Of a stretch of 64,000 nucleotides of DNA, positions 1 through 64,000 are shown piece after piece; positions within the stretch are counted from its first letter, which is position 1; the number at the start of each line of letters is the position of its first letter. The notes under the pieces are model-generated. The model searched no databases, was not told the DNA's origin, and saw only the letters and a list, made by a program, of their open reading frames with translations. The position numbers and the translations under genes are program-made. Source of the DNA: Alphaproteobacteria bacterium (lineage in GTDB: Bacteria > Pseudomonadota > Alphaproteobacteria > Micropepsales > Micropepsaceae); NCBI GenBank assembly GCA_947475445.1, contig CANJLC010000001.1, positions 62,001 to 126,000 on the forward strand, in the 5' to 3' direction.

Positions 1-1
1 C

Positions 2-67
2 CTGCCGCAAAGCGCCGATGCGGCCGCTGCCCTGCGCCTCCAGTTGCAGCAGGCGATGCAGCCATGA
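2..67 (+). CDS. C-terminal end of an upstream gene (partial), possibly the ABC importer substrate-binding protein
   Basis: The window opens inside a reading frame that ends with TGA overlapping the ATG of the next gene (ATGA). Only 21 residues are visible (LPQSADAAAALRLQLQQAMQP), too few to identify a family. The overlap with a FecCD-type permease gene suggests translational coupling, and in such operons the preceding gene is often the periplasmic binding protein; that is inference from position only. Confidence 0.4.
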   Translation: MPQSADAAAALRLQLQQAMQP

Positions 68-1029
68 CAAAAATAATCCTTGTACTGACTATTTTGGTGG
101 CGGCCGCCTTTGCCGCCTCTCTCCTGGCGGGCCGCATCTGGCTGCCCCCCGCCGACATACTGTCGGGCAAAAGCGGGCTCACCTCCTTGATCGTGATGGA
201 TATTCGCCTGCCGCGCACCATCCTCGCCCTGCTGACCGGACTGACGCTGGGCCTCAGTGGCGCCGTGCTGCAAGGCCTGACGCGCAACCCGCTGGCCGAG
301 CCGGGCCTGCTGGGCGTCTCCACTGGCGCCGCATTGGGCGCAGTGATCGCGATCTATTTTGGCGTCACCGCCATTTCTTCACTTGCGGGCCCGCTGTTCG
401 GTCTCGCCGGAGCCTTTCTCGCTTGCACACTGACCTTCGCGCTTGGCCGCGGCGGCACCATCGCGCTGATCCTCGCAGGTGCCGCCGTCTCGAGCCTTAC
501 GGCTGCTGGCATTGCGCTGGCGCTCAACTTCGCGCCCAACCCCTATGCCGCCTATGAAATCATGAGCTGGCTGCTGGGCTCGCTGGCCGACAAGAGCTGG
601 GACCAGGTCCTTCTCGCGGCGCCCTTTATCATCCTGGGCGGCTTTCTTCTCTCCACCACCGGCCGCGCTCTCGACGCTCTGTCCCTGGGCGAAGCACAGG
701 CGCAAAGCCTCGGCATCCAAATGAACCGGTTGCAGCTGACGGTTATTCTCGGCACCGCGCTGGCCGTGGGCGCCGCCGTTTCGGTGACTGGCGCCATCGG
801 ATTCATCGGATTGGTCGCGCCGCATCTGGTGCGGCCTTTCGTGGGTCATCAGCCCAGCCGCATTCTCGCGCCCTCAGCCTTGGGCGGCGCGCTTCTTCTC
901 CTGCTGGCGGATATCGCGGTGCGCGAAATCCATCTGGGTCCTGAAATCAAGCTGGGTGTTTTCACCAGCCTGATCGGCGCGCCCTTTTTCTTCTGGCTTG
1001 TGCTGCGCCTGCCGGGGAAATCGCCATGA
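64..1029 (+). CDS. FecCD-family ABC transporter permease (iron-siderophore / haem / cobalamin type)
   Basis: A 321-residue polytopic membrane protein of the BtuC/FecCD family, whose members form the inner-membrane channel of type II ABC importers for iron chelates, haem or vitamin B12. The family signature is visible as GAVLQGLTRNPLAEPGLLG around residues 66-84, and the later GFIGLVAPHLVRPFVGH segment (about residues 245-261) is the usual coupling-helix region. About nine or ten hydrophobic helices fit the family. The start overlaps the preceding stop and the end overlaps the ATP-binding gene by 4 bp, so the two form one unit. The substrate cannot be told from the permease alone. Confidence 0.9.
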   Translation: MTKIILVLTILVAAAFAASLLAGRIWLPPADILSGKSGLTSLIVMDIRLPRTILALLTGLTLGLSGAVLQGLTRNPLAEPGLLGVSTGAALGAVIAIYFGVTAISSLAGPLFGLAGAFLACTLTFALGRGGTIALILAGAAVSSLTAAGIALALNFAPNPYAAYEIMSWLLGSLADKSWDQVLLAAPFIILGGFLLSTTGRALDALSLGEAQAQSLGIQMNRLQLTVILGTALAVGAAVSVTGAIGFIGLVAPHLVRPFVGHQPSRILAPSALGGALLLLLADIAVREIHLGPEIKLGVFTSLIGAPFFFWLVLRLPGKSP

Positions 1030-1781
1030 CGTTTCTCATGGCCGAACATGTCAGCGTGACGCGGGGCGGGCACCCCATCCTGCAGGACGTTTGCTTTGAG
1101 GCGGGCGCCGGCGATTTTATTGCCGTGATCGGACCCAACGGCGCGGGCAAATCCACTTTGCTGTCGGCGCTGGCGGGCCTGATCCAGCCGTCCAAAGGCG
1201 ATGTCAGCCTGGACGGCATCAATCTCGCGCGCATCCCGCTCAAGGCACTGGCACAGCGCCGCGCCTACCTGCCGCAAAATCCCATTTGTGAATGGCCGCT
1301 TTCGGTGGAGCGGCTTGTGGCGCTGGGCCTGACGCCGCAATTGCCGGCCTTCGGCGGCCTGCCGGACGCCTTCGAACCCGCCATCACCAAAGCCCTGCAA
1401 TCCTGTGATCTCACGGATCGCCGCCTCCAGCCGGTGAACACCCTGTCGGGCGGTGAATTGTCCCGCGCCATGCTGGCCCGCGCTTTGGTGGGTGAACCGG
1501 AAATACTGATCGTGGATGAGCCGGTGACGGGACTTGATCCCCGCCATGCCCTGGACTGCGCCCGGCGGCTGGCGGCCTATGCCGCGGAAGGAAAGCTGGT
1601 GATTGCCTCGCTGCATGACCTCACCCTGGCCGCGCGTTTTGCCCACCGCATCGTCGCCCTCAAGGGCGGCCGGGTAGCGGGCGAGGGGGCACTCACCTCC
1701 GGCCTGATCGGGCAGGTCTTTGACGTGGAAGCCCACATCTATGGCGCGGGCGCTGATGCCACCGTCGCCATATTGCGCTAG
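1026..1781 (+). CDS. ABC transporter ATP-binding protein, FecE/BtuD type
   Basis: A 251-residue ATPase that would energise the adjacent FecCD permease. Motifs in order: Walker A GPNGAGKST near residue 37, Q-loop YLPQNP, signature LSGGELSRAMLARAL, Walker B ILIVDEPVTGLD, and H-loop SLHD. The start ATG lies in the ATGA overlap with the permease stop. No motif discriminates iron, haem or cobalamin. Length and motif order are those of a complete, functional subunit. Confidence 0.92.
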   Translation: MTFLMAEHVSVTRGGHPILQDVCFEAGAGDFIAVIGPNGAGKSTLLSALAGLIQPSKGDVSLDGINLARIPLKALAQRRAYLPQNPICEWPLSVERLVALGLTPQLPAFGGLPDAFEPAITKALQSCDLTDRRLQPVNTLSGGELSRAMLARALVGEPEILIVDEPVTGLDPRHALDCARRLAAYAAEGKLVIASLHDLTLAARFAHRIVALKGGRVAGEGALTSGLIGQVFDVEAHIYGAGADATVAILR

Positions 1782-1790
1782 TCTGGCGCC

Positions 1791-2156
1791 ATGATGCTTC
1801 TGCGACCGGCCCTGATCCTGCTGCTGAGCGCCACGGCGGCTCATGCGGATTACTTCATGTATGGCCGCTATATCCCCATGGAGGGAAAAGTTGGCCAGGC
1901 TTTAATGTCCGATGCCACCTTCAGCGTGGAAGACATGCCGGAGCGCTGCGTGCCCGAGTGGAAAAGCATCAGCATCGCGGGCGTGCTGCCGCCTGGTCTG
2001 GACATTGCCAACAGTTTTTCCAGCGCCATCGGCGGAACGCCGACCACCGCAGGCGACTGGCCCGTGGTGGTGACCATCCATCAATTGGGCTGCTCGGTCG
2101 GCGATGCCGGCCACTTCGACCGCGCCATCAAGGTCAATTTTCACATAGCGCCATGA
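1791..2156 (+). CDS. Small secreted protein with a putative Ig-like (He_PIG-type) repeat
   Basis: A 121-residue protein with an N-terminal signal peptide (hydrophobic LILLLSATAAHA, cleavage likely after AHA). The mature part holds the pattern GVLPPGLDI followed by IGGTPTTAGDWPVVV, which resembles the turn-rich He_PIG/cadherin-like repeat (LPPGL ... G.PT..G.Y.VTV). Two cysteines (ERCVPEW and LGCSVG) could form a disulphide. It starts 9 bp after the ATPase stop and may be the last gene of that operon. Function unknown; the Ig-like assignment is motif-based. Confidence 0.6.
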   Translation: MMLLRPALILLLSATAAHADYFMYGRYIPMEGKVGQALMSDATFSVEDMPERCVPEWKSISIAGVLPPGLDIANSFSSAIGGTPTTAGDWPVVVTIHQLGCSVGDAGHFDRAIKVNFHIAP

Positions 2157-2250
2157 GATTGGTGCGATCTCGCACCATCTTTGTCCGGAACGATAGTGCC
2201 TCTGTGGGTGTTGGATTGTTTTGGCCTTCATCCCAAAGGGGAACTTTATC

Positions 2251-2499
2251 ATGCGGAACTTTTGCGCCGCCGTTGTTGCTGCGGCTCTTCTGACATCATC
2301 TGCCTTTGCCGCCGATGCGCCGCTGGCCGCCGGAAAACCCGCTGGCCTGAGGAAAGCCCAAGGCGAAGGCGATAACACGCTGCTTTTTGCCCTAGGCGTC
2401 GGCGCAGTCATTGCCGGTGTCGTGCTGGTGGCGTCTTCTGGCGGCGACGACAATGCCGGTAGTGGTGGTGCAGTCGTCCCCACCACGTCGAGCAAGTAG
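2251..2499 (+). CDS. Small exported glycine-rich protein with one C-terminal TM segment
   Basis: An 82-residue protein. The track begins at a TTG 30 bp upstream, but ATG 2251 is preferred because AAAGGGGA lies 8 bp before it and a signal peptide follows directly (CAAVVAAALLTSSAFAAD). After a short basic linker comes a hydrophobic glycine-rich segment (FALGVGAVIAGVVLVASSGG) and a Gly/Asp/Ser tail. A perfect intrinsic terminator follows 17 bp after the stop. I do not recognise the family; similar short proteins are common next to alphaproteobacterial housekeeping genes. Confidence 0.6.
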   Translation: MRNFCAAVVAAALLTSSAFAADAPLAAGKPAGLRKAQGEGDNTLLFALGVGAVIAGVVLVASSGGDDNAGSGGAVVPTTSSK

Positions 2500-2516
2500 C
2501 AAACGGCTTTTTATTG

Positions 2517-2549
2517 AAAAAGGGCCATCCCGCCGGGATGGCCCTTTTT
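2517..2549 (+). terminator. Intrinsic terminator after the small exported protein
   Basis: Perfect 15-bp inverted repeat, AAAAAGGGCCATCCC - GCC - GGGATGGCCCTTTTT, with the U-tract forming the end of the right arm. The A-tract and T-tract are symmetrical, so it could act on both strands. It isolates the ABC/secreted-protein group from nrdAB. Confidence 0.92.
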
Positions 2550-2837
2550 GATTCGTTTTTCGAAACCATCCCCACAGAAATTCAAGCCTCAAAACGCGGC
2601 GGATCCGCGCGAAATTTTTGCGCCAGTGGCTTATCCACAGCCCAAAACGCCTTGACGCAACCCTGAATTGGACCACTAGATATGGCGGCTGGGTTCTCTG
2701 ATTTGTCATATTTGTAGGGGTAACTAAGGCATCTGGTGGGTCGAAATCCGATCCGGCCATTGCCCTTTTGTCCCCCTCGGAGAACACGGTTTCCAGCGGA
2801 TCGGCAGTGCCATCCGCACCGTATTTTGGGGGCTTAA
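2550..2837 (+). promoter_or_regulatory. nrdAB upstream region: DnaA box, candidate promoter and weak NrdR-like site
   Basis: The 338-bp gap before nrdA starts with the terminator above. It then has a perfect DnaA box TTATCCACA at 2631-2639 and a candidate sigma-70 promoter, TTGACG (2652-2657) with TAGATA (2677-2682, 19-bp spacing). Overlapping the -10 is the degenerate palindrome CCACTAGATATGGCGG (2673-2688), which could be an NrdR box. A second AT-rich candidate (TGTCATATTTGTAGGG, 2704-2719) lies 31 bp further, the spacing typical of paired NrdR boxes, but it fits poorly. DnaA control of nrdAB is established in E. coli; here it is inference. Confidence 0.4.
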
Positions 2838-4802
2838 ATGTCGGCAGTCGGCAAACTTGATTTTCACGGCGATTTTGACGCCAACGGCCAGCTGGTTGAG
2901 ACGCCTTACCGTCCCAGCATGGCGGAGCGCAAAGCCGCTGCGGCCAGGAAGCCTGCGCCCACCCAGGACCGCGCCAAGCCTGTTGTCCATCCGCCCATGC
3001 CTGCGCCGCTGGCGCGCAAGCCCGTGCCATCCGACCTGGTCCTGGACCGTTCGCGCGATGCCCTGCTGACCGCATTCGGCAAGGCGACGCTCACGGACCG
3101 CTATTTGATGCCCGGTGAAAGCTTCCAGGACATGTTCGCCCGTGTTTCCTGCGCCTATGCCGATGACACCACCCATGCCCAGCGCCTCTATGACGCCATG
3201 AGCCAGCTTTGGTTCATGCCCGCCACGCCCATCCTGTCCAATGGCGGCACCAAGCGCGGACTGCCGATTTCCTGCTTCCTCAATGATGTTTCGGATTCGC
3301 TGGACGGCATCGTTGGCACCTGGAACGAGAATGTCGCCCTGGCCTCCAATGGCGGCGGCATCGGCACCTATTGGGGCAAGGTCCGCTCCATCGGCGAAAA
3401 AGTGAAAACCGGCCAGACCAGCGGCATCATTCCCTTCATCCATGTGATGGACGGCCTCACCCTCGCCATCAGCCAGGGCTCGCTGCGCCGTGGCTCGGCC
3501 GCGGTTTATCTCGACATCACCCATCCGGAAATCGAGGAATTCCTGGAGATCCGCAAGGCCAGCGGCGACTTCAACCGCAAGGGCCTGAACCTGCATCACG
3601 GCATCAACATCACCGACGAATTCATGGTGGCAGTGCGTGATGGCCTGATGTTCGGCCTCAAGAGCCCCAAGACCGGCGAAGTGCTGCGCGAGGTCAATGC
3701 CCGCCAGCTCTGGCAGCGCATCCTGGAAACCCGCCTGCAGACCGGTGAACCCTATATCCTGAACATTGACGCCGTGAACCGGGCGCTGCCCAAGCACCAG
3801 CGCGAGCTGGGCCTGAAGGTCAACACCTCCAATCTGTGCAGCGAAATCACCCTGCCCACGGGCATCGACCATGACGGCAAGGACCGCACCGCTGTTTGCT
3901 GCCTGTCCTCCCTGAATATCGAGACCTGGGACCTGTGGAACGAAGACCCCACCTTTGTCGAAGATGTGCTGCGCATGCTCGACAATGTCCTGACGGATTT
4001 CATTGAAACCGCGCCCGACAGCATGGCGCGCGCCAAGTATAGCGCCCTGCGGGAACGTTCGGTCGGCCTGGGCGTGATGGGTTTCCACTCCTTCCTGCAG
4101 TCCAAGGGCATTCCCATGGAAAGCGCCATGGCCAAATCCTGGAACCTGCGCATCTTCAAGAAGATACGCCGGGAAGCGGATGCGGCGTCTTATATCCTGG
4201 CCGAAGAACGAGGTGCCTGCCCGGATGCCGAAGAGCGCGGCATGAAAGCCCGCTTCAGCCACAAGATCGCCATTGCCCCCACCGCATCGATCTCGATCAT
4301 CTGCGGCGGCACCAGCGCCTGCGTCGAACCGATCCCGGCCAATGTCTATACCCACAAGACCCTGTCGGGCGCTTTCTCCGTCCGCAATCCCTACCTGCAG
4401 GAAGTGTTGGCCACAAAGGGCGCCGACACGCCCGAGACCTGGGCCTCCATTGTGGAACAGGAAGGTTCGGTCCAGCACCTGGATTGCCTGTCGGAGGATG
4501 AGAAACTGGTCTTCCGCACGGCGTTCGAAATTGACCAGCGCTGGATCATCGAACTGGCGGCCGACCGCACGCCCTTCATCTGCCAGAGCCAGTCGCTCAA
4601 CCTCTTCCTGCCCGCCGATATCGACAAGTGGGACCTGCACATGCTGCACTGGACGGCGTGGGAGCGCGGCATCAAGAGCCTGTATTACTGCCGCTCCAAA
4701 TCCATCAGCCGCGCCGGCTTTGCCGGCCAGCTGGAAAAGAAGGCCAAGGGCGCTGCCGCTGTGCAGAAAACCGATTATGAAGAGTGCCTGGCATGTCAGT
4801 AG
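2838..4802 (+). CDS. nrdA: Class I ribonucleoside-diphosphate reductase, alpha subunit, without a recognisable ATP-cone
   Basis: The 654-residue catalytic subunit that reduces ribonucleoside diphosphates to deoxyribonucleotides with NrdB. Visible: first redox cysteine in PISCFLND, active-site NLCSEI (Asn/Cys/Glu triad), the partner cysteine near AVCCLSS, loop-2 region FNRKGLNLHHGIN, and the C-terminal swinging-arm pair in EECLACQ. The core begins near residue 73. The preceding N-terminus is a Pro/Ala/Lys-rich stretch that does not look like an ATP-cone, and the protein is about 100 residues shorter than E. coli NrdA (761), so dATP feedback may be absent or work differently. A GGGGG run precedes ATG 2838. 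It overlaps nrdB by 10 bp. Confidence 0.95.
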   Translation: MSAVGKLDFHGDFDANGQLVETPYRPSMAERKAAAARKPAPTQDRAKPVVHPPMPAPLARKPVPSDLVLDRSRDALLTAFGKATLTDRYLMPGESFQDMFARVSCAYADDTTHAQRLYDAMSQLWFMPATPILSNGGTKRGLPISCFLNDVSDSLDGIVGTWNENVALASNGGGIGTYWGKVRSIGEKVKTGQTSGIIPFIHVMDGLTLAISQGSLRRGSAAVYLDITHPEIEEFLEIRKASGDFNRKGLNLHHGINITDEFMVAVRDGLMFGLKSPKTGEVLREVNARQLWQRILETRLQTGEPYILNIDAVNRALPKHQRELGLKVNTSNLCSEITLPTGIDHDGKDRTAVCCLSSLNIETWDLWNEDPTFVEDVLRMLDNVLTDFIETAPDSMARAKYSALRERSVGLGVMGFHSFLQSKGIPMESAMAKSWNLRIFKKIRREADAASYILAEERGACPDAEERGMKARFSHKIAIAPTASISIICGGTSACVEPIPANVYTHKTLSGAFSVRNPYLQEVLATKGADTPETWASIVEQEGSVQHLDCLSEDEKLVFRTAFEIDQRWIIELAADRTPFICQSQSLNLFLPADIDKWDLHMLHWTAWERGIKSLYYCRSKSISRAGFAGQLEKKAKGAAAVQKTDYEECLACQ

Positions 4803-5881
4803 ACTTCGGAAAAATCGATCCGCGCACCCTGATCGGCAAGGGCAGCATCGGGCTGCTCAATTCCAGCGGCACTTATGACATCACCCGCTATCCCTGGGCC
4901 TATGATTGCTGGAAACGCCAGCAGCAGACCCACTGGATGGGCGAGGAAGTGCCGCTGGGCGCCGACATCAAGGACTGGCAGTCGGGCCGCCTCAGCGATT
5001 CCGAAAAGAATTTGCTGACGCAGATTTTCCGCTTCTTCACCCAGTCCGACGTGGAAGTGGGCGACAATTACCTCAAGCGCTACATCCCCATTTTCCAGCC
5101 GCTGGAAGTGCAGATGATGATGGCCGCCTTCACAAACATGGAGACGGTGCATATCGACGCCTATGCGCTGCTGCTCAAGACCCTGGGCATGCCCCAGACC
5201 GAGTTCGAGGCCTTCCGCGACTATGCCGAGATGAAGGCCAAGGCCGATTACATGCATACCTTCGGCGTGGGCACCTGCGCCGACGTGGCCCGTACCCTGG
5301 CCATGTTTGGCTCCTTCACCGAAGGCATGTCGCTGTTCGCCAGCTTCGCCATGCTGCTGAACTTCCCCCGCCACAACAAGATGAACGGCATGGGCCAGGT
5401 CGTGTCCTGGTCGGTGCGCGACGAAAGCCTGCACTGCGAAGGCATCACCAAGCTCTACCACGCCTGGAACGACGAGACCGGCTGCGTTACCAAGGCGGTC
5501 CAGGACGACATCATCGATGTCGCCAAGACCATGGTGAAGCTGGAAGAGGGCTTCATCGACCTTGCCTTCAACATGGGCGAGATCAAGGGCATGACCCCGG
5601 ACAGCATCAAGACTTATGTCCACTACATTGCCGACTGGCGCCTGACGCAGCTCAAGCTGTCGCCCGTGTTCGGCAATTTCGAAGCCACGGAAAATGGCTA
5701 CAAGCAGATCAAGTCCCACCCGCTGCCCTGGCTGGTGGAAATTCTCAACGGTGTCGAGCACGCCAACTTCTTCGAGCAGCGCGCCACCGAATATTCCAAG
5801 GGCGCCACCAGCGGCTCCTGGGATGGCGAAGCCGGCGTCTGGTCGCAGTTCGACAAAAGAAATAACCTGGCTGCGGAATAG
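4793..5881 (+). CDS. nrdB: Class Ia ribonucleoside-diphosphate reductase, beta subunit
   Basis: The 362-residue radical-generating subunit. Metal ligands can be placed by spacing: Asp in TQSDVEVG exactly 31 residues before Glu of METVHIDAY, then the ExxH pair with a Tyr four residues after the His (E. coli Y122 position), Glu in EGMSLFASF, and ExxH in RDESLH. The radical tyrosine is present, so this looks like a tyrosyl-radical (Ia-type) enzyme. ATG 4793 is preferred over the track GTG at 4784 because GAAGAG lies 8 bp upstream. There is no ATP-cone at the N-terminus. It ends 3 bp from the convergent cysteine-cluster gene. Confidence 0.95.
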   Translation: MSVDFGKIDPRTLIGKGSIGLLNSSGTYDITRYPWAYDCWKRQQQTHWMGEEVPLGADIKDWQSGRLSDSEKNLLTQIFRFFTQSDVEVGDNYLKRYIPIFQPLEVQMMMAAFTNMETVHIDAYALLLKTLGMPQTEFEAFRDYAEMKAKADYMHTFGVGTCADVARTLAMFGSFTEGMSLFASFAMLLNFPRHNKMNGMGQVVSWSVRDESLHCEGITKLYHAWNDETGCVTKAVQDDIIDVAKTMVKLEEGFIDLAFNMGEIKGMTPDSIKTYVHYIADWRLTQLKLSPVFGNFEATENGYKQIKSHPLPWLVEILNGVEHANFFEQRATEYSKGATSGSWDGEAGVWSQFDKRNNLAAE

Positions 5882-5884
5882 TCT

Positions 5885-6466
5885 TCAGGCCGGCGAACTC
5901 ACATCATTGCCGGTGTTGGTGATGATGGCCGGTTGAAAGTCCCAGCCGCGCAACAGCTTCAGCGCCGCTTCGAGTGCGTCCTTGACCGTGCCGCGCTTGA
6001 TGGCGTCCAGCATCTGCTCGGTGTTGAGCAGGGTGGTGGCGGCCTGGAAACCGCGCGGACCTGGCAGGGAGAGGAACATCGGGATCGAATTCATGATCCC
6101 GGTCACCACGAAATCCTGGAACCATTTTTGCCGCACGATCCGGCCCGGATTGTCCACCAGCATCAGGCCGATGCCGGTGCAGAACCCAAAATGCTCCGGA
6201 ATGCCTTCGGTCTCGATTTGCGCCAACACGCCCGATTTGTCGGGGCGCCAATCCTCGCTGAAAATCTCCACCGTGCGCCATGCGCAAAAGAAGCTGCGGC
6301 AGACGGGCGGCCTTGTTTCGTAAATTGCGCAGCCGCCGCCCGCGCAATGCCGACAGGCCGCGCTGGATACCTTCTGAATCTCGGGTTTGTCGATATTGGG
6401 CAGCACGCAACAGACAGTGCAGTCCCCGCACGTCCGCCCCGCCACCAGTGTCATTCCATCCCACAT
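5885..6466 (-). CDS. YkgJ-type cysteine-cluster protein
   Basis: A 193-residue soluble protein with the cysteine-rich N-terminal pattern of the YkgJ / zinc- or iron-chelating family: CGDCTVCC, then CRHCAGGGCAIYETRPPVCRSF. These cysteines probably bind a metal or Fe-S cluster; the role of the family is largely unknown. The C-terminal 120 residues have no motif I recognise. The gene converges on nrdB and sits 9 bp upstream of the GIY-YIG ORF stop, with both on the minus strand. Function is not assigned. Confidence 0.75.
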   Translation of the reverse strand: MWDGMTLVAGRTCGDCTVCCVLPNIDKPEIQKVSSAACRHCAGGGCAIYETRPPVCRSFFCAWRTVEIFSEDWRPDKSGVLAQIETEGIPEHFGFCTGIGLMLVDNPGRIVRQKWFQDFVVTGIMNSIPMFLSLPGPRGFQAATTLLNTEQMLDAIKRGTVKDALEAALKLLRGWDFQPAIITNTGNDVSSPA

Positions 6467-6475
6467 CGGCCGAGC

Positions 6476-6721
6476 CTATCGCAGCAAGGCGCGGAAGGCG
6501 CGGTCCTGTTTCAACGAGGCTTCGCGCGACATGGCCTTGTTACGGGTGCGATACTTCTCGGCATAGACCAGCGACCACACCCGGCCCCGCGTGGTCTTGG
6601 CCCCCTTGCCGCCGCCATTATGCTCGGCCAGCCGCCGGTCCAGATCCAGCGTCCAGCCCACATAAGTGATTGTGCGGCCATCCGGATTTCGTGTTTTCAA
6701 GACATAGACAAAAGCGGGCAT
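6476..6721 (-). CDS. GIY-YIG domain protein (UPF0213/YhbQ-like)
   Basis: An 81-residue single-domain GIY-YIG protein. Seen: VYVLKTRN (GIY strand variant), TYVGWTLDLDRRLAEHNGG (YIG strand and the Arg/His region), KGAKTTRGR, then YAEKYRTRNKAMSREASLKQ with the Glu of the active site. The track extends to 6868, but that part would cover the marR promoter and operator and encodes no conserved sequence, so the internal ATG (MPAFVYVLK) is chosen. Free-standing members are probably structure-specific nucleases; the substrate is unknown. Confidence 0.82.
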   Translation of the reverse strand: MPAFVYVLKTRNPDGRTITYVGWTLDLDRRLAEHNGGGKGAKTTRGRVWSLVYAEKYRTRNKAMSREASLKQDRAFRALLR

Positions 6722-6800
6722 GGGCGTTTGTCCCGCGATTTGCACAAGGCTGGCAAGTCCCGCGCGCGGGCAGCGCGCAAGCAGAAAAAGTAAAATCCGC

Positions 6801-6829
6801 TTGTGCGGCGATGGCCCCGTGTCTATATG
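6801..6829 (+). promoter_or_regulatory. Sigma-70 type promoter of the marR-OMF-emrAB operon
   Basis: TTGTGC (6801-6806) and TATATG (6824-6829) are separated by 17 bp, close to the sigma-70 consensus spacing, and place transcription start near 6836. That is inside the palindrome at 6832-6856 and about 50 bp before the marR ATG, a classic layout for autorepression. Confidence 0.65.
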
Positions 6830-6831
6830 CT

Positions 6832-6856
6832 TGCCTAAGCAATCATTGTTCAGGCA
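6832..6856 (+). promoter_or_regulatory. Imperfect 25-bp palindrome, probable MarR operator
   Basis: TGCCTAAGC and GTTCAGGCA form the outer arms of a 25-bp inverted repeat with 10 of 12 base pairs complementary (AATCATT in the middle). It covers the predicted transcription start of the marR operon, so a bound dimer would block initiation. Assignment to the adjacent MarR protein is inference from position. Confidence 0.65.
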
Positions 6857-6888
6857 GTGATTAGCCACACAGTCTCCGGGGTTTTTCC

Positions 6889-7380
6889 ATGCCGCCCTTT
6901 TACCGCGCCGGCCAGTACGGCATGAAAAACTCGGTCGGCTACATGATCCGCCGCACCGGCAACATGGTGCTGCCCCAGATGGAAGCGCTGTTCGGCGACG
7001 CGGATCTCACCTTTTCGCAATGGACCGTGTTGATGTCCCTGCGGGAATGGAAGCAGTCAACCTCCGCCGATATCGCCCGTCACATCTGCCATGACGCCGG
7101 ATCGCTCACCCGCATGCTGGACCAACTGGAAAAGCGCGGCCTCATTGCCCGCCTGCGCAGCGAGTCGGACCGGCGCGTGCTGAAATTGACCCTGACGCCC
7201 AAAGGCCTTGCCCTGGTCGAAAGCGTGCTGCCCCGGGTGGTGAATTTCTGGAACGGCCTGCTGGGTGATTTCAGCCACACGGAAATCAGGAATCTGATCA
7301 AGCTTCTGGCCCGCCTGACGGCTGCAGCGGAAGGCGGAGCCGACACCAAAAGCCGCACACGCTTGCGGCGCGGAAAGTAA
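6889..7380 (+). CDS. MarR-family transcriptional regulator (efflux operon 1)
   Basis: A 163-residue winged-helix regulator. The MarR fold shows as the recognition region SADIARHICHDAGSLTRMLDQLEKRGLIARLRSE with the wing motif ESDRRVLKLTLTPKG, and long N- and C-terminal helices for dimerisation. MarR proteins usually repress adjacent efflux genes and release DNA when a small phenolic or lipophilic ligand binds. The next gene starts 1 bp after its stop, so it is the first gene of a four-gene operon, downstream of a promoter with a palindromic operator. The ligand is unknown. Confidence 0.9.
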   Translation: MPPFYRAGQYGMKNSVGYMIRRTGNMVLPQMEALFGDADLTFSQWTVLMSLREWKQSTSADIARHICHDAGSLTRMLDQLEKRGLIARLRSESDRRVLKLTLTPKGLALVESVLPRVVNFWNGLLGDFSHTEIRNLIKLLARLTAAAEGGADTKSRTRLRRGK

Positions 7381-7381
7381 C

Positions 7382-8803
7382 ATGAAAAAATTTCTCTCTC
7401 TTTTTCCGGCCCTGCTGCTCAGCGCTTGCGTCGCCGCGCCGCCCACCACGCCGCAAGTCAAGGAAGTGGCGCCGCAAACGCTGGGCCTTGGCAGCGCCGC
7501 CGCGCCACGCTTCTCCGACGAATGGTGGAAAGCCTTTCACGATCCCCAAGTTGACCGGCTTGCCGCGCTCCTGGTCCAGGACAATCCCACACTGGCTGCC
7601 GCGATGGCCCGCATCCGCGCCGCGCAATCGCAGTTTTCCAGCGCCCAGGCGCAAGACATGCCCCGCCTGACCCTGGATGGGCAGGACCAGCGCGATCTTC
7701 TCTCCAAGGATTACATCATACCGCCGCCTTATGCGGGCACCTATCGCTGGTTCGGGCAGGTGGAAGCCAATCTCACCTGGAATCTGGATTTCTGGGGCAA
7801 GCAGGCTGACCTGATCGCCAGGGCGCGCAGCACTTCCGAAGCCGCTGCGCTGGATGCGCAGGCGGCGCGGCTGGCCCTGTCAGGCGCTTTCGCACAGACT
7901 TACATCAATCTCTATCTCGCCCATGTCGAAGGCGACATCGCCGATTCCACGCTCGCGGAGCGCGACGAGATTCTCAAGCTCACCCAAAGCCGCTTTGACG
8001 CTGGCCTGGAAAATGCCTCGGCGGTGGAACAGGCCAAGACGCTGGTGGCGCTGGCGCGCGTCAATCAACGCCGTGTCGCGGCCCAACGAGACATGGATAT
8101 TCACGCCATCGCTGCGCTGACGGGGCAGGGCGCCAGCGCTTATGCCACGATCACGCGGCCCACGCCCGATTTGGATACGGCGCTTCCGCTGCCCGATGCG
8201 CTTCCCGCCGACCTGCTCAGCCGCCGCCCCGACATCCTGGCGGCGCGCGCCCGGGTGGAAGCGGCCGCCAAGGGCCGTGAGGCGGCGCATGCTGCCTTCT
8301 ATCCCGACATCAACCTGGCAGCGTTCGCTGGTTTCCAGGCTATCGGTCTTTCCAATCTGCTCTCTGCCGACGCCTTCACCATGGGCGTGGGCCCCGCCAT
8401 CCATCTGCCGATATTCGACGCCGGCAAGATCCGCGCAGATTATGCCGGCGCCACGGCCGAGCTTGATGTCGCGGTGGCCGATTATAACGGCGCCGTGTTG
8501 AACGCGATCAAGCAGACCGCCGATGCCATGACACAGGTGACAAGCCTCGCCGGCCAGCGCGGCGACCAGCAGGGGGCGCTGGACAGCGCCACCCGCGCCT
8601 TCAAGCTGGCGGAAGAACGTTACAGACTCGGCCTGTCAGGCCAGATCCAGATGTTGACGGCCGAGGCCACGTTGCTGACCGCCCGCGAGCAGATGGCCAC
8701 GCTGACGGCACAGAGCGCCACCCAGCGCATCACTTTGCTTCTTTCCGTCGGCGGCGGTTTCAACCCCGCATCCACCCAAACTGCCAGTGCCACACAGGAC
8801 TAA
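7382..8803 (+). CDS. Outer-membrane efflux lipoprotein, NodT/OprM type
   Basis: A 473-residue TolC-like channel subunit. An N-terminal lipoprotein signal (LLLSACVAAPP, lipobox LSAC) anchors it in the outer membrane. Two OEP repeats are evident, with typical helical text such as WNLDFWGKQADLIARA, FAQTYINLYLAHVE, LLSRRPDILAARARVEAA and FDAGKIRADY. It starts 1 bp after marR and is followed 4 bp later by the HlyD adaptor gene, so the operon encodes a complete tripartite pump with its own outer-membrane exit. Confidence 0.92.
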   Translation: MKKFLSLFPALLLSACVAAPPTTPQVKEVAPQTLGLGSAAAPRFSDEWWKAFHDPQVDRLAALLVQDNPTLAAAMARIRAAQSQFSSAQAQDMPRLTLDGQDQRDLLSKDYIIPPPYAGTYRWFGQVEANLTWNLDFWGKQADLIARARSTSEAAALDAQAARLALSGAFAQTYINLYLAHVEGDIADSTLAERDEILKLTQSRFDAGLENASAVEQAKTLVALARVNQRRVAAQRDMDIHAIAALTGQGASAYATITRPTPDLDTALPLPDALPADLLSRRPDILAARARVEAAAKGREAAHAAFYPDINLAAFAGFQAIGLSNLLSADAFTMGVGPAIHLPIFDAGKIRADYAGATAELDVAVADYNGAVLNAIKQTADAMTQVTSLAGQRGDQQGALDSATRAFKLAEERYRLGLSGQIQMLTAEATLLTAREQMATLTAQSATQRITLLLSVGGGFNPASTQTASATQD

Positions 8804-8807
8804 TGCC

Positions 8808-9947
8808 ATGAGCGATACTCCCAACAACAGACGCCGCACGGGTTTCATGATCCTTGGGGCCGTGGTGCTGGCCGCGGGCCTGGGCTATGGGCTCTACTGG
8901 TTCTTCGATGCGCGCTTTTATGAAAGCACCGACGACGCCTATGTCGCCGGCAATGTCGTGGCCGTGACCAGCCGCGAAAGCGCCACGGTCATGGCGCTGC
9001 ATGCCGACAATACCCAGGCGGTGAAGCGCGGGCAGCTGCTGATCGAAATGGATCCCGCCGTCGCCAATGTGAATATGGCGGCGGCCAAGGCCAATCTTGC
9101 CCGCGCCGTGCGTTCGGTGCGCGGAGAATTCTCCAGCGCGGAGTCCTTTCGCGCGCAACTGGCGCAGGCGCAAGTCGCCCTCAACCAGGCGCAAAGCGAC
9201 TATGAGCGGCGCAAGGGCGCCTCTGATGGCGCCGTTTCTGGAGAAGAACTGTCCCATGCCCAGGCCGGCGTTCAGGCGGCCCAGGCCGCTGTCAGCGCCG
9301 CCAAGGGCGGGCTGGATCATGCGCTGGCACAGGTCGACGGCAGCAACATCGCCGGCAATCCGGATGTCCTGGCTGCTGAAGCGCAGTTGCGCAACGCGGC
9401 CATCGCATTGGGCCATATGCGCCTTGTCGCGCCGGTGGATGGCGTGATCGCGCAGCGCACGGTGCAAGTGGGGCAGCAGGTGGGCGCCGGAACGCCGCTG
9501 ATGGCGGTGGTGTCGCTCTCCAATGTCTGGATCGACGCCAATTTCAAGGAAGTGCAACTCGAAGACATGCGCATAGGCCAGCCCGTGACGGTCAGGGCTG
9601 ACATCTATGGCGGCAGCGTCACCTATCATGGCCGCATCCAGGGCCTGGGCGCTGGTTCGGGTAGTGCCTTTGCGCTGCTGCCGCCGCAAAATGCTTCCGG
9701 CAACTGGATCAAGATCGTCCAGCGCGTGCCTGTGCGCATTGAGCTTGATCCCAAGGAACTCGCGGATCATCCGCTGCGCGTAGGGCTTTCGGTTTCCGTG
9801 AGCGTGAATATCGCGGACAGCAGCGGCCCGACCGTCAATTCGTCGACCGGCACGGGCGTGATGACCGGCAACACGGGCGAGGACAACAGCGCGGCCACCG
9901 ACGCGATGATCGCAAAGATCCTTGCCGACAATGGAGCACATCGGTGA
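8808..9947 (+). CDS. HlyD/EmrA-family periplasmic adaptor (efflux operon 1)
   Basis: A 379-residue membrane-fusion protein. One N-terminal TM helix (FMILGAVVLAAGLGYGLYW) is followed by a split biotinyl-lipoyl domain (TDDAYVAGNVVAVTSRES ... LVAPVDGVIAQRTVQVGQQV), a coiled-coil hairpin and a beta-barrel domain (WIDANFKEVQLEDMRIGQPV, NWIKIVQRVPVRIEL), the EmrA layout. ATG 8808 is chosen over the track start 8787 because AGGA sits 8 bp upstream and the extra residues would overlap the previous stop. The stop overlaps the GTG of emrB. Confidence 0.92.
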   Translation: MSDTPNNRRRTGFMILGAVVLAAGLGYGLYWFFDARFYESTDDAYVAGNVVAVTSRESATVMALHADNTQAVKRGQLLIEMDPAVANVNMAAAKANLARAVRSVRGEFSSAESFRAQLAQAQVALNQAQSDYERRKGASDGAVSGEELSHAQAGVQAAQAAVSAAKGGLDHALAQVDGSNIAGNPDVLAAEAQLRNAAIALGHMRLVAPVDGVIAQRTVQVGQQVGAGTPLMAVVSLSNVWIDANFKEVQLEDMRIGQPVTVRADIYGGSVTYHGRIQGLGAGSGSAFALLPPQNASGNWIKIVQRVPVRIELDPKELADHPLRVGLSVSVSVNIADSSGPTVNSSTGTGVMTGNTGEDNSAATDAMIAKILADNGAHR

Positions 9948-11497
9948 GCCACCCCGGCGCGGGCGCCGCGCCGCCTCCCATGATCGGTATGCCGCTGGCG
10001 ATCACGGCGCTGGCGCTGGCGCTGGGCACCTTCATGCAGGTTCTGGACAGCACCATCGCCAATGTCTCGCTGCCCACCATCGCCGGCAATCTGGGCGCCA
10101 GCACCGACCAGGGCACCTGGGTGATTACCGCATTTGCCGTTTCCAACGGCATCGGCGTGCCGCTGACCGGCTGGCTGATGGGCCGCTATGGCGTGGTGAA
10201 GATTTTCGTCCTGTCCGTCCTGGCTTTTACCATCGCGTCTTTTCTTTGCGGCATCGCCTGGAGCCTGCCGTCGCTGATTTTCTTCCGCGTGCTGCAGGGC
10301 GGCGTCTCCGGCCCCATGATCCCCGGCTCGCAGGCGCTGCTGATTTCCATCTTCCCCGCCAACAAGCGCGCCACCGCGCTGGGCATCTGGTCCATCACCA
10401 CGCTGGTGGCGCCGATCTGCGGTCCTATCCTGGGCGGCTTTATCTCCGACAATTATCACTGGGGCTGGATATTCCTGATCAATGTACCGGTGGGACTGCT
10501 GGTCACCTTCCTGGCCTGGGGCAATCTCAAAAGCCGCGAGACACCCACCCGCTCCCTGCCGATTGATACGGTCGGGCTGGGCCTGTTGATCCTGTGGGCC
10601 GGCGCGCTTCAGGTGATGCTGGATACCGGCAAGGATTTGAACTGGTTCCAGTCCACCCAGATTGTGATCCTGGCCATTGTCGCCGCTGTGGGTTTTGTCG
10701 CTTTCCTGATCTGGGAGCTGACGGACAAGCACCCCATCGTGGACCTGACACTGTTCAAGAGCCGCAATTTTGCGCTGGGCAGCCTGGTCTTCTGCCTGGG
10801 CTATGCCGTGTTCTTCGCCAACACCTTGCTGATGCCGTTATGGCTGCAGACCCAGATCGGCTACACCGCCTTCTGGGCGGGGCTTGTTGCTGCGCCTACC
10901 GGCGCCATCGCCGTCCTGCTGACGCCCTTCACGGCGCGGATGATGAGCAGGGTGGATTCGCGCATCATCGCCACCATCGCCTTCCTGGCTTTCAGCGCGT
11001 CCTATTTCCTGCGCGCCGGCTTCACTGCCGACGCCTCCTTCTTCAATTTCGTGCTGCCGCTGCTGGTGCAGGGCATCGCCATGGCCACCTTCTTCCTGGC
11101 CATGATCACGCTGCTGCTGGACGGCATTCCCCCCCAGCGTATTCCCTCCGCCTCCGGCGTCAGCAATTTCGCGCGCATCACGGCTGGCGGATTCGCGGCG
11201 TCCATTGTCACCACCTTGTGGGACCGGCGCGAGGCGCTGCACCAGAGCCGGCTGGCGGACCATGCCACCGCCTTCAGTCCCTTGCTGCGCGGCGCGATGG
11301 AAAGCTTGCACCGCCTTGGCTTTCCAGACTTGTCCGCACAGGCCGCGCTGACCCGTTCGATGGTGGGGCAGGCCTATCTGCTGGCGACGGATGATATTTT
11401 CTATGCGTCCGGCTGGCTCTGCCTTGTGCTGATCGGCCTGATCTGGCTGTGCCGCAAGGCCAAGTCCGGCGGCGGGACTCCGGTCGCCGCCGATTGA
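9944..11497 (+). CDS. DHA2-family (EmrB/QacA) multidrug MFS transporter
   Basis: A 517-residue, 14-TM drug:H+ antiporter. Motifs: LDSTIANVSLPTIAGNLG (DHA motif D1), GWLMGRYGVVKIF (motif A), GGVSGPMIPGSQALLI (motif B), LGIWSITTLVAPICGPILGGFI (motif C), NVPVGLL. GTG 9944 overlaps the TGA of the adaptor gene, indicating translational coupling. With the OMF lipoprotein and EmrA-like adaptor it would form an envelope-spanning exporter for hydrophobic compounds. Substrate unknown; regulated by the MarR protein at the head of the operon. Confidence 0.93.
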   Translation: MSHPGAGAAPPPMIGMPLAITALALALGTFMQVLDSTIANVSLPTIAGNLGASTDQGTWVITAFAVSNGIGVPLTGWLMGRYGVVKIFVLSVLAFTIASFLCGIAWSLPSLIFFRVLQGGVSGPMIPGSQALLISIFPANKRATALGIWSITTLVAPICGPILGGFISDNYHWGWIFLINVPVGLLVTFLAWGNLKSRETPTRSLPIDTVGLGLLILWAGALQVMLDTGKDLNWFQSTQIVILAIVAAVGFVAFLIWELTDKHPIVDLTLFKSRNFALGSLVFCLGYAVFFANTLLMPLWLQTQIGYTAFWAGLVAAPTGAIAVLLTPFTARMMSRVDSRIIATIAFLAFSASYFLRAGFTADASFFNFVLPLLVQGIAMATFFLAMITLLLDGIPPQRIPSASGVSNFARITAGGFAASIVTTLWDRREALHQSRLADHATAFSPLLRGAMESLHRLGFPDLSAQAALTRSMVGQAYLLATDDIFYASGWLCLVLIGLIWLCRKAKSGGGTPVAAD

Positions 11498-11527
11498 CAC
11501 CAAACCCGGCTGGCGACCTAGTCGGGC

Positions 11528-12544
11528 ATGGTCCGGGACTCATTGATTCGCCGGTTGAGGCTTTTTGCGCAGCGCTATGGCTGGGATGGCGCGGCCGTGG
11601 CGCTGTTTGCCGTGGCGCTGGTTGCCGGTTCGGCTTCTCTGCTGTCCGGCGCGGGCAAATTCGTGGATGCCCTGGTGCCGGGCACCACGGCACTGGCTTC
11701 CGATGATCCGGCCCATGCCGGCCCTGGCCGTGCGCACCTTCCAATGTTCGAATTTGCGGCCGCCACGCATTATTCCCCGCAGGTGCTGTTCCCGGTCACA
11801 AGTCATGGTTTGCCCGACTGGCTGCAGGAGCATGTGGCGCTGGCGCGCCCGGCGGCGCCCGCCGCCCATCCCGTGATCGCTATCTGCATCGACGATCTGG
11901 GCGAAGACATTGCCGGCACCGATCGGGCGATGGCCCTGCCCAAGCAGGTGGCGCTGTCTTTCCTGCCCTATGCCGACACCACGCCTTTCCTGGCGCAGGA
12001 AGCCAAACAGATGGGCCACGTCGTTCTTGCCCATGTTCCGATGCAGGCAATTTCTCGCACCAGCCCCGGCGCCATGGCGCTGACGCTGGATGCGCCCGAC
12101 ATCACGGCGCGCCTGCTTTGGAATATCGCCCATGTGCCGGGCCTCTCCGGCATCAACAACCACGAAGGCAGCCGCTTCACCCAGGATGCCGATGCCCTGG
12201 CGCCCGTGGTGCAAGTGCTGGCGGCAAAGCATTTGTTCTTTTTTGACTCCCGCACCATTCCCGATTCCATGGTCGTCAGTGTCTCGCGCCGCTTCGGCGT
12301 GATGAGCGCCGGACGTGATATTTTCCTGGATGATACGATCAGCGAGGCCGAGGTGCGCGCACAGCTGGCGGCGCTTGTCGCCACGGCAAAACGCCAGGGC
12401 GTCGCCATTGCCATCGGCCATCCCCATAACGTGACGCTGACCATTCTCGCGGAATGGCTGGCACAGGATCATGGCGTCGAGCTGGTCACTTTGCCCGACG
12501 CAATGCAGCGTAAAATGAAAATGACGGCACTGGCTTCGCGCTGA
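11528..12544 (+). CDS. Divergent polysaccharide deacetylase family protein (DUF610-like)
   Basis: A 338-residue protein with an N-terminal membrane anchor (VALFAVALVAGSASLLSG) and an extracytoplasmic domain that starts as IAICIDDLGEDIAGTDRAM, continues FLPYADTTPFLAQEAKQMGHVVLAHVPMQ, and includes GINNHEGSRFTQD and FFDSRTIPDSMV. This is the divergent polysaccharide deacetylase (YibQ-like) family, distantly related to NodB deacetylases with a His/Asp metal site. The substrate is unknown, presumably an envelope glycan. It converges with trpE, 2 bp apart. Confidence 0.82.
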   Translation: MVRDSLIRRLRLFAQRYGWDGAAVALFAVALVAGSASLLSGAGKFVDALVPGTTALASDDPAHAGPGRAHLPMFEFAAATHYSPQVLFPVTSHGLPDWLQEHVALARPAAPAAHPVIAICIDDLGEDIAGTDRAMALPKQVALSFLPYADTTPFLAQEAKQMGHVVLAHVPMQAISRTSPGAMALTLDAPDITARLLWNIAHVPGLSGINNHEGSRFTQDADALAPVVQVLAAKHLFFFDSRTIPDSMVVSVSRRFGVMSAGRDIFLDDTISEAEVRAQLAALVATAKRQGVAIAIGHPHNVTLTILAEWLAQDHGVELVTLPDAMQRKMKMTALASR

Positions 12545-12546
12545 AG

Positions 12547-14061
12547 CTACTGCCCTTTTTTAACCGACGCGAAGCGCACGGCTTCTTCCGCCGCCGCCAT
12601 CAGGGCGCGGGCCTTGTTGACGGTTTCCTGGTATTCGGCTTCCGGCTCGCTGTCGGCCACCACGCCGCCGCCCGCCTGAACATACATGGTGCCGTCTTTC
12701 ACAAGGGCGGTGCGCAGAACGATGCAGGTGTCCATCGAGCCGTCGGCGGCGAAATAGCCAACCGCGCCGCCGTAAGGCCCGCGCTTTTCCTTTTCAAACT
12801 CGTCAATCAGCTGCATGGCGCGGATTTTGGGCGCGCCCGACAGGGTGCCGGCCGGCAATCCCGCCGACAGCGCGTCCACGGCATCGAGGCCGTCGCGGAT
12901 ATCGCCTTCGACATTGGACACCAAATGCATGACATGGCTGTAGCGTTCGATGAAGAAACTGTCGGTCACCTTGACGGCGCCGGTCTTGGCGACGCGGCCA
13001 ACATCGTTGCGGCCCAGATCCACCAGCATCAGATGCTCGGCCCGCTCCTTGGGGTCGGACATCAACTCTTCCGCCAGCGCCTTGTCTTCCTGCGTGGTCT
13101 TGCCGCGCGGGCGTGTCCCGGCGATGGGGCGGATGGTGACCTTGCCGTCCCGCAGCCGCACCAATATTTCCGGGCTTGATCCCACGATCGAAAATCCCGG
13201 CATCGCCAGGTAATACAGGAACGGCGAGGGGTTCAGCCGCCGCAGCGAGCGATAAAGCGAAAAGGGCGGCAGGGGAAAGGCGCGGCGGAAACGCTGGCTG
13301 GGCACCACCTGGAACACATCGCCGGCCTTGATGTAATCCTTGGCGCGCGCCACGACCGCGAAATATTCCTCCTTGGTCATGTTGGATTCAACCTGGGCAG
13401 CGGGCAGGCTTGCAGGCGCCGGGGCGGCTGGGGGCAAGGGCTTGTCCAGTTCCGCCAGCGCTTCGTCCAGCCGCGCGCTGGCGCGGGCATGGGCGGTCTT
13501 CGCATCCACGCCCTTTTCCGGCCAGACCGGCGTCACCAGCAATATCTCGTCCTTCACGGCGTCGAAGATCGCCAGGATGGTGGGGCGCAGCATGATGGCA
13601 TCGGGCAGGCCCAACCGGTCGGGCGGCACATTGGGCAGATGCTCGATCTGCCGCACCATGTCGTAACCCAGATAGCCGAACAGCCCCACCGCCATGGGCG
13701 GCAGGCCTTCCGGCAATGCCATTTTCGTTTCCGCGATCAAGGCGCGCAAAGAGTCGAGCGGCTTTTCCGCCAGCGGCGAGAACACATCCTTGCCGCCCAG
13801 GGCCTGGCGGTTGATTTCCGCGACATCGCCGCGGCAACGCCAGATCAGGTCCGGCTTCAGGCCGATGATGGAATAGCGACCGCGCGTCTCGCCGCCCTGC
13901 ACGCTTTCGAGCAGGAAGGCGTTTTCGCGCCCTTCGCCAAGTTTCAGGAAGGCGGAAACCGGCGTTTCCAGATCGGCGACATGACGGGCATGAAGAACCT
14001 GTGCCCGGCCTTCGTCATAGGCGCGCGCGAAAGATGCGAAATCAGGCTTGATCTCGCTCAC
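12547..14061 (-). CDS. trpE: Anthranilate synthase component I
   Basis: The 504-residue large subunit that converts chorismate to anthranilate in tryptophan synthesis. Chorismate-binding motifs are clear: IRPIAGTRPRGKT, DLGRNDVGRVAKTG, GTLSGAPKIRAMQLID, GPYGGAVGYF and VQAGGGVVADS. The N-terminal regulatory domain includes LLESVQGGETRGRYSIIG, where the LLES element contacts feedback tryptophan. No trpG is adjacent in this window. It lies 7 bp downstream of ppiD on the same strand, so the two are probably co-transcribed. No trp leader peptide is visible. Confidence 0.95.
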   Translation of the reverse strand: MSEIKPDFASFARAYDEGRAQVLHARHVADLETPVSAFLKLGEGRENAFLLESVQGGETRGRYSIIGLKPDLIWRCRGDVAEINRQALGGKDVFSPLAEKPLDSLRALIAETKMALPEGLPPMAVGLFGYLGYDMVRQIEHLPNVPPDRLGLPDAIMLRPTILAIFDAVKDEILLVTPVWPEKGVDAKTAHARASARLDEALAELDKPLPPAAPAPASLPAAQVESNMTKEEYFAVVARAKDYIKAGDVFQVVPSQRFRRAFPLPPFSLYRSLRRLNPSPFLYYLAMPGFSIVGSSPEILVRLRDGKVTIRPIAGTRPRGKTTQEDKALAEELMSDPKERAEHLMLVDLGRNDVGRVAKTGAVKVTDSFFIERYSHVMHLVSNVEGDIRDGLDAVDALSAGLPAGTLSGAPKIRAMQLIDEFEKEKRGPYGGAVGYFAADGSMDTCIVLRTALVKDGTMYVQAGGGVVADSEPEAEYQETVNKARALMAAAEEAVRFASVKKGQ

Positions 14062-14068
14062 AGGCTGC

Positions 14069-15955
14069 TCACTGCTGGCCGAGGGCGGATTGCAGCATCT
14101 GCTGGTTGACCTTCACGCCTTCGCGCAAGCGCGCGGCATTGGTGAAGGAAACAACAATGTCGCTGGCCGCCTGCTGGGAAAGCTGCGCCCGTCCACCGTC
14201 ATAAACGATGCCGGTCGCGGGCGGGTGGGCGATGCCGGTGACGCGGGCGATGATGTGGTTTGCGCCCACGCCCTGTGCCGCTTCCACCACGCCGCCGGGG
14301 GCGGCCGTGAAGATTTTCTGCACCAGCGCGGTCGAGAAGGTCGTGTCGCTGGTGCCGCGCGTGAGCCCGGGGCTCTGCTGCACGGGCACCTTCAATTCCT
14401 TTGCCACCTGCGCCAGGCTGCTCTGGCTGTTCGCCCGTGCCGCCAGTTCAAAGGCCTTCTTCGACAATGCAGTTTGCCGCTGTTCGTCCGTCCAGGCGGT
14501 CACCGCCTCGGCGCGCACCTGGTCCAGGCTTTTCAGCTTGGGCGGCGTCACGCCATTGACCTTGAGGACGTAATTTTCGCCGCTCTTGGCGGCAAAGGGA
14601 TCGCCGCTTTCGCCGCTTTCGGTGGCGAAAGCCTGGGCCAGGAATTCCGGGTCGGGGGGCAGGTCGGCGGGCTTGGTGCCATCCGGCGCCAGGCCGTTCT
14701 TGTCGATCGCCGCCAGCTTGGCGGTTTTCATGCCGGCTTTCTTGGCGGCGGCCGTCAGTTCCTCGCCGCCGCTGCTGGCGTCTTCATAGGCGTTGATGAT
14801 GTCGGTGAGCTTGCCGGCGGCCACCTGCAGCGAAAGCGCCGCGCGGATCTGCTCGCGCACGTCATCGAGCGAGCGCGAAACGCCCGGAGTGATTGCCGTC
14901 ACGCGCAGCAGCACATAGCCGCCCAGCGCCGTCTTGACGGGCTGGCTGACCTGGTTGAGCGGCAGCGAAAAAGCGGCCTCGCCGCGAACCGGATCGGCAA
15001 GGTCGGCCTTGCTGAGCACGCCCAGCGAAAGATCGGCGGGCTTGATCTTCTTTTCCGCCGCCAGCGCGTCAAATGTCTTTCCGCTTTCTATCTGGGCGCG
15101 CGCCGCCTTGGCGTCGGCCTCCTTGGCGAACTCGATCTGCTGCACATCGCGCTTCTCCGCGACTTCATAGAGGGATTTGTGCGCGGCATAATCCTGGGCG
15201 ATCATCGCCTCGGTGACGCTGGCCTGTTCCGCGACATCCTGCGGCCCGATCCGGGCGAATTCGATTTCGCGATATTCCGGCGTGGAGAAGCGGTCGGGAT
15301 GCGCCTTCACATAGGCGGCAAGCTGGGCTTCGCTGGGCGGCGGAACCGCACCCGCTGCTTCCGGCGAGACGATGACATATTCAGCGGCGCGCCGTTCGGA
15401 GACATAGGCATAAATCGCCTGGACGTAACTCTGGGGCAGGGCAAAACCGCTTCCCAGCTGGCTGGCGAGCTGGTCGCGGGTCATGTTGGCGCGCATCTCG
15501 GCCAGGAATGTATTTTCGGTATAGCCGACGCTCTGGATGAGCTGCAGGAAACTGTTCTTCTCGAATTTTCCGGTGGGCCCGCGGAAGGCGGGCTCGTTGC
15601 GGATGCCTTCGGCCAGCGTTGCGTCGTCGGTGATCAGCCCCAGCCGCCGCGCCGAATTGTCCAGCGCGGTACGGCTGATCAGCTGCTGCAGGGCGACATT
15701 GCCCAGTCCCATTTGCTGCGCCAGTTCCGGCGTGATCTCCATGCCCATCTGCTGGCCCTGGTTGCGCACGAAGGTCTTGTAGAAGCGCTGGAAGGCATCG
15801 CTGCTGATTTCCGTCGAGCCGACAGTTGCCAGCGCCGTGGACCTCATGCCGGTAAACACGTCGGCAATGCCCCAGACGACAAAGCTGAGTGCCAGCACAC
15901 CCATCAGCAGGGAGGCGACCCAGGATGTCGAAATACGGTGCAACCATTGCATCAT
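14069..15955 (-). CDS. ppiD: PpiD-type membrane-anchored periplasmic chaperone / peptidyl-prolyl isomerase
   Basis: A 628-residue SurA/PpiD-like protein. One N-terminal TM helix (SLLMGVLALSFVVWGIADVF, residues 14-33) anchors a large periplasmic region: a SurA_N-like helical domain (VGSTEISSDAFQRFYKTF...), a parvulin-like segment around residues 240-350 and a C-terminal helical part. PpiD helps newly exported proteins fold as they leave SecYEG. The parvulin domain looks degenerate, so isomerase activity is doubtful. Divergent from tpiA across 132 bp, a common alphaproteobacterial arrangement. Confidence 0.88.
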   Translation of the reverse strand: MMQWLHRISTSWVASLLMGVLALSFVVWGIADVFTGMRSTALATVGSTEISSDAFQRFYKTFVRNQGQQMGMEITPELAQQMGLGNVALQQLISRTALDNSARRLGLITDDATLAEGIRNEPAFRGPTGKFEKNSFLQLIQSVGYTENTFLAEMRANMTRDQLASQLGSGFALPQSYVQAIYAYVSERRAAEYVIVSPEAAGAVPPPSEAQLAAYVKAHPDRFSTPEYREIEFARIGPQDVAEQASVTEAMIAQDYAAHKSLYEVAEKRDVQQIEFAKEADAKAARAQIESGKTFDALAAEKKIKPADLSLGVLSKADLADPVRGEAAFSLPLNQVSQPVKTALGGYVLLRVTAITPGVSRSLDDVREQIRAALSLQVAAGKLTDIINAYEDASSGGEELTAAAKKAGMKTAKLAAIDKNGLAPDGTKPADLPPDPEFLAQAFATESGESGDPFAAKSGENYVLKVNGVTPPKLKSLDQVRAEAVTAWTDEQRQTALSKKAFELAARANSQSSLAQVAKELKVPVQQSPGLTRGTSDTTFSTALVQKIFTAAPGGVVEAAQGVGANHIIARVTGIAHPPATGIVYDGGRAQLSQQAASDIVVSFTNAARLREGVKVNQQMLQSALGQQ

Positions 15956-16087
15956 GGCGGGGATACTCGTTGGGTAGCGTTGAAAGGCGGCGGATGATAG
16001 GGAGGGGGGCCTGTCAGGGCAAGCCGCGATTCCGGGCAGGAATCAGGGTTTTTCGAGGGTCTGAGCGGTTCAAAAGGGGCGGAGACG

Positions 16088-16828
16088 ATGCGCCAGTTGG
16101 TGGCTGGAAACTGGAAGATGAACGGGCTTGCGGCCAGCCTGTCCGAATTGAACGCCCTGAAGGCCGGTCTGGGCAGCGCGCCCTGCGATGTCCTGGTCTG
16201 CCCGCCTGCCACCCTGATTGCCCAGGCCGCCTGGGCCGTGAAAGGCGCTTTCGCGCTGGGCGGACAGGATTGCAGCACACAAGTCTCCGGCGCCTTCACG
16301 GGTGATATCAGCGCGCAGATGCTCAAGGACGCCGGTGCCAGCGCCGTGATTGTGGGCCATTCCGAACGCCGCCAGGGTCATGGCGAAAGCGACGCGCTGG
16401 TTGCGGCAAAGGCCAGCGCCGCCTGGGAAGCGGGCCTCACCGCCATCATTTGTGTGGGCGAAACAGAAAGCCAGCGCGACGCCGGCAAGGCCGAAGCCAT
16501 CTGCCAGGGCCAGATCGCGGGCAGCGTGCCCAAATCCGCCTGCGCCGCCAACACCGCCATCGCCTATGAGCCGGTCTGGGCCATCGGCACGGGCAAGACT
16601 CCCACCTCTGCCGAGATCGCGGCGATGCATGCCCATATCCGAAAATGCCTGGTCGCGGCGCTGGGGGAAGAAGGCAGGGGCATGCGCATCCTGTATGGCG
16701 GCTCGGTCAAACCTTCCAATGCCGCGGAAATTTTAAACCTTCCGGAAATAGGTGGCGCCCTGGTCGGCGGCGCCAGCCTCAAAGCCTCTGATTTTCTGGC
16801 CATAATTGCCGGTGTTAAGCCGCTTTAA
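16088..16828 (+). CDS. tpiA: Triosephosphate isomerase
   Basis: A 246-residue cytosolic glycolytic enzyme interconverting dihydroxyacetone phosphate and glyceraldehyde 3-phosphate. Landmarks: GNWKMNG with the catalytic Lys, VGHSERR with the catalytic His, [11 protein letters not shown] with the catalytic Glu, followed by loop 6, and YGGSVKPSN phosphate binding. Full length. It is followed 71 bp later by a response-regulator-like gene and then secG; tpiA-secG-pyrG is a conserved order in alphaproteobacteria. Confidence 0.96.
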
Positions 16829-16899
16829 CCAAACATTTCGACCACTCCTTAATATCGCGGGCCCATTCTGATCCCAGCACGCAGAAGGTGGTGGGTGTA

Positions 16900-17853
16900 A
16901 TGGCGCGTCTGTCCTACGACAGCGTCGAAGCGTTGATTTATGATCCGGTGTCGGCCAACCGCACCGCGACACGCGCTGCCCTGTACGCACTGGGCTTCCG
17001 CCGCACCGAAAGCGTCAGCACATTCGATGCCTTCCTTGAAGCCATCCAGAACAATCCGCTCGACATCGTGCTGTGCGAGGCACAGGGCGCGGGCGAGGAA
17101 TTGTGCGGCGCCATCCAGCAATTGCGCCAGGGCAGCGCCAGCGCCAACCCTTTCATCGTGATCATCGTCACCGCCTGGGAGAAAAGCACCGGCCTGATCA
17201 ACCAGGTGGTGAATTCCGGCGCTGACGACCTGTTGCTGCGTCCTTTTTCGACAGCGCTGCTGGGCCAGCGCATCGAAGCGCATATCGAGCGCCGCAAGGG
17301 CTTTGTCATCACCACCGATTATGTCGGCCCCGACCGCCGCCAGAGCCAGATGCGCAGCGCCTCCGCCGCCGAGACCTTCGATCCGCCCAACTCGCTCAAG
17401 ATGAAGGCCAAGGACAAGCTGTCCTCGGACGCCATCGCCAAGCGGCTGGATGCCGAACTGAAGGTGGCGCGCGACAGGCTTCGTCTGGAAAAACTCAAGC
17501 GCGATTCCTTCCAGGTCTGCATCCTGTGGCGGCTGATGCAGGACCAGCGCCCCGGCATGGCCGGCGTGTCGGTGGATCTGGAAAAGCTGTCGGGCCTGGC
17601 GCGCTCCATTGAACGGCGCTGCCGCGAAAGCGAATATGACAGCGCGGTGGAATGGTGCGATTCCGTGATGGCCGCGGCCGAGGGGCTTGAGCTGGGGGTG
17701 GACCGCAATGCCTCGATGCACTTGCTGGGCCATGCCGCGCTGGAGATGCACCAGATTTTCCAGCCCGACCAGTCGGCCGCCGACCGCATCGCCGAGATCG
17801 ACGCCACGGTGGCCATTATCCGGGCCCGCAACCAGACGGCTATAGCCAGCTAG
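16900..17853 (+). CDS. Degenerate receiver-domain protein (phospho-acceptor Asp replaced by Glu) with GPDRR tail motif
   Basis: A 317-residue protein with a receiver-like N-terminal domain (ALIYDPV strand; DIVLCEAQ where the phospho-acceptor Asp is Glu60; IVIIVTAW with the conserved Thr; LLLRPFS where the conserved Lys is Arg). It is therefore probably not phosphorylated, or is locked in an active-like state. A short linker contains DYVGPDRRQS, resembling the tail of the canonical receiver at 35367-35879, then a helical region of about 170 residues with no recognised enzyme domain. ATG 16900 is chosen over GTG 16888. TTAACCAA (16825-16832), a near match to the CtrA half-site TTAACCAT, lies 70 bp upstream. 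Confidence 0.72.
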   Translation: MARLSYDSVEALIYDPVSANRTATRAALYALGFRRTESVSTFDAFLEAIQNNPLDIVLCEAQGAGEELCGAIQQLRQGSASANPFIVIIVTAWEKSTGLINQVVNSGADDLLLRPFSTALLGQRIEAHIERRKGFVITTDYVGPDRRQSQMRSASAAETFDPPNSLKMKAKDKLSSDAIAKRLDAELKVARDRLRLEKLKRDSFQVCILWRLMQDQRPGMAGVSVDLEKLSGLARSIERRCRESEYDSAVEWCDSVMAAAEGLELGVDRNASMHLLGHAALEMHQIFQPDQSAADRIAEIDATVAIIRARNQTAIAS

Positions 17854-17973
17854 CGTTCGCCACGCTGTCGCTAGCGAACCCCTTGAAAATCCGGGCTTAA
17901 AGGTCCAAATCGGGCTTGTCGCTTCCCTTTGGGGGCGCTTTGCTCTAAAGACGCCCGCTTCAAGGATCCAGCC

Positions 17974-18318
17974 ATGCAGACCTTCCTCGTTTTCATCGAA
18001 TTGGTGATCGCCGTCGCCCTCATCATCTTCGTGCTGCTGCAGCGGTCCGAAGGCGGTGCGCTGGGCATGGGCGGCGGTGGCGGCGGCGGCATGGGCGGGT
18101 TGTTTTCGCCGCGCGGCGCAGCCGACACCCTGACGCGCACCACGGCGATTCTCGCCTTCCTGTTCTTCTGCACCTGCCTGGCCCTCAATCTCGTGGCGCT
18201 GCATGGCACCTCGCGGACATCGATTCTCGACCTGCCCGCCACGACCACCACGGCGCCCAAGGCGCCGGCGCCGGTCGTCCCCGCGCCTGCTGGTCCGGCC
18301 GTTCCGAAACCGCAGTAG
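17974..18318 (+). CDS. secG: Preprotein translocase subunit SecG
   Basis: A 114-residue SecG: first TM helix FIELVIAVALIIFVLLQ, the family motif LLQRSEGGALGMGGGGG, then the second TM helix TTAILAFLFFCTCLALNLVA. The C-terminal tail is a long Pro/Ala/Thr-rich extension (PKAPAPVVPAPAGPAVPKPQ) typical of alphaproteobacterial SecG. ATG 17974 is chosen rather than the upstream track start because AAGGA lies 7 bp before it. SecG assists SecYEG-dependent protein export. It precedes pyrG as in many relatives. Confidence 0.93.
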   Translation: MQTFLVFIELVIAVALIIFVLLQRSEGGALGMGGGGGGGMGGLFSPRGAADTLTRTTAILAFLFFCTCLALNLVALHGTSRTSILDLPATTTTAPKAPAPVVPAPAGPAVPKPQ

Positions 18319-18400
18319 CCCTTTCCATCCACAGCAGATTTCCGGCGCGAAATATTTTCAATTTAGCGCTTGAGACTGCCCTGCCTTTTCGACATGGTGA

Positions 18401-20427
<2,027 letters not shown>

Positions 20428-20433
20428 CGTAAG

Positions 20434-20697
20434 TCACTTCTGCGGCGGCGTGGTGAAGCCCGGCTGGCTCGGCATATAGGCCGGCGGCGGCATGGCGTTG
20501 AACAATTGCTGCCGCGCCATCTCGCTTTGCTGAAGGCTCTGCTGGACTTGCAGATTGTTCATCTGGGTCTGCTGAAGCGTCTGCTGCACTTGCAGGTCGG
20601 TAAGCTGGCGCTGCAGGGCAGGGTCCATCGGCAAGCTCTGGGCGAACGCCGCTCCACCCGATACCAGCAACAACACAAAAGGCAGGGTTTTGGTCAT
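20434..20697 (-). CDS. Small secreted Gln-rich protein with tandem heptad-like repeats
   Basis: An 87-residue protein with a signal peptide (LPFVLLLVSGGAAFAQ, cleavage after AFA) and a mature part made of two near-identical units, LQVQQTLQQTQMNN and LQVQQSLQQSEMAR, followed by a Pro-rich tail. The repeats should form a short coiled coil. ATG 20697 is used; ATG 20706 is equally possible. The track extension to 20832 would run through the divergent promoter region. A perfect CtrA-type box lies 81-95 bp upstream of the start. No family recognised. Confidence 0.55.
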   Translation of the reverse strand: MTKTLPFVLLLVSGGAAFAQSLPMDPALQRQLTDLQVQQTLQQTQMNNLQVQQSLQQSEMARQQLFNAMPPPAYMPSQPGFTTPPQK

Positions 20698-20777
20698 GCC
20701 TTCCATATAAGCATGAAATCCGCGGGCACCATCATCGCCGCCATGGAACTTTGCCAATAAAACCGGGTTCCGCAGCC

Positions 20778-20792
20778 TTAACAGTTCCTTAA
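20778..20792. promoter_or_regulatory. CtrA-type box TTAA-N7-TTAA between the Q-rich protein and the polysaccharide export gene
   Basis: TTAACAGTTCCTTAA matches the alphaproteobacterial CtrA consensus TTAA-N7-TTAA exactly. It is 55 bp upstream of the plus-strand export gene and 81 bp upstream of the minus-strand Q-rich gene, so it could control either or both. It shares TTAACAG-N4-TTAAG with the box at 38061. Two such boxes by chance in 64 kb of this base composition are unlikely (rough expectation below 0.1). Confidence 0.6.
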
Positions 20793-20846
20793 GCGCATCC
20801 TTCAGACCGTAGGAATTCAGTAAGCCCGGCACTGTATTCTTGGCCC

Positions 20847-22001
20847 ATGGGCCGGAGCGTGCCGATTTTCCTGAGGGCTGCCGTCATTGCGTCTGCGTGC
20901 GCGATGTTGCTGGTTTGCGTGCGCGCCGCGCATGCCCAGTCCACCAACAATGACGGCTACGGCCTCAATCCGATTCCCGCGCCCACGACATCGGTTGGCC
21001 GCGCGCCGCTTGCCCCAGCTTATCCGCAAGGCTACACGCCGCCCGCTGCCGCGCCGGTCGCGCAAGGCTACACACCGGCGCCGGGCCAATCTTCGCCTTA
21101 TCAGTCTTCGCCTTACGCGCCCCAAGCCAATGCAGGCTACGGCCAAAGCGGCTACGCGCCCGCACCGGCGCAATCGCTCTATCCGCAGAATACCCAGCAG
21201 CCCTATCAGCAACAGCAGCAAGCTTACGCGCAGCCCTATGCCCAGCCCGCGCCATATCCGGCTGCGCCGTATTATCCGCCGGTGCAGACCGCCTTTGCCG
21301 CGCAGCAGGCATACGCCACCGCGCCCGCCCAGCCTTATGGCTATGTCAAATTGCCGGTGCAGGCTGCGCCGCAAAATCCCGGCTATTATCCCGTTGCCGC
21401 CACCAGCTACGGCACGCAGGGGATGACCGATCCCAATGCCTATTACGCGCCCAGCAGCAACGGCCAGGCCAATGTCGCTGCCGGTTACCTGCTCGGTTCA
21501 GGCGACAAGGTGCGCGTCAGCGTCTTTGGCGAAGATGATCTTACCGGCGAATACCAGATTGACGGCTCCGGCATGGTGCGCATGCCGCTGATCGGCACGT
21601 TGCGCGCCGCCGGTTACACCGCGCCGCAGCTGGAGGCCGCCATCGGCGGCACGCTGGCCCAGGGTTATCTCAAAAGCCCGCGCGTCAATGTTGAAATCGT
21701 CACCTACCGTCCCTTCTACATTATCGGCGCGGTCAACCGTCCCGGCGAATATCCCTATGCCAGCAACATGAGCGTGCTGAACGCGGTGGCGGTGGGCGGC
21801 GGGTTCACCGACAAGGCCAAGGTCAGCATGGTCTATGTCCGCCACGAAGGCAGCACCGTGGAAGAAGCGCTTCCCGCCAGCCAGATGACCCGCATCTGGC
21901 CCGGTGATGTGGTGCGGGTGAAATCCACCCTGTTCTGGGACGCGATGGACATCTTTACGCCGCTGGCGCCGGTCGGTTTCGCCGCCGCCGCGATCCGCTG
22001 A
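20847..22001 (+). CDS. Polysaccharide export protein (Wza/BexD-like) with long Pro/Gln/Tyr-rich N-terminus
   Basis: A 384-residue outer-membrane export-type protein. After a signal peptide (VIASACAMLLVCVRAAHAQ) comes about 170 residues of low-complexity Pro/Gln/Tyr/Ala sequence with recurring QGYTP and YAQPYAQP units. The conserved Poly_export domain then starts at GYLLGSGDKVRVSVFGEDDL, followed by an SLBB segment (FYIIGAVNRPGEYPYASNMSVLNAVAVGGGF) and a C-terminal WPGDVVRVKSTLF. No lipobox Cys is obvious at the cleavage site. No glycosyltransferases or Wzc are nearby, so it is an orphan copy, possibly CtrA-controlled. Confidence 0.85.
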   Translation: MGRSVPIFLRAAVIASACAMLLVCVRAAHAQSTNNDGYGLNPIPAPTTSVGRAPLAPAYPQGYTPPAAAPVAQGYTPAPGQSSPYQSSPYAPQANAGYGQSGYAPAPAQSLYPQNTQQPYQQQQQAYAQPYAQPAPYPAAPYYPPVQTAFAAQQAYATAPAQPYGYVKLPVQAAPQNPGYYPVAATSYGTQGMTDPNAYYAPSSNGQANVAAGYLLGSGDKVRVSVFGEDDLTGEYQIDGSGMVRMPLIGTLRAAGYTAPQLEAAIGGTLAQGYLKSPRVNVEIVTYRPFYIIGAVNRPGEYPYASNMSVLNAVAVGGGFTDKAKVSMVYVRHEGSTVEEALPASQMTRIWPGDVVRVKSTLFWDAMDIFTPLAPVGFAAAAIR

Positions 22002-22013
22002 TTTTAAGGTCGC

Positions 22014-22038
22014 ACGTCCCGCGGAAAACCGCGGACGT
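22014..22038 (+). terminator. Hairpin between the polysaccharide export gene and kdsA
   Basis: ACGTCC-C-GCGG - AAAA - CCGC-GGACGT gives a 10-bp stem with one bulged C and an AAAA loop, 13 bp after the stop. The following CATTGTGTTT is only a weak U-tract, so termination may be partial. Confidence 0.45.
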
Positions 22039-22127
22039 CATTGTGTTTCCGCGCCGCCGCCGCACTTTTCCGGGCCGATGCTCCCGGTAAACTTTACCTG
22101 CGCCCTTGCCGGGAGTAGGGAAGGGCC

Positions 22128-22973
22128 ATGACCTTTCACGCCCCTACCCAGCCCAACGCCATCGTCAGGGCAGGCCATGTCGAAATCGGCAATGCCTGCA
22201 AGCTCAGCATCATTGCCGGGCCCTGCCAGCTGGAAAGCCGCTCCCATGCCTTCGACATGGCGGGCGCGCTGAAGGAAGCCTGCGAAAAGGCCGGCGTCGG
22301 CCTCATCTACAAGACCAGTTTCGACAAGGCCAACCGCACCAGCGCCAATACCGAGCGCGGCATGGGGCTGGAAAAGGCCCTGCCGATTTTCGCCGATATC
22401 CGTTCCAAATTCGGCCTGCCGGTCCTCACCGATGTGCATGAGCGCGACCAGTGCGCCGCCGTGGCGCAAGCCGTGGACATCCTGCAGATTCCCGCTTTCC
22501 TCAGCCGCCAGACCGATCTGCTGGTGGCCGCCGCCCATACCGGCAAGATCGTCAATGTGAAAAAGGGCCAGTTCCTGGCGCCGCAGGACATGAAAAATGT
22601 CATCGCCAAGATCACCGGCGCCGGCAATCCCAATGTGCTGGTAACCGAGCGCGGCGTTTCCTTCGGCTACAACACGCTGGTCAGCGACATGCGCGCCCTG
22701 CCGATCATGGCGGGCTTTGGCGCGCCGGTTGTGTTCGACGCCACCCATTCGGTGCAAGCCCCGGGCGGGCAGGGCGACAAGTCCGGCGGCGACCGCGCCA
22801 TGGTGCCTTACCTTGCGCGCGCGGCCGTTGCGGCGGGCGTGGCGGCGGTTTTCCTGGAAGTGCACCAGGACCCGGACAATGCGCCGTCCGACGGGCCCAA
22901 CATGGTCAAGCTGAAAGACTTCCCGGCGCTGCTGCAGCAGCTGGTGGAAATCGACGCAATCGTCAAACGCTAG
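22128..22973 (+). CDS. kdsA: 3-deoxy-D-manno-octulosonate 8-phosphate synthase
   Basis: A 281-residue DAHP-synthase-fold enzyme that condenses arabinose 5-phosphate with PEP to make KDO 8-phosphate for lipopolysaccharide core. Motifs: IAGPCQLESR, YKTSFDKANRTS, LTDVHE, VKKGQFLAPQDM, VTERGVSFGYNTLV, FDATHSVQAPGGQGDKSGGDR and FLEVHQDPDNAPSDGPN. The usual CNHSVQ metal Cys position reads ATHSVQ, pointing to the metal-independent class (Asn/other in place of Cys); this needs an alignment. kdsA-eno adjacency is conserved. Confidence 0.95.
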   Translation: MTFHAPTQPNAIVRAGHVEIGNACKLSIIAGPCQLESRSHAFDMAGALKEACEKAGVGLIYKTSFDKANRTSANTERGMGLEKALPIFADIRSKFGLPVLTDVHERDQCAAVAQAVDILQIPAFLSRQTDLLVAAAHTGKIVNVKKGQFLAPQDMKNVIAKITGAGNPNVLVTERGVSFGYNTLVSDMRALPIMAGFGAPVVFDATHSVQAPGGQGDKSGGDRAMVPYLARAAVAAGVAAVFLEVHQDPDNAPSDGPNMVKLKDFPALLQQLVEIDAIVKR

Positions 22974-22979
22974 ACTGCG

Positions 22980-23393
22980 CTAGGCCAAGCTCCAGGCATT
23001 GAAGATTCCGAACGCTGCCAGCGCCACCAGCGCCAGGGTGGAAAAAATGCCGATGCCGAAGCCGGGGCCGCGCCGGCCTGGATTGGCAGGCTTGTAGCCA
23101 ATGGCAAACGCAATACGCCCCAGGCTCCAGGCAAATCCGATAATGCCCGGCGCCCAGCCCTGGAAATAGATCGTCGCCAGCCACAGCGCCGGCAGGAACA
23201 TCACAATCTGTTCGATGGTATTGCCCTGGACGCGCAGGGCGCATTCCAGGTCGGGCGAGCCGGTCATGACGGGCGGCTGGATTCCCACCCGGCGGCGGGT
23301 GCGCGCGACCAATATCGCCGTGCCCAGGGTCACCAGGACGGCAAGAAGCGTGGCGGCAGCGGTCAGAAGCATGGCTGGTGCGGCAAAATTCAT
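22980..23393 (-). CDS. MAPEG-family membrane protein
   Basis: A 137-residue four-TM protein of the MAPEG superfamily (eicosanoid and glutathione metabolism-like). The family signature is visible as LECALRVQGNTIEQIVMFLPALWLA (E-R-x-x-x-N pattern) with the other TM segments TAILVARTRR, GIIGFAWSLGRIAFAIGY and FSTLALVALAAFGIF. The natural substrate of bacterial members is mostly unknown. It is on the strand opposite to kdsA and eno and interrupts an otherwise co-directional conserved block. Confidence 0.85.
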   Translation of the reverse strand: MNFAAPAMLLTAAATLLAVLVTLGTAILVARTRRRVGIQPPVMTGSPDLECALRVQGNTIEQIVMFLPALWLATIYFQGWAPGIIGFAWSLGRIAFAIGYKPANPGRRGPGFGIGIFSTLALVALAAFGIFNAWSLA

Positions 23394-23463
23394 GGGGTCC
23401 CCCGTCGTGAAAAGGCGCGTCTTGTCTGACGCGTTGCTCTCGCCTAGAACCCGGCCAGTCTAA

Positions 23464-24759
<1,296 letters not shown>

Positions 24760-24781
24760 CGCCGCTTGGGCTAAGTTCCTT

Positions 24782-24847
24782 GAATCCTTAACTGAATCCC
24801 GCTTGACGGGCCGAATCACTTTGTGATTCGTTGGGGGAATGCGAATC
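24782..24847. promoter_or_regulatory. Cluster of five GANTC (CcrM-type) sites at the ftsB start
   Basis: GAATC at 24782, 24794, 24813 and 24843 and GATTC at 24825, spaced 12, 19, 12 and 18 bp. In this GC-rich DNA one GANTC is expected about every 300 bp, so five in 66 bp is a strong excess. The third and fourth lie in the arms of a perfect 8-bp stem-loop, CGAATCAC-TTT-GTGATTCG (24812-24830), just before the ribosome site GGGGG. TTGACG (24803-24808) could be a -35. GANTC methylation by CcrM controls division genes in Caulobacter; its role here is inference. Confidence 0.5.
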
Positions 24848-25156
24848 AGGCGTTCCGTCTCCCGTTTTTTCACGGCTTTGATCCTTCCGGCCATCTCCCT
24901 CGCGGTGATTTCCTATTTCGGCGCCTATGCCATCTGGGGCGATCGCGGCTTGCTGCAGCTTGAGGATGTTCAGGCCAAGCTGGGCCTCAAGCAGGAGCAG
25001 TTGGCCCAGGCCCATGCGGAGCAGGACCGTCTGGCCCAGCGAATCCAGCTGATGGAAGCTGGCCACGCGGATCCCGATCTGGTGGAAGAACTGGCGCGGG
25101 GCCAGTTGATGGACGGCGCTCCCAACCAGGTTTCTGTGCCGCGCAGCGCGCGCTAA
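24839..25156 (+). CDS. ftsB: FtsB/DivIC-family septum formation initiator
   Basis: A 105-residue bitopic division protein: a short basic cytoplasmic start (MRIRRSVSRFF), one TM helix (TALILPAISLAVISYFGAYAIWG) and a periplasmic coiled coil (LEDVQAKLGLKQEQLAQAHAEQDRLAQRIQLM), ending in the DPDLVEELARGQL region typical of DivIC/FtsB. It would join FtsL and FtsQ to activate septal peptidoglycan synthesis. It lies between eno and pdhA as in most alphaproteobacteria. Confidence 0.9.
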   Translation: MRIRRSVSRFFTALILPAISLAVISYFGAYAIWGDRGLLQLEDVQAKLGLKQEQLAQAHAEQDRLAQRIQLMEAGHADPDLVEELARGQLMDGAPNQVSVPRSAR

Positions 25157-25385
25157 TTGCGCGCAGGATAAACTCACGGAATTGCAGGCTTACCGTGCCC
25201 CGCGCATGGATATTGCGCGGCGCGGCATGGCCCCGACACGACGTTACAGCCAGTAAATCCCTAGACGAAACAAGGGCTCGCGGTTGCGGCGCAACAAAAT
25301 TATAATCGCTTGCCAAGCCGCCGGACCCTCTGTCAAAACGCCTTCGGCCTTAAATTTCACGCCCTTCCAAAGAGCGCAAAAAAAC
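25157..25385 (+). promoter_or_regulatory. pdhA upstream region with TATAAT box and 13-bp palindrome
   Basis: A 229-bp gap. TATAAT at 25301-25306 is a perfect -10, but no good -35 sits 16-18 bp before it. Just upstream is the palindrome GTTGCG-G-CGCAAC (25283-25295), in the place of a -35, which could be an activator or repressor site. The rest shows nothing I can name. Confidence 0.35.
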
Positions 25386-26372
25386 ATGCCGGACGCCAAG
25401 ACCGCCCCCAATATCGCCAACGCCGAAGCCCTCAAGAAAATGTATGCGGACATGCTGCTGATCCGCCGCTTCGAGGAGCGGTCGGGCCAGCTTTACGGCA
25501 TGGGCCTGATCGGTGGCTTCTGCCATCTCTATATCGGCCAGGAAGCGGTGGTGGTGGGCATGCAGGCCGCCACCCGTCCCGAAGACCAGGTCATCACCGC
25601 CTATCGCGACCACGGCCATATGCTGGCCACCGGCATGGACCCCAACGGCGTCATGGCCGAACTGACGGGCCGCTCCGGCGGCTACAGCCGGGGCAAGGGC
25701 GGATCGATGCACATGTTCTCGTCCGACAAGAAATTCTATGGCGGCCACGGCATTGTCGGCGCGCAGGTGCCGCTGGGCACCGGCCTGGCCTTCGCCAACA
25801 AATATCGCGGCAACAAGGGTGTCTGCCTGACCTATTTCGGCGACGGGGCTTCCAACCAGGGCCAGGTCTATGAAAGCTTCAACATGGCCGAGCTGTGGAA
25901 GCTGCCGGTGGTCTACATCATCGAAAACAACCAGTACGCCATGGGCACCTCGGTCAACCGTTCCAGCGCGTTGACGGATTTTTCCAAGCGCGGCAGTTCC
26001 TTCAACATTCCCGGCGTCCAGGTGGACGGCATGGATGTCGAGGCGGTGGAAGCGGCGGGCCGCGAGGCGATGGAATATTGCCGCGCCGGCAAGGGCCCCA
26101 TCATCCTGGAAATGAAAACCTACCGCTATCGTGGGCACTCCATGTCCGATCCCGCCAAATACCGCAGCAAGGAGGAGGTGGCCGAGGTGCGCGAGAAGCG
26201 CGACCCCATCGACCATTTCGCCAGCAAGCTGATCCAGCGCGGCGTCGCCACCGATGCCGACCTCAAGGCGATGGACAGCGCCATCAAGGCCCGCGTCATC
26301 GCCGCGGCGGACTTCGCCACCTCCAGCCCGGAACCGGCTATCGAAGAACTCTACACGGATATAACAGTCTGA
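25386..26372 (+). CDS. pdhA: Pyruvate dehydrogenase E1 component, alpha subunit
   Basis: A 328-residue thiamine-diphosphate-dependent subunit that decarboxylates pyruvate with PdhB. Motifs: [50 protein letters not shown], the TPP-binding [15 protein letters not shown] ... [11 protein letters not shown], and [19 protein letters not shown] 25386 is chosen because conserved sequence begins right after it; the track start 34 codons earlier adds no conserved residues. The stop overlaps pdhB ATG (ATGA). Confidence 0.95.
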
Positions 26373-27739
26373 TGTCCACCCAGATCCTCATGCCCGCACT
26401 GTCGCCCACCATGGAAGAGGGCAAGCTCTCCAAATGGCTGGTCAAGGAAGGCGACACCGTCAAGGCCGGCACCATCCTGGCCGAAATCGAAACCGACAAG
26501 GCGACGATGGAATTTGAAGCGGTGGATGAAGGCCGCATCGGACAAATTCTCGTTCCTGCCGGCAGCGAAGGCGTCAAGGTCAACGCCCCCATCGCCACCT
26601 TGCTGGCGGATGGCGAAGACGCTTCTGCCGCTGCCGCCCCCGCCGCAAAAGCGGCGCCCAAATCTGAAGCGCCTGCGCCGCAGGCCGCCGCCGGTGCACC
26701 CTCCGCGCCCAAAATCGAAATCGCCAGCGATCCCGCTCTGCCGCCCGGCACCGAGATGGTGATGACCACGGTGCGCGACGCGCTGCGCGACGCCATGGCC
26801 GAGGAAATGCGCCGCGACGAGCTGGTGTTCCTGATGGGCGAGGAAGTCGCCGAGTATCAGGGCGCCTACAAGATCAGCCAGGGCCTGCTGGAGGAATTCG
26901 GCGAAAAGCGCGTGATCGACACGCCCATCACCGAGCATGGTTTTGCCGGCCTTGCCGTGGGCGCGGCCTTTGACGGCCTCAGGCCCATCGTCGAATTCAT
27001 GACCTGGAATTTCGCCATGCAGGCGATGGACCAGATCATCAACTCCGCCGCCAAGACGCGCTACATGTCGGGCGGCCAGATGAGCAGCCCCATCGTGTTT
27101 CGCGGCCCCAACGGCGCAGCCGCCCGCGTCGGCGCCCAGCACAGCCAGGATTATTCCGCCTGGTATGCCAGCGTCCCCGGCCTGAAGGTCATCGCGCCGT
27201 ATTTTGCCGCCGATGCCAAGGGCCTGCTCAAGGCCGCCATCCGCGATCCCAATCCGGTCATCTTCCTGGAAAACGAAATCGTTTACGGCAGATCCTTTGA
27301 GGTTCCCAAGCTGGATGATTTCGTCCTGCCCATCGGCAAGGCGCGCGTGGTCAAGGAAGGCAAGGACGTGACGATGGTATCCTATTCCATCGCGGTCGGC
27401 CTGGCGCTGGAAGCAGCGCAGAAGCTTGCGGAAGAGGGCATTGATGCCGAAGTCATCGACCTTCGCACCCTGCGTCCGCTGGACATGGATACCGTCCTGG
27501 CCTCGGTGAAGAAAACCAACCGCATCGTCACCGTCGAACAATGCTGGCCAATCTGCTCCATCGGCACCGAAGTCTCCTCCCAGGTCGTGGCCCAGGCGTT
27601 CGATTATCTCGACGCGCCGCCCGGCAAGGTCACGGGCAAGGATGTGCCCATGCCCTATGCTGCAAACCTGGAAAAGCTGGCCTTGCCCACGGTTGATGAT
27701 GTGATCGCGGCGGTCAAAGCCGTCTGCTACAGGAGCTAA
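26372..27739 (+). CDS. pdhB: Pyruvate dehydrogenase E1 component, beta subunit, with N-terminal lipoyl domain
   Basis: A 455-residue protein: an N-terminal lipoyl domain (residues 1-80, lipoyl Lys in [10 protein letters not shown]), an Ala/Pro linker, then the E1-beta domain from about residue 130 ([73 protein letters not shown]). The extra lipoyl domain is known from alphaproteobacterial PdhB. The track ORF starting at 25895 is an artefact of an open frame through pdhA. The first 75 residues are nearly identical to PdhC, suggesting gene conversion or recent duplication. Confidence 0.96.
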
Positions 27740-27741
27740 CT

Positions 27742-29049
27742 GTGGCAACCAACATCCTGATGCCCGCTTTGTCGCCCACCATGGAAGAGGGCAAGCTCTC
27801 CAAATGGCTGGTCAAGGAAGGCGATGTCGTGAAGTCCGGCACCATCCTGGCCGAGATTGAAACCGACAAGGCCACCATGGAATTCGAAGCGGTGGACGAA
27901 GGCCGCATCGGAAAAATCCTGGTCCCCGAAGGCAGCGAAGGCGTGAAGGTCAATGCGCCTATCGCCATCCTGCTTGATGAAGGCGAAAAACTGGGCGCGG
28001 TGAATATCCCCGCCGCCATGAACGACATCAAGGCCGCGGTGAAGGCCGAAGTGCCGGCGGCCAAGCCCGCCGCCGCTCCCGCTCCCGTTGCTGCCGCACC
28101 CGCTCCCGCACCCGCTGCTGACGGCAAGCGCCTTTTCGCTTCGCCGCTGGCCCGCCGCGTCGCCGCCCAGAAGGGCATTGATCTTTCCGGCCTGGCAGGC
28201 TCGGGCCCGCGCGGCCGCATCGTTTTGCACGATGTGGAAAACGCCAAGCCCGGCGCAAAGCCGGCTGCAGCGCCTGCTGCCGCCGCCACAGGCGGCGGCA
28301 TCGGTGTGGCGGCGTTGCCTGATGCGCGCATGTTCTACAAGGCGGGCGAATACGAAGAAGTGCTGCATGACTCCATGCGCAAGGCCATCGCCAAGCGCCT
28401 GACCTCGGCCAAGGCGCTGATCCCGCATTATTACCTCACCATCGATTGCAACCTGACTTCGCTGATGGCCACCCGCGAGGCGCTGAACGCCGCCGCCCCC
28501 AAGGGCAAGGACAAAGTCCCCGCCTACAAGCTGTCGGTGAATGATTTCGTGGTGAAAGCCTCGGCCATGGCGCTGATCAAGCATCCGGACGTCAATGCCA
28601 GCTGGACCGATACCGCCATCCTCAAGCACAAGCACGCCGATGTCGGCATTGCCGTGGCGATCCCCTCGGGCCTGATTACGCCGATTGTCTTTGCGGCGGA
28701 AAGCAAGGGCCTGCACGAGATCTCCAACGAAGTGAAGGAACTGGCGGGCAAGGCCAAGGACAAGAAACTCAAGCCCCAGGAATATGAAGGCGGCGGCTTC
28801 TCGGTTTCCAATCTCGGCATGTTCGGCATCAAGAGCTTCACCTCGATCATCAACCCGCCCCAGTCCTGCATCATTGCGGTGGGTGCGGGCGAGGAACGCG
28901 CCATTGTGGTGAACGGCAAGATCGAAGTGGCCACCATGATGACCGTGACCATGTCCTGCGACCACCGCGTGGTGGACGGCGCCACCGGCGCGAAATTCCT
29001 GCAAACCTTCAAGCAGTTCATCGAAGAACCTGCTTCGATGCTGCTCTAG
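27742..29049 (+). CDS. pdhC: Pyruvate dehydrogenase E2, dihydrolipoamide acetyltransferase
   Basis: The 435-residue core of the complex: lipoyl domain ([10 protein letters not shown]), Ala/Pro linker, peripheral subunit-binding domain ([29 protein letters not shown]), second linker, and the catalytic domain ending with the active-site motif [15 protein letters not shown]. It transfers acetyl groups to CoA. GTG start with CAGGAG 6-7 bp upstream, 2 bp after pdhB. Its lipoyl domain is almost identical to that of PdhB at protein and DNA level. Confidence 0.96.
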
Positions 29050-29058
29050 GGCGAGACG

Positions 29059-30459
29059 ATGGCCGATACCAGCTTTGACGTGATTGTGGTGGGCGGCGGC
29101 CCCGGCGGCTATGTCTGCGCCATCCGCTGCGCCCAGCTCGGCCTCAAGACCGCCGTGGTCGAGCGCGACCGCCTGGGCGGCATCTGCCTGAACTGGGGCT
29201 GCATTCCCACCAAGGCGCTGCTGCGCTCCTCCGAAACCTGGCACATGCTGCACCGGCTTGGGGAATTCGGCCTCTCCGCCGACAATTTCAAGTTCGACAT
29301 ATCCAAGATCGTGGCCCGTTCGCGCGGCGTGTCGCAGCAGCTGTCCAACGGTGTCGGCTTCCTGATGAAAAAGCACAAGATCACCGTGATCGCCGGTTCC
29401 GCCAAGCTGGCGGGCAAGGGCAAGCTGACGGTCACGCAGGACGGCAAGAACGCCGATTACACGGCCAAGAATATCGTGCTAGCCACAGGCGCCCGCGCCC
29501 GCACCATGCCGAGCCTGGAACCGGATGGCCTGCTGATCTGGACCTACCGCGAAGCCATGGTGCCGCCCAGCTTCCCCAAATCGCTCCTGGTGGTCGGCTC
29601 CGGCGCCATCGGCATTGAATTCGCCAGCTTCTACCGCACCTTGGGTGCCGAGGTGACAGTGGTCGAAGTTCTTGACCGCGTCATGCCGGTGGAAGACGAG
29701 GAAATTTCCGCTTTCGCCGCCAAGGCTTTCACCAAGCAGGGCATGAAGCTCAAGCTGGGCACGACCGTCACGGCGCTGAAAAAAGGCGCGGACAATGTCA
29801 CCGCCACGCTCAAGGCCAAGGACGGCAAGACCGAAGACATCACCGTGGACCGCGTCATCCTGGCCATGGGCATTGTCGGCAATGTGGAAAATATCGGCCT
29901 CGAAGCCGCCGGCATCAAGGTGGACCGCACCCACATCGTGGCGGGCAAGTATGGCGAAACCGGCGTGGACGGCGTCTGGGCCATCGGCGACCTGGTCGGC
30001 GGTCCCTGGCTGGCGCACAAGGCCATGCATGAAGGCGTCATCGTCGCGGAAAAAATCGCCGGGGTGAAAGGCGTGCATCCCCTCAATCCCGCCAACGTGC
30101 CGGGCTGCACCTATTGCTGGCCGCAGGTTGCTTCTGTCGGCATGACCGAAGCCAAGGCCAAGGAAGCCGGCCGCAAGGTCAAGGTTGGCCGCTTCCCCTT
30201 CATCGGCAACGGCAAGGCCATTGCGCTGGGCGAGGCCGAAGGCCTGGTCAAGACCGTATTCGATGCCGAGACAGGTGAATTGCTCGGCGCTCACATGATC
30301 GGTGCGGAAGTCACCGAACTGATCCAGGGCTATGTCATCGCCAAGACCAATGAGCTCACCGAAGAAGAGCTGGGCCACACCATCTTCCCGCATCCGACCC
30401 TGTCGGAAATGATGCACGAAGCCGTGCTGGATGCGGACAAGAAAGCCTTACATATCTAA
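29059..30459 (+). CDS. lpdA: Dihydrolipoamide dehydrogenase (E3)
   Basis: A 466-residue FAD flavoprotein that reoxidises dihydrolipoamide with NAD+. Seen: VVVGGGPGGYVCAIRCAQLG (FAD Rossmann), redox pair in GGICLNWGCIPTKALL, NAD-binding VVGSGAIGIEFASFYRTLG, second FAD motif VDGVWAIGDLVGGPWLAHKA, and the C-terminal catalytic His-Glu in IFPHPTLSEMMHEA. 9 bp after pdhC, the last gene of the pdh operon. Its 3 prime end overlaps the convergent sco gene by 12 bp. Confidence 0.96.
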   Translation: MADTSFDVIVVGGGPGGYVCAIRCAQLGLKTAVVERDRLGGICLNWGCIPTKALLRSSETWHMLHRLGEFGLSADNFKFDISKIVARSRGVSQQLSNGVGFLMKKHKITVIAGSAKLAGKGKLTVTQDGKNADYTAKNIVLATGARARTMPSLEPDGLLIWTYREAMVPPSFPKSLLVVGSGAIGIEFASFYRTLGAEVTVVEVLDRVMPVEDEEISAFAAKAFTKQGMKLKLGTTVTALKKGADNVTATLKAKDGKTEDITVDRVILAMGIVGNVENIGLEAAGIKVDRTHIVAGKYGETGVDGVWAIGDLVGGPWLAHKAMHEGVIVAEKIAGVKGVHPLNPANVPGCTYCWPQVASVGMTEAKAKEAGRKVKVGRFPFIGNGKAIALGEAEGLVKTVFDAETGELLGAHMIGAEVTELIQGYVIAKTNELTEEELGHTIFPHPTLSEMMHEAVLDADKKALHI

Positions 30460-31002
30460 CAGGCGCTTGACGTCCTGCGCCATCGCACCGGTATCGCCGG
30501 TGTCGGTGGTGACCAGCCGCGCCTTGGCGTCGCGGCCAAAGAAGAACACCGCGTTGGAATGCATCACCTCATAGGGCGGCCCCTTGGTGACGCCATAGGC
30601 GACGCGATAGCGGCGCGCCACATCGGCCAATTCGTTGGCGCTGCCGGATAGGCCATCGACCTGGGCAGAAAAAGCGGCGGCATATTTCTTCAGGGCCGCT
30701 GGCGTATCGCGGTCCGGGTCCACGCTGACGAACAGCACCCGCACGTCGGGGCTTGCCACCTTGCTGAGCATGTCCGCCAGGTTCGCCAGGGTGGTGGGGC
30801 AGACATCGGGGCAATTGGTATAGCCGAAATACAGCGCCACCACCTTGCCCTGGTAATCCTTTGCCGTAACCACCTTGCCGTCGCCGGCGCGGGTCATGCG
30901 CAGATCCAGCCGCGGCATGGCGCCCGAGACATCGGTCATGTGAAAGCCCGACTTGCCGCAACCGGCAAGCAGCAACACAAGGGCGAAGGCAAAGATCCGC
31001 AT
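30448..31002 (-). CDS. SCO1/SenC/PrrC-family copper chaperone lipoprotein
   Basis: A 184-residue thioredoxin-fold protein with a lipoprotein signal (FALVLLLAGCGKSG, lipobox LAGC). The copper-binding CxxxC is in YTNCPDVCPTT and the distal His in VMHSNAVFFF. Sco proteins deliver copper to the CuA site of cytochrome c oxidase. ATG 31002 is chosen because the lipoprotein signal starts there; the 10 extra residues of the track start are not signal-like. It is divergent from ctaG, another oxidase assembly gene, 58 bp away. Confidence 0.92.
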   Translation of the reverse strand: MRIFAFALVLLLAGCGKSGFHMTDVSGAMPRLDLRMTRAGDGKVVTAKDYQGKVVALYFGYTNCPDVCPTTLANLADMLSKVASPDVRVLFVSVDPDRDTPAALKKYAAAFSAQVDGLSGSANELADVARRYRVAYGVTKGPPYEVMHSNAVFFFGRDAKARLVTTDTGDTGAMAQDVKRLLDM

Positions 31003-31060
31003 GGCCGCGTCCTTATCACGCTCTTGCTCCATGCCGATACGCGCTTAAAGTCGCGCCCGC

Positions 31061-31954
31061 ATGACAAGATCGGCTTCCTGGCTGTGGTATGGCGCGCTGC
31101 TGGTGGCGGGCTCGCTGCTTTACACCATTTCCGCCCGTTTCCCGGCCCAGCTTCCCGCCTTCATGCCCTGGGAATTTCACTGGCCGGAATTCCTCGCCAC
31201 GGCCTTGTCACTGGCCTGGTTTGTGCGCGGATTAAAGCGCGTGGCGCAGCCGCCAGCCTTGTGGCGGCAGATCTGCTTCGTGGCGGGCGTGATTTCCTTC
31301 TATGTCGTGCTGCAGACCAAGGTGGATTACTACGCCCAGCACATGTTCTTCGTGCATCGCTGGGCGCATTTCGTGCTGCATCATGCCGGCGCGTTCGCCA
31401 TCGCCCTGGGGATGAGCGGTCCCACCCTTTATGCCGGCATGCCGGATTTTCTCAGACCGCTGGTGGATTCAAAAGCCGTCCAGAAAACCGTTTCCGTGCT
31501 TCAGCATCCAGCAGTCGCGCCCGCTTTGTTCGTGGGCCTGCTCTATTTCTGGCTGATCCCGGCCATCCACACCCCCGTGATGCTGAACGCGGACCTTTAC
31601 ATGGTCATGAACTGGAGCATGGCGATCAATGGCGTGATGTTCTGGTCGCTGATACTGGACAATCGCGCCAGGCCGCCGGCCCGGCTGTCCCACCTGATGC
31701 GGGCAGGCCTCATCCTGATCATCGAGCTGCCCCAGATGGTGCTGGGCGCCATCCTGTCGCTGTCCATGTCCGACTATTATCCCGTCTACACCATCTGTGG
31801 CCGCATCATCGCCATGACGGCGCTGAACGACCAGCATTATGGCGGACTGATCATCTGGCTGCCGGGCACCCTGACCAGCTTCGCCGCCATGATCGCAGTG
31901 CTGGTCACAATGCGATTAAACGAGGAGAAGGCTGAGCGCGAACGGGCGGCCTAG
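31061..31954 (+). CDS. CtaG-type (caa3) cytochrome c oxidase assembly membrane protein
   Basis: A 297-residue polytopic membrane protein with about seven TM helices, matching the Caa3_CtaG family: WYGALLVAGSLLYTI, ATALSLAWFVRGLKRV, DYYAQHMFFVHRWAHFVLHHAG with its His cluster, MNWSMAINGVMFWSLI, and YTICGRIIAMTALNDQHYGGLIIWLPG. His-rich membrane motifs suggest copper handling. Its divergent neighbour is Sco. The stop overlaps the stop end of msrA by 4 bp. Confidence 0.85.
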   Translation: MTRSASWLWYGALLVAGSLLYTISARFPAQLPAFMPWEFHWPEFLATALSLAWFVRGLKRVAQPPALWRQICFVAGVISFYVVLQTKVDYYAQHMFFVHRWAHFVLHHAGAFAIALGMSGPTLYAGMPDFLRPLVDSKAVQKTVSVLQHPAVAPALFVGLLYFWLIPAIHTPVMLNADLYMVMNWSMAINGVMFWSLILDNRARPPARLSHLMRAGLILIIELPQMVLGAILSLSMSDYYPVYTICGRIIAMTALNDQHYGGLIIWLPGTLTSFAAMIAVLVTMRLNEEKAERERAA

Positions 31955-32442
31955 TGGTTTTGCAAATCCGCAAAACTCACATGACACGACCCGCCATGCT
32001 TCTGGAAATAGCGCTGGTGATGCTCTTCGGCCGGCCAGAAGGTGGGGGCGGCCTCGAGCTGGGTGACGATGGGGCTCTTGTAGCGCCCAGACGCCTCAGC
32101 CGCCGCCAGCCGCTCCCGCGCCACCCGGGCTTGCTCCGGACCGTGCGTGAAGATCACCGAACGGTACTGGGTGCCGACATCCGGCCCCTGGCGGTTGCGG
32201 GTGGTGGGGTTGTGCATCTTGAAAAAGTAATCCACCAGGTCGGCATACGCGACCTTGGCCGGGTCGAAGGTTACTTCCACCACTTCGGCATGGTTGGTGT
32301 CGCCGTTGCAGACTTGGCGGTAGGTCGGCCTCTGGCTGGCCCCGCCGGCATAGCCGCTGACCGCGTCCGCCACCCCGGGCACCTGGCGGAAGAAATCCTC
32401 CACCCCCCAGAAGCAGCCTGCGCCAAAAAGAGCCTTCTCCAT
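31951..32442 (-). CDS. msrA: Peptide-methionine (S)-S-oxide reductase
   Basis: A 163-residue MsrA, repairing S-epimers of oxidised methionine. The catalytic Cys is in FGAGCFWGVEDFF; other landmarks are YAGGASQRPTYRQVC, NHAEVVEVTFDP, FKMHNPTTRNRQGPDVGTQYRS and FWPAEEHHQRYFQKHG. ATG 32442 is chosen over the longer track start: GAGAGGAAC lies 7 bp upstream and homology starts right there. The C-terminal resolving Cys is probably in GSCHVS. Confidence 0.95.
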   Translation of the reverse strand: MEKALFGAGCFWGVEDFFRQVPGVADAVSGYAGGASQRPTYRQVCNGDTNHAEVVEVTFDPAKVAYADLVDYFFKMHNPTTRNRQGPDVGTQYRSVIFTHGPEQARVARERLAAAEASGRYKSPIVTQLEAAPTFWPAEEHHQRYFQKHGGSCHVSFADLQNH

Positions 32443-32528
32443 GTCCGTTCCTCTCGTCATGCGCCCGATGAATCCGCCCGCACCAAAGGTCGGTGTCATG
32501 GCCGCCATTTTCAAGCTATAGGGACGGC

Positions 32529-33602
32529 ATGAAGGTCGTCATCATCGGGGCAGGCGTGGCGGGTCTGGCCATTGGCTGGCGGCTCGCCCAGGCAGGGTCT
32601 GAGGTCACAATCCTGGACCGCGCCCAGCCCGCTTCCGGGGCCAGCTGGGCTGCTGCCGGAATGATTGCAGTGACAGCAGAACTGGCGGACGCCAGCGCCC
32701 CTGAAATTGAATTTGCCAGATATGCCAACAGCCTGTGGCCGTCTTTTGCGGAAGAAGTTGAGGCTGCAAGCGACCGTGTGATCGGCTTTTCCCGGGCTGG
32801 CGCCCTGATCCTGGCCGCGGATGAGGCGGGCTTGGCGCGTCTGCGCAAACAGACCTCAGAGCCCGGCCTGGAGATGCTCGACGCCGGGCAGGTCCGCGCC
32901 CTGGCGCCGATGGTGACCGGGCCCCAGGAAGGGGCGCTTTGGTCCCCGAAGGAAGCCCGGGTGGACAACCGCGCCCTGGGCATCGCCCTCAGTCATGCCT
33001 TCCAGCGCGCCGGCGGAACGCTGATCGCCAACGAGGCGGTGGTCCGCATCGAGCGCCAGGGGGGCCGCGCCGCCATCGCCCATACCCCCTTTGGACTTTA
33101 CCCCGCCGATATCTTCATTCTCGCTGCCGGCGCCTGGAGTGGCTTGCTCGAAGAGGTGCTGGCCCCCATCACCCCGGTGAAGGGCCAGATGATCGCCCTG
33201 GCGCCTCCCCGGGGAGCGATGCCGCCACAGCAGGTGATCTGGGGCAACGGCATCTACGCCGTGCCACGGGGCAATCGTCTTCTGGTCGGGGCAACGGTGG
33301 AAGATGTCGGCTTTGATACCAAGCCAACCGATGCTGCCCGCGGCAGCCTGCGCGCCAGGGCGCAGGCCCTGATGCCCGGCCTCATGCGTTGGACATTGGC
33401 CGAACACTGGGCGGGCCTGCGGCCGCGTTCCCCCGATGGGCTGCCGCTGCTGGGGCCGACCAAACTCGATGGCCTGTGGCTGGCCGGCGGCCAGTTCCGC
33501 AACGGCATCCTGTTCGCGCCCGCCATCGCCCAAAGCGTGACGGCGCAGCTTCTGGGCAAGGCCGCCCCCATTGCCGCTTTTGATCCGCGCAGGCTCGCAT
33601 GA
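32529..33602 (+). CDS. FAD-dependent amino-acid oxidase, ThiO (glycine oxidase)-like
   Basis: A 357-residue DAO-fold flavoprotein: N-terminal VVIIGAGVAGLAIGWRLAQAG with the acidic strand end ILDRAQPASGASWAAAGM, middle VDNRALGIALSHAFQRAGG, FILAAGAWS, PVKGQMIAL, and a C-terminal WAGLRPRSPDGLPLLGPT followed by GQFRNGILFAP. This is the pattern of ThiO, which makes the glycine imine for the thiazole of thiamine. No other thi genes are nearby, so another D-amino-acid or sarcosine oxidase is possible. The stop overlaps the HIT gene start. Confidence 0.8.
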   Translation: MKVVIIGAGVAGLAIGWRLAQAGSEVTILDRAQPASGASWAAAGMIAVTAELADASAPEIEFARYANSLWPSFAEEVEAASDRVIGFSRAGALILAADEAGLARLRKQTSEPGLEMLDAGQVRALAPMVTGPQEGALWSPKEARVDNRALGIALSHAFQRAGGTLIANEAVVRIERQGGRAAIAHTPFGLYPADIFILAAGAWSGLLEEVLAPITPVKGQMIALAPPRGAMPPQQVIWGNGIYAVPRGNRLLVGATVEDVGFDTKPTDAARGSLRARAQALMPGLMRWTLAEHWAGLRPRSPDGLPLLGPTKLDGLWLAGGQFRNGILFAPAIAQSVTAQLLGKAAPIAAFDPRRLA

Positions 33603-33994
33603 GTTTCGAACTGCATCCCAGGCTTGCTGCCGATACGCGCTTTGTGTCCGACTGGCCGCTCTGCCGCGTGCTGCTGATGAATGACGCGCGCTATTTCTGG
33701 CTGGTTCTGGTGCCGCGCCGCGAAGGGCTGACCGAAATCACCAATTTGCCGTCGCCCGAGCGCGCTGCGCTGATGGAAGAAACGGCCAGGGCAGGGCAGG
33801 TCATCAAGGCTGCCGGCCTGCCCAAGCTCAATATCGGCGCCCTGGGCAACCTGGTGCCCCAGCTTCACATGCATGTGATCGGGCGTGCGCCGGGCGACCC
33901 GGCCTGGCCGGGCCCGGTCTGGGGCCATGGCACCGCCACCGCTTATGATCCCGCGGCGCTGGCCGCCCGGCTCGATTTGGTAAGGTCTCGTTAA
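33599..33994 (+). CDS. HIT-domain protein
   Basis: A 131-residue histidine-triad protein. The triad is in GALGNLVPQLHMHVIGR (HxHxh), with the first conserved strand region LLMNDARYFWLVLVPRREG. HIT proteins hydrolyse or transfer nucleotides from dinucleotides or adenylated compounds; the substrate is unknown. Its ATG overlaps the stop of the flavoprotein gene, so both are translated from one mRNA. A Trp/Pro-rich C-terminus (DPAWPGPVWG) marks the DUF-type HIT subgroup common in alphaproteobacteria. Confidence 0.88.
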   Translation: MSFELHPRLAADTRFVSDWPLCRVLLMNDARYFWLVLVPRREGLTEITNLPSPERAALMEETARAGQVIKAAGLPKLNIGALGNLVPQLHMHVIGRAPGDPAWPGPVWGHGTATAYDPAALAARLDLVRSR

Positions 33995-34021
33995 CCATAA
34001 GGGGGCATTTTTGCCCTTATG
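33991..34021 (+). promoter_or_regulatory. TTAACCAT CtrA half-site and hairpin covering SD and start codon of the transglycosylase gene
   Basis: TTAACCAT (33991-33998) is the 8-mer CtrA half-site used in several alphaproteobacteria. It leads directly into CATAAGGG-GG-CA ... TG-CCCTTATG, a 10-bp stem with a GG bulge (33996-34021) whose left arm holds the AAGGGGG ribosome site and whose right arm ends in the ATG. The hairpin could limit translation or act as a weak terminator for the upstream operon. Confidence 0.4.
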
Positions 34022-34876
34022 CAGGTAGGGACCGCCGCCGATACCACCAATATTGTCAGCGCGCTGCGCACCGCCGCAGCCGCGACAGGCTCGGATTTCA
34101 ATTATCTGCTGGGCACCGCCATGCGCGAATCCAGCCTCAAGCCCGGCGCGCAGTCCAGCTCATCTTCCGCCACCGGCCTGTTCCAGTTCATCGACCAGAC
34201 CTGGCTCGGCCTGGTCAAGGATCACGGCGCCAAGTACGGCATGGCCAAGATGGCCGATGCGATCAAGGTCGACAGCGATGGCCGCTATCGCGCCGCCACG
34301 GAAAAAGACCGCAACGCCATTCTCGAACTGCGCAAGGATCCGAAGGTCGCGGGCCTGATGGCCGGCGAATACAGCAAGGCTTCGGCGGCGCAACTGGAGT
34401 CTACCCTGGGCCGCAGCGTTTGCGGTGGTGAACTATATGCGGCGCATTTCCTGGGGCCGGATGGCGCCTGCAAGCTGATCCGTGCTGCCGAGAGCAAGCC
34501 CGGCGCCAGCGCGGCCGCCTTGCTGCCGCACGCGGCAGAGGCAAACAAAAGCGTATTTTATCATGCCGATGGGTCTGCCAAGAGCGTCGGCGAAGTTTAT
34601 GGCTGGGCGACGCAACAGCCGGGCGCCACGGCGCCGGTGCGCGCGCCGGACGAAACGCAGAATGCCTGGGTGCGCGCCGCCAGCGCGTCATCCACCAATA
34701 TCGAAAGCCTGCTGGCAAGCGTGATGAACTGGCAGCCGTCGCACAATTTCTTCTCGCCGGGCGCGGCCGCGGCGGCATTCTCCGGCGCCAGCTATTCCAC
34801 CAGTTATGGCAATGAAGGCCCGTCCTCGCCGCTGATGCTGACGCCGGGCCTGTTGGACGTGCTGTCGCAGGGTTAG
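34019..34876 (+). CDS. SLT-type lytic transglycosylase domain protein without signal peptide
   Basis: A 285-residue protein whose first half is a soluble lytic transglycosylase-like domain: catalytic Glu in TAMRESSLKPGAQ, then SATGLFQFIDQTWLGLV, SKASAAQLESTLGR and GELYAAHFLGPDGACKLI. The second half is Ala/Ser-rich and probably disordered. No signal peptide or TM segment is present, as in flagellum- or pilus-linked transglycosylases exported by dedicated machinery; location is inferred only. It sits beside HPt, receiver and DUF2336 genes. Confidence 0.78.
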   Translation: MQVGTAADTTNIVSALRTAAAATGSDFNYLLGTAMRESSLKPGAQSSSSSATGLFQFIDQTWLGLVKDHGAKYGMAKMADAIKVDSDGRYRAATEKDRNAILELRKDPKVAGLMAGEYSKASAAQLESTLGRSVCGGELYAAHFLGPDGACKLIRAAESKPGASAAALLPHAAEANKSVFYHADGSAKSVGEVYGWATQQPGATAPVRAPDETQNAWVRAASASSTNIESLLASVMNWQPSHNFFSPGAAAAAFSGASYSTSYGNEGPSSPLMLTPGLLDVLSQG

Positions 34877-35358
34877 CGCTTCAACGCCTCGGCGACCTGG
34901 CCTTCCAGTTCGACGCTCAGCGCCAGGGCCAGCTTGTTGGATTCGTCCATCACCTTGTCGCGATAGATCACATGAATGGCGTTGACATGCGCGTCAACCA
35001 GCCCCATCGGCAACGGCTTTTCCGGGGGCAATTCCCCGATCAGCTTGGACAGCGAGCCTGACACCCGCGCGACCAGCGGGTAATTGAACGTGGCGGCCTG
35101 GCCCTTCATGTCATGGGCGGCACGCAGCATCGCATCGCGCGAGGCGGAATCCGGCGTCTTGGCGAAACGCGCCCGCGCCGCCATCAGCTTTTCCACATCG
35201 GAAGCTGCCCAGGCGGCAAACTCACTCTTGATGCCTTCCATGGCGGCTTCGGCGCGGCGAATGGCGCTCATGTCGAGGCCGGCAAAGGTGCCGCCGCCAA
35301 CTTTCGCCTTCAACATGTTGGGCGGCATGAACAGTTCGATGGGTTGTTCGCGAGCCAT
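34873..35358 (-). CDS. HPt-domain phosphotransfer protein
   Basis: A 161-residue helical protein with an HPt-like phosphorylation site: RAAHDMKGQAATFNYPLVARVSGSL, where the His followed by xxKG is the expected phospho-acceptor. It lies 8 bp downstream of the receiver gene on the same strand, so the two are one operon and probably one phosphorelay step. No histidine kinase is present in the window. The N-terminal 60 residues (FMPPNMLKAKVGGGTFAG) match nothing I recognise. Confidence 0.75.
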   Translation of the reverse strand: MAREQPIELFMPPNMLKAKVGGGTFAGLDMSAIRRAEAAMEGIKSEFAAWAASDVEKLMAARARFAKTPDSASRDAMLRAAHDMKGQAATFNYPLVARVSGSLSKLIGELPPEKPLPMGLVDAHVNAIHVIYRDKVMDESNKLALALSVELEGQVAEALKR

Positions 35359-35366
35359 GGTGTCTC

Positions 35367-35879
35367 CTATTCCGCGGCTTGCGCGGCCGCATCCTTCTTT
35401 TCGCGCCGCTCGGGGCCGCGATATTCCTCCGCGCCACGGCGGCGGCGGCAGGGTCCGAAATAGGCCTCGGTGCGCACATAGGGGCGGGGACTTTCAATCA
35501 CCGCCACCAGGCGCTGCATCATGGTCTTCACCGAAACCGGCTTGGCGATGAATTCGTTGACGCCGGCGTCGCGCGCCTGGCGCACCCGGTCGATATGGGT
35601 ATGGCCGGTGAGCATGATGACGGGCATGAAGGGATTGGGGGCCTGCGGGTTGGTGCGGATCATCTCCACCAGCTCCAGTCCTGACATGCCTTCCATCATC
35701 CAGTCCAACACGCAGACATCGGGATTGGATTCGCGCAAGACCACCCAGGCGCGCTCGGCGCTTTCCGCTTCATAGATCTGGATGACGCCAAACGCCTGCA
35801 GGATCGTGGTGACGAGCTTGCGCATATGCGCATTGTCGTCCACGACCAACACTTTCAGCCTCTCGAACTGATAACTCAT
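35367..35879 (-). CDS. Single-domain response regulator (CheY-like) with GPxRR tail
   Basis: A 170-residue receiver with every canonical residue: LKVLVVDDN (acidic pair), VCVLDWMMEG (phospho-acceptor Asp), VIMLTGHT (Thr) and EFIAKPVS (Lys). It has no DNA-binding or enzymatic output domain; the C-terminus is a basic tail with AYFGPCRRRR and YRGPERRE, a motif also found in the degenerate receiver at 16900-17853. It precedes the HPt gene by 8 bp. A perfect palindrome TTAACG-GG-CGTTAA (35932-35945) lies about 55 bp upstream. Confidence 0.9.
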   Translation of the reverse strand: MSYQFERLKVLVVDDNAHMRKLVTTILQAFGVIQIYEAESAERAWVVLRESNPDVCVLDWMMEGMSGLELVEMIRTNPQAPNPFMPVIMLTGHTHIDRVRQARDAGVNEFIAKPVSVKTMMQRLVAVIESPRPYVRTEAYFGPCRRRRGAEEYRGPERREKKDAAAQAAE

Positions 35880-36087
35880 TGTACGCCCAGCCGCCTACGC
35901 GCCCATGGGGGCGCAATGTTGTCACTCTAGCTTAACGGGCGTTAACACCTGATGAACTGTTGAAGCGCGTGCAGGCCCGCCTCACCCCGCGCGTGCGCAG
36001 CACGCTGGCGGGGGAGGTGGCCGTAGCAACGCGAGGCGCGGCTACGCCCGGCGCCGAGCAAAGTTGCGCAGGCCGGAGGGGGGTAAA
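35880..36087. other. Intergenic region between the response regulator and nadK
   Basis: 208 bp without a supported gene. It contains TTAACG-GG-CGTTAA (35932-35945), close to the receiver promoter side, which resembles a CtrA box but has a 6-bp instead of 7-bp spacer. The remainder is GC-rich sequence with no clear terminator or repeat. Confidence 0.4.
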
Positions 36088-36840
36088 TCAGTCGCTGAAT
36101 TGCTCGGCCAGGATGCGCTCGTCCAGGTTATGGCCCTGGTCGTACAGCATGGTCATGGCGATGCTGCGGTCCTCGGCGACATCCACGCGGGTGACATCGC
36201 GCACCTCGAAATCGTCGGCCACGGCGCTGACCGGACGCTTGGAGTTTTCCAGTATCTCGAAGCTCACCTGCGCCCGGTGGGGCAGGATGGCGCCGCGCCA
36301 GCGCCGGGGCCGGAAGGCGCTGATCGGGGTCAGCGCCAGCAGCGCCGCGTCAATTGGCAGAATGGGGCCATGCGCAGACAGATTGTAGGCGGTGGACCCG
36401 GCAGGCGTGGACACCAGCACGCCGTCGCAGATCAGTTCGGCAATGCGCGGCCTGCCATCCACATTGATGCGGATTTTTGCCGCCTGGCGCGTCTCGCGCA
36501 GCAATGACACTTCGTTGAAGGCCAGAGCCTCTGTCATGCCTGAAGCAGTATGGGCCTGCATGCGCAGGGGGTGAACAATGGCGCGCTCGGCGGCTGCCAG
36601 CCGGGGCAGCAGGTCTTCCTGGCGGAATTCATTCATCAGGAAGCCGACGGAACCCAGGTTCATGCCGTAAATCGGTTTTCCCTTGCTCAGGAATGCATGC
36701 AGCGTCTGCAACATGAAGCCGTCGCCGCCCAATGCGACAATAATCTCCGCTTTGTCAGGCCCGGCATCGTCGTGACGGGCGCGCATGTCGGCGAGCGCCT
36801 CGGCGGCGTCGGGGGCGGCGGTAAAATGAAGGGACGGCAT
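36088..36840 (-). CDS. nadK: NAD kinase
   Basis: A 250-residue ATP-NAD kinase making NADP+. Conserved: [14 protein letters not shown] (GGDG), [14 protein letters not shown] (NxGxxGFL), EAVSL-type [16 protein letters not shown] with Asn-Glu, and SGSTAY-type [20 protein letters not shown]. Full length for the bacterial short form. The ORF ends 207 bp before the receiver gene on the same strand and is preceded by the DUF2336 gene. Confidence 0.95.
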
Positions 36841-36890
36841 GGCGGCAAACCCGAAAAGCTGATCTGGCAGACAGACTAGCAGGTCTGGGG

Positions 36891-37988
36891 TCAGGCGGGT
36901 ATGGCGGCTTTCAGGGCTTCCAAAGCTGCGGGCTTGGTATAGCCGGCGAAGATGGAATCCACTTCCGCCATTTCCTTGGCCCCCAGCGCCGGGGCCTTGT
37001 TGCGGGCCTGGCGCGACAGGTTGAAAACCGTGGCGAAAACCGACTTGTCGATGCCGGCGGCGCGGCAGGCCAGGGCCACCAGGCGCACGCCTTCTTCATA
37101 GAAGAAATTGCGGAAGTTGGGCAGGTCCACTTCCAGGAGGCGGGCGAAGGCGAGGTCGAACAGGTCAATCTGGCCCTGGCTGAGGACGCGCATCAGGAAG
37201 CCCGCCTTGAGCTGGCCGGAGGCGGCAAGCTTCTCGATCAGTTTCTGGGCGCTGTCGGCCGGCGGGTCTTTCGGACCGGCGGGCTCGCTTTTCAGTACCG
37301 TGGCGGCTTCGCTCAGCGCGACATCCACCCGCTTGGGCGCCATCTGGTAATTGTTCTGGATATAGACCTTCAGCGCGTCCGAAACCCATTCGCACATGTT
37401 GTTGGCCATGGCGATCGGCATGTCGGGACGCTTGATCAGCGGCTCCTGCAGGCCCTGGAAAGCGCGCGACTTGTCGACCAGCGCCTTGTAGCCATTGTCG
37501 GAAATCTTGGCGGTGGCGTTACGCACCAGCGCCAGCAGGACCGATTCATGGTCGCAGGCGACCAGCGCATCGGTCACCGGAATGCCGATGCCGGGACGGC
37601 CGGCAATGGCTTCGCGGTGCGCAACGCTGGCATCGGCAATCATGCGCAGCGCGTCCGATTCGGTCAGCAGGGGCGAGTGCATGATGAGCGGGCGGGCGAC
37701 TTCAATCGAGTCATCCACCAGCAACAAAATAAGATCGTGCGGCACGCTCGCGTCTTCGGCCAGGCGCTGGGCGAGGGCGATGCGGATCGCCATTTCCACG
37801 TCACGGGTCAGGCGGCGCAGGATTTCGCGCATCAGGTCGCGTTCGCGCTGGTTCAGGCCGGCGCCCTGGATCCGGTACAGCGAAGCGACGGCGAGATAGA
37901 TTTCCTCGCGGCTCGCGCCGTTCTGCGGATTGATGGCGAGCTGGGCCAGGCGGCCCATGTCGCTCATGTCATACGCGGTAAGCCCCAC
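36891..37988 (-). CDS. DUF2336 domain-containing protein
   Basis: A 365-residue soluble, almost wholly helical protein of the DUF2336 family, which is largely confined to alphaproteobacteria. Recognisable segments are [47 protein letters not shown] and [18 protein letters not shown], a HEAT-like repeat pattern. GTG 37988 (GAGGG 5 bp upstream) is the track start; ATG 37967 is an alternative. A perfect TTAA-N7-TTAAC box lies 73 bp upstream, so CtrA control is plausible. Function unknown; neighbours suggest signalling or motility. Confidence 0.82.
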
Positions 37989-38060
37989 TCGACCCTCAAC
38001 GCTTTCTGCACGGCTGGTTTGATCCAGGCCCTTGGCATTGCATTTTTTAGCAGCCGGGGG

Positions 38061-38075
38061 TTAACAGCGAATTAA
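38061..38075. promoter_or_regulatory. CtrA-type box TTAA-N7-TTAA between the DUF2336 gene and glpK
   Basis: TTAACAGCGAATTAA fits TTAA-N7-TTAA exactly; read on the minus strand it is TTAA-TTCGCTG-TTAAC, the full consensus. It is 73 bp before the DUF2336 start and 41 bp before glpK. It shares TTAACAG-N4-TTAAG with the box at 20778. Confidence 0.6.
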
Positions 38076-38115
38076 GTCTCTTGCGCCGGGCGCGCTAACT
38101 GCCCAGATTTGCGGC

Positions 38116-39603
38116 ATGAAACGCAGTTTCCTGCTCGCCCTGGACCAGGGCACAACGTCCACGCGCGCCATCCTGTTCGGGGCCGATGGGCAGCCCCGGC
38201 GCTCCCATGGCGTGCCGCTCAGGCAATTCTATCCCGCCAATGGCTGGGTCGAGCATGACGGGGCGGAAATCTGGCAGGCCGCGCTCACCGCCTGCCGCCG
38301 GGCGATGCTGGGCACGCCAAAATCCCGGATCGCCGCCATTGGCGTCACCAACCAGCGCGAAACCACGCTGATCTGGGACAAGGCGACGGGCAAACCGCTG
38401 CATCACGCCATTGTCTGGCAGGACCGCCGCACCGCGGCGCGCTGCGATGCCCTCAAGGCCAAGGGCTGGGACAGCAAGATTGTCCGCAAGACCGGCCTGC
38501 TGCTTGATCCCTATTTCTCGGCGACCAAGCTGGAATGGCTTTTGAAAAACGTGAAGGGCGCGAAAGCAAAAGCCCGGCGCGGCGACATCCTGTTCGGCAC
38601 CATGGACACATGGCTGGTATGGAATCTCACTGGCGGCAAGGTCCACGCCACGGATGTCAGCAACGCCTCGCGCACCATGCTGCTGAATTTGAAAACCCTC
38701 GACTGGGACAAGGAGCTGCTGAAGCTGTTCGGCATCCCGCGCGCCATGCTGCCCGATGTGCGCGACAGCGCCGGCGATTTCGGCGTGACCGACAAAAAAC
38801 TTTTTGGGGCCGCCATTCCCATCCTTGGTGTCGCCGGCGACCAGCAGGCCGCCAGCGTCGGCCAGGCCTGCTTTGCGCCCGGCGATGTGAAATCCACCTA
38901 TGGCACGGGCTGCTTTGTGCTGGTCAATACCGGGGCCGCGATCACCCATTCCAAAAACCGCCTGCTGGCGACCTCGCTGTATCGCCGCGGCAATTCCAAG
39001 ATTTACGCCATTGAAGGCAGCATCTTCATCGCCGGAGCCGTGGTGCAATGGCTGCGCGACGCCTTGAGCGTCATTCCCAACTCGCGCGCGGTCGAGGCGC
39101 TGGCCCGGCGCGCCGAGCCCGCAGAGGGACTTTATTTCATTCCCGCATTTACGGGCCTTGGTGCGCCTTACTGGAATCCCACGGCGCGGGCCGCCATAAT
39201 CGGGCTGACGCGTGACATGGGCAAAGCCGAACTCGCCCGTGCCGCGCTGGATGCCGTGTGCTACCAGACGCGCGACCTGCTGGAAGCAATTGCCGCCGAC
39301 ATGCGCGGTGCAGGATTGATGAAATTGCGCCGCCTCAAGGTGGATGGCGGCATGGTGGCGAATGACGGTTTCTGCCAGCGGCTGGCCGACCTCACAGGCT
39401 TGCCGGTGGAACGGCCGACCGTGATCGAAACAACGGCGCTGGGCGCGGCCTATCTGGCGGGACTTGGCGCAGGAATTTTCAAGGACACAAAGGATATCGC
39501 CGCCCACTGGAAGCTGGACAAGCGCTTCATCCCCGTCTTGAAAAAACGCGAGCGTGACCTTCTCTACCAGGGCTGGCGACAGGCCGTGGCGCGGGTATTG
39601 TAA
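38116..39603 (+). CDS. glpK: Glycerol kinase
   Basis: A 495-residue FGGY kinase phosphorylating glycerol. Motifs: LALDQGTTSTRAILF, GVTNQRETTLIWDKATGKPL, IVWQDRRT, FGTMDTWLVWNLTGG, GVAGDQQAASVGQACF, KSTYGTGCFVL, PAFTGLGAPYWNPTARA and KVDGGMVANDGFCQ. Complete. No glpD, glpF or glpR is adjacent, so regulation is unclear; the CtrA-type box 41 bp upstream could serve the divergent gene only. Confidence 0.95.
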   Translation: MKRSFLLALDQGTTSTRAILFGADGQPRRSHGVPLRQFYPANGWVEHDGAEIWQAALTACRRAMLGTPKSRIAAIGVTNQRETTLIWDKATGKPLHHAIVWQDRRTAARCDALKAKGWDSKIVRKTGLLLDPYFSATKLEWLLKNVKGAKAKARRGDILFGTMDTWLVWNLTGGKVHATDVSNASRTMLLNLKTLDWDKELLKLFGIPRAMLPDVRDSAGDFGVTDKKLFGAAIPILGVAGDQQAASVGQACFAPGDVKSTYGTGCFVLVNTGAAITHSKNRLLATSLYRRGNSKIYAIEGSIFIAGAVVQWLRDALSVIPNSRAVEALARRAEPAEGLYFIPAFTGLGAPYWNPTARAAIIGLTRDMGKAELARAALDAVCYQTRDLLEAIAADMRGAGLMKLRRLKVDGGMVANDGFCQRLADLTGLPVERPTVIETTALGAAYLAGLGAGIFKDTKDIAAHWKLDKRFIPVLKKRERDLLYQGWRQAVARVL

Positions 39604-39824
39604 TGCCAATGCATGCGATTGCGCCGATGCCTTTGTGAGCATTTTATGTGCCTGAAAAAACCGCATCCCGGTGCATCGCCGCTTTGACGGCATATTCGGG
39701 ACGTGCCTGGCTTTCCCAGTTGCGCGAGTTGCAGCGCAGCAATCCGGGCTATTCCGCGTAAGACTTTTCCCTACAAAAGCTGCACGGGTTGACTTGCGCG
39801 CGAAGGACTGGCGAAAGTGCCTTC
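39604..39824. other. Intergenic region between glpK and the TetR gene
   Basis: 221 bp. The only open frame is a short GTG ORF (39648-39761, 37 codons, ending LRELQRSNPGYSA) with no clear ribosome site, which I do not call. No terminator hairpin is obvious after glpK. Confidence 0.4.
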
Positions 39825-40421
39825 ATGGCGGCGCAAGTTCTGCAAATCAAAAAAAAGTCGGACAGCCTGACCAAGTTGAAAGCGGCGGCGCGCAAGCTGT
39901 TCGTGGAGCGCGGCTATCACGCCACGCGGCCACAGGACATTGCGCGTGAAGCGGGCCTCGGCCACGGCACTTTCTACCTGCATTATCCCGACAAGCGTGC
40001 CTGCTTCCTCGCCTTCGTCGAGGATGCGCGGCAGGAACTGGATGCACATCTTGTCGCCGCGCGCTGCCCGGATGGCACGCTGGAAGAATTGATCTCCGCA
40101 AACCTCAACGCGATCTATGATTATTCCGATAGTCATCCTGGCGTGCTGCGCGCCGCCATGACGGACGAAATGGTAATTGACGCCGAAGGCGCCCAGGCCG
40201 TGCCGCTGCTGGTGCGCTGGGGCGAGGAATGGGCTCAGTTCGTTCGCAAGGCTGCCGAAAAAGGCCAGGCCTGCCCCAAATATGATGCCGGTATCATCGG
40301 GCAGGCCATTGTTGGCGCCCTGCACCAGACGGCCTGCGAAGGCTCACGCGGCCAGCTTTGCCGCAAGGCGGTGGTGGAAAATCTCACCCATTTCCTGACC
40401 CGGGCCCTGAAATCCGACTAA
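39825..40421 (+). CDS. TetR-family transcriptional regulator
   Basis: A 198-residue regulator with an N-terminal TetR HTH: KLKAAARKLFVERGYHATRPQDIAREAGLGHGTFYLHYPDKRACFLAF. The C-terminal helical ligand domain (residues 70-198) is not diagnostic. ATG 39825 (MAAQVLQIKKK) is chosen; the track start 12 codons earlier has no support. It lies 67 bp upstream of the ftrABC iron operon, which has its own palindromic operator, so a link to iron is possible but not shown. Confidence 0.88.
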   Translation: MAAQVLQIKKKSDSLTKLKAAARKLFVERGYHATRPQDIAREAGLGHGTFYLHYPDKRACFLAFVEDARQELDAHLVAARCPDGTLEELISANLNAIYDYSDSHPGVLRAAMTDEMVIDAEGAQAVPLLVRWGEEWAQFVRKAAEKGQACPKYDAGIIGQAIVGALHQTACEGSRGQLCRKAVVENLTHFLTRALKSD

Positions 40422-40452
40422 ACCCGGCCTTTTCCGCAAAATTTTTAAGGGC

Positions 40453-40479
40453 TATACTTGCGAATGACTTGCAAGTATA
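40453..40479 (+). promoter_or_regulatory. Perfect inverted repeat at the ftrA promoter, Fur/Mur-like operator
   Basis: TATACTTGC - GAATGACTT - GCAAGTATA: perfect 9-bp arms with a 9-bp spacer. The inner core TTGCGAATGACTTGCAA has itself a palindromic bias and resembles TTGC-rich Fur/Mur operators of alphaproteobacteria. The left arm contains a -10-like TATACT (40453-40458). The repeat ends 9 bp before the ftrA ATG, leaving only the AAGGGC ribosome site between. A repressor here would block the iron-uptake operon when iron is sufficient (inference). Confidence 0.6.
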
Positions 40480-40488
40480 AGGGCGGCC

Positions 40489-41007
40489 ATGCGCCGGACC
40501 CTGATCACCCTTGGACTGCTGACTGCTGCCGCGCCCGCCTGGGCTGGCGCGCAATTTCCCATCGGTGACGCCGTGGAACGCGAAGGCATGACCATCGCGG
40601 CCAGTTACCTGACAGGCGTTCAGATGGATAAAAATCCCGCAGGCATGGGCACGGGGCAGGACGCCGTGAACCTGCAGGCTGACATCCACGCCACGGCAGG
40701 CGAAAGCCATGGCTTTGCCCGGGATGCCTGGATTCCCTATCTCTCCATCAGCTTCAGCCTGACGCGCGATGGCGCGCCGACCTACAAGAAGAACGGCCTG
40801 CTGTATCCGCTCGCCGCCAAGGATGGCCCGCATTATGCCGCCAACGTGGATATGGCGGGGCCCGGCACCTATCACCTCGCCACCATCATTTCGCCGCCTT
40901 CCTCGCATGGGCTGCTGCGCCACACCGACAAGGCCAATGGCGTGCCGGAATGGTGGAAGCCGATCAGCCTGAACTGGACTTTTACTTATCCGGACAAGAG
41001 CAAATGA
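40489..41007 (+). CDS. ftrA: P19/Tp34/FtrA-type periplasmic iron-binding protein
   Basis: A 172-residue secreted protein with a signal peptide (LITLGLLTAAAPAWAGA). The mature part matches the Fe2+ transport P19 family: FPIGDAVEREGMTIAASYLTGVQMDK, LQADIHATAGESHGFA, WIPYLSISF, GPGTYHLATIISPP and LLRHTDKANGV. His and Met residues in these motifs bind copper/iron in P19. It is the first gene of a three-gene ferrous/ferric iron uptake operon and its stop overlaps the next start. Confidence 0.85.
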   Translation: MRRTLITLGLLTAAAPAWAGAQFPIGDAVEREGMTIAASYLTGVQMDKNPAGMGTGQDAVNLQADIHATAGESHGFARDAWIPYLSISFSLTRDGAPTYKKNGLLYPLAAKDGPHYAANVDMAGPGTYHLATIISPPSSHGLLRHTDKANGVPEWWKPISLNWTFTYPDKSK

Positions 41008-41324
41008 AGAAATTTATCGCCCTTTCGCTCCTGCTTGCCGTCAGCGCTCCCGCGCTGGCTGATATTCCCGTCGTGGTGACGCTCAAGGATCACAAATTCA
41101 GCCCCAGCACGATCCGCGTGAAGGCCAACCAGCCTTCCATGATCAAGTTGATCAACAAGGACGCTTCGGCCGAGGAATTTGATTCCCCGGCGCTCAAGGT
41201 CGAAAAGGTTGTGGCGGGCAATTCCAGCGGCAATGTGCGCATCCGCGCCCTGCCGCCGGGCAAATATCCCTTCATGGGGGAATTCCATGCCGCCACCGCC
41301 CAGGGCGTTGTGATCGCGGAATAA
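41004..41324 (+). CDS. ftrB: FtrB-type cupredoxin-like periplasmic protein
   Basis: A 106-residue secreted cupredoxin-fold protein: signal peptide KKFIALSLLLAVSAPALAD, then VVVTLKDHKFSPSTIRVKANQP and a C-terminal PGKYPFMGEFHAATAQGVVIAE. The canonical Cys ligand of type I copper is missing; Met and His in FMGEFH remain, as in FtrB of Brucella/Bordetella-type systems. ATG 41004 overlaps the ftrA stop (ATGA); the longer track ORF is not used. Confidence 0.85.
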   Translation: MKKFIALSLLLAVSAPALADIPVVVTLKDHKFSPSTIRVKANQPSMIKLINKDASAEEFDSPALKVEKVVAGNSSGNVRIRALPPGKYPFMGEFHAATAQGVVIAE

Positions 41325-41338
41325 CGGAAAAAACCCCC

Positions 41339-42175
41339 ATGCTTTCTGCCCTTGTCATTGTTTTTCGCGAAGCCATCGAAGCCGGCCTGATCATCGGCAT
41401 CGTGCTGGCCGCCACGCAGGGCGTTGCGCGCCGCGCCTGGTATGTCGCGCTTGGCGTGTTTGGCGGTGTGTTGGGTGCCTGCCTTGTCGCCGCCTTTGCC
41501 GGCGAACTTGCGTCTGCCTTCCAGGATTCCGGCCAGGAGCTGTTCAACGCCACCATCCTGCTGCTCGCCGTCGCCATGCTCACCTGGCACAATGTCTGGA
41601 TGGCCAGCCATGGCCGGCAAATGGCGCGCGAGCTCAAGGCCGCCGGTCTTGAAGTGGCAATGGGCAGCCGCACCCTGATGGCGCTTTCGATTGTTGTTGG
41701 CGTTGCGGTTCTGCGCGAAGGCTCGGAAGTGGTGCTGTTCCTGTATGGCATTGCCGCCCAGGGTGGCACGTCCGGGGCGGGTTTGGCGCTGGGCGGCGCG
41801 CTGGGCCTTGGCGCAGGCGCCGTGGTTTCAGCGCTGATGTATTTCGGGCTGCTGGCCATTCCGGCGCACCGCCTGTTCGCGGTGACATCAGGCCTGATTA
41901 CCCTGCTGGCGGCAGGCATGGCGGCACAGGCCGTCCTGTTCCTGCAGAATGGCGGTTACATCACCGTCTTCTTCGACAGCGTCTGGAACACCTCCTGGCT
42001 GCTGGCCGAAGACTCCATTCCCGGCAAGCTGCTGCACACGCTGATCGGATACACCGATGCGCCCAACCTGGCCCAGATCCTCGCCTATCTCGCCACCATC
42101 GCGATGATGTGGACGTTGATGCGCCTGGTGGGCCGCCCCGCGCCGAAAGTCCCGCGTCCGGCCCCGGCCGAATAA
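41339..42175 (+). CDS. ftrC: FTR1-family high-affinity iron permease
   Basis: A 278-residue, seven-TM permease with both iron-binding REXXE motifs, in VFREAIEAGLIIGIV (residues 9-23) and LREGSEVVLFLYG. These Glu residues carry iron through the membrane. The gene follows ftrB by 14 bp. Characterised FtrABCD systems also have a ferredoxin-like FtrD; none is adjacent here, as the next gene is unrelated. Confidence 0.92.
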   Translation: MLSALVIVFREAIEAGLIIGIVLAATQGVARRAWYVALGVFGGVLGACLVAAFAGELASAFQDSGQELFNATILLLAVAMLTWHNVWMASHGRQMARELKAAGLEVAMGSRTLMALSIVVGVAVLREGSEVVLFLYGIAAQGGTSGAGLALGGALGLGAGAVVSALMYFGLLAIPAHRLFAVTSGLITLLAAGMAAQAVLFLQNGGYITVFFDSVWNTSWLLAEDSIPGKLLHTLIGYTDAPNLAQILAYLATIAMMWTLMRLVGRPAPKVPRPAPAE

Positions 42176-42190
42176 AACTCGGCGCAAATT

Positions 42191-42202
42191 CAATTCGAAT
42201 TG
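42191..42202. promoter_or_regulatory. Perfect 12-bp palindrome upstream of the HTH-Sel1 gene
   Basis: CAATTCGAATTG is a perfect palindrome, 58 bp before the ATG of the HTH-Sel1 protein and 15 bp after the ftrC stop. It lies in an AT-rich patch and could be an operator, perhaps autoregulatory. No clear -35/-10 pair could be fixed. Confidence 0.3.
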
Positions 42203-42259
42203 CGCGCATTTCCCGGCATTTTTTGTAACACCGCCGTTCTAGCCTGCATCCGTGGGTTC

Positions 42260-43699
42260 ATGGGACGTTCGGGCTTGGGGCAAATTTCGGATTCCGATGC
42301 GCGTGCATTGCTGCTGACGGCGGCGCGTGGCCTGCTGGCGCAGGACGCCAACTTCACCATCAAGACTCTGCTGGCGCGCGCAGAGGTCAGCCGCAGCCAG
42401 TTCCGCCGCTGCTTCACCGGCAAGGACCAGTTGCTGGCCGCAGTCACTGGCGAGGAGGTGAGGGGCCTTAGCCAGATCCTGGATGTTGCCCAGCCGGAAA
42501 TGTTGCGTGCGGCGGTGGGCAGCGACATCGCGCCTTCCCCTGCCGCCAGGCCTGAGCCGGCGCGGGCCGATGCCTGGCTGGAGCGCAGGCTGCGCGTGTT
42601 CGAGCGCGCTTTGAGCGGTCTGGAAAAGCGCCAGGAAAAAACCGAACAGACATTGGCGCAAAAACTTGCGTTGATCGAGGAAAGGCTGGGCGCGCTGACG
42701 GTGGCACAGACCGTTGCGCAAAAGGCGGACACACCCGCGCCTGAGCCCATGGAAACTGCCCCGCAGCCGCCCGCCGATCCCGTTTGCGAAAATGCGGCGC
42801 CGGTGCTTTCACCAGCCGTAATGGCACATGTCGAGGAAATTGCGGCTGCGGAGATTGAGCCGGCGGCGCAGCCCGTTACCGGAAAGGATATCGAGGACTT
42901 CATCAGCCATGCCCGGCGCGCGGCGCAGAAAGCCGCCTTGGTGGCACCCGTCCCGAAACAGGTTTCCTGGCGCCGCCGCTGGCTGGCCTGGGCCGCCGTG
43001 GCGGTGATGTCCGTTCTGGTCAGCATGGAATTCTGGTTTATCGGCAGCGCCATTGCCCGCGGCATTCCCATGCCAGCCGCCACCGTTCACCGGGAAATGG
43101 CGCCGACCGGCATCGCGCGCATCATTGCCCTGGCGGACAATGGCGATCCTTTGTCCCAGACCAAACTGGCGCTGGCCTATCTTCGCGGCCAGGGCGTGGC
43201 GCAGGATGACGCCGCCGCCCTGCGCTGGAGCCGCGCCGCGGCGCTGCAGGGACAGCCGGTGGCGCAATATCTGCTGGGCACGCTGTATCTCGACACCAAC
43301 CAGGCCGAAGCCGTGCGCTGGTTTGAGGCCGCCGCCGCCCAGGGCAATGTGCGGGCGATGCACAATCTGGCCATCGCCTATGCCGAAGGCACGGGCGCGC
43401 CCAAGGACCCCGGGCTTGCGGTGCAATGGTTCGCGCATGCGGCGGGGCAGGGCTATCGCGATTCCCAATTCGATCTGGCGGTGATGCATGAACGCGGCCT
43501 GGGCGTGAAGCAGAGCCAGGATGCGGCGCTGACCTGGTACCTGATCGCGGCCGGGCAGGGGGATGGGCCATCCGCCGACCGTGCCGCTTTCCTCAAGGGC
43601 CAGATGGCGTCTGCCGACGTGCGCAGGGCTGAAGCCGCGGCGGCGGCTTTTGTGCCGCTGTCCGTTACCGGCCCTGCCAACGATTTTCCAAAGATCTAG
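42260..43699 (+). CDS. Transmembrane protein with TetR-like HTH, coiled coil and periplasmic Sel1 repeats
   Basis: A 479-residue protein of unusual build. Residues 14-62 read as a TetR N-terminal HTH (LLTAARGLLA ... TIKTLLARAEVSRSQFRRCFTGKDQLLAAV). Residues about 95-150 form a coiled coil (WLERRLRVFERALSGLEKRQEK), then a Pro/Ala-rich linker, a single TM helix near 238-260 (WLAWAAVAVMSVLVSMEFWF) after the basic stop WRRR, and four or so Sel1 repeats (AYLRGQGVAQDDAAALRWSRAAA, GTLYLDTNQAEAVRWFEAAAAQG, AYAEGTGAPKDPGLAVQWFAHAA). Topology would put HTH inside and Sel1 outside. ATG 42260 is the first start before the HTH. It could be a membrane-bound one-component regulator or a scaffold. Confidence 0.8.
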   Translation: MGRSGLGQISDSDARALLLTAARGLLAQDANFTIKTLLARAEVSRSQFRRCFTGKDQLLAAVTGEEVRGLSQILDVAQPEMLRAAVGSDIAPSPAARPEPARADAWLERRLRVFERALSGLEKRQEKTEQTLAQKLALIEERLGALTVAQTVAQKADTPAPEPMETAPQPPADPVCENAAPVLSPAVMAHVEEIAAAEIEPAAQPVTGKDIEDFISHARRAAQKAALVAPVPKQVSWRRRWLAWAAVAVMSVLVSMEFWFIGSAIARGIPMPAATVHREMAPTGIARIIALADNGDPLSQTKLALAYLRGQGVAQDDAAALRWSRAAALQGQPVAQYLLGTLYLDTNQAEAVRWFEAAAAQGNVRAMHNLAIAYAEGTGAPKDPGLAVQWFAHAAGQGYRDSQFDLAVMHERGLGVKQSQDAALTWYLIAAGQGDGPSADRAAFLKGQMASADVRRAEAAAAAFVPLSVTGPANDFPKI

Positions 43700-44574
43700 C
43701 TGCTGCGCTGGCTGCCGTAATGGCGTGCCCAGACCTTGGTGAACTCGGCGCCCAGCAGGAATATCTGGGCGGCGTAATACACCCATAGCAGCAGCAGGAT
43801 GATCCCCGCTGCTGCGCCATAGATGTTGGCATAAACGATGCGCGACAGGTAAATCGTGATCAGCGCCTGTCCGCCCTCGAACAGCACGGCGGTGCCCAGC
43901 GCGCCCACGATCACGTCGCGCCAGTCCAGCCGCTTGTTGGGAAGTATCTTGTAAAGCGTCGCAAACAGCAGTGACACCAGCGCGTAGGACAGGCTGAGAT
44001 TGATCACCGCGATAACGAAATGGCTGAGACTGGTGTGGCTGTCCAGGAACCGGCCCAGCACGCCCACGCCGCCGGCAAAGATCATCGAGATCATCAGCAA
44101 TATGCCCAGGCAGATCACCAGCCCGATGCTCAGGATGCGTCCGCGCACAATCTGGTAGAAATAGGATTCCGTCAGCGGCGCTTTCCAGATCACGTTCAGG
44201 GCGTCCTGGATTTCCGTGAAGACGCCAGAGGCCGTGAAGATCAGGGCCAGGAAACCAATCAGGCTGCTGGTGATCCCGTGCGAGCCGCCCCGCACATGGA
44301 TGATGGCATATTGCACCATGTTGGCGCTTTCCGGGCTCATCACCTGGCGCAACTGGTAGTTTACCGCGCTGCTGGCGGCGGCGGGTCCCAGGAAAATACC
44401 CGCCACATTGGTCGCGATGAACAACACGGGCGCGATGGCGGTCACGGCATAAAATGCGATTGCCGCTCCCCGCGTGAGGGCGTGGTCGTCAATAAAGGCC
44501 GTGAAGCCCTCCTTGATAAGAGCCCATGGACGTACACGCCGGTGCGGCAAGGAAAACCCCATTGTAATCGCCAT
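43696..44574 (-). CDS. YihY/BrkB-family membrane protein
   Basis: A 292-residue protein with six TM helices typical of the YihY/virulence factor BrkB (formerly ribonuclease BN) family: DHALTRGAAIAFYAVTAIAPVLFIA, IGFLALIFTASGVFTEIQDALNVIWKA, RILSIGLVICLGILLMISMIF, SHFVIAVINLSLSYALVSLLFATLYKILPN and the final YGAAAGIILLLLWVYYAAQIFLLGAEFTKV. Function is unknown; the nuclease activity once attributed to it is not supported. It converges with the HTH-Sel1 gene with a 4-bp overlap. Confidence 0.9.
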   Translation of the reverse strand: MAITMGFSLPHRRVRPWALIKEGFTAFIDDHALTRGAAIAFYAVTAIAPVLFIATNVAGIFLGPAAASSAVNYQLRQVMSPESANMVQYAIIHVRGGSHGITSSLIGFLALIFTASGVFTEIQDALNVIWKAPLTESYFYQIVRGRILSIGLVICLGILLMISMIFAGGVGVLGRFLDSHTSLSHFVIAVINLSLSYALVSLLFATLYKILPNKRLDWRDVIVGALGTAVLFEGGQALITIYLSRIVYANIYGAAAGIILLLLWVYYAAQIFLLGAEFTKVWARHYGSQRSS

Positions 44575-44664
44575 GCCTGGACAACGCCTGGAACCGCCGC
44601 CTGTTTCGCCCGTTGACGCAGCCCAATTCGACTTTGCGCGTTCTACAGGGCGATAGGAACATCT

Positions 44665-46680
44665 ATGTCATTGATCGGCAACCGGGAAAAGTATTTTAAG
44701 CTGCAGGAATTGCGGCAGCGGATTGTCGCAGATTTCCGCGATACGCGCTTCACTTGGGGCGGGTTCCTGCGCTGGGCCGGCATTGTCCTGGCGGCATTCT
44801 TGTTCGCGGCCATCGTCACACTCTACTTCCTGGACTGGAATCAGATGCGCGGCCCGATCAGCCGCTACGCCTCGAACCGGCTGGGCCGCGAGGTGCGGAT
44901 TGACGGCGACCTGAAGGTGGACCTGTTTCGCTGGCAGCCGCATGTGGAAGTGAATGGCCTGTATTTCGGCAATCCGTCCTGGGTGTTGCGGCCTGAAGGC
45001 GCTTCGATTCGCCATGCCGTGGTGGAATTTCGCCTGGTGCCGGCCATTTTCGGCAGGCTGATTTTGCCGCTGGTGCAGCTGGACGATGGCCGCGCGCTGG
45101 TTGTGCGCGATCCGTCCGGCCGCAGCAACTGGGACAGCAAGACGTCCGGCCCCACGGCAGCCTGGCACATTCCGCCCATCCGCCGCTTCATGGTCAGCAA
45201 CGGCCAGGTCGAGATTGATGACCAGGTGCGCAAGCTCAGATTCCTCGGCACCATTTCTTCCGAAGAGCGCGCCGGGCGCAGCGGCAACGCCTTCCAGCTC
45301 AAGGGCGACGGCACGCTCAATGGCAACAAATTCCTGGCCGATATCCATGGCGGCCCGCTGCTCAATGTTGATGAAAACAAGCCCTATGAATTTGCCGCCG
45401 ACATCACGGCCGGCGATACCCACGGCGTCCTGAACGGCAGCATCACCCATCCCTTCCATCTCGACGAATTTTCCGCCGGCGTCACCATGACGGGCAAAAA
45501 CCTGGCGGATCTCTATTTCCTGACCGGCCTGGCCTTGCCGAGCACGCCGCCCTACCGCCTCACGGCCCGGCTGATGCGCTTTGAGGCGCTCTATCGCTTG
45601 CGCGAGCTGAACGGATCGTTGGGCGCTTCCGACCTTCAAGGCGATCTCAGCATCGATGTGGCGGGGGAAAGGCCCATGCTGCGCGGCAGCCTGAAATCGC
45701 GCGTACTGAATTTCGATGACCTTGGCGCGCTGTTCGGCGGCGGCAAGCAGAATCCCGGGCAGGCCGCCTACCTGCTGCCCGACACGGCGCTGCATACCGA
45801 AAGGCTTCGGCAGATGGATGCCGATGTCAGCTATTCCGCCGATGCCATCAACAGCCGCGACCTGCCGCTGCGCGGTCTGGTCACCCACATCACCATCGAC
45901 AAAGGCGTCCTCACCCTCAAGCCCTTGTCCTTTGCCTTCAGCCAGGGAAGGCTTTCGGGCACGCTCAGGATTGATGCCCGCCGCGACATTCCGCAAACAT
46001 CGGTGGATGCGCGCATCACCGACATTCACATTGAAAATTTCATCAAGGGCGCGGAAAAGCCCCTCAGCGGCCTGCTGGAAGCCCGCGCCAGCCTCACGGG
46101 CCGTGGCAATTCCGTGCACAAGGTCGCGGCCACCTCCAACGGCACCGTCACCGCAGTCATCCCGTCGGGCAAGATCCGCCATTCCATCGCCGAGTGGCTG
46201 GGCATCAACGTGCTGAGTGCCCTCAGCCTGACGTTGAGCGGCGATGAAAGCGATACCGGCCTGCGCTGCGCCGTGGTGCATTTCGGGGCCAAAAGCGGCG
46301 TGCTCACCACCCGGCAATTCGTGATTGATACCGATCCGGTGCTGGTGCAGGGCGACGGCGCAGTCAATCTGGGCCGCGAAAACCTTGAGCTGCGCCTGCA
46401 GGGCAAGCCGAAGCAATTTCAGCTGTTTCGCGCGCGCGCGCCCATCCTGGTGAGCGGCTCGCTGCAGAGCCCCAAGATCGGCGTGGATGCCACGCCCCTC
46501 ATCACGCAGGGCGCCATTGGCGTGGGTCTGGCCGCGCTCAATCCCTTTGCCGCCATCCTGGCCTTCATTGATCCGGGCCTCGCCAAGGACGCCAACTGTG
46601 CCGGACTGATGGGCACCGCCAAGGCGCAGGGCGCCCCGGTGACCAACAAGCAGGTCACGGCCGGTAAGGGCAAAAGCTGA
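44665..46680 (+). CDS. AsmA-family protein
   Basis: A 671-residue protein with a single N-terminal TM (WAGIVLAAFLFAAIVTLYFLDW, residues 38-59) and a long periplasmic beta-rich region. AsmA features: RGPISRYASNRLGREVRIDGDLKVDLFRWQPHVEVNGLYFGNP at the start of the domain and the C-terminal LIPSGKIRHSIAEWLGINVLSALSLTLSG-like stretch, then DGAVNLGRENLELRLQGKPKQFQLF. AsmA-like proteins are implicated in lipid transport to, or assembly of, the outer membrane. Monocistronic; divergent from yihY. Confidence 0.9.
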   Translation: MSLIGNREKYFKLQELRQRIVADFRDTRFTWGGFLRWAGIVLAAFLFAAIVTLYFLDWNQMRGPISRYASNRLGREVRIDGDLKVDLFRWQPHVEVNGLYFGNPSWVLRPEGASIRHAVVEFRLVPAIFGRLILPLVQLDDGRALVVRDPSGRSNWDSKTSGPTAAWHIPPIRRFMVSNGQVEIDDQVRKLRFLGTISSEERAGRSGNAFQLKGDGTLNGNKFLADIHGGPLLNVDENKPYEFAADITAGDTHGVLNGSITHPFHLDEFSAGVTMTGKNLADLYFLTGLALPSTPPYRLTARLMRFEALYRLRELNGSLGASDLQGDLSIDVAGERPMLRGSLKSRVLNFDDLGALFGGGKQNPGQAAYLLPDTALHTERLRQMDADVSYSADAINSRDLPLRGLVTHITIDKGVLTLKPLSFAFSQGRLSGTLRIDARRDIPQTSVDARITDIHIENFIKGAEKPLSGLLEARASLTGRGNSVHKVAATSNGTVTAVIPSGKIRHSIAEWLGINVLSALSLTLSGDESDTGLRCAVVHFGAKSGVLTTRQFVIDTDPVLVQGDGAVNLGRENLELRLQGKPKQFQLFRARAPILVSGSLQSPKIGVDATPLITQGAIGVGLAALNPFAAILAFIDPGLAKDANCAGLMGTAKAQGAPVTNKQVTAGKGKS

Positions 46681-46773
46681 ACGAGCGCAAGGTCAATATT
46701 TTCGTTCCAGCCGCTTGCGGTTCCGCCAAGGTTCCCCATCTTCTCGACGTGGATTTAGGGTTGAAGGGTGACC

Positions 46774-47406
46774 ATGAACATTTCCAAGGTTTTACCGAAG
46801 CTTTTGGCGGCGATGGGCCTGTCCCTGCTGCTGGCAGGTTGCGGCGTGAACGCCATTCCCGCCAAGGACCAGGCGGTCAAGGCCGCCCTGGCCAACGTCC
46901 AGGCCGCCTATCAGCGCCGGCTTGACCTGATTCCCAACCTTGTCGCCACGGTGCAGGGCTATGCCGCGCAGGAAAAAGGCGTGCTGACGGCCGTCACCGA
47001 AGCGCGCGCCCAGGCCACCCATGTCTCGATCGACGCGTCCACCATCACCGATCCCGCCGCCATGGAAAAATTCCAGCAGGCACAGAACCAGCTCGGCGGC
47101 GTGCTGGGCCGCCTGATGGCGATCAGCGAGAATTATCCGGACCTCAAATCCAACCAGAACTTCCTGGCGCTGCAATCGCAGCTGGAAGGCACAGAGAACC
47201 GCATCGAAATCGCGCGCCGCGATTACAACAGCGCGGTGCAGGATTATAACACCGAGCTGGTCACCATCCCCGGCTCGCTCTGGGCCGCCACCATCTACAA
47301 ATCCTACAAGCAGGCCACGCCCTTCGCCGCCACGGCGGCAGCACAGTCCGCGCCTGTCGTGAGCTTCCCCGGCTCCACCCCGGCGCCCGCGCCCGCTTCG
47401 CCATAA
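46774..47406 (+). CDS. LemA-family lipoprotein
   Basis: A 210-residue LemA protein with a lipoprotein signal (AAMGLSLLLAGCGVNAIP, lipobox LAGC). Conserved core: VKAALANVQAAYQRRLDLIPNLVATVQGYAAQEKGVLTAVTEARA, then YPDLKSNQNFLALQSQLEGTENRIEIARRDYN. Function is unclear (envelope-associated helical bundle). ATG 46774 is chosen with GAAGGG 5 bp upstream. It forms an operon with two TPM-domain genes, a widespread lemA-tpm arrangement. Confidence 0.92.
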   Translation: MNISKVLPKLLAAMGLSLLLAGCGVNAIPAKDQAVKAALANVQAAYQRRLDLIPNLVATVQGYAAQEKGVLTAVTEARAQATHVSIDASTITDPAAMEKFQQAQNQLGGVLGRLMAISENYPDLKSNQNFLALQSQLEGTENRIEIARRDYNSAVQDYNTELVTIPGSLWAATIYKSYKQATPFAATAAAQSAPVVSFPGSTPAPAPASP

Positions 47407-47410
47407 GCTG

Positions 47411-48166
47411 ATGCGGTTTCTGGCGGGGCTATTCGCGCTTTTCTGCCTTGTCACGCCCGTGCTGGCAGCGCCGGTTTTTCCGGCGCTGACCGGCCGGGTG
47501 GTGGACAATGCGCATGTCCTGAATTCGGAAACCATTGACAGCCTGACCGACAGGCTGGCGGCGCTGCAGGCCAACACCTCGCGCCAGCTTGTCGTGGTGA
47601 CGCTGCCTTCGCTGCAGGGCTATGAGATTTCCGACTATGGCTACCAGCTTGGCCGCGCCTGGGGCATCGGCCAGGCCAAGCTGAACAATGGCGTGCTGTT
47701 TATCATCGCGCCCAATGAACATCGCGCGCGTATCGAGGTCGGCTTCGGGCTGGAGCCGATCCTCACCGATGCATTGTCGTCCATGATCCTGCAGACCAGC
47801 GTGCTGCCCAAATTCCGTACCGGCGACTACAACACCGGCGTCACGGCAGGCGTGGATGCGCTGATCCAGCAATTGTCGCTGGAGCGCAGCGCTGCTGAAG
47901 CCAAGGCTGCCGCCGCGACGCAGCAGGCCAAGCGCGGCGCGGGCCAGCCTGATCCCATCGGCATCCTCATTGTGGTGATATTTGTCGCCTTCGCCATATT
48001 CCGCGTCTTTGGCGGCTGGGGCTTCCTGCCATTCCTCTTCATGGGCGGCGGCGGACGCCGCGGCGGCTTTGGCGGCGGCGGTTTCGGCGGTGGCGGTTTT
48101 GGCGGCGGCGGCTTTGGCGGCGGGGGCGGCAGCTTCGGTGGCGGCGGCTCGTCGGGGAGTTGGTGA
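47411..48166 (+). CDS. TPM-domain (YgcG-like) protein with glycine-rich tail
   Basis: A 251-residue protein: signal peptide (AGLFALFCLVTPVLAAP), TPM domain (PALTGRVVDNAHVLNSETIDSLTDRLAALQANTSRQLVVVTLPSL, RAWGIGQAKLNNGVLFIIAPNEHRARIEVGFGLEPILTD), a TM helix (IGILIVVIFVAFAIFRVFGG) and a glycine-rich tail of FGGGGFGG repeats ending GSSGSW. TPM domains are linked to phosphatase-like activity and membrane protein quality control; here this is unproven. It is 4 bp after lemA and overlaps the next gene. Confidence 0.9.
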   Translation: MRFLAGLFALFCLVTPVLAAPVFPALTGRVVDNAHVLNSETIDSLTDRLAALQANTSRQLVVVTLPSLQGYEISDYGYQLGRAWGIGQAKLNNGVLFIIAPNEHRARIEVGFGLEPILTDALSSMILQTSVLPKFRTGDYNTGVTAGVDALIQQLSLERSAAEAKAAAATQQAKRGAGQPDPIGILIVVIFVAFAIFRVFGGWGFLPFLFMGGGGRRGGFGGGGFGGGGFGGGGFGGGGGSFGGGGSSGSW

Positions 48167-48834
48167 TGCTGACTGAGGCCGATCACAAGCGCATTGCTGA
48201 CGCCATTACGCTCGCGGAAAGCAAAACCTCCGGCGAGATTTTCTGCGTCTTGACCAATGAAGTCTCGCGCTATCGCGAAATCCCCCTGATCTGGGGCGCC
48301 TTCGCCGCGCTGGCCTTGCCGCCGCTGGCCGTGCTGGCGGGCGGACTGGACCTTGCCAATATTTTCGGGCGCTGGGGTGACGACAATTTCTCCGTGCTGA
48401 TCCATCGCGCCTTCAACAGCTATGCCCTGATCCAGGCGGCGCTGTTCCTGGCGGTGGTGCTGGTGGTGGCCCAGCCTGCCATCCGGCGGCTGATGACGCC
48501 CAGCTTCCTCAAGCGCCATCGCGTCCGCCAATTGGCGCGGCAGCACTTCGTGGCCTCCGGCGCGCGGCTGTCCGATGCCCATCCGCATATCCTGATTTAC
48601 GCATCGCTCAAGGACCGCCAGGTGGAACTGGTGGCCCATCAAGCTATTCACAAGGCAGTCGGCAATGGCCCCTGGAATGCGTCGGTGGCGGCCGTGATCG
48701 CGGGCATGAAACAGGGCAATCCGGCAGAAGGGTTCGTGCGCGCCATTGAGATTTGCGGCGCGGCGCTGGCGGCCAACTTCCCGGGCGACGACCAGGACAA
48801 GAACCGATTTTCCAACAATTTGCTGGAAACCTGA
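48166..48834 (+). CDS. TPM-domain membrane protein
   Basis: A 222-residue protein with a split TPM-like domain: an N-terminal LTEADHKRIADAITLAESKTSGEIFCVLTNEVSRY, two TM helices (LIWGAFAALALPPLAVLAGG and ALIQAALFLAVVLVVAQPAI), and a C-terminal ASGARLSDAHPHILIYASLKDRQVELVAHQAIHKAVGN. ATG 48166 is chosen over the track start (TTG 48160): it overlaps the upstream stop as TGATG with GGGGAG 7 bp before. The third gene of the lemA operon. Confidence 0.85.
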   Translation: MLTEADHKRIADAITLAESKTSGEIFCVLTNEVSRYREIPLIWGAFAALALPPLAVLAGGLDLANIFGRWGDDNFSVLIHRAFNSYALIQAALFLAVVLVVAQPAIRRLMTPSFLKRHRVRQLARQHFVASGARLSDAHPHILIYASLKDRQVELVAHQAIHKAVGNGPWNASVAAVIAGMKQGNPAEGFVRAIEICGAALAANFPGDDQDKNRFSNNLLET

Positions 48835-48963
48835 CGCCGGGGAACCGGCCCGCCAAATCCCCAACCGTGGCGGCTTTCCGGTGATCCTGAAATTTGAAAC
48901 CTTCCCCTGGGCGTGCCGTTACCAGACCACAGGGCCATGGGCCCGCTGGAACGCAGAGTGGTC

Positions 48964-49158
48964 ATGACACGCCACACAATGATGCTCGGTGCCGCTTTCG
49001 CCGCCGCCTTCGCGATCTCGATGGCGGTCGTTCCCGCCCGCACCGCCCCGGAAATCCACACTGCCGCCATCGCCTCTGCCCAGCCACAGAGCGTGCAGTC
49101 GGCCCAGGTCCACGCGCTTGTGGGCGCATCCTTTCACGCCATTTCGGTTGGCTTCTAG
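48964..49158 (+). CDS. Small secreted protein of unknown function
   Basis: A 64-residue ORF beginning with MTRHTMMLGAAFAAAFAISMAVVPARTA, a good signal peptide. The mature part is about 36 residues, Ala/Gln/Ser/His-rich (EIHTAAIASAQPQSVQSAQVHALVGASFHAISVGF). ATG 48964 is chosen; the track start 17 codons upstream would replace the signal peptide by unrelated sequence. No family recognised and no strong ribosome site is visible, so it is uncertain. Confidence 0.4.
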   Translation: MTRHTMMLGAAFAAAFAISMAVVPARTAPEIHTAAIASAQPQSVQSAQVHALVGASFHAISVGF

Positions 49159-49266
49159 CCTTTGTCATGGTGACGTTTGCTTAACCACGCCGGCCGGAAG
49201 TCCGTGTGTTCAGGCAACAGAACAGGTCCTGCTCCGTTGTCTGGTCAGGGCATGGGAGAAGCGGCT

Positions 49267-49473
49267 GTGAGATTCATAATCGGCATTTGTCTGGGACTGG
49301 CCCTCGGCCTGGCAGTGGGCGGCCATGACGATTTTGGCATTTTTCACAAGTCGGCGCGGCTTGCGGCTTCACAAGATGCGCGGCAATTGTCGCATCAGGC
49401 CGTGCAGGCAGCCCAGCTGGCGACAAAGCGCGTCATCGCCGCCGCCAATGCCAAAGTGAACGAAGAGAAATAA
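49267..49473 (+). CDS. Small membrane-anchored protein of unknown function
   Basis: A 68-residue ORF from GTG 49267, supported by GGGAGA 7 bp upstream. It starts with a TM or signal segment (FIIGICLGLALGLAVGG) followed by a charged/Ala-rich helix (SARLAASQDARQLSHQAVQAAQLATKRVIAAANAKVNEEK). TTAACCAC, a partial CtrA half-site, occurs about 85 bp upstream. No family recognised. Confidence 0.5.
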   Translation: MRFIIGICLGLALGLAVGGHDDFGIFHKSARLAASQDARQLSHQAVQAAQLATKRVIAAANAKVNEEK

Positions 49474-49566
49474 TCGCTTCGTCCCAAACTTGCCATAAAG
49501 GTTCCGCATGGTTCCCATGCGCGGACCATCATTGCCTTGCCGGGCGATACGCGCGAAAAGGCAATC

Positions 49567-49788
49567 ATGAACGAGATCTCCTGGTATGCAGAGGCGTCGC
49601 TGACCTCCAACAGTCACGTCTATTGCTCCGGCTCTTTGGCGCAATGCGTCCGCCGCTGGGCGCGCCTGTCGATGGAGGAAAAAGCCGGCGCCGCAATCAA
49701 GATCGGGGGCCGCACGGAAGTGGGCGAAACCCTCAGTCGTGAAATCATGGCGGCTCTGGCGGAGAACCCGAAGCTGCACAGGGTGTGA
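49567..49788 (+). CDS. Small soluble protein of unknown function
   Basis: A 73-residue ORF from ATG 49567: ISWYAEASLTSNSHVYCSGSLAQCVRRWARLSMEEKAGAAIKIGGRTEVGETLSREIMAALAENP. The mix of charged and hydrophobic residues looks like a real compact domain, possibly binding-protein-like, but I do not recognise it. The track start 10 codons upstream has no ribosome site. It lies just before the tRNA-Thr region. Confidence 0.5.
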   Translation: MNEISWYAEASLTSNSHVYCSGSLAQCVRRWARLSMEEKAGAAIKIGGRTEVGETLSREIMAALAENPKLHRV

Positions 49789-49859
49789 AGGCGAGGCGGA
49801 AGCACTCCGCGATTTCGCCTGGCGCAGGCCCCTCAAGCCGCTGTCGCGCGTGGCCTTTG

Positions 49860-49893
49860 CCATTTCTTTGGCCCGCTGCGCGGGCCAAAGAAA

Positions 49894-49896
<3 letters not shown>
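49860..49896. terminator. Perfect 17-bp hairpin at the 3 prime end of tRNA-Thr
   Basis: CCATTTCTTTGGCCCGC - TGC - GCGGGCCAAAGAAATGG. The right arm includes the TGG that encodes the tRNA CCA on the minus strand, so the stem begins within the mature tRNA end. On the tRNA strand it lacks a long U-tract after the stem. It may be a terminator, a processing signal or a dispersed palindromic element. Confidence 0.5.
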
Positions 49897-49969
<73 letters not shown>

Positions 49970-50081
49970 CCAAATCGCTGCATACGCCCCATTTTGCGCA
50001 CCCGCAACTGCCCTCTTTGACCTTGCGCAGCGAGCCTGTAAGTAGGTGTGCCAACCCTGCAACCCCAGTCCATAACGGCCC

Positions 50082-51809
50082 ATGAAGCGCATTTTGATCA
50101 CCTCCGCCCTGCCATATGTCGCAGGCGTCAAGCATCTGGGAAACCTGGTCGGCTCTATGTTGCCGGCCGATGTTTTTGCGCGTTTCTGCCGGGCGCGCGG
50201 CCATGAGACCCTGGCGATCTGCGCCACCGACGAGCATGGCGCGGCCATTGAACTGGCGGCGCAGGACGAGGGCATTTCCGCGGCGGACTATTCCGCCAAA
50301 TGGCACAATGTGCAAAAGGCATTGGGCGAGAAATTCGGACTCAGTTGGGACAATTTCGGCCGCTCCTCCTCGAAGCAGAACCATGAGCTGACCCTGCATT
50401 TCGCACGCGCGCTGTGGAAGAACGGCTTCCTGGATGTGCGCACCACGAAACAGGCCTATTCGCCAACCGATGGCCGCTTCCTGCCGGACCGTTATGTGAT
50501 CGGCACCTGTCCCCATTGCAATTACGACCGTGCCCGCGGCGACCAGTGCGAGAATTGCACCCGCGTCCTTGACCCGATGGATCTGAAAAATCCCCGCTCG
50601 GCCATTTCGGGCGCGCAGGATATCGAAATCCGCGATTCAACCCATTTGTTCCTGAAGCAGTCGGGCTTCTCGGACCAGTTGCGCGTCTGGATCGACGGCC
50701 ACAAGAATGACTGGCCGCTGATCGTCACCTCCATCGCCTACAAATGGCTGGATGAAGGATTGCATGATCGCGGCATCACCCGCGACCTGGATTGGGGCAT
50801 TCCGGTTCCCGACGACATCGCGGACGGCAAATTGAAGGGCAAGGTGTTCTACGTCTGGTTTGACGCGCCCATTGAATATATCGGCGCCACCAAGGAGTGG
50901 GCCGAGCAACAGGGCAAGCCCGACGAGTGGAAAAAATGGTGGCTGGACGCCAAGGATGTCACCTATTGGGAATTCATGGGCAAGGACAATGTCCCGTTCC
51001 ACACCATCATCTTCCCCGCCATGATCATGGGCACGGGCGAGAACTGGAAGAAAGTGGATCGCCTCAAGGGCTTTAATTACCTCAATTACGACGGCGGAAA
51101 ATTCTCCACCTCCCAGCGCCGCGGCATCTTCATGGATGCCGCGCTGGACGTCGCGCCCGCCGATTACTGGCGCTACTACCTGATGGCCAACGCGCCCGAA
51201 AGCTCCGACAGCAATTTCACCTGGGAACAGTTCGCCGGCATCATCAATAAGGACCTGGCCGACGTGCTGGGGAATTTCGTCAACCGGGTGACCAAATTCT
51301 GCGTCGCGCGCTTTGACGGCAAGGTGCCGGGCGAGGGCGACTATGGCGATGACGAAAAAGCCCTGATCGCCGAACTGGACCAGCGTGTTGCTCAGTATAC
51401 GGAGTTCATGGAGCAGGCGGATTTCCGCAAAGCCATGGGCGAACTGCGCGCCATCTGGGTGGCGGGCAATGAATATATGACCCGCGCCGCGCCCTGGACC
51501 CATATCAAGACCGACCGCGACAAGGCCGCGGTGGGCGTGCGCATGGGCCTGAACCTGGTGCACATTTTCGCGCATCTGATCTGGCCGGTGATGCCGGTGA
51601 TGGCGAAAAAGATTCACGAGGCCATCCAGCCCATCGCCTATGAAGACGGCGCCATTCCCTGGGTCGAGATGAAGATGGCGCAGGAGCTGGACCAGCTGGA
51701 ACACGGCCAGCCCATCACGCCGCCGGAACTTCTGTTCGCCAAGATTCCCGAGGAAGTGATCGCGGAATTGAAGATCAGGTTCGGTGGGTCAGAGTCCGGC
51801 ACGCCTTAG
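50082..51809 (+). CDS. metG: Methionyl-tRNA synthetase
   Basis: A 575-residue class I synthetase charging tRNA-Met. The HIGH-type motif is AGVKHLGNLVGS; the zinc-like knuckle is GTCPHCNYDRARGDQCENCTRVLDP (two CxxC pairs); the KMSKS motif reads KFSTSQRRG; and the anticodon-binding helices follow (FVNRVTKFCVARF). No C-terminal tRNA-binding (EMAP) extension is present: the protein ends soon after the anticodon domain. The stop codon lies in the loop of hairpin GCACGCC-TTA-GGCGTGC (51799-51815). Confidence 0.95.
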   Translation: MKRILITSALPYVAGVKHLGNLVGSMLPADVFARFCRARGHETLAICATDEHGAAIELAAQDEGISAADYSAKWHNVQKALGEKFGLSWDNFGRSSSKQNHELTLHFARALWKNGFLDVRTTKQAYSPTDGRFLPDRYVIGTCPHCNYDRARGDQCENCTRVLDPMDLKNPRSAISGAQDIEIRDSTHLFLKQSGFSDQLRVWIDGHKNDWPLIVTSIAYKWLDEGLHDRGITRDLDWGIPVPDDIADGKLKGKVFYVWFDAPIEYIGATKEWAEQQGKPDEWKKWWLDAKDVTYWEFMGKDNVPFHTIIFPAMIMGTGENWKKVDRLKGFNYLNYDGGKFSTSQRRGIFMDAALDVAPADYWRYYLMANAPESSDSNFTWEQFAGIINKDLADVLGNFVNRVTKFCVARFDGKVPGEGDYGDDEKALIAELDQRVAQYTEFMEQADFRKAMGELRAIWVAGNEYMTRAAPWTHIKTDRDKAAVGVRMGLNLVHIFAHLIWPVMPVMAKKIHEAIQPIAYEDGAIPWVEMKMAQELDQLEHGQPITPPELLFAKIPEEVIAELKIRFGGSESGTP

Positions 51810-51836
51810 GCGTGCGAGCAGGTCCGGTGGACCTGC
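51799..51836 (+). terminator. Two tandem hairpins at the metG end
   Basis: GCACGCC-TTA-GGCGTGC (51799-51815, overlapping the stop) and GCAGGTCC-GGT-GGACCTGC (51818-51836), both perfect. Neither is followed by a U-tract. They may act together as a transcription barrier or protect the mRNA end. Confidence 0.5.
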
Positions 51837-51890
51837 GAGAGGGCGATGACGCCGCGAGCTTGGCGAGCGGCAGGGACGCCGCTGGAACAG

Positions 51891-52070
51891 CTACGCCTTG
51901 CTCCATTTTCCAGTCTTGATGTCGAACTTCACTTTCCCTTCGGCCCGCATGCGGATCAGAAGATCCTGCAACGCGTCGGTGCTTTTGCTGCTGGGGTCAA
52001 GCAGCTGAAGGAGCGGATAAACCGCGCGCGGCTTGTCCAGTGCGGCCAGGACTTCTTCTTCTCGGGTCAT
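51891..52070 (-). CDS. 59-residue small protein missed by the ORF track
   Basis: An intact minus-strand ORF (ATG 52070 to TAG 51891), one residue below the track cut-off. It encodes MTREEEVLAALDKPRAVYPL, then LLDPSSKSTDALQDLLIRMRA and EGKVKFDIKTGKWSKA. The pattern (helix, helix-turn, beta hairpin VKFDIKTGKW) looks like a small winged-helix or FeoC-like fold, but this is only a guess. Codon use is as in the neighbours. It fills the gap between metG and the arginyltransferase gene; no strong ribosome site. Confidence 0.55.
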   Translation of the reverse strand: MTREEEVLAALDKPRAVYPLLQLLDPSSKSTDALQDLLIRMRAEGKVKFDIKTGKWSKA

Positions 52071-52169
52071 GGGTGGTCTTTCATCAAAAAAACTATTCCG
52101 CCGGTGTCTTCGGTCCCGCCGTCGCTTGCGCTCCGGCGCTCGACTTTTGAAATGATCCGCAGGATCATT

Positions 52170-52931
52170 TCATTCGACAAGCTCCGAGGGGCCTGTCGAA
52201 CCAAGTCTCGCCCAACCATCAGGCCCAAGCGCTTCAAGCGGGCTGAACCGCGCCTTGTAGTTCATCTTCGCCGACCCCTGCACCCAATAGCCCAGATAGA
52301 CATTGGGCAGGCCGCGCGCCTTGGCGGCTTCGATATGGTCCAGGATCATGTGGGTGCCCAGGCTGCGCGAATCCTCGCCGGGATGGAAAAAACTGTAGAC
52401 CATGGACAGCCCGTCGCGCAGCACATCGGTCAGGGCGCAGCCCAGCAGCGTGCCCGGCTTGCCGTTTTCATCGGCGCGGCGATATTCCACGATATGGGTG
52501 TTGACCGGCGTTTCCTCGACCATGGCGACATAGTCGAACAGGCCCATGTCGCTCATGCCGCCGCCGCTATGGCGTGAATCCAGGTAGGTGCGCAGCAAGG
52601 CGAATTGTTCGCGCGTCGCTTCCGCCGGGGCCTGGCGGCGCGCCAGGTCGATATTGCGTTTCAGGATCCGGCGCTGGCCGCGGCTGGGCACAAACTCATC
52701 GGCCACGATGCGCACCGAGACACAGGCGCTGCAGCCTTCGCAGGATGGGCGATAGGCGATGGACTGGCTGCGGCGAAAACCGGAATGGGTGAGGGCTTCA
52801 CTGAGCGGCTGGGCCAGCACGCCGGTCAGGCGGGCAAAGACCTTGCGTTCGATCCGGTCCGGCAGGTAGGGGCAGGGCCCGCCCGGCGTCAGGAAGAACT
52901 GCGGAACTCTGCTATTGCGTGGATCGGTCAC
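52170..52931 (-). CDS. bpt: Aspartate/glutamate leucyl- or arginyl-tRNA-protein transferase (ATE/Bpt family)
   Basis: A 253-residue N-end-rule transferase that attaches an amino acid from aminoacyl-tRNA to N-terminal Asp/Glu of proteins. Landmarks: PCPYLPDRIERKVFARL, YRPSCEGCSACVSVRIVADEF with the Cys cluster, RRILKRN, FFHPGEDSRSLGTHMILDHIEAA and YLGYWVQGSAKMNYKARFSPLE. The track runs to TTG 52991; GTG 52931 (TDPRNSRVPQFFLT) is preferred because family members start just before this FF-LT strand. Bacterial members are usually leucyl transferases (Bpt). Confidence 0.88.
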   Translation of the reverse strand: MTDPRNSRVPQFFLTPGGPCPYLPDRIERKVFARLTGVLAQPLSEALTHSGFRRSQSIAYRPSCEGCSACVSVRIVADEFVPSRGQRRILKRNIDLARRQAPAEATREQFALLRTYLDSRHSGGGMSDMGLFDYVAMVEETPVNTHIVEYRRADENGKPGTLLGCALTDVLRDGLSMVYSFFHPGEDSRSLGTHMILDHIEAAKARGLPNVYLGYWVQGSAKMNYKARFSPLEALGPDGWARLGSTGPSELVE

Positions 52932-53005
52932 GAGTTGAAACGAACTCCAGCCTGATGCCTCAGTATGGGCAAGCCGGGGCCTTTTCGGCAAGGAATTAGA
53001 GCAGG

Positions 53006-53902
53006 TTACTGCAGGATTTTGCCCGGCGGGGCGGGCGGGGCCTCGCGCAGCAGCACAATGGACAGCCTGCGGTTGGCGCTGGCGCTGGGATCTTCCGGCA
53101 GCAGCGGCTCCGAACCGGCCTTGCCCGCCACTTCATAGATGCGGTCGGAACTCAGGCCGCCGGCCTGGAGCAGGGCGCGGGCGGAATTGGCGCGCTGCGA
53201 AGACAGCGTCCAGTCGGCGCCATTGGCGGATGTGTCGCTGCGCCCGGTATGGCCGCTGATGGAAACGCGGTTGGGCAGCGTGTCGATGATTGCGCCCACC
53301 GCCGACAAAAGCTTCTTGGCATAAGGCATGGGTTCGGAGGTGCCCTGCTGGAACATGGGGCGGCCATCCTGGTCCACCAGCTGGATGCGAAGGCCCTGCG
53401 GCGTCTGCTCCAGGATCAGTTGGTGCGAAAGATTGGCGATGTCGGGATTGTCCTGCACCGACTGGCGGATCGCTTCGGCGGCATGGGCGAAATCGCCGTC
53501 CTGGGCCGAATTGGCGCTGTCGCTGGCAGTTGACGTGCCGCCCGCGCCGCCATCGGTGGTGCCGCTGGCCATGGCGTTGGTCTTGGCAGAGGGCGACGGC
53601 GGAGACTGTTTCTGCATCACCGATTGCGCGCCGCCGGCATGGGCGGAATCCTCGCCCATCACCTTGCCGCCCAAAACGCCGCCGCTGCCGGACACGGTCT
53701 GGGCGATGGACTGGGGCGCGAAATAATCGGCGATGCCGCGCTTCTGTTCCGGAGTGGTGGTGTTGATCAGCCACATCAGGAGGAAGAAGGCCATCATTGC
53801 GGTCACGAAGTCCGCATAGGCAACCTTCCAGGCGCCGCCATGGTGACCGCCATGCCCGCCCTTCTTGATCTTTTTAATGACAATAGCGCCGTTGGCCGCC
53901 AT
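53006..53902 (-). CDS. motB: Flagellar motor stator protein MotB
   Basis: A 298-residue stator subunit. The N-terminus is basic (IVIKKIKKGGHGGHHGGAWKVAYADFVTAMMAFFLLMWLINTT) with the proton-carrying Asp in YADFVTAM, followed by a plug-like and linker region rich in Ser/Ala/Gly, and a C-terminal OmpA-like peptidoglycan-binding domain (RVSISGHTGRSDTSANG, LSSQRANSARALLQAGGL, NRRLSIVLLRE). MotA is not adjacent, which is common for alphaproteobacteria. The divergent flavin reductase lies 143 bp away. Confidence 0.93.
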   Translation of the reverse strand: MAANGAIVIKKIKKGGHGGHHGGAWKVAYADFVTAMMAFFLLMWLINTTTPEQKRGIADYFAPQSIAQTVSGSGGVLGGKVMGEDSAHAGGAQSVMQKQSPPSPSAKTNAMASGTTDGGAGGTSTASDSANSAQDGDFAHAAEAIRQSVQDNPDIANLSHQLILEQTPQGLRIQLVDQDGRPMFQQGTSEPMPYAKKLLSAVGAIIDTLPNRVSISGHTGRSDTSANGADWTLSSQRANSARALLQAGGLSSDRIYEVAGKAGSEPLLPEDPSASANRRLSIVLLREAPPAPPGKILQ

Positions 53903-54045
53903 TTATGCCCACCGTTAAAATCACCCGGCGGGATGGCACGGTCTTTCGCCGTGGCCTGGCCTCACCTAACCTTCGTCTCTAAGTGGGCCCATCATGCATA
54001 CCCGCTCTTAACCGAGTATGAAGTGGACGGCTTTTAAGGTGGCTT

Positions 54046-54570
54046 ATGGACTTTGATATCAAGGCTTATCGCGCCGCTTTGGGCTCTTTTCCCACCGGCG
54101 TCGCCGTGGTGACGGCCTCCGCCGCCGGCCAGCCTGTGGGCATTACGGTTAATTCCTTCACCTCCGTCTCGCTCGATCCGCCGCTGGTGCTGTGGTGCAT
54201 GGACCGCCGCTCCAGCCGCCATGTCCTGTTCGCCAGCGCCCCCTCCTTCACCATCAATATTCTGGGTACGGAGCATAAGGCGGTCTCGGCCCGGCTGGCC
54301 CGGGCAGGGGAACATTCGCTGGAAGGCATCGCGCTCATTCCCACCGAACTGGGTCCGCCGGCGCTGGCCGATTCGCTGGCCGTGTTCGAATGCGCCCGCG
54401 AGCAGGTCGTCGAAGCCGGCGACCACACAATACTTATTGGCCGTGTCCTGCGCTTTTCCCGGCATAGCAAAAGCGCGCCGCTGGTATATTTCAGCGGAAA
54501 ATACAGCGCCCTGGCGCAAGGCAAGCCGCCGGAAGGCGTTGGCGGCCGCCGTGTTACGGACGAGAGCTAG
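54046..54570 (+). CDS. Flavin reductase-like FMN-binding protein
   Basis: A 174-residue split-barrel flavoprotein of the flavin reductase family: YRAALGSFPTGVAVVTASAAGQPVGITVNSFTSVSLDPPLVLWC, SFTINILGTEHKAVSARLAR, FECAREQVVEAGDHTILIGRVLRF and PLVYFSGKYSAL. Members supply reduced flavin to two-component monooxygenases or bind FMN/haem; no partner oxygenase is nearby. Monocistronic; followed by 200 bp of regulatory DNA of the TonB receptor. Confidence 0.9.
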   Translation: MDFDIKAYRAALGSFPTGVAVVTASAAGQPVGITVNSFTSVSLDPPLVLWCMDRRSSRHVLFASAPSFTINILGTEHKAVSARLARAGEHSLEGIALIPTELGPPALADSLAVFECAREQVVEAGDHTILIGRVLRFSRHSKSAPLVYFSGKYSALAQGKPPEGVGGRRVTDES

Positions 54571-54682
54571 CCGCGACAAGTCGGCGCTGCATCTTTTCCA
54601 CAGCCCGCAGTTTACCGCATTTGCGGTGTTTCCCCGCCCCAAACCCGAGACCAAGTGTGCTTTGCGGCACACAGGCGGCCCA

Positions 54683-54722
54683 CTGTCATGCTTCTGTAAT
54701 AAAAAATGTAAATTTCCGTCAA
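54683..54722 (+). promoter_or_regulatory. Pho box: four 11-bp-phased repeats upstream of the TonB receptor
   Basis: CTGTCAT (54683-54689), CTGTAAT (54694-54700), AATGTAA (54705-54711) and CCGTCAA (54716-54722) occur in exact 11-bp register with 4-bp AT-rich linkers. This is the tandem direct-repeat pattern of PhoB sites (CTGTCAT-N4-CTGTCAT). A -10-like TTATGA (54732-54737) follows at the distance expected for a PhoB-activated promoter lacking a -35. The gene start is 34 bp further. Confidence 0.75.
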
Positions 54723-54770
54723 GCTAGCTGCTTATGAGGACCCCCATAACCAATCATCAAGGGGTCTCTT

Positions 54771-57173
54771 TTGAAAAATTCACTCTTCTGCGGGGCTGCG
54801 GCTTTCGCGCTTCTGTATTTCCCGGCCCAGGCCGCCCTCGCGGTAGATGCCCTCGGCCTGGAAACGGTCACCGTTACCGCCACGAAGACTGAAACCAACC
54901 TGCAGAAAACGCCGATCGCGATTTCTGTGCTGAGCGAGTCCGCCATGGCGGACCGCCATGCCGGAAGCCTGATCAGCCTGCAGGACGGCGCTATCCCGTC
55001 CTTGCGCGTCGCCACCTTTGAAGCACGCCAGTCGGCCCTGACCATCGGCATCCGCGGCATTGTTCCCTTTGACGCCAACCAGACCGCCCGCGACCAGGGC
55101 GTCGGCGTCTATATTGACGGCGTTTATCTTGGCCGCCAGCAGGGCCTGAACGCCGCGCTGTTTGACCTTGAGCGCATCGAAGTCCTGCGCGGCCCGCAGG
55201 GCACGCTGTTCGGCCGTAACACCGAAGGCGGCGCACTCAACATCATCACCAAGGCTCCGTCGGGCGTGCAGGGCGGCCGGATCACCGCCGGCGTCGGCAA
55301 TTACGGCGCTTATAATTTCGAGCTGCACCAGGACCTCGCGGAATTCTCCGGCATCTCGGTGAAGGTTGACGGCCTGGTCCAGCACCAGGATCCGACCACC
55401 AAGAACCCGATGAGCGGCCAGGCCGGCTGGAACCAGTATGACCGCAAGGGCATTCGCGTTTCCGCCCTTTTCCAGCCGACTGACAATTTCAGCGCCTTGG
55501 TCGCCGCCGACTATGCGCTGGATGAGAACACGCCCTTCTTCAGCCAGCTGCTCAACTTCAACCCCATCGGCAAGCGCGTCCGCACTTTGGCGGAAGTGAC
55601 AGCCGTGGCTGCCGCTCCGGCCGGCACGATCAATCCGCTTGCCGCCCTGGTCAAGGTTCACACCGAGCGCCAGAAGGCCTCCGATGTCGGCACCATCCAG
55701 CAGCCCAGCCTCGACAAGACCCGCGGCGTTTCGGCCACCCTGAAGTGGCAGGTTGCATCCAATCTGGAACTGCGCTCCATCACTGCCGCCCGCGCCGTGG
55801 TCACCAACCAGTGGGACAATTCGGGCATTGAAGCCCGCAACGTCTTCGCGCCGAACAGCAACTTCGGCCGTTACAGCCTGTCGGACCTCACCCAGAACCA
55901 GTTCAGCCAGGAATTCCAGCTGGTCGGCAACACGGACAACTTCACCTACGTCCTGGGCGCCTTCTATTTCAACGAGCACGCCATGGAATCGGCCGCCACG
56001 CCTTTCACCAATGTGTGGAATGCCGACGGCTCCAACTTCACGATCCGTTCGTCCAACGGCACCTTTGGCACCGCGGCGATTACGTCCGCGAACCAGGGCT
56101 GGGAACCCGGCACGCGCTTCATCACCCGCGCCAGCCAGGCCGGTGCGAACAGCGTCGCGGTTTACGGCCAGGGTACCTATACCCCTGCGTCTATCCAGCA
56201 GCTGCACCTCACCGTCGGTGGCCGTTACACCAGCGACAAGCGCCACGGCAACCTCTACACCGTCAACGCCAAGGCGACGAACTTCCCGTTCCTGTATGAC
56301 AACAGCCGCTTTGATCCGCTGGTCAACTTGTCTTACGACATCGCCGACAACATCAACGTCTATGCCAAATATTCGACCGGTTATCGCGCCGGCGGCGCCA
56401 ATGACCGCTCGTCGAATTTCCATGCCTTCGGCGCTGAAGAAGTCAACGCCTATGAAATCGGCGACAAGATGGACCTGTTGGGCGGGTATATGCGCTTCAA
56501 CCTGGCTGCTTACATGATGGAACGCAGCAATACCCAGATCGACTTCGACAATGTCGACACCACCCCGGGCAGCCCCACGCTGGGCGCACACACCGAGGAA
56601 ACGCGCAACGCGCCGGGTATTTCGAAGATCAAGGGCTTCGAAGCCGAACTCGAGGCGATACTCTCCGACGAATGGCGGGTTGGACTGGCCTACTCCTATA
56701 CGGATGTGAATATCCCGCCTGCGCCGTTCCCCTTCACCGGCAACTCCGTGGTTCCGCTGAATTCGCCGTTCCCCGTGCATGTGGTCTATACGCCGAAAAA
56801 CGCGCTGTCGGGTAACATCGACTTCTCAACCCCGCTGGGCGGCCTGACATTCCGTGCCCATTTGGACGCGAACTACGCCAGCAAGCAGTATGCCTTCCAG
56901 TCTGAGTTCGCCGACATCTCGCCGACCGCTGTTTCGACCCAGAACGTCGCCGTCAAGACGGACTCCAGCCTGGTGTTCAACGGCACCGTCGGCCTTGCCG
57001 ATATCGGCATGGGCAGCGGTGATAGCACGGCGAACATCTCGCTGTGGGGCCGCAACCTGCTCGACGAAACCCATGTCTACCGCATCTCGGCCGCCAACCG
57101 CGGCACGATCGGCGACTATGGCAACCTCAATCCGCCGCGCACCTTCGGTGTTGAGTTGCGCGTCAAGTACTAA
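54771..57173 (+). CDS. TonB-dependent outer-membrane receptor
   Basis: An 800-residue receptor with a signal peptide (LFCGAAAFALLYFPAQAALA), plug domain (ETVTVTATKTETNLQKTPIAISVLS, RGPQGTLFGRNTEGGALNIITKAP) and a 22-strand barrel ending with Tyr (FGVELRVKY). It starts at TTG 54771 with AAGGGG 6 bp upstream. Such receptors import large or scarce compounds with TonB energy. A Pho box in its promoter and the OprP-type porin and PstS downstream point to phosphate or organophosphate uptake rather than iron, which is inference from context. Confidence 0.92.
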   Translation: MKNSLFCGAAAFALLYFPAQAALAVDALGLETVTVTATKTETNLQKTPIAISVLSESAMADRHAGSLISLQDGAIPSLRVATFEARQSALTIGIRGIVPFDANQTARDQGVGVYIDGVYLGRQQGLNAALFDLERIEVLRGPQGTLFGRNTEGGALNIITKAPSGVQGGRITAGVGNYGAYNFELHQDLAEFSGISVKVDGLVQHQDPTTKNPMSGQAGWNQYDRKGIRVSALFQPTDNFSALVAADYALDENTPFFSQLLNFNPIGKRVRTLAEVTAVAAAPAGTINPLAALVKVHTERQKASDVGTIQQPSLDKTRGVSATLKWQVASNLELRSITAARAVVTNQWDNSGIEARNVFAPNSNFGRYSLSDLTQNQFSQEFQLVGNTDNFTYVLGAFYFNEHAMESAATPFTNVWNADGSNFTIRSSNGTFGTAAITSANQGWEPGTRFITRASQAGANSVAVYGQGTYTPASIQQLHLTVGGRYTSDKRHGNLYTVNAKATNFPFLYDNSRFDPLVNLSYDIADNINVYAKYSTGYRAGGANDRSSNFHAFGAEEVNAYEIGDKMDLLGGYMRFNLAAYMMERSNTQIDFDNVDTTPGSPTLGAHTEETRNAPGISKIKGFEAELEAILSDEWRVGLAYSYTDVNIPPAPFPFTGNSVVPLNSPFPVHVVYTPKNALSGNIDFSTPLGGLTFRAHLDANYASKQYAFQSEFADISPTAVSTQNVAVKTDSSLVFNGTVGLADIGMGSGDSTANISLWGRNLLDETHVYRISAANRGTIGDYGNLNPPRTFGVELRVKY

Positions 57174-57191
57174 GACCGGGCGTAACGCCGG

Positions 57192-57243
57192 GATTTTCGA
57201 AAATCGAATAAGGCTGGTTGAATATTTTCAACCAGCCTTATTC
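57192..57243 (+). terminator. Stem-loops after the TonB receptor gene
   Basis: GATTTTCGAAAATC (57192-57205) is a perfect 14-bp palindrome. It is followed by a perfect 17-bp stem, GAATAAGGCTGGTTGAA - TATT - TTCAACCAGCCTTATTC (57206-57243). There is no downstream U-tract on the plus strand, but the stable stem should end or pause transcription and separates the receptor from the porin. Confidence 0.65.
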
Positions 57244-57309
57244 AGTTCAGGGCGCTCCAAAATCGTCTGGAGTGTTCATTAAAAATAAGCAAGGTGTGGC
57301 CTTTCACAC

Positions 57310-57382
57310 TTATCCACAGGCTGAAAACCGGGACTTTCACTGCATGGTTCTCCCTGTCAAATTTACTTCCAGTTACCGTCAT
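57310..57382 (+). promoter_or_regulatory. Porin upstream region: DnaA box and two Pho half-repeats
   Basis: A DnaA box TTATCCACA lies at 57310-57318. CTGTCAA (57354-57360) and CCGTCAT (57376-57382) are exactly 22 bp apart, two phases of an 11-bp Pho repeat, but the middle repeat (ACTTCCA) is degenerate. The Pho assignment is therefore weaker than at the TonB receptor. A 7-bp stem CGCTGCG-ACTCCAC-CGCAGCG (57398-57418) follows in the leader. Confidence 0.4.
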
Positions 57383-57449
57383 GGCTGTGTTGCCCCCCGC
57401 TGCGACTCCACCGCAGCGCAACATGCACAGATCAAAAGGACGGCTGGTA

Positions 57450-59183
57450 ATGACAAAGGGGCAAAAACAATTCTGGTTGGCCGGTGCAGCTTTGCTGGCG
57501 CTTAGCGCTTCGGCGAACGCCGCCGCGCCCGTGAAGAAGCCGGCCACCAAGCCGGTGCAGTTGGCGCAGAGCAGCCCGGATAAAACGGCGCAAAATTCTT
57601 CTGCCGGTGCCAGTTCGGCCAATTCCGATCTCGAAGCGCGCGTGCAGGCGCTGGAGGATGCGTTGGCGGCCCGCGATGAGCGCGCCCAGAACGACCGCAC
57701 CCGCCTTTCCACCCTGGAACAGACATACGCCACGCAAGCCTGGACCTTCGACAATGGCCGCCCCGTGCTGGCCACGGGCGATGGCCGCTTCACCATGGCG
57801 GTGCGCCTGCGCTTCCAGTCCGACTTCGCCAGCTTCTCGCAGGACGATACCCATCCCGCCGGTTTTGCCGGTCCTGCCGATCTCAGCACCGGCATGGTCA
57901 TTCGGCGCGCCTATTTCGGCGTGGAAGGCAAGGTCTATAGCGATTTCGGTTATGAATTCCGCCTCAATCTCGGTGGCTCCAATGGCGGGTTGAACGCCAC
58001 CTGCACCAATCCCTCCGTCACCACCACTATCGCGGGCGCGCCCGGCGCCACCGCCACCTCCACCGCCACGGGCTGCGCCATCGGTTCCATCCCCACCGCC
58101 GGTGAAGGCGATCCGCTGCTTAACAAGGCGGTCATCAGCTATACCGGCATTCCCTTTTGGCACCTCAATGTCGGCGTCATCGAGCCGGCCTTCATGTTCG
58201 AAGGCACGACATCCTCGGGCCAGTTGATCTTCCTGGAGCGTCCGGAAATCGACAATATTGCCGCCGACCTGTTTGGTGCCGGCGACTCGCGCCGCGGCAT
58301 CGAACTGGGCTGGGCCAAGAGCGATACGCTCTGGGCCGGCGACAATCTCGCCATCACCGGAATTTTCTCCGGCGGCAAGACGGGCTCTGCTGCGGGCCAC
58401 GGCAATGGCGGCGACGAGCCGGCCCAGGTACTGGGCCGCGTCTCCGAACGCCTCTGGACCAACGGCCTCTCCAACATCTCCATCGGCGCCAGCGCAGCCA
58501 GCATTCTCTACAGCGGCAATGCTGCCGGCGGCGGCAGCCAGACCATCAACCTCCAGGACCGCCCGCAGATCCGCGTGGACGGCACCCGCCTGATCTCGAC
58601 CGGCGGCATCGCCGCCAAGACCGGCGACATGTGGGCGGTGGATTTCGGCGGCAATCTGAACAGCCTCTTCATCGGCGGCGAATACGCCCAGTTCACGGTT
58701 GATCGCCAGTGCGGCACGCTTTCCGCCACGCTCAATCCGCAATGCACGTCTTCCACGGCGGTCTTCGACCACCCCACATTCTCGGGCTGGTACCTGGAAG
58801 GCTCCTGGCTGATCACGGGCGAAACCAAGGCCTACACGGCCTCCGCGCTGAACAACGAGACGGGCGGCTTCCAGGCTCCAATCCCCTCGCGGCCTTTCTC
58901 AATCTATGGCGGCAGCTGGGGAGCCTGGGAGTTGGCGGTGCGTTACGCCAACACCAACCTGAACTGGCATCCCACCCAGGCCGCTTCCACCACGCAATTG
59001 GCCGGCATCCTGGGCGGCGAGCAGCACGTCCTGTCCGTGGCGCTGAACTGGTACCTCAACCGCAACGTCCGCCTGATGATTGACGACAGTTTTGTGACGG
59101 TAAAAAAAGGAACCGCCGCAATCCCCAATCGTGATGGCCAGGACCTGAATATTCTCGGCGTCCGCCTTCAATTCGCCAACTAG
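57450..59183 (+). CDS. OprP/OprO-type phosphate-selective porin
   Basis: A 577-residue outer-membrane porin. Signal peptide FWLAGAALLALSASANAAAP, a trimerising coiled coil (SDLEARVQALEDALAARDERAQNDRTRLSTLEQ), then the porin barrel: GDGRFTMAVRLRFQSDFASF, VIRRAYFGVEGKVYSDFGYEFRLNLGG, VGVIEPAFMFEGTTSSGQLIFLERPEI and the last strands RDGQDLNILGVRLQFAN. This is the phosphate-selective porin O/P family. ATG 57450 (AAGGA 9 bp upstream) is chosen over the longer track start. It is 35 bp before pstS. Confidence 0.9.
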   Translation: MTKGQKQFWLAGAALLALSASANAAAPVKKPATKPVQLAQSSPDKTAQNSSAGASSANSDLEARVQALEDALAARDERAQNDRTRLSTLEQTYATQAWTFDNGRPVLATGDGRFTMAVRLRFQSDFASFSQDDTHPAGFAGPADLSTGMVIRRAYFGVEGKVYSDFGYEFRLNLGGSNGGLNATCTNPSVTTTIAGAPGATATSTATGCAIGSIPTAGEGDPLLNKAVISYTGIPFWHLNVGVIEPAFMFEGTTSSGQLIFLERPEIDNIAADLFGAGDSRRGIELGWAKSDTLWAGDNLAITGIFSGGKTGSAAGHGNGGDEPAQVLGRVSERLWTNGLSNISIGASAASILYSGNAAGGGSQTINLQDRPQIRVDGTRLISTGGIAAKTGDMWAVDFGGNLNSLFIGGEYAQFTVDRQCGTLSATLNPQCTSSTAVFDHPTFSGWYLEGSWLITGETKAYTASALNNETGGFQAPIPSRPFSIYGGSWGAWELAVRYANTNLNWHPTQAASTTQLAGILGGEQHVLSVALNWYLNRNVRLMIDDSFVTVKKGTAAIPNRDGQDLNILGVRLQFAN

Positions 59184-59218
59184 CTGATCCACACTCAACG
59201 CATGAAAAGGAGTTCTCG

Positions 59219-60250
59219 ATGAACAAGCACTTTAAGGCCCTGGTCGGCGCCGCAGCGGCTCTCGCCATGGCGACCGGCATTTCCATGGCGGCCGATATCA
59301 CCGGCGCCGGTTCGTCCTTCGCGTTCCCGATCGTCGCCAAATGGGGTTCGGTCTACAAAGGCACCTCGGGCAATGGCGTGAACTACGCCTCCATCGGTTC
59401 GGGCGGCGGCATTGCGCAGATCAAGGCCAAGACCGTGACCTTCGGCGCCACCGACAAGCCGCTCACCACCAAGGAGCTCAATGCTTCCGGTCTGACCCAG
59501 TTTCCCATCGTGATCGGCGGCATCGTGCCGGTGGTCAATATTCGCGGCATCGGCCCCGGCCAGCTGACGCTGGACGGCCCGACGCTGGCGAACATCTTCA
59601 TGGGCAAGATTGCGCGCTGGGATGATGCGGCGATCAAGAAGCTGAACCCGGGCGTCAACCTGCCCAGCCAGGCCATCTCCATCGTCCACCGTGCCGACGG
59701 TTCGGGCACCACCTTCCAGTTCTCCACCTATCTCAGCCGCGTCAGCGCGGACTGGAAGGAGAATGTCGGTGCGGACACCGCCATCGACTGGCCGGTGGGC
59801 ATCGGCGCCAAGGGCAATGAAGGTGTTGCCGGCAATGTCGCCCAGATCGCGGGCGCCATCGGCTATGTCGAATATGCCTATGCCAAGCAGAACCATCTCA
59901 GCTACACCAAGCTGATCAACAAGGACGGCAAGAACGTCGCCCCCACGGTTGAAGCCTTCAAGGCCGCCGCCGCCAGCGCTGACTGGGGCAACGCCGCGAA
60001 GAACAGCTTCTACATCCTGTTCGTTGATCAGGGCGGTGCGGAAAGCTGGCCCATCACCGCCACAACCTTCGTGCTGATGTACAAGCAGCCGGGCGATGTG
60101 AAGGCTTCCTCTGACGCCCTGCAATTCTTCAAGTGGGGCTTTGAGAAGGGCGACCAGCTTGCCCTGGGCCTGGATTATGTCCCGCTGCCCGCCAATGCGG
60201 TCAGCGCCATCGAAGCCGGCTGGAAGAGCATCCAGGGCTCTGGAATGTAA
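59219..60250 (+). CDS. pstS: Phosphate ABC transporter periplasmic binding protein
   Basis: A 343-residue PstS. After the signal peptide (GAAAALAMATGISMAAD) come the phosphate-binding motifs ITGAGSSFAFPIVAKW, GSGGGIAQIKAKTVTFGATDKPL and VHRADGSGTTFQFSTYLSRVS. Strong ribosome site AAAAGGAG 7 bp upstream. No pstC, pstA or pstB follow; the gene is ended by a strong terminator. It probably delivers phosphate to a Pst complex encoded elsewhere, co-transcribed with the porin. Confidence 0.95.
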   Translation: MNKHFKALVGAAAALAMATGISMAADITGAGSSFAFPIVAKWGSVYKGTSGNGVNYASIGSGGGIAQIKAKTVTFGATDKPLTTKELNASGLTQFPIVIGGIVPVVNIRGIGPGQLTLDGPTLANIFMGKIARWDDAAIKKLNPGVNLPSQAISIVHRADGSGTTFQFSTYLSRVSADWKENVGADTAIDWPVGIGAKGNEGVAGNVAQIAGAIGYVEYAYAKQNHLSYTKLINKDGKNVAPTVEAFKAAAASADWGNAAKNSFYILFVDQGGAESWPITATTFVLMYKQPGDVKASSDALQFFKWGFEKGDQLALGLDYVPLPANAVSAIEAGWKSIQGSGM

Positions 60251-60273
60251 TTTCGGACCACATGGCAGACATG

Positions 60274-60312
60274 AACAGCCGGCAGGTCCTTCCTGCCGGC
60301 TGTTTGTTTTTG
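60274..60312 (+). terminator. Intrinsic terminator after pstS
   Basis: AACAGCCGGCAGG - TCCTT - CCTGCCGGCTGTT, a perfect 13-bp stem, followed by TGTTTTT. A textbook rho-independent terminator, 24 bp after the pstS stop. Confidence 0.93.
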
Positions 60313-60348
60313 GCGGTTTCTTTGGTTTTTTTGGCAGAAACCATGATG

Positions 60349-60402
60349 CTGACAGGGATTACTCAACATAAGTTATAACCTTGCACGTTATTATAACGTT
60401 GC
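60349..60402 (+). promoter_or_regulatory. Promoter and operator of the second marR-emrAB operon
   Basis: CTGACA (60349-60354) and TTATAA (60373-60378), spacing 18 bp, form a candidate promoter with start near 60385. ACGTTAT-T-ATAACGT (60385-60399) is a perfect palindrome with 7-bp arms at that start. TTATAACCTTGC (60373-60384) and TTATAACGTTGC (60391-60402) are a direct repeat with one mismatch, 18 bp apart. Likely bound by the MarR protein encoded 15 bp downstream. Confidence 0.6.
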
Positions 60403-60416
60403 TTATCTTCCCGGCC

Positions 60417-60878
60417 ATGAACCACTTTGACCGTGATTTGCAGATTTTGCTCCACGATGTGGCGCGCATGCAGCGCACCCGTTTTGACCGCTGGGCTCGA
60501 ACCTATGGCCTGACGCGCGCCCAGGGCGTGATCCTGGCCCGGCTGCACCGCCAGCCCGGCCTTTCCCAGATTGAAATGGCGGCCATCTGTGAGGTCGAAC
60601 CGATCACCGTGGGCCGCCTGGTCGACCGTCTGGAAGCGCGCGGCCTGATTGAACGGCGTCCCGATCCCACCGACCGCCGCATCCGCAGGCTGCATCTGAT
60701 GCCCGCGTCCGAGCCACTGATCGCCCGGATCGAAGCCTACCGGAACGACCAGAGCGAATATCTGCTGAGCGGTGTCACCGCCGCGCAGCGTGAAACCGTT
60801 GTGAATGTCCTTTTGCAAATGAAGAACAAACTGACCATGGAAGCCACGGGCGAAGAGCTCGTTGTGGGCGGAGAATAA
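60417..60878 (+). CDS. MarR-family transcriptional regulator (efflux operon 2)
   Basis: A 153-residue MarR protein: YGLTRAQGVILARLHRQPGLSQIEMAAICEVEPITVGRLVDRLEARGLIERRPDPTDRRIRRLHL shows the winged helix and wing (DPTDRRIRRL). ATG 60417 is chosen (the track start lies in the operator). Its stop is 1 bp before the emrA-like gene, the same spacing as in the other marR operon. It probably represses its own operon by binding the palindrome at the promoter; the ligand is unknown. Confidence 0.9.
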   Translation: MNHFDRDLQILLHDVARMQRTRFDRWARTYGLTRAQGVILARLHRQPGLSQIEMAAICEVEPITVGRLVDRLEARGLIERRPDPTDRRIRRLHLMPASEPLIARIEAYRNDQSEYLLSGVTAAQRETVVNVLLQMKNKLTMEATGEELVVGGE

Positions 60879-60879
60879 G

Positions 60880-61968
60880 ATGTCTGCAGTTGCCTATGAA
60901 GCCGCGAAGCCCAAACAGGGCATGGACAAGACCGCCCTGCGCCGGGTGCTGATGATCGGCGGCGTGGCGGTCGTTCTGGCGGTCAGCGCTTATTTCTACC
61001 TGATGGGTGGGCGTTACATCACTGCCGATGATTCCTATGTCCGCGCCAACAAGCTGATGGTCTCGACCGATGTCTCCGGCCTGATCCAGAGCGTGAACGT
61101 CAAGCAGGGCCAGCATGTGGAGAAGGGCGAAGTCCTCTTCACCCTTGACCCCCAGCCTTTCCGGATTGCGCTCGAGAATGCCCAGGCGGCCTTGGCCCAG
61201 GCGGTCCAGGACGTGGAATCCAACCGCGCCGCCTATCGCTCCGCGCTGGGCCAGATCGGGGCGCAGCAGGCCCAGGTCAATCTCACCAAGCAGACCTTCG
61301 ACCGCTATGCCGCCCTGCAAAGCCAGAACGCCATCGCCGCCACCAGTGTGGACCAGGCGCGCGGCGCCATGGTGGGCGCGCGGGCGACATTGAACTCGGT
61401 GCAGCAGGCCGCCGCGACCGACCTGGCCAAGCTGAACGGTGATCCCAATTTGCCGGCGGAAAAAGCGCCCGGCTATCTCAAGGCCAAGGCGGCCGTGGAC
61501 GAAGCCCAGCGCCAGCTCGATCACGCCGTGGTGCGAGCGCCTTTCGCCGGCACGGTGGGCGAAGTGGATTCGCTGCAGCCTGGCACGCTGGTGATTTCCG
61601 CCATGTCGGCCTTCACCACCACCAGCGCCGTGGGCCTGATCGGCAGCGACAACTGGATTGAATCCGACCTCAAGGAAACCGAACTCACTTATCTGCGTGA
61701 GGGCAATCCGGTCACCATCACCATCGATACCTATCCGGGGCGCAAATGGACCGGCCATGTGGAGAATGTCGCCGCGGGCAGCGACAGTTCCTTCTCGGCG
61801 CTTCCTGCCGAGAATGCCAGCGGCAACTGGGTCAAGGTGGTGCAGCGCATCCCCGTGCGCATTGCCATCGACAAGAAGCCGGACGATCCGCAATTGCGCG
61901 CCGGCATGAGCGCGGTGGTTACCATTGATACGGGCAAGCGCCGCTGGCAGCGCCTGTTGAACGAATAA
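60880..61968 (+). CDS. HlyD/EmrA-family periplasmic adaptor (efflux operon 2)
   Basis: A 362-residue membrane-fusion protein. One TM helix (VLMIGGVAVVLAVSAYFYLM), biotinyl-lipoyl halves (TADDSYVRANKLMVSTDVSGLIQSVNVKQGQHVEKGEVLFTLD and VVRAPFAGTVGEVDSLQPG), a long coiled coil (QAALAQAVQDVESNRAAYRSAL...) and a barrel domain (GRKWTGHVENVAAGSDSSFSAL, NWVKVVQRIPVRIAID). Only weakly similar in sequence to the adaptor of operon 1. 1 bp after marR; the downstream transporter starts 17 bp after its stop. Confidence 0.92.
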   Translation: MSAVAYEAAKPKQGMDKTALRRVLMIGGVAVVLAVSAYFYLMGGRYITADDSYVRANKLMVSTDVSGLIQSVNVKQGQHVEKGEVLFTLDPQPFRIALENAQAALAQAVQDVESNRAAYRSALGQIGAQQAQVNLTKQTFDRYAALQSQNAIAATSVDQARGAMVGARATLNSVQQAAATDLAKLNGDPNLPAEKAPGYLKAKAAVDEAQRQLDHAVVRAPFAGTVGEVDSLQPGTLVISAMSAFTTTSAVGLIGSDNWIESDLKETELTYLREGNPVTITIDTYPGRKWTGHVENVAAGSDSSFSALPAENASGNWVKVVQRIPVRIAIDKKPDDPQLRAGMSAVVTIDTGKRRWQRLLNE

Positions 61969-61984
61969 GGGAACCGGCGAGGGG

Positions 61985-63550
61985 ATGACTGCCGCAACGC
62001 ACCAACCGCATGCCGCGCATGCCTATGACAGCAAGTTTGCTGAATGGGCGGTGCTGATCGGTTCGATGGCGGGCGTGCTGATGCAGGCGCTGGACACCAC
62101 CATCGCCAATGTCGCGCTGCCTTACATGGAAGGCAGCCTTTCGGCTTCGCGCGACCAGATCACCTGGGTGCTGACTTCCTACATTATCGCCGCCGCCATC
62201 ATGACTGCGCCGGTCGGCTGGATGGCGGCCCGCTTCGGCAAGAAGAACTTCCTCATCACCAGCCTGGCCGGGTTCACCATCGCCTCCATGGCGTGCGGCG
62301 CGGCCCAGTCGCTTGAGCAGATGGTGATGTTTCGCCTGATCCAGGGCTGTTTCGGCGCCGCGCTGGGTCCCCTCAGCCAGGCCGTGATGCTCGACATGTA
62401 TCCGCCCTCCAAGCGCGGCTCGGTGATGGCGATCTGGGGCATGGGCGTGATGCTGGGCCCGATCCTGGGCCCGACATTGGGCGGCGTTCTCACCGACAGC
62501 TATGGCTGGCGCTGGGTGTTCTATATCAACGTGCCCTTCGGCATCGCCGCGGTGGCCGCGCTGGCGATTTTCTTCAAGGATACCGCCCGCGACCACACCC
62601 TCAAATTCGACTGGTCCGGCTTTGCCTTCCTGTCGGTCGGTTTGGCTTGGCTGCAATTGATGCTGGACCGCGGCACCAACAAGGACTGGTTTTCCTCGCC
62701 CGAAATCGTGATGGAAGGCGTTATCGCCGCCACGGCCTTCTATCTTTTCTTTGTCCATATGTTCACGGCGAAAAAGCCCTTCATTCCGCTGGCCATCTTC
62801 AAGGACCGAAATTTCTCCGGCGGTCTGGTCCTGATGTTCGTGATGGGCCTGGTTCTGCTGGCCAGTTCGGCCCTGATGTCGCCCTACCTGCAAAATCTTT
62901 CCGGCCGCTCCGTCACCCAGACGGGATTCCTGATGGTGCCGCGCGGGCTTGGCGTCATGTTCGCCATGCTGTTCGCCGGACGGCTGACCATGAAAGTTGA
63001 TCCCCGCGTCCTGATGACCGTGGGCGCAACATGCCTTCTCTGGTCGCTATGGGACATGACCAGCTGGACGCCCTCCATCGGCGTCACCCAGATATTCACC
63101 GTCACCTTCATCCAGGGCGTGGGCATGGGCCTGGTCTTTGTGCCGATGAACCTGATGGCGTTCGCGACACTGGGTCCGCAATTTCGCACCGATGGTGCCG
63201 GCCTCACCAACCTGATGCGCAATATCGGCAGCGCGGTGGGCGTTTCGCTCACCACCACGGTCCTGACCATGAGCGTGCAGACCATCCATGCCCAGCTGAC
63301 CCATTTCGCCGCGCCCTTTAACCGCGCGCTGGGCGTCAACAGCGAATCCATGTTCATGAATCCGCTCATTCCCTTTGGCATGGGCAGATTGAACGGGTTG
63401 ATGGAATATCGCGCCCTGGTCCAGGCCTACGCCAATTCCTTCCTGTTCATGTTCTATGTTTCCCTGCCGGTCTTTGTCGTGATCTGGATGATGAAACGTC
63501 CGGCCTTCGCCCCCACGGCGCCGGCGCCAAAAATCGAAGTAACGGAGTAA
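61985..63550 (+). CDS. DHA2-family (EmrB-like) MFS transporter (efflux operon 2)
   Basis: A 521-residue, 14-TM exporter: ALDTTIANVALPYMEGSL (motif D1), GWMAARFGKKNFLI (motif A), IQGCFGAALGPLSQAVML (motif B), MGVMLGPILGPTLGGVLTDSYGWR (motif C). It pairs with the EmrA-like adaptor upstream; no OMF gene is in this operon, so it must use a TolC-like channel from elsewhere (possibly the NodT-type protein at 7382). Substrate unknown. Confidence 0.93.
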   Translation: MTAATHQPHAAHAYDSKFAEWAVLIGSMAGVLMQALDTTIANVALPYMEGSLSASRDQITWVLTSYIIAAAIMTAPVGWMAARFGKKNFLITSLAGFTIASMACGAAQSLEQMVMFRLIQGCFGAALGPLSQAVMLDMYPPSKRGSVMAIWGMGVMLGPILGPTLGGVLTDSYGWRWVFYINVPFGIAAVAALAIFFKDTARDHTLKFDWSGFAFLSVGLAWLQLMLDRGTNKDWFSSPEIVMEGVIAATAFYLFFVHMFTAKKPFIPLAIFKDRNFSGGLVLMFVMGLVLLASSALMSPYLQNLSGRSVTQTGFLMVPRGLGVMFAMLFAGRLTMKVDPRVLMTVGATCLLWSLWDMTSWTPSIGVTQIFTVTFIQGVGMGLVFVPMNLMAFATLGPQFRTDGAGLTNLMRNIGSAVGVSLTTTVLTMSVQTIHAQLTHFAAPFNRALGVNSESMFMNPLIPFGMGRLNGLMEYRALVQAYANSFLFMFYVSLPVFVVIWMMKRPAFAPTAPAPKIEVTE

Positions 63551-63554
63551 CAAC

Positions 63555-64000
63555 ATGAAACTCGCATTCCTGGGTCTTGGCGTTATGGGCTATCCGATGG
63601 CGGGGCATCTGAGGCGCGCCGGCCATGATGTGACGGTCTATAACCGCAATGCCGCGAAAGCCGCCAAATGGGTGGAAGAATATGGCGGCGCTTCGGCGCC
63701 GACGCCGGCCGCCGCCGCCAGGGACCAGGACATTGTTTTCTGCTGCGTGGGCCGCGACAGCGACCTGCGCGCCGTGACGCTTGGCAAGGATGGCGCCTTT
63801 GCCGCCCTGAAGAAAGGCGCGCTGTTCGTGGATCACACCACCGCTTCCGCCACCATCGCGCGCGAGCTGTCTGCTGCAGCCACCGCAGCGGGCTTTGAAT
63901 TTGTCGACGCCCCGGTGTCCGGCGGATCGGCGGGCGCGGTGAACGGCAAGCTCACCATCATGTGCGGCGGCACCGAGGCGGCCTATGCCAGGGCCGAACC
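63555..64000 (+). CDS. 3-hydroxyisobutyrate dehydrogenase-family NAD(P) oxidoreductase (partial)
   Basis: The open frame continues past the window edge (148 complete codons seen), so the track, which needs a stop, misses it. It begins MKLAFLGLGVMGYPMAGHLRRAGHDVTVYNR, the Rossmann signature, followed by DIVFCCVGRDSDLRAV, FVDHTTASATIARELS and the substrate motif FVDAPVSGGSAGAVNGKLTIMCGG typical of beta-hydroxyacid dehydrogenases (3-hydroxyisobutyrate or tartronate semialdehyde reductase). It starts 4 bp after the efflux transporter stop, so it may belong to that operon. Confidence 0.9.
   Translation, partial: MKLAFLGLGVMGYPMAGHLRRAGHDVTVYNRNAAKAAKWVEEYGGASAPTPAAAARDQDIVFCCVGRDSDLRAVTLGKDGAFAALKKGALFVDHTTASATIARELSAAATAAGFEFVDAPVSGGSAGAVNGKLTIMCGGTEAAYARAE

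Follow-up and report, generated by a model that had tools for sequence, protein, structure and literature searches.

A cluster of GANTC sites between eno and ftsB

The window, that is, the whole 64,000-nt stretch of DNA that was analysed, carries an ftsB gene downstream of an open reading frame whose product, judged from its own sequence, we take to be enolase. FtsB acts with FtsL and FtsQ. The features of the locus are listed below, with promoter positions counted from the A of the ftsB ATG as +1.

23476..24759, + strand: eno, open reading frame, upstream neighbour lying outside the module
24782..24786, + strand: GANTC site 1, accessory and lineage-specific, at this place in 22/60 genus loci
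24788..24792, + strand: TTAAC box, 15 nt upstream of the -35, with exact spacing in 37/58 genus loci
24794..24798, + strand: GANTC site 2, accessory and lineage-specific, at this place in 16/60 genus loci
24803..24808, + strand: predicted -35 TTGACG, first base at -36; TTGAC is nearly invariant in the genus and recurrent over the class
24813..24817, + strand: GANTC site 3 (GAATC), left of the pair, in the -35/-10 spacer at -26..-22; GANTC is kept over the class while its N varies
24824..24832, + strand: predicted extended -10 TGATTCGTT, TG at -15/-14 and hexamer TTCGTT at -12..-7, in the register preferred here
24825..24829, + strand: GANTC site 4 (GATTC), at -14..-10, overlapping the predicted extended -10; T precedes GATTC in 43/44 class loci
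24839..25156, + strand: ftsB, DivIC/FtsB-type septum formation protein, open reading frame of 105 aa (Pfam DivIC PF04977, 37.9 bits, cut-off 28.9)
24843..24847, + strand: GANTC site 5 (GAATC), ftsB codons 2-3; codon 2 is CGA in 54/56 loci

Recounting reproduced exactly the five GAATC/GATTC sites of the original prediction, at 24782, 24794, 24813, 24825 and 24843, with spacings of 12, 19, 12 and 18. Their placement at the start of ftsB is right for site 5, the only one inside the gene, but sites 1-4 fall in the eno-ftsB gap. The rate of about one site per 300 bp that had been assumed matches the expectation from composition alone, 219 GANTC in 64 kb, but the window holds only 90, about one per 711 bp, so the cluster is more unusual than had been stated. 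When 90 sites were placed at random 20,000 times, only 2 of the placements put five of them within 66 bp, and no palindrome of this form other than GANTC, among those found fewer than 400 times in the window, occurred more than three times in 66 bp. Over positions 1-64000, GANTC is depleted about 2.4-fold relative to composition.

Sites 3 and 4 lie in a perfect inverted repeat, CGAATCAC-TTT-GTGATTCG (24812-24830), with an 8-bp stem and a 3-nt loop, confirming at the DNA level the hairpin that had been described for the middle pair. Together with the -35 and site 5, they make up a three-site module, TTGAC(-35)-N5-GAATC-N7-GATTC-N9-ATGCGAATC. The TTAAC box further upstream resembles a CtrA half-site or an upstream promoter element; between 24700 and 24900 we found TTAAC boxes only, with no full CtrA site (TTAA-N7-TTAA) and no LexA (SOS) operator (GTTC-N7-GTTC) overlapping GANTC.

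The module is conserved with ftsB in the genus

We searched 96 genomes of the order for FtsB and examined the region upstream of the gene at more than 80 loci. Within the genus of the window, an upstream TTG[A/C]C-N3..7-GANTC-N5..9-GATTC occurs at 58 of 60 ftsB loci, with arms GAATC and GATTC in most of them. The geometry is narrowly confined: the inner spacing of the pair is 7 (47 loci) or 6 (11), the distance from the -35 to the right site is 22 (45 loci) or 21 (13), and the right site stands 9 (42 loci), 10 (14) or 8 (2) nt from the start codon. FtsB identities among the genus loci run from 79% down to 42%, and the promoter pair persists at 42-60% identity. Where FtsB identity was at least 48%, the module was present in 33/33 loci with eno within 600 nt and in 23/25 loci without it; since it stays where eno is not adjacent, the module belongs to ftsB rather than to eno. 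Conservation of the sites in close relatives, on which the original prediction depended, was thus found for the pair, although it does not extend to the whole cluster: the sites at 24813, 24825 and 24843 are conserved and fixed in position, while those at 24782 and 24794 are lineage-specific extras.

In genus g5 of the same family (L067, L069 and L070), zero GANTC sites were found upstream of ftsB, which we read as a natural loss of the module within the family; one g5 member (G012) encodes both GcrA and CcrM. Two genomes of the window's genus have two ftsB-like genes each, G039 (L012 and L044), in which both copies carry the GANTC module, and G025 (L016 and L045), in which the second copy is without the left-hand site.

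Site 5 lies in coding sequence, and its retention could simply reflect the protein. Codon use ruled out this candidate explanation. Codon 3 is ATC in 53 of the 56 loci, and the CGA that occupies codon 2 in all but two of them accounts elsewhere in ftsB for just 39/584 Arg codons (7%), while a well-conserved Arg at codon 9 is encoded by four codons in roughly equal use. Furthermore, the exceptions re-form the site, one base later in L051 and L054 and just upstream of the ATG in L038. The codon bias and the rebuilt sites together indicate that site 5 is selected as DNA. In the class, a third GANTC within 30 nt downstream was seen in 9/42 loci, at varying positions.

The -35 and right-hand site recur across Alphaproteobacteria

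A DivIC-family gene turned up in 265 of 289 genomes sampled widely across the class, and the region upstream of ftsB was examined in 88 of 89 genomes selected from about 80 families. Of these, 31 have the strict pair, and 11 have only the right-hand site, with TTGAC at the expected distance. One of the 11 single matches (L198) was spurious, lying in eno coding sequence, and was removed from the counts. By our own count of the family labels of module genomes, a -35 plus GATTC at the -10 position occurs upstream of ftsB in about 36 of the roughly 80 sampled families. Among 44 class loci with this -35/right-site spacing, GATTC was found in 43, a T before it in 43 and a T as third base after it in 40, giving the consensus TTGAC-N16/17-GATTCnnT with T before the G. 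At the left site, the GANTC motif is constant but takes different middle bases (A 22, C 7, T 2, G 2).

Presence of the module follows that of the methylase. Among 79 genomes scanned, CcrM was found in 34/35 with the module versus 24/44 without it (p = 1.7e-5, uncorrected for kinship), while the link to Pfam-detected GcrA was weaker (28/36 versus 24/43, p = 0.057). Roughly half of the class genomes sampled lack the strict module. Of these, 24 have CcrM, and near variants occur in some of the CcrM-bearing ones. On this distribution, control of ftsB by a GcrA/CcrM timer is probably both old and widespread.

The source genome (2.17 Mb, 29 contigs, 98% complete) encodes one full-length GcrA (163 bits), which aligns with Caulobacter GcrA (PDB 7ye1) over the DNA-binding and sigma-binding domains, and one RAMA-domain methylase, of which 350 residues align with Caulobacter CcrMI (PDB 6pbd) at 568 bits. 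By these alignments, both are clear orthologues of the Caulobacter proteins; a GANTC methyltransferase, without which the original prediction would have no basis, is thus encoded.

A predicted leaderless promoter with GANTC in the spacer and the -10

In the predicted promoter, TTGAC starts at -36, site 3 occupies the spacer and site 4 the -10 region. The preferred register is an extended -10 with TG at -15/-14, T at -12, T at -7 and no A at -11, which accommodates the conserved T residues before and after site 4; in an alternative register, GATTCn, the methylated A would itself stand at -11. In Caulobacter, 93% of RpoD motifs begin 34-37 nt before the transcription start (PMC4287350), a range that includes the 36 nt between the first base of TTGAC and the ftsB ATG. 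Across the class, 34/42 loci have their first in-frame start codon 35-39 nt past the initial T of TTGAC. Since the start codon stands where transcription would be expected to begin, the ftsB mRNA is probably leaderless, as is common for Caulobacter mRNAs (PMC4117421).

Several explanations other than methylation-dependent activation were weighed. The repeat between eno and ftsB, with its 8-bp stem and 3-nt loop, has the outline of an eno terminator or of an RNA regulatory element in the ftsB leader. However, no T-run follows the stem, RNA folding of the region was no more structured than that of shuffles (z = -0.17), the repeat accompanies ftsB where eno is not in the neighbourhood, and in many class members the left arm is GACTC, which does not allow full pairing. 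Given the ordinary folding and a position upstream of the predicted transcription start, the inverted repeat is not evidence for an RNA hairpin, and such a role is very improbable. Equally hard to believe for the cluster as a whole is a functionless chance grouping or short tandem duplication, which is refuted for sites 3-5 by the random placements and by the retention of these sites in strongly diverged relatives. For sites 1 and 2, which are not widely conserved and are surrounded by short partial repeats, it is a possible origin.

A perfect inverted repeat, with GAATC/GATTC arms in most genus loci, could also serve an ordinary dimeric transcription factor as its operator, with GANTC incidental. 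Against this, the N of the left site varies in the class, so that the repeat is lost while the methylation motif stays intact, a third GANTC is held in the gene by codon choice, and the presence of the module tracks CcrM; we consider an operator quite unlikely. TTGAC with a -10-like element at this spacing would in turn suffice as an ordinary sigma-70 promoter, in which GANTC is merely tolerated, methylation has slight or no effect and GcrA plays no role, and mutation of GANTC did leave two tested GcrA-bound Caulobacter reporters unchanged (PMC3667746). Such a promoter would, however, be odd without assistance, as GATTC is held in 43 of 44 loci and places T rather than A at -11 in the preferred register, and GANTC is retained here despite its depletion in the window. 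We therefore regard an unassisted sigma-70 promoter as unlikely.

Proposed GcrA/CcrM-dependent timing of ftsB

Caulobacter-type bacteria use GANTC methylation to time their cell cycle. GcrA contacts both sigma region 2 and methylated DNA and accelerates formation of the open complex (PMC7403470). GcrA-activated Caulobacter promoters carry YGAKTCG (PMC7987155), a motif that sites 3, 4 and 5 fit on one strand (TGATTCG) but that neither site 1 nor site 2 matches. Caulobacter transcription starts with GANTC between -10 and -35 show activation at 40-60 min (PMC4287350). In Sphingopyxis granuli under anoxia, ftsB drops together with ctrA, ccrM, ftsN and ftsW while other fts genes do not (PMC6472365), a co-decrease that lends supporting but indirect evidence to GcrA/CcrM timing of ftsB. 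Taken together, the module layout, the GcrA mechanism, the YGAKTCG fit and the Caulobacter timing make a GcrA/CcrM-dependent core promoter that would time ftsB the best reading, to which we assign a probability of roughly 0.78. The original claim of methylation-dependent cell-cycle control of ftsB is likewise supported by the GcrA and CcrM genes and the conserved sites, with the control itself read from sequence.

In the mechanism that we propose, RNA polymerase with the housekeeping sigma factor would bind TTGAC and a weak extended -10 (TGATTCnnT, with no A at -11), and CcrM would methylate GANTC at -26 to -22 in the spacer and at -14 to -10 in the -10 region. GcrA, seated on sigma region 2, would read the methylated sites and promote the open complex, as at known GcrA promoters. 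Replication of the locus would leave the sites hemimethylated while the GcrA level cycles, and ftsB transcription could thereby be coupled to DNA replication. The transcript would begin at the A of the ATG or no more than a few bases from it and so have no leader or almost none, and site 5, kept as DNA, would probably extend methylation or GcrA contact across the transcription start. Evidence against the timer reading comes from genus g5 without the module, from the CcrM-bearing genomes without the strict module, from the weaker GcrA link and from the absence of ftsB among the essential genes tabulated in the main text as changed in a Caulobacter ccrM mutant (PMC3973325).

The C. crescentus mipZ promoter, activated by GcrA and CcrM, offers the closest comparison among the promoters considered in that both are division-gene promoters with two close GANTC sites and with GANTC between -35 and -10, that the sites are of the YGAKTCG type and that GcrA and CcrM are present. 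The two differ in the gene, in the fixed inverted geometry of the ftsB pair over the spacer and the -10, in the predicted transcription start at the ATG and in the recurrence of the ftsB layout outside Caulobacterales. Moreover, the dependence of mipZ on GcrA and CcrM has been demonstrated in Caulobacter (PMC3667746), while that of ftsB is suggested by sequence. The C. crescentus ftsZ and ftsN promoters also belong to division genes, contain GANTC and are lowered in a ccrM mutant (PMC3973325). Their predicted GcrA control differs between genera (PMC7987155), in contrast to the ftsB layout, which recurs over many families. The same published comparison describes the control of division and replication genes by GcrA as a well-conserved trait of Caulobacterales whose conservation does not extend beyond the order.

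The notable feature of the ftsB module is its breadth across the class. If the reading is true, a GANTC-paired ftsB promoter recurring in about 36 of the families sampled would amount to a common target that ties DNA replication to late septum assembly, and its fixed geometry makes the role of a methylated site at the -10 element directly testable. We give even odds to the further proposal that ftsB is an ancestral core GcrA/CcrM target in Alphaproteobacteria, retained through the rewiring of much of the regulon, and that its promoter is a stereotyped leaderless one with an inverted GANTC pair over the spacer and the -10, in which methylation beside the point where melting starts would be part of the switch. 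Among the main texts of one open library of papers, none brought ftsB, Caulobacter and GANTC together, and a published target table may already list ftsB.

Strict matches fall mostly at ftsB and recur at ccrM

In the 96 genomes of the order, the strict pattern gave 87 matches, 64 of them at ftsB, versus 3 for a reversed control pattern. In 56 class genomes, many of them picked for carrying the module, there were 44 matches, 29 at ftsB, and none for the control, and in the window's own genome the sole strict match is that at ftsB. Two of the other matches, L267 and L268 in genus g6, lie upstream of ccrM, and three further g6 matches resemble these two in their string. Two class matches (G100:C277 and G355:C1) also lie just upstream of the CcrM gene. 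The strict pattern is nearly ftsB-specific, and beyond ftsB we saw it recur at ccrM alone.

The ccrM promoter of the window's genome (L002, - strand, upstream of 2583; G000 contig C10, ~65390-65530) holds eight GANTC in 140 nt, including TTGACGGGT-GAGTC-GCACC-GAATC-ACTGT-GAATC. The open reading frame adjoining ccrM is presumably ribonuclease HII-like, as named from its sequence. The ccrM promoters resemble that of ftsB in carrying the ftsB strict pattern in g6 (L267 and L268) and TTGAC-GAGTC-GAATC-GAATC, inside a dense group of GANTC sites, in the window's genome; they serve another gene, and in the window's genome the number and spacing of the sites differ. The cluster suggests that CcrM may feed back on its own gene, and ccrM is predicted to be GcrA-controlled in many orders (PMC7987155).

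Elsewhere in the window, a second GANTC-N7-GANTC pair, GATTCCGGGCAGGAATC, lies without TTGAC at 16028-16044, in the gap between divergent open reading frames at 14069-15955 (-) and 16088-16828 (+), the latter of which resembles tpiA.

Follow-up and report, generated by a model that had tools for sequence, protein, structure and literature searches.

A predicted membrane protein joining a TetR-type helix-turn-helix to a PodJ-like Sel1 domain in an alphaproteobacterial genus

A 479-amino-acid protein encoded within the window (the whole 64,000-nucleotide stretch of DNA that was analysed) is, as judged from its sequence, a single-pass membrane protein in which a TetR-type helix-turn-helix (HTH) is joined to a PodJ-like Sel1 domain, and its probable role is to connect chromosomal DNA with the envelope of the cell. 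The reading that we favour, with a probability of about 0.45, is that of a PodJ-type scaffold, bitopic in the inner membrane, with the HTH on its cytoplasmic tip; we infer that this is slightly preferable to a sensor in the style of CadC and ToxR. The open reading frame was present as described by the first-pass annotation, and the order of parts that the latter had claimed (TetR-type HTH, coiled coil, proline-rich linker, transmembrane [TM] helix and Sel1 repeats) was borne out by Pfam family profiles and by an AlphaFold2 model of the window protein built on the family alignment (Table 1). The full-length model had a pTM of 0.50, so that the mutual arrangement of the parts is not fixed by it.

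Table 1. Positions in the window of the gene, its parts and its upstream surroundings
Feature	Position	Strand	Basis or remark
Genes for Fe2+ transport protein, cupredoxin and FTR1 permease (upstream neighbours, usually present)	40489..42175	+	Pfam Iron_transport, cupredoxin, FTR1
Conserved promoter-like region (AAATT..(G)AATTG, G/TGTAA and TAG..T blocks)	42185..42246	+	Alignment of 15 orthologous upstream regions
Perfect palindrome CAATTCGAATTG, intergenic	42191..42202		AATT core invariant, left half not
Complete gene of the 479-residue protein (all parts listed below)	42260..43699	+	Open reading frame, Pfam, family alignment, AlphaFold
TetR_N-type HTH, residues 11-76 (recognition helix 45-51)	42290..42487	+	Pfam, 26 of 28 family members; AlphaFold and Foldseek
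Coiled-coil helix, residues 102-156	42563..42727	+	Alignment, AlphaFold, heptad check
Pro/Ala-rich linker, mostly low confidence, residues 157-236	42728..42967	+	Alignment, AlphaFold
Single TM helix, residues 237-266	42968..43057	+	AlphaFold, hydrophobic segment and K/R count
Sel1 repeat domain, PodJ-type, predicted periplasmic, residues 284-462	43109..43645	+	Pfam, AlphaFold, tree, structure match

The TetR-type nature of the head emerged from the family rather than from the single sequence. Against the window protein alone, Pfam TetR_N scored 16.5 bits (E = 0.0074), below its cut-off of 24 bits, but in the alignment of 28 family members it matched 26 at E ≤ 0.01 (best, 3.3e-15). The N-terminus of the family profile also matched solved TetR proteins (RolR 3aqs, 5e-11; TtgR, 6e-10), and with a separate model of residues 1-87 all 50 best PDB matches listed by Foldseek were TetR-family proteins, at probabilities of 0.99 to 1.00 and E-values of 0.03 to 0.3, which are modest because the domain is so small. 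The first-pass annotation had staked its proposal on significant TetR_N and Sel1 matches: the single-sequence TetR_N search fell short, the relatives overturned that outcome, and the Sel1 match was strong. In the full-length model the N-terminal helices (residues 11-27, 34-41, 45-51 and 55-76) had pLDDT values of about 83 to 96. For its part, the TetR_C ligand/dimerisation domain gave no Pfam match, and the helices that follow residue 76 are those of the coil, the TM segment and Sel1.

Three phenylalanines of the HTH (F32, F48 and F52) did not vary in the orthologue clade. Taking DNA-contacting positions from general knowledge of TetR-family structures, the presumed phosphate contacts were largely retained, with mostly T or S at position 33, R or K at position 45 in 15 of 16 sequences, R at position 49 in 14 of 16 and K or R at position 55 in all. 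Recognition-helix positions 44, 46, 47 and 50 differed among orthologues, and the recognition-helix tyrosine that is conserved in TetR was replaced by arginine in most close orthologues. The head of the window protein is basic (net charge, +5; recognition region, +4). Among divergent members, position 55 was K or R except in L075, which has T at this position and an acidic recognition region (net -2).

The coiled coil, a helix of 55 residues in the model, opens with the motif D-x-WLERRLRVFER (residues 104-116), identical in all close orthologues, and the linker holds a short conserved helix at about residues 208-226 (pattern EM.D.L..AR). A single TM helix with WRRR and a periplasmic Sel1 domain had been proposed for the C-terminal half, and as a prediction this is supported by AlphaFold, hydrophobicity and K/R bias: WRRR overlaps the start of the helix, and one hydrophobic TM-like segment per protein was found in nearly all 28 members (L008 has a second, borderline peak within the HTH). 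An excess of K/R on the N-terminal side of this segment, present in all 28 members except L007 (equal counts), predicts that the head lies inside and Sel1 outside (N-in/C-out).

The Sel1 assignment was clear-cut already for the window protein itself, in which Pfam Sel1 matched four stretches above its cut-off (E = 1.4e-25); it matched 28 of 28 family members as well. The C-terminus of the family profile matched solved Sel1 proteins, the full AlphaFold model matched LpnE (E = 2.7e-10) and other Sel1 proteins, and the modelled solenoid reached a pLDDT of about 98 across most of its length. Matches to the NCBIfam families MerG, MotX, ExoR and AlgK lay far under the cut-offs and were set aside as generic Sel1 similarity.

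This half of the protein was 43 to 50% identical to the C-terminus of long proteins (800 to 1400 amino acids) in the same genomes, the homology reaching into the C-terminal tail. These paralogues, which we take to be PodJ-type from architecture rather than from a curated PodJ model, start with PWNVxGIPPExREAxRxAARREGLSxGEWL followed by long coiled coils, and in their build they correspond to what has been published on PodJ (PMC9926476). The N-terminal motif, in the form PWNVxGIPPExREAxR..G[LV].xGEWL, was common to the paralogues L133, L134, L135, L128 and L129; a ribbon-helix-helix at this end, an idea formed by eye, was dropped when Pfam gave none in L133, L128 and L129. The window protein shares with the PodJ-type proteins a coiled coil, a disordered region, a TM helix and a predicted periplasmic Sel1 domain. 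Unlike them, it has a TetR HTH where they carry the N-terminal PWxVxGI..GEWL motif and several hundred residues of multi-segment coiled coil. By its sequence it matches part of what defines a PodJ-type protein; one defining feature of PodJ is absent from it, and so is one of soluble TetR regulators.

No long PodJ-type paralogue was found in the window genome (G000; assembly 98.4% complete) with a query from its nearest relative, G071; the window gene ranked first, followed by short Sel1 frames only. PopZ-family genes were present in five of five genomes tested, the window genome included. The window genome has a PopZ-family gene but no long PodJ-type protein was found in it, while G071 has one. 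Among other small genomes, the window protein found no match in G077 and G079 and only weak ones in G075 and G080.

Among known systems, TetR/AcrR regulators have the same N-terminal HTH helices 1 to 4, whereas the window protein lacks their ligand/dimerisation domain and is fused to a coil, a TM helix and Sel1. With CadC, ToxR and TcpP it shares a cytoplasmic domain of DNA-binding type, one TM helix and a periplasmic domain, all predicted here. CadC and ToxR, however, use a winged-helix domain of the OmpR type, where the window protein has a TetR HTH, and the latter also has a long linker and Sel1 repeats of the PodJ type. What sets SlmA and RefZ apart from the window protein, for which no FtsZ link is known, is that they are soluble and have the full TetR C-terminal domain. 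They resemble it in their TetR-type HTH, and as TetR-family DNA-binding proteins with a role in cell division they use it in spatial cell organisation (FtsZ/septum placement; PMC6657595). PodJ, the polar scaffold of Caulobacter, has the same order of parts outside the head, with cytoplasmic coiled coils, a disordered region, one TM helix and periplasmic Sel1 (PMC9926476).

The order was sampled with 96 genomes from one family, spread over seven genera in the collection, 69 of them belonging to the genus of the window. The full-length profile spanned HTH to Sel1 in 40 of these 69, and reading of loci added nine more (G019, with the HTH in another frame, G023, G027, G029, G045, G046, G049, G070 and G081), giving the TetR-TM-Sel1 build in at least 49 of 69. 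In a second genus, one genome had it (G006, locus L112). Beyond the genus of the window, a search of 385 genomes across the class with a full-length profile (E ≤ 1e-60) and an HTH-plus-coil profile (E ≤ 1e-12) gave no example, although with such strict cut-offs and few candidates scored per genome a diverged version could be missed. The same domain order, for which homologues in other alphaproteobacteria had been suggested as a check, was found in the genus and in G006 but, at these cut-offs, not in the rest of the class sample. A pattern search of 85,462 GTDB genomes, a method limited to sequences closely related to its patterns, returned Sel1-only relatives.

Maximum-likelihood analysis of the Sel1 region gave a tree (midpoint root, so that the direction of change is unfixed) in which the window protein's close orthologues formed one fully supported group of 18, and the remaining HTH-bearing proteins interleaved with PodJ-type and HTH-less proteins. 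Presence or absence of the HTH calls for about eight changes on this tree, at least five of them being forced by well-supported branches, which indicates that the head was gained or lost repeatedly. Proteins with coil, TM helix and Sel1 but no HTH occurred in G068, G066, G026, G017 and G057, as well as in G005 and G007 of the second genus; none of the frames in the stretches examined contained an HTH that belongs to the gene. Judging by these several relatives, which keep coil, TM helix and Sel1 without the head, the HTH appears to be dispensable at times. In L082, the HTH-less locus of G066, the upstream block (CGAACGAT..GCTT..CTTTGGTAAG) is still the one found in L067 and L079, its sisters with an HTH; one other, weaker HTH match lies elsewhere on the L082 stretch. 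L071 (G019:C4:43001-62500), at one point considered HTH-less, was rejected as such because an HTH lies in another frame at about 8964-9158; that this frame differs from the coil-TM-Sel1 frame reflects a frameshift in the gene or in the assembly.

A palindrome had been reported upstream of the gene. It is there, ending 57 bases 5' of the ATG, but as a palindrome it is perfect only in the window and in L009; what is conserved otherwise is its AATT core, invariant in 15 of 15 orthologue upstream regions, while the left half varies. In this alignment (n = 15) an AAATT-like block lies 5' of the core and the G/TGTAA and TAG..T blocks lie 3' of it, with invariant columns T36, A39, A40, T41, T42, A68, T81, A82 and T86. 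The window contains 35 perfect 12-bp palindromes, so that one within a given 100 bases is not rare; just two are as AT-rich as this one. Use of the palindrome as a regulon marker was abandoned, since AATTCGAATT occurs at three genome sites and the other two overlap long open reading frames. We infer from the conserved blocks that the region may be a promoter with a possible binding site; that the HTH of the window protein binds the element is a guess.

The gene lies in the order glpK, soluble tetR, (iron genes), window gene, yihY, asmA, lemA, two TPM genes and metG, and the order of this glpK-to-metG block was kept in many genomes of the genus. That the gene follows an iron-uptake operon, as had been pointed out, holds insofar as the iron genes are real and the neighbourhood is common; however, no iron genes were recognised in L070, L080 and L127, where the relative of the window gene is still present (in L070 and L080 beside other members of the conserved block). 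Judged from gene order, the iron link would be one of conserved synteny, common but dispensable, and not proof of function. Between glpK and the iron genes, a gene for a soluble TetR-family protein (39789-40421; TetR_N, 6.8e-15) often travels with the locus. A dedicated regulator of the adjoining iron-uptake genes, which would be a special case of a membrane-bound one-component regulator, might be suggested by the adjacency to FTR1, cupredoxin and Iron_transport genes here and in many genomes, but given the persistence of the gene in the three loci and the separate soluble TetR gene it is highly improbable.

If the protein is a PodJ-type scaffold with a DNA-binding head, the coiled coil with its conserved opening motif would dimerise it, replacing the absent TetR ligand/dimerisation domain, the head would bind DNA as paired HTHs, and the Sel1 domain would hold envelope or peptidoglycan partners. 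Most likely, it would then anchor chromosomal DNA close to the pole or septum as a site in the envelope, or deliver a DNA-bound complex to such a site, and effects on transcription, including that from its own promoter, would be secondary. PodJ supports PopZ-dependent centromere tethering (PMC10127582). We lean to this reading because the protein shares its Sel1 half and C-terminal tail by homology with PodJ-type proteins and the two interleave in the Sel1 tree, because several relatives lack the HTH and keep the other parts, because the recognition helix varies across orthologues, because the window genome has the window gene as its only strong match to a long PodJ-type query, because PopZ-family genes occur in all five genomes tested, and because in L082 the upstream block has been retained although the HTH is absent; the retained HTH core and likely phosphate contacts argue for a head that binds DNA. 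Against it, the retention of the HTH in most of the genus would be just as natural for a regulator, the paralogues are called PodJ-type by their architecture, and the protein, with 479 residues against 800 to 1400, is far smaller than PodJ and showed no recognisable counterpart of the PopZ-binding region of PodJ (coiled coil 4-6). A more specific version, in which a PodJ-derived scaffold swapped its N-terminus for a TetR HTH, tethers DNA directly to the pole or septum and replaces PodJ in streamlined genomes without a long PodJ, as here, is rather unlikely as a whole.

The first-pass annotation had left the choice between a sensor and a PodJ-like scaffold, and both survive. In a transmembrane one-component regulator of the CadC/ToxR style, Sel1 would respond to a signal from the periplasm or the envelope, and the HTH, held at the membrane, would bind its own and a few target promoters; this is a real possibility, if short of even odds. 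The conserved HTH of most members, the single TM helix with N-in prediction, and the conserved upstream AATT element, perfectly palindromic in the window genome, are all consistent with it, whereas the Sel1 homology, the relatives that do without the HTH (L082 with its upstream block intact) and the variable recognition helix point more to PodJ than to a sensor, as do the poor conservation of the palindrome as such and the two other copies of its core, which overlap long reading frames. A third reading, in which the head no longer binds DNA and serves a purely structural scaffold as a protein-interaction or oligomerisation module, seems doubtful: the Tyr-to-Arg replacement, the acidic L075 (the sole member without K/R at position 55) and the headless relatives speak for it, but the head of the window protein is basic and its likely phosphate contacts are largely in place.

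Transmembrane regulators are widespread, and they have been defined by the presence of a DNA-binding domain and at least one TM segment in one protein, a description that the window protein fits by sequence; in that survey of 50,302 such regulators, TetR goes unmentioned in the main text (PMC10269533). The statement that no described system has this build holds within the open-access papers searched, in which we found no description of a TetR HTH with TM and Sel1. A TetR head on a PodJ-type Sel1 scaffold would unite DNA binding and envelope polarity, which are normally separate, in one small protein, and the natural relatives with and without the HTH allow a comparison that can ask what a DNA-binding head adds. 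It bears also on the origin of transmembrane regulators, as a case in which a scaffold would have gained an HTH rather than a soluble regulator a membrane anchor.

Some loci departed from the common arrangement. In L127 (G070:C21:17001-21000, about 545-1981, minus strand), the frame corresponds to the window protein as far as residue 328, beyond which comes the C-terminal part (residues 473-664) of the AsmA-type neighbour; yihY is missing, and the arrangement represents a deletion fusion or a misassembly. In L125 (G081:C17:1-12000), the frame enters a long run of glycine codons (poly-G/C) in the first ~100 bases, where the contig ends; this run is probably an artefact of assembly. L113 (G074:C93:39501-45500) contains two adjacent divergent paralogues, in frames of 361 and 492 amino acids, each with HTH and Sel1, and the same genome also has an orthologue at G074:C7.
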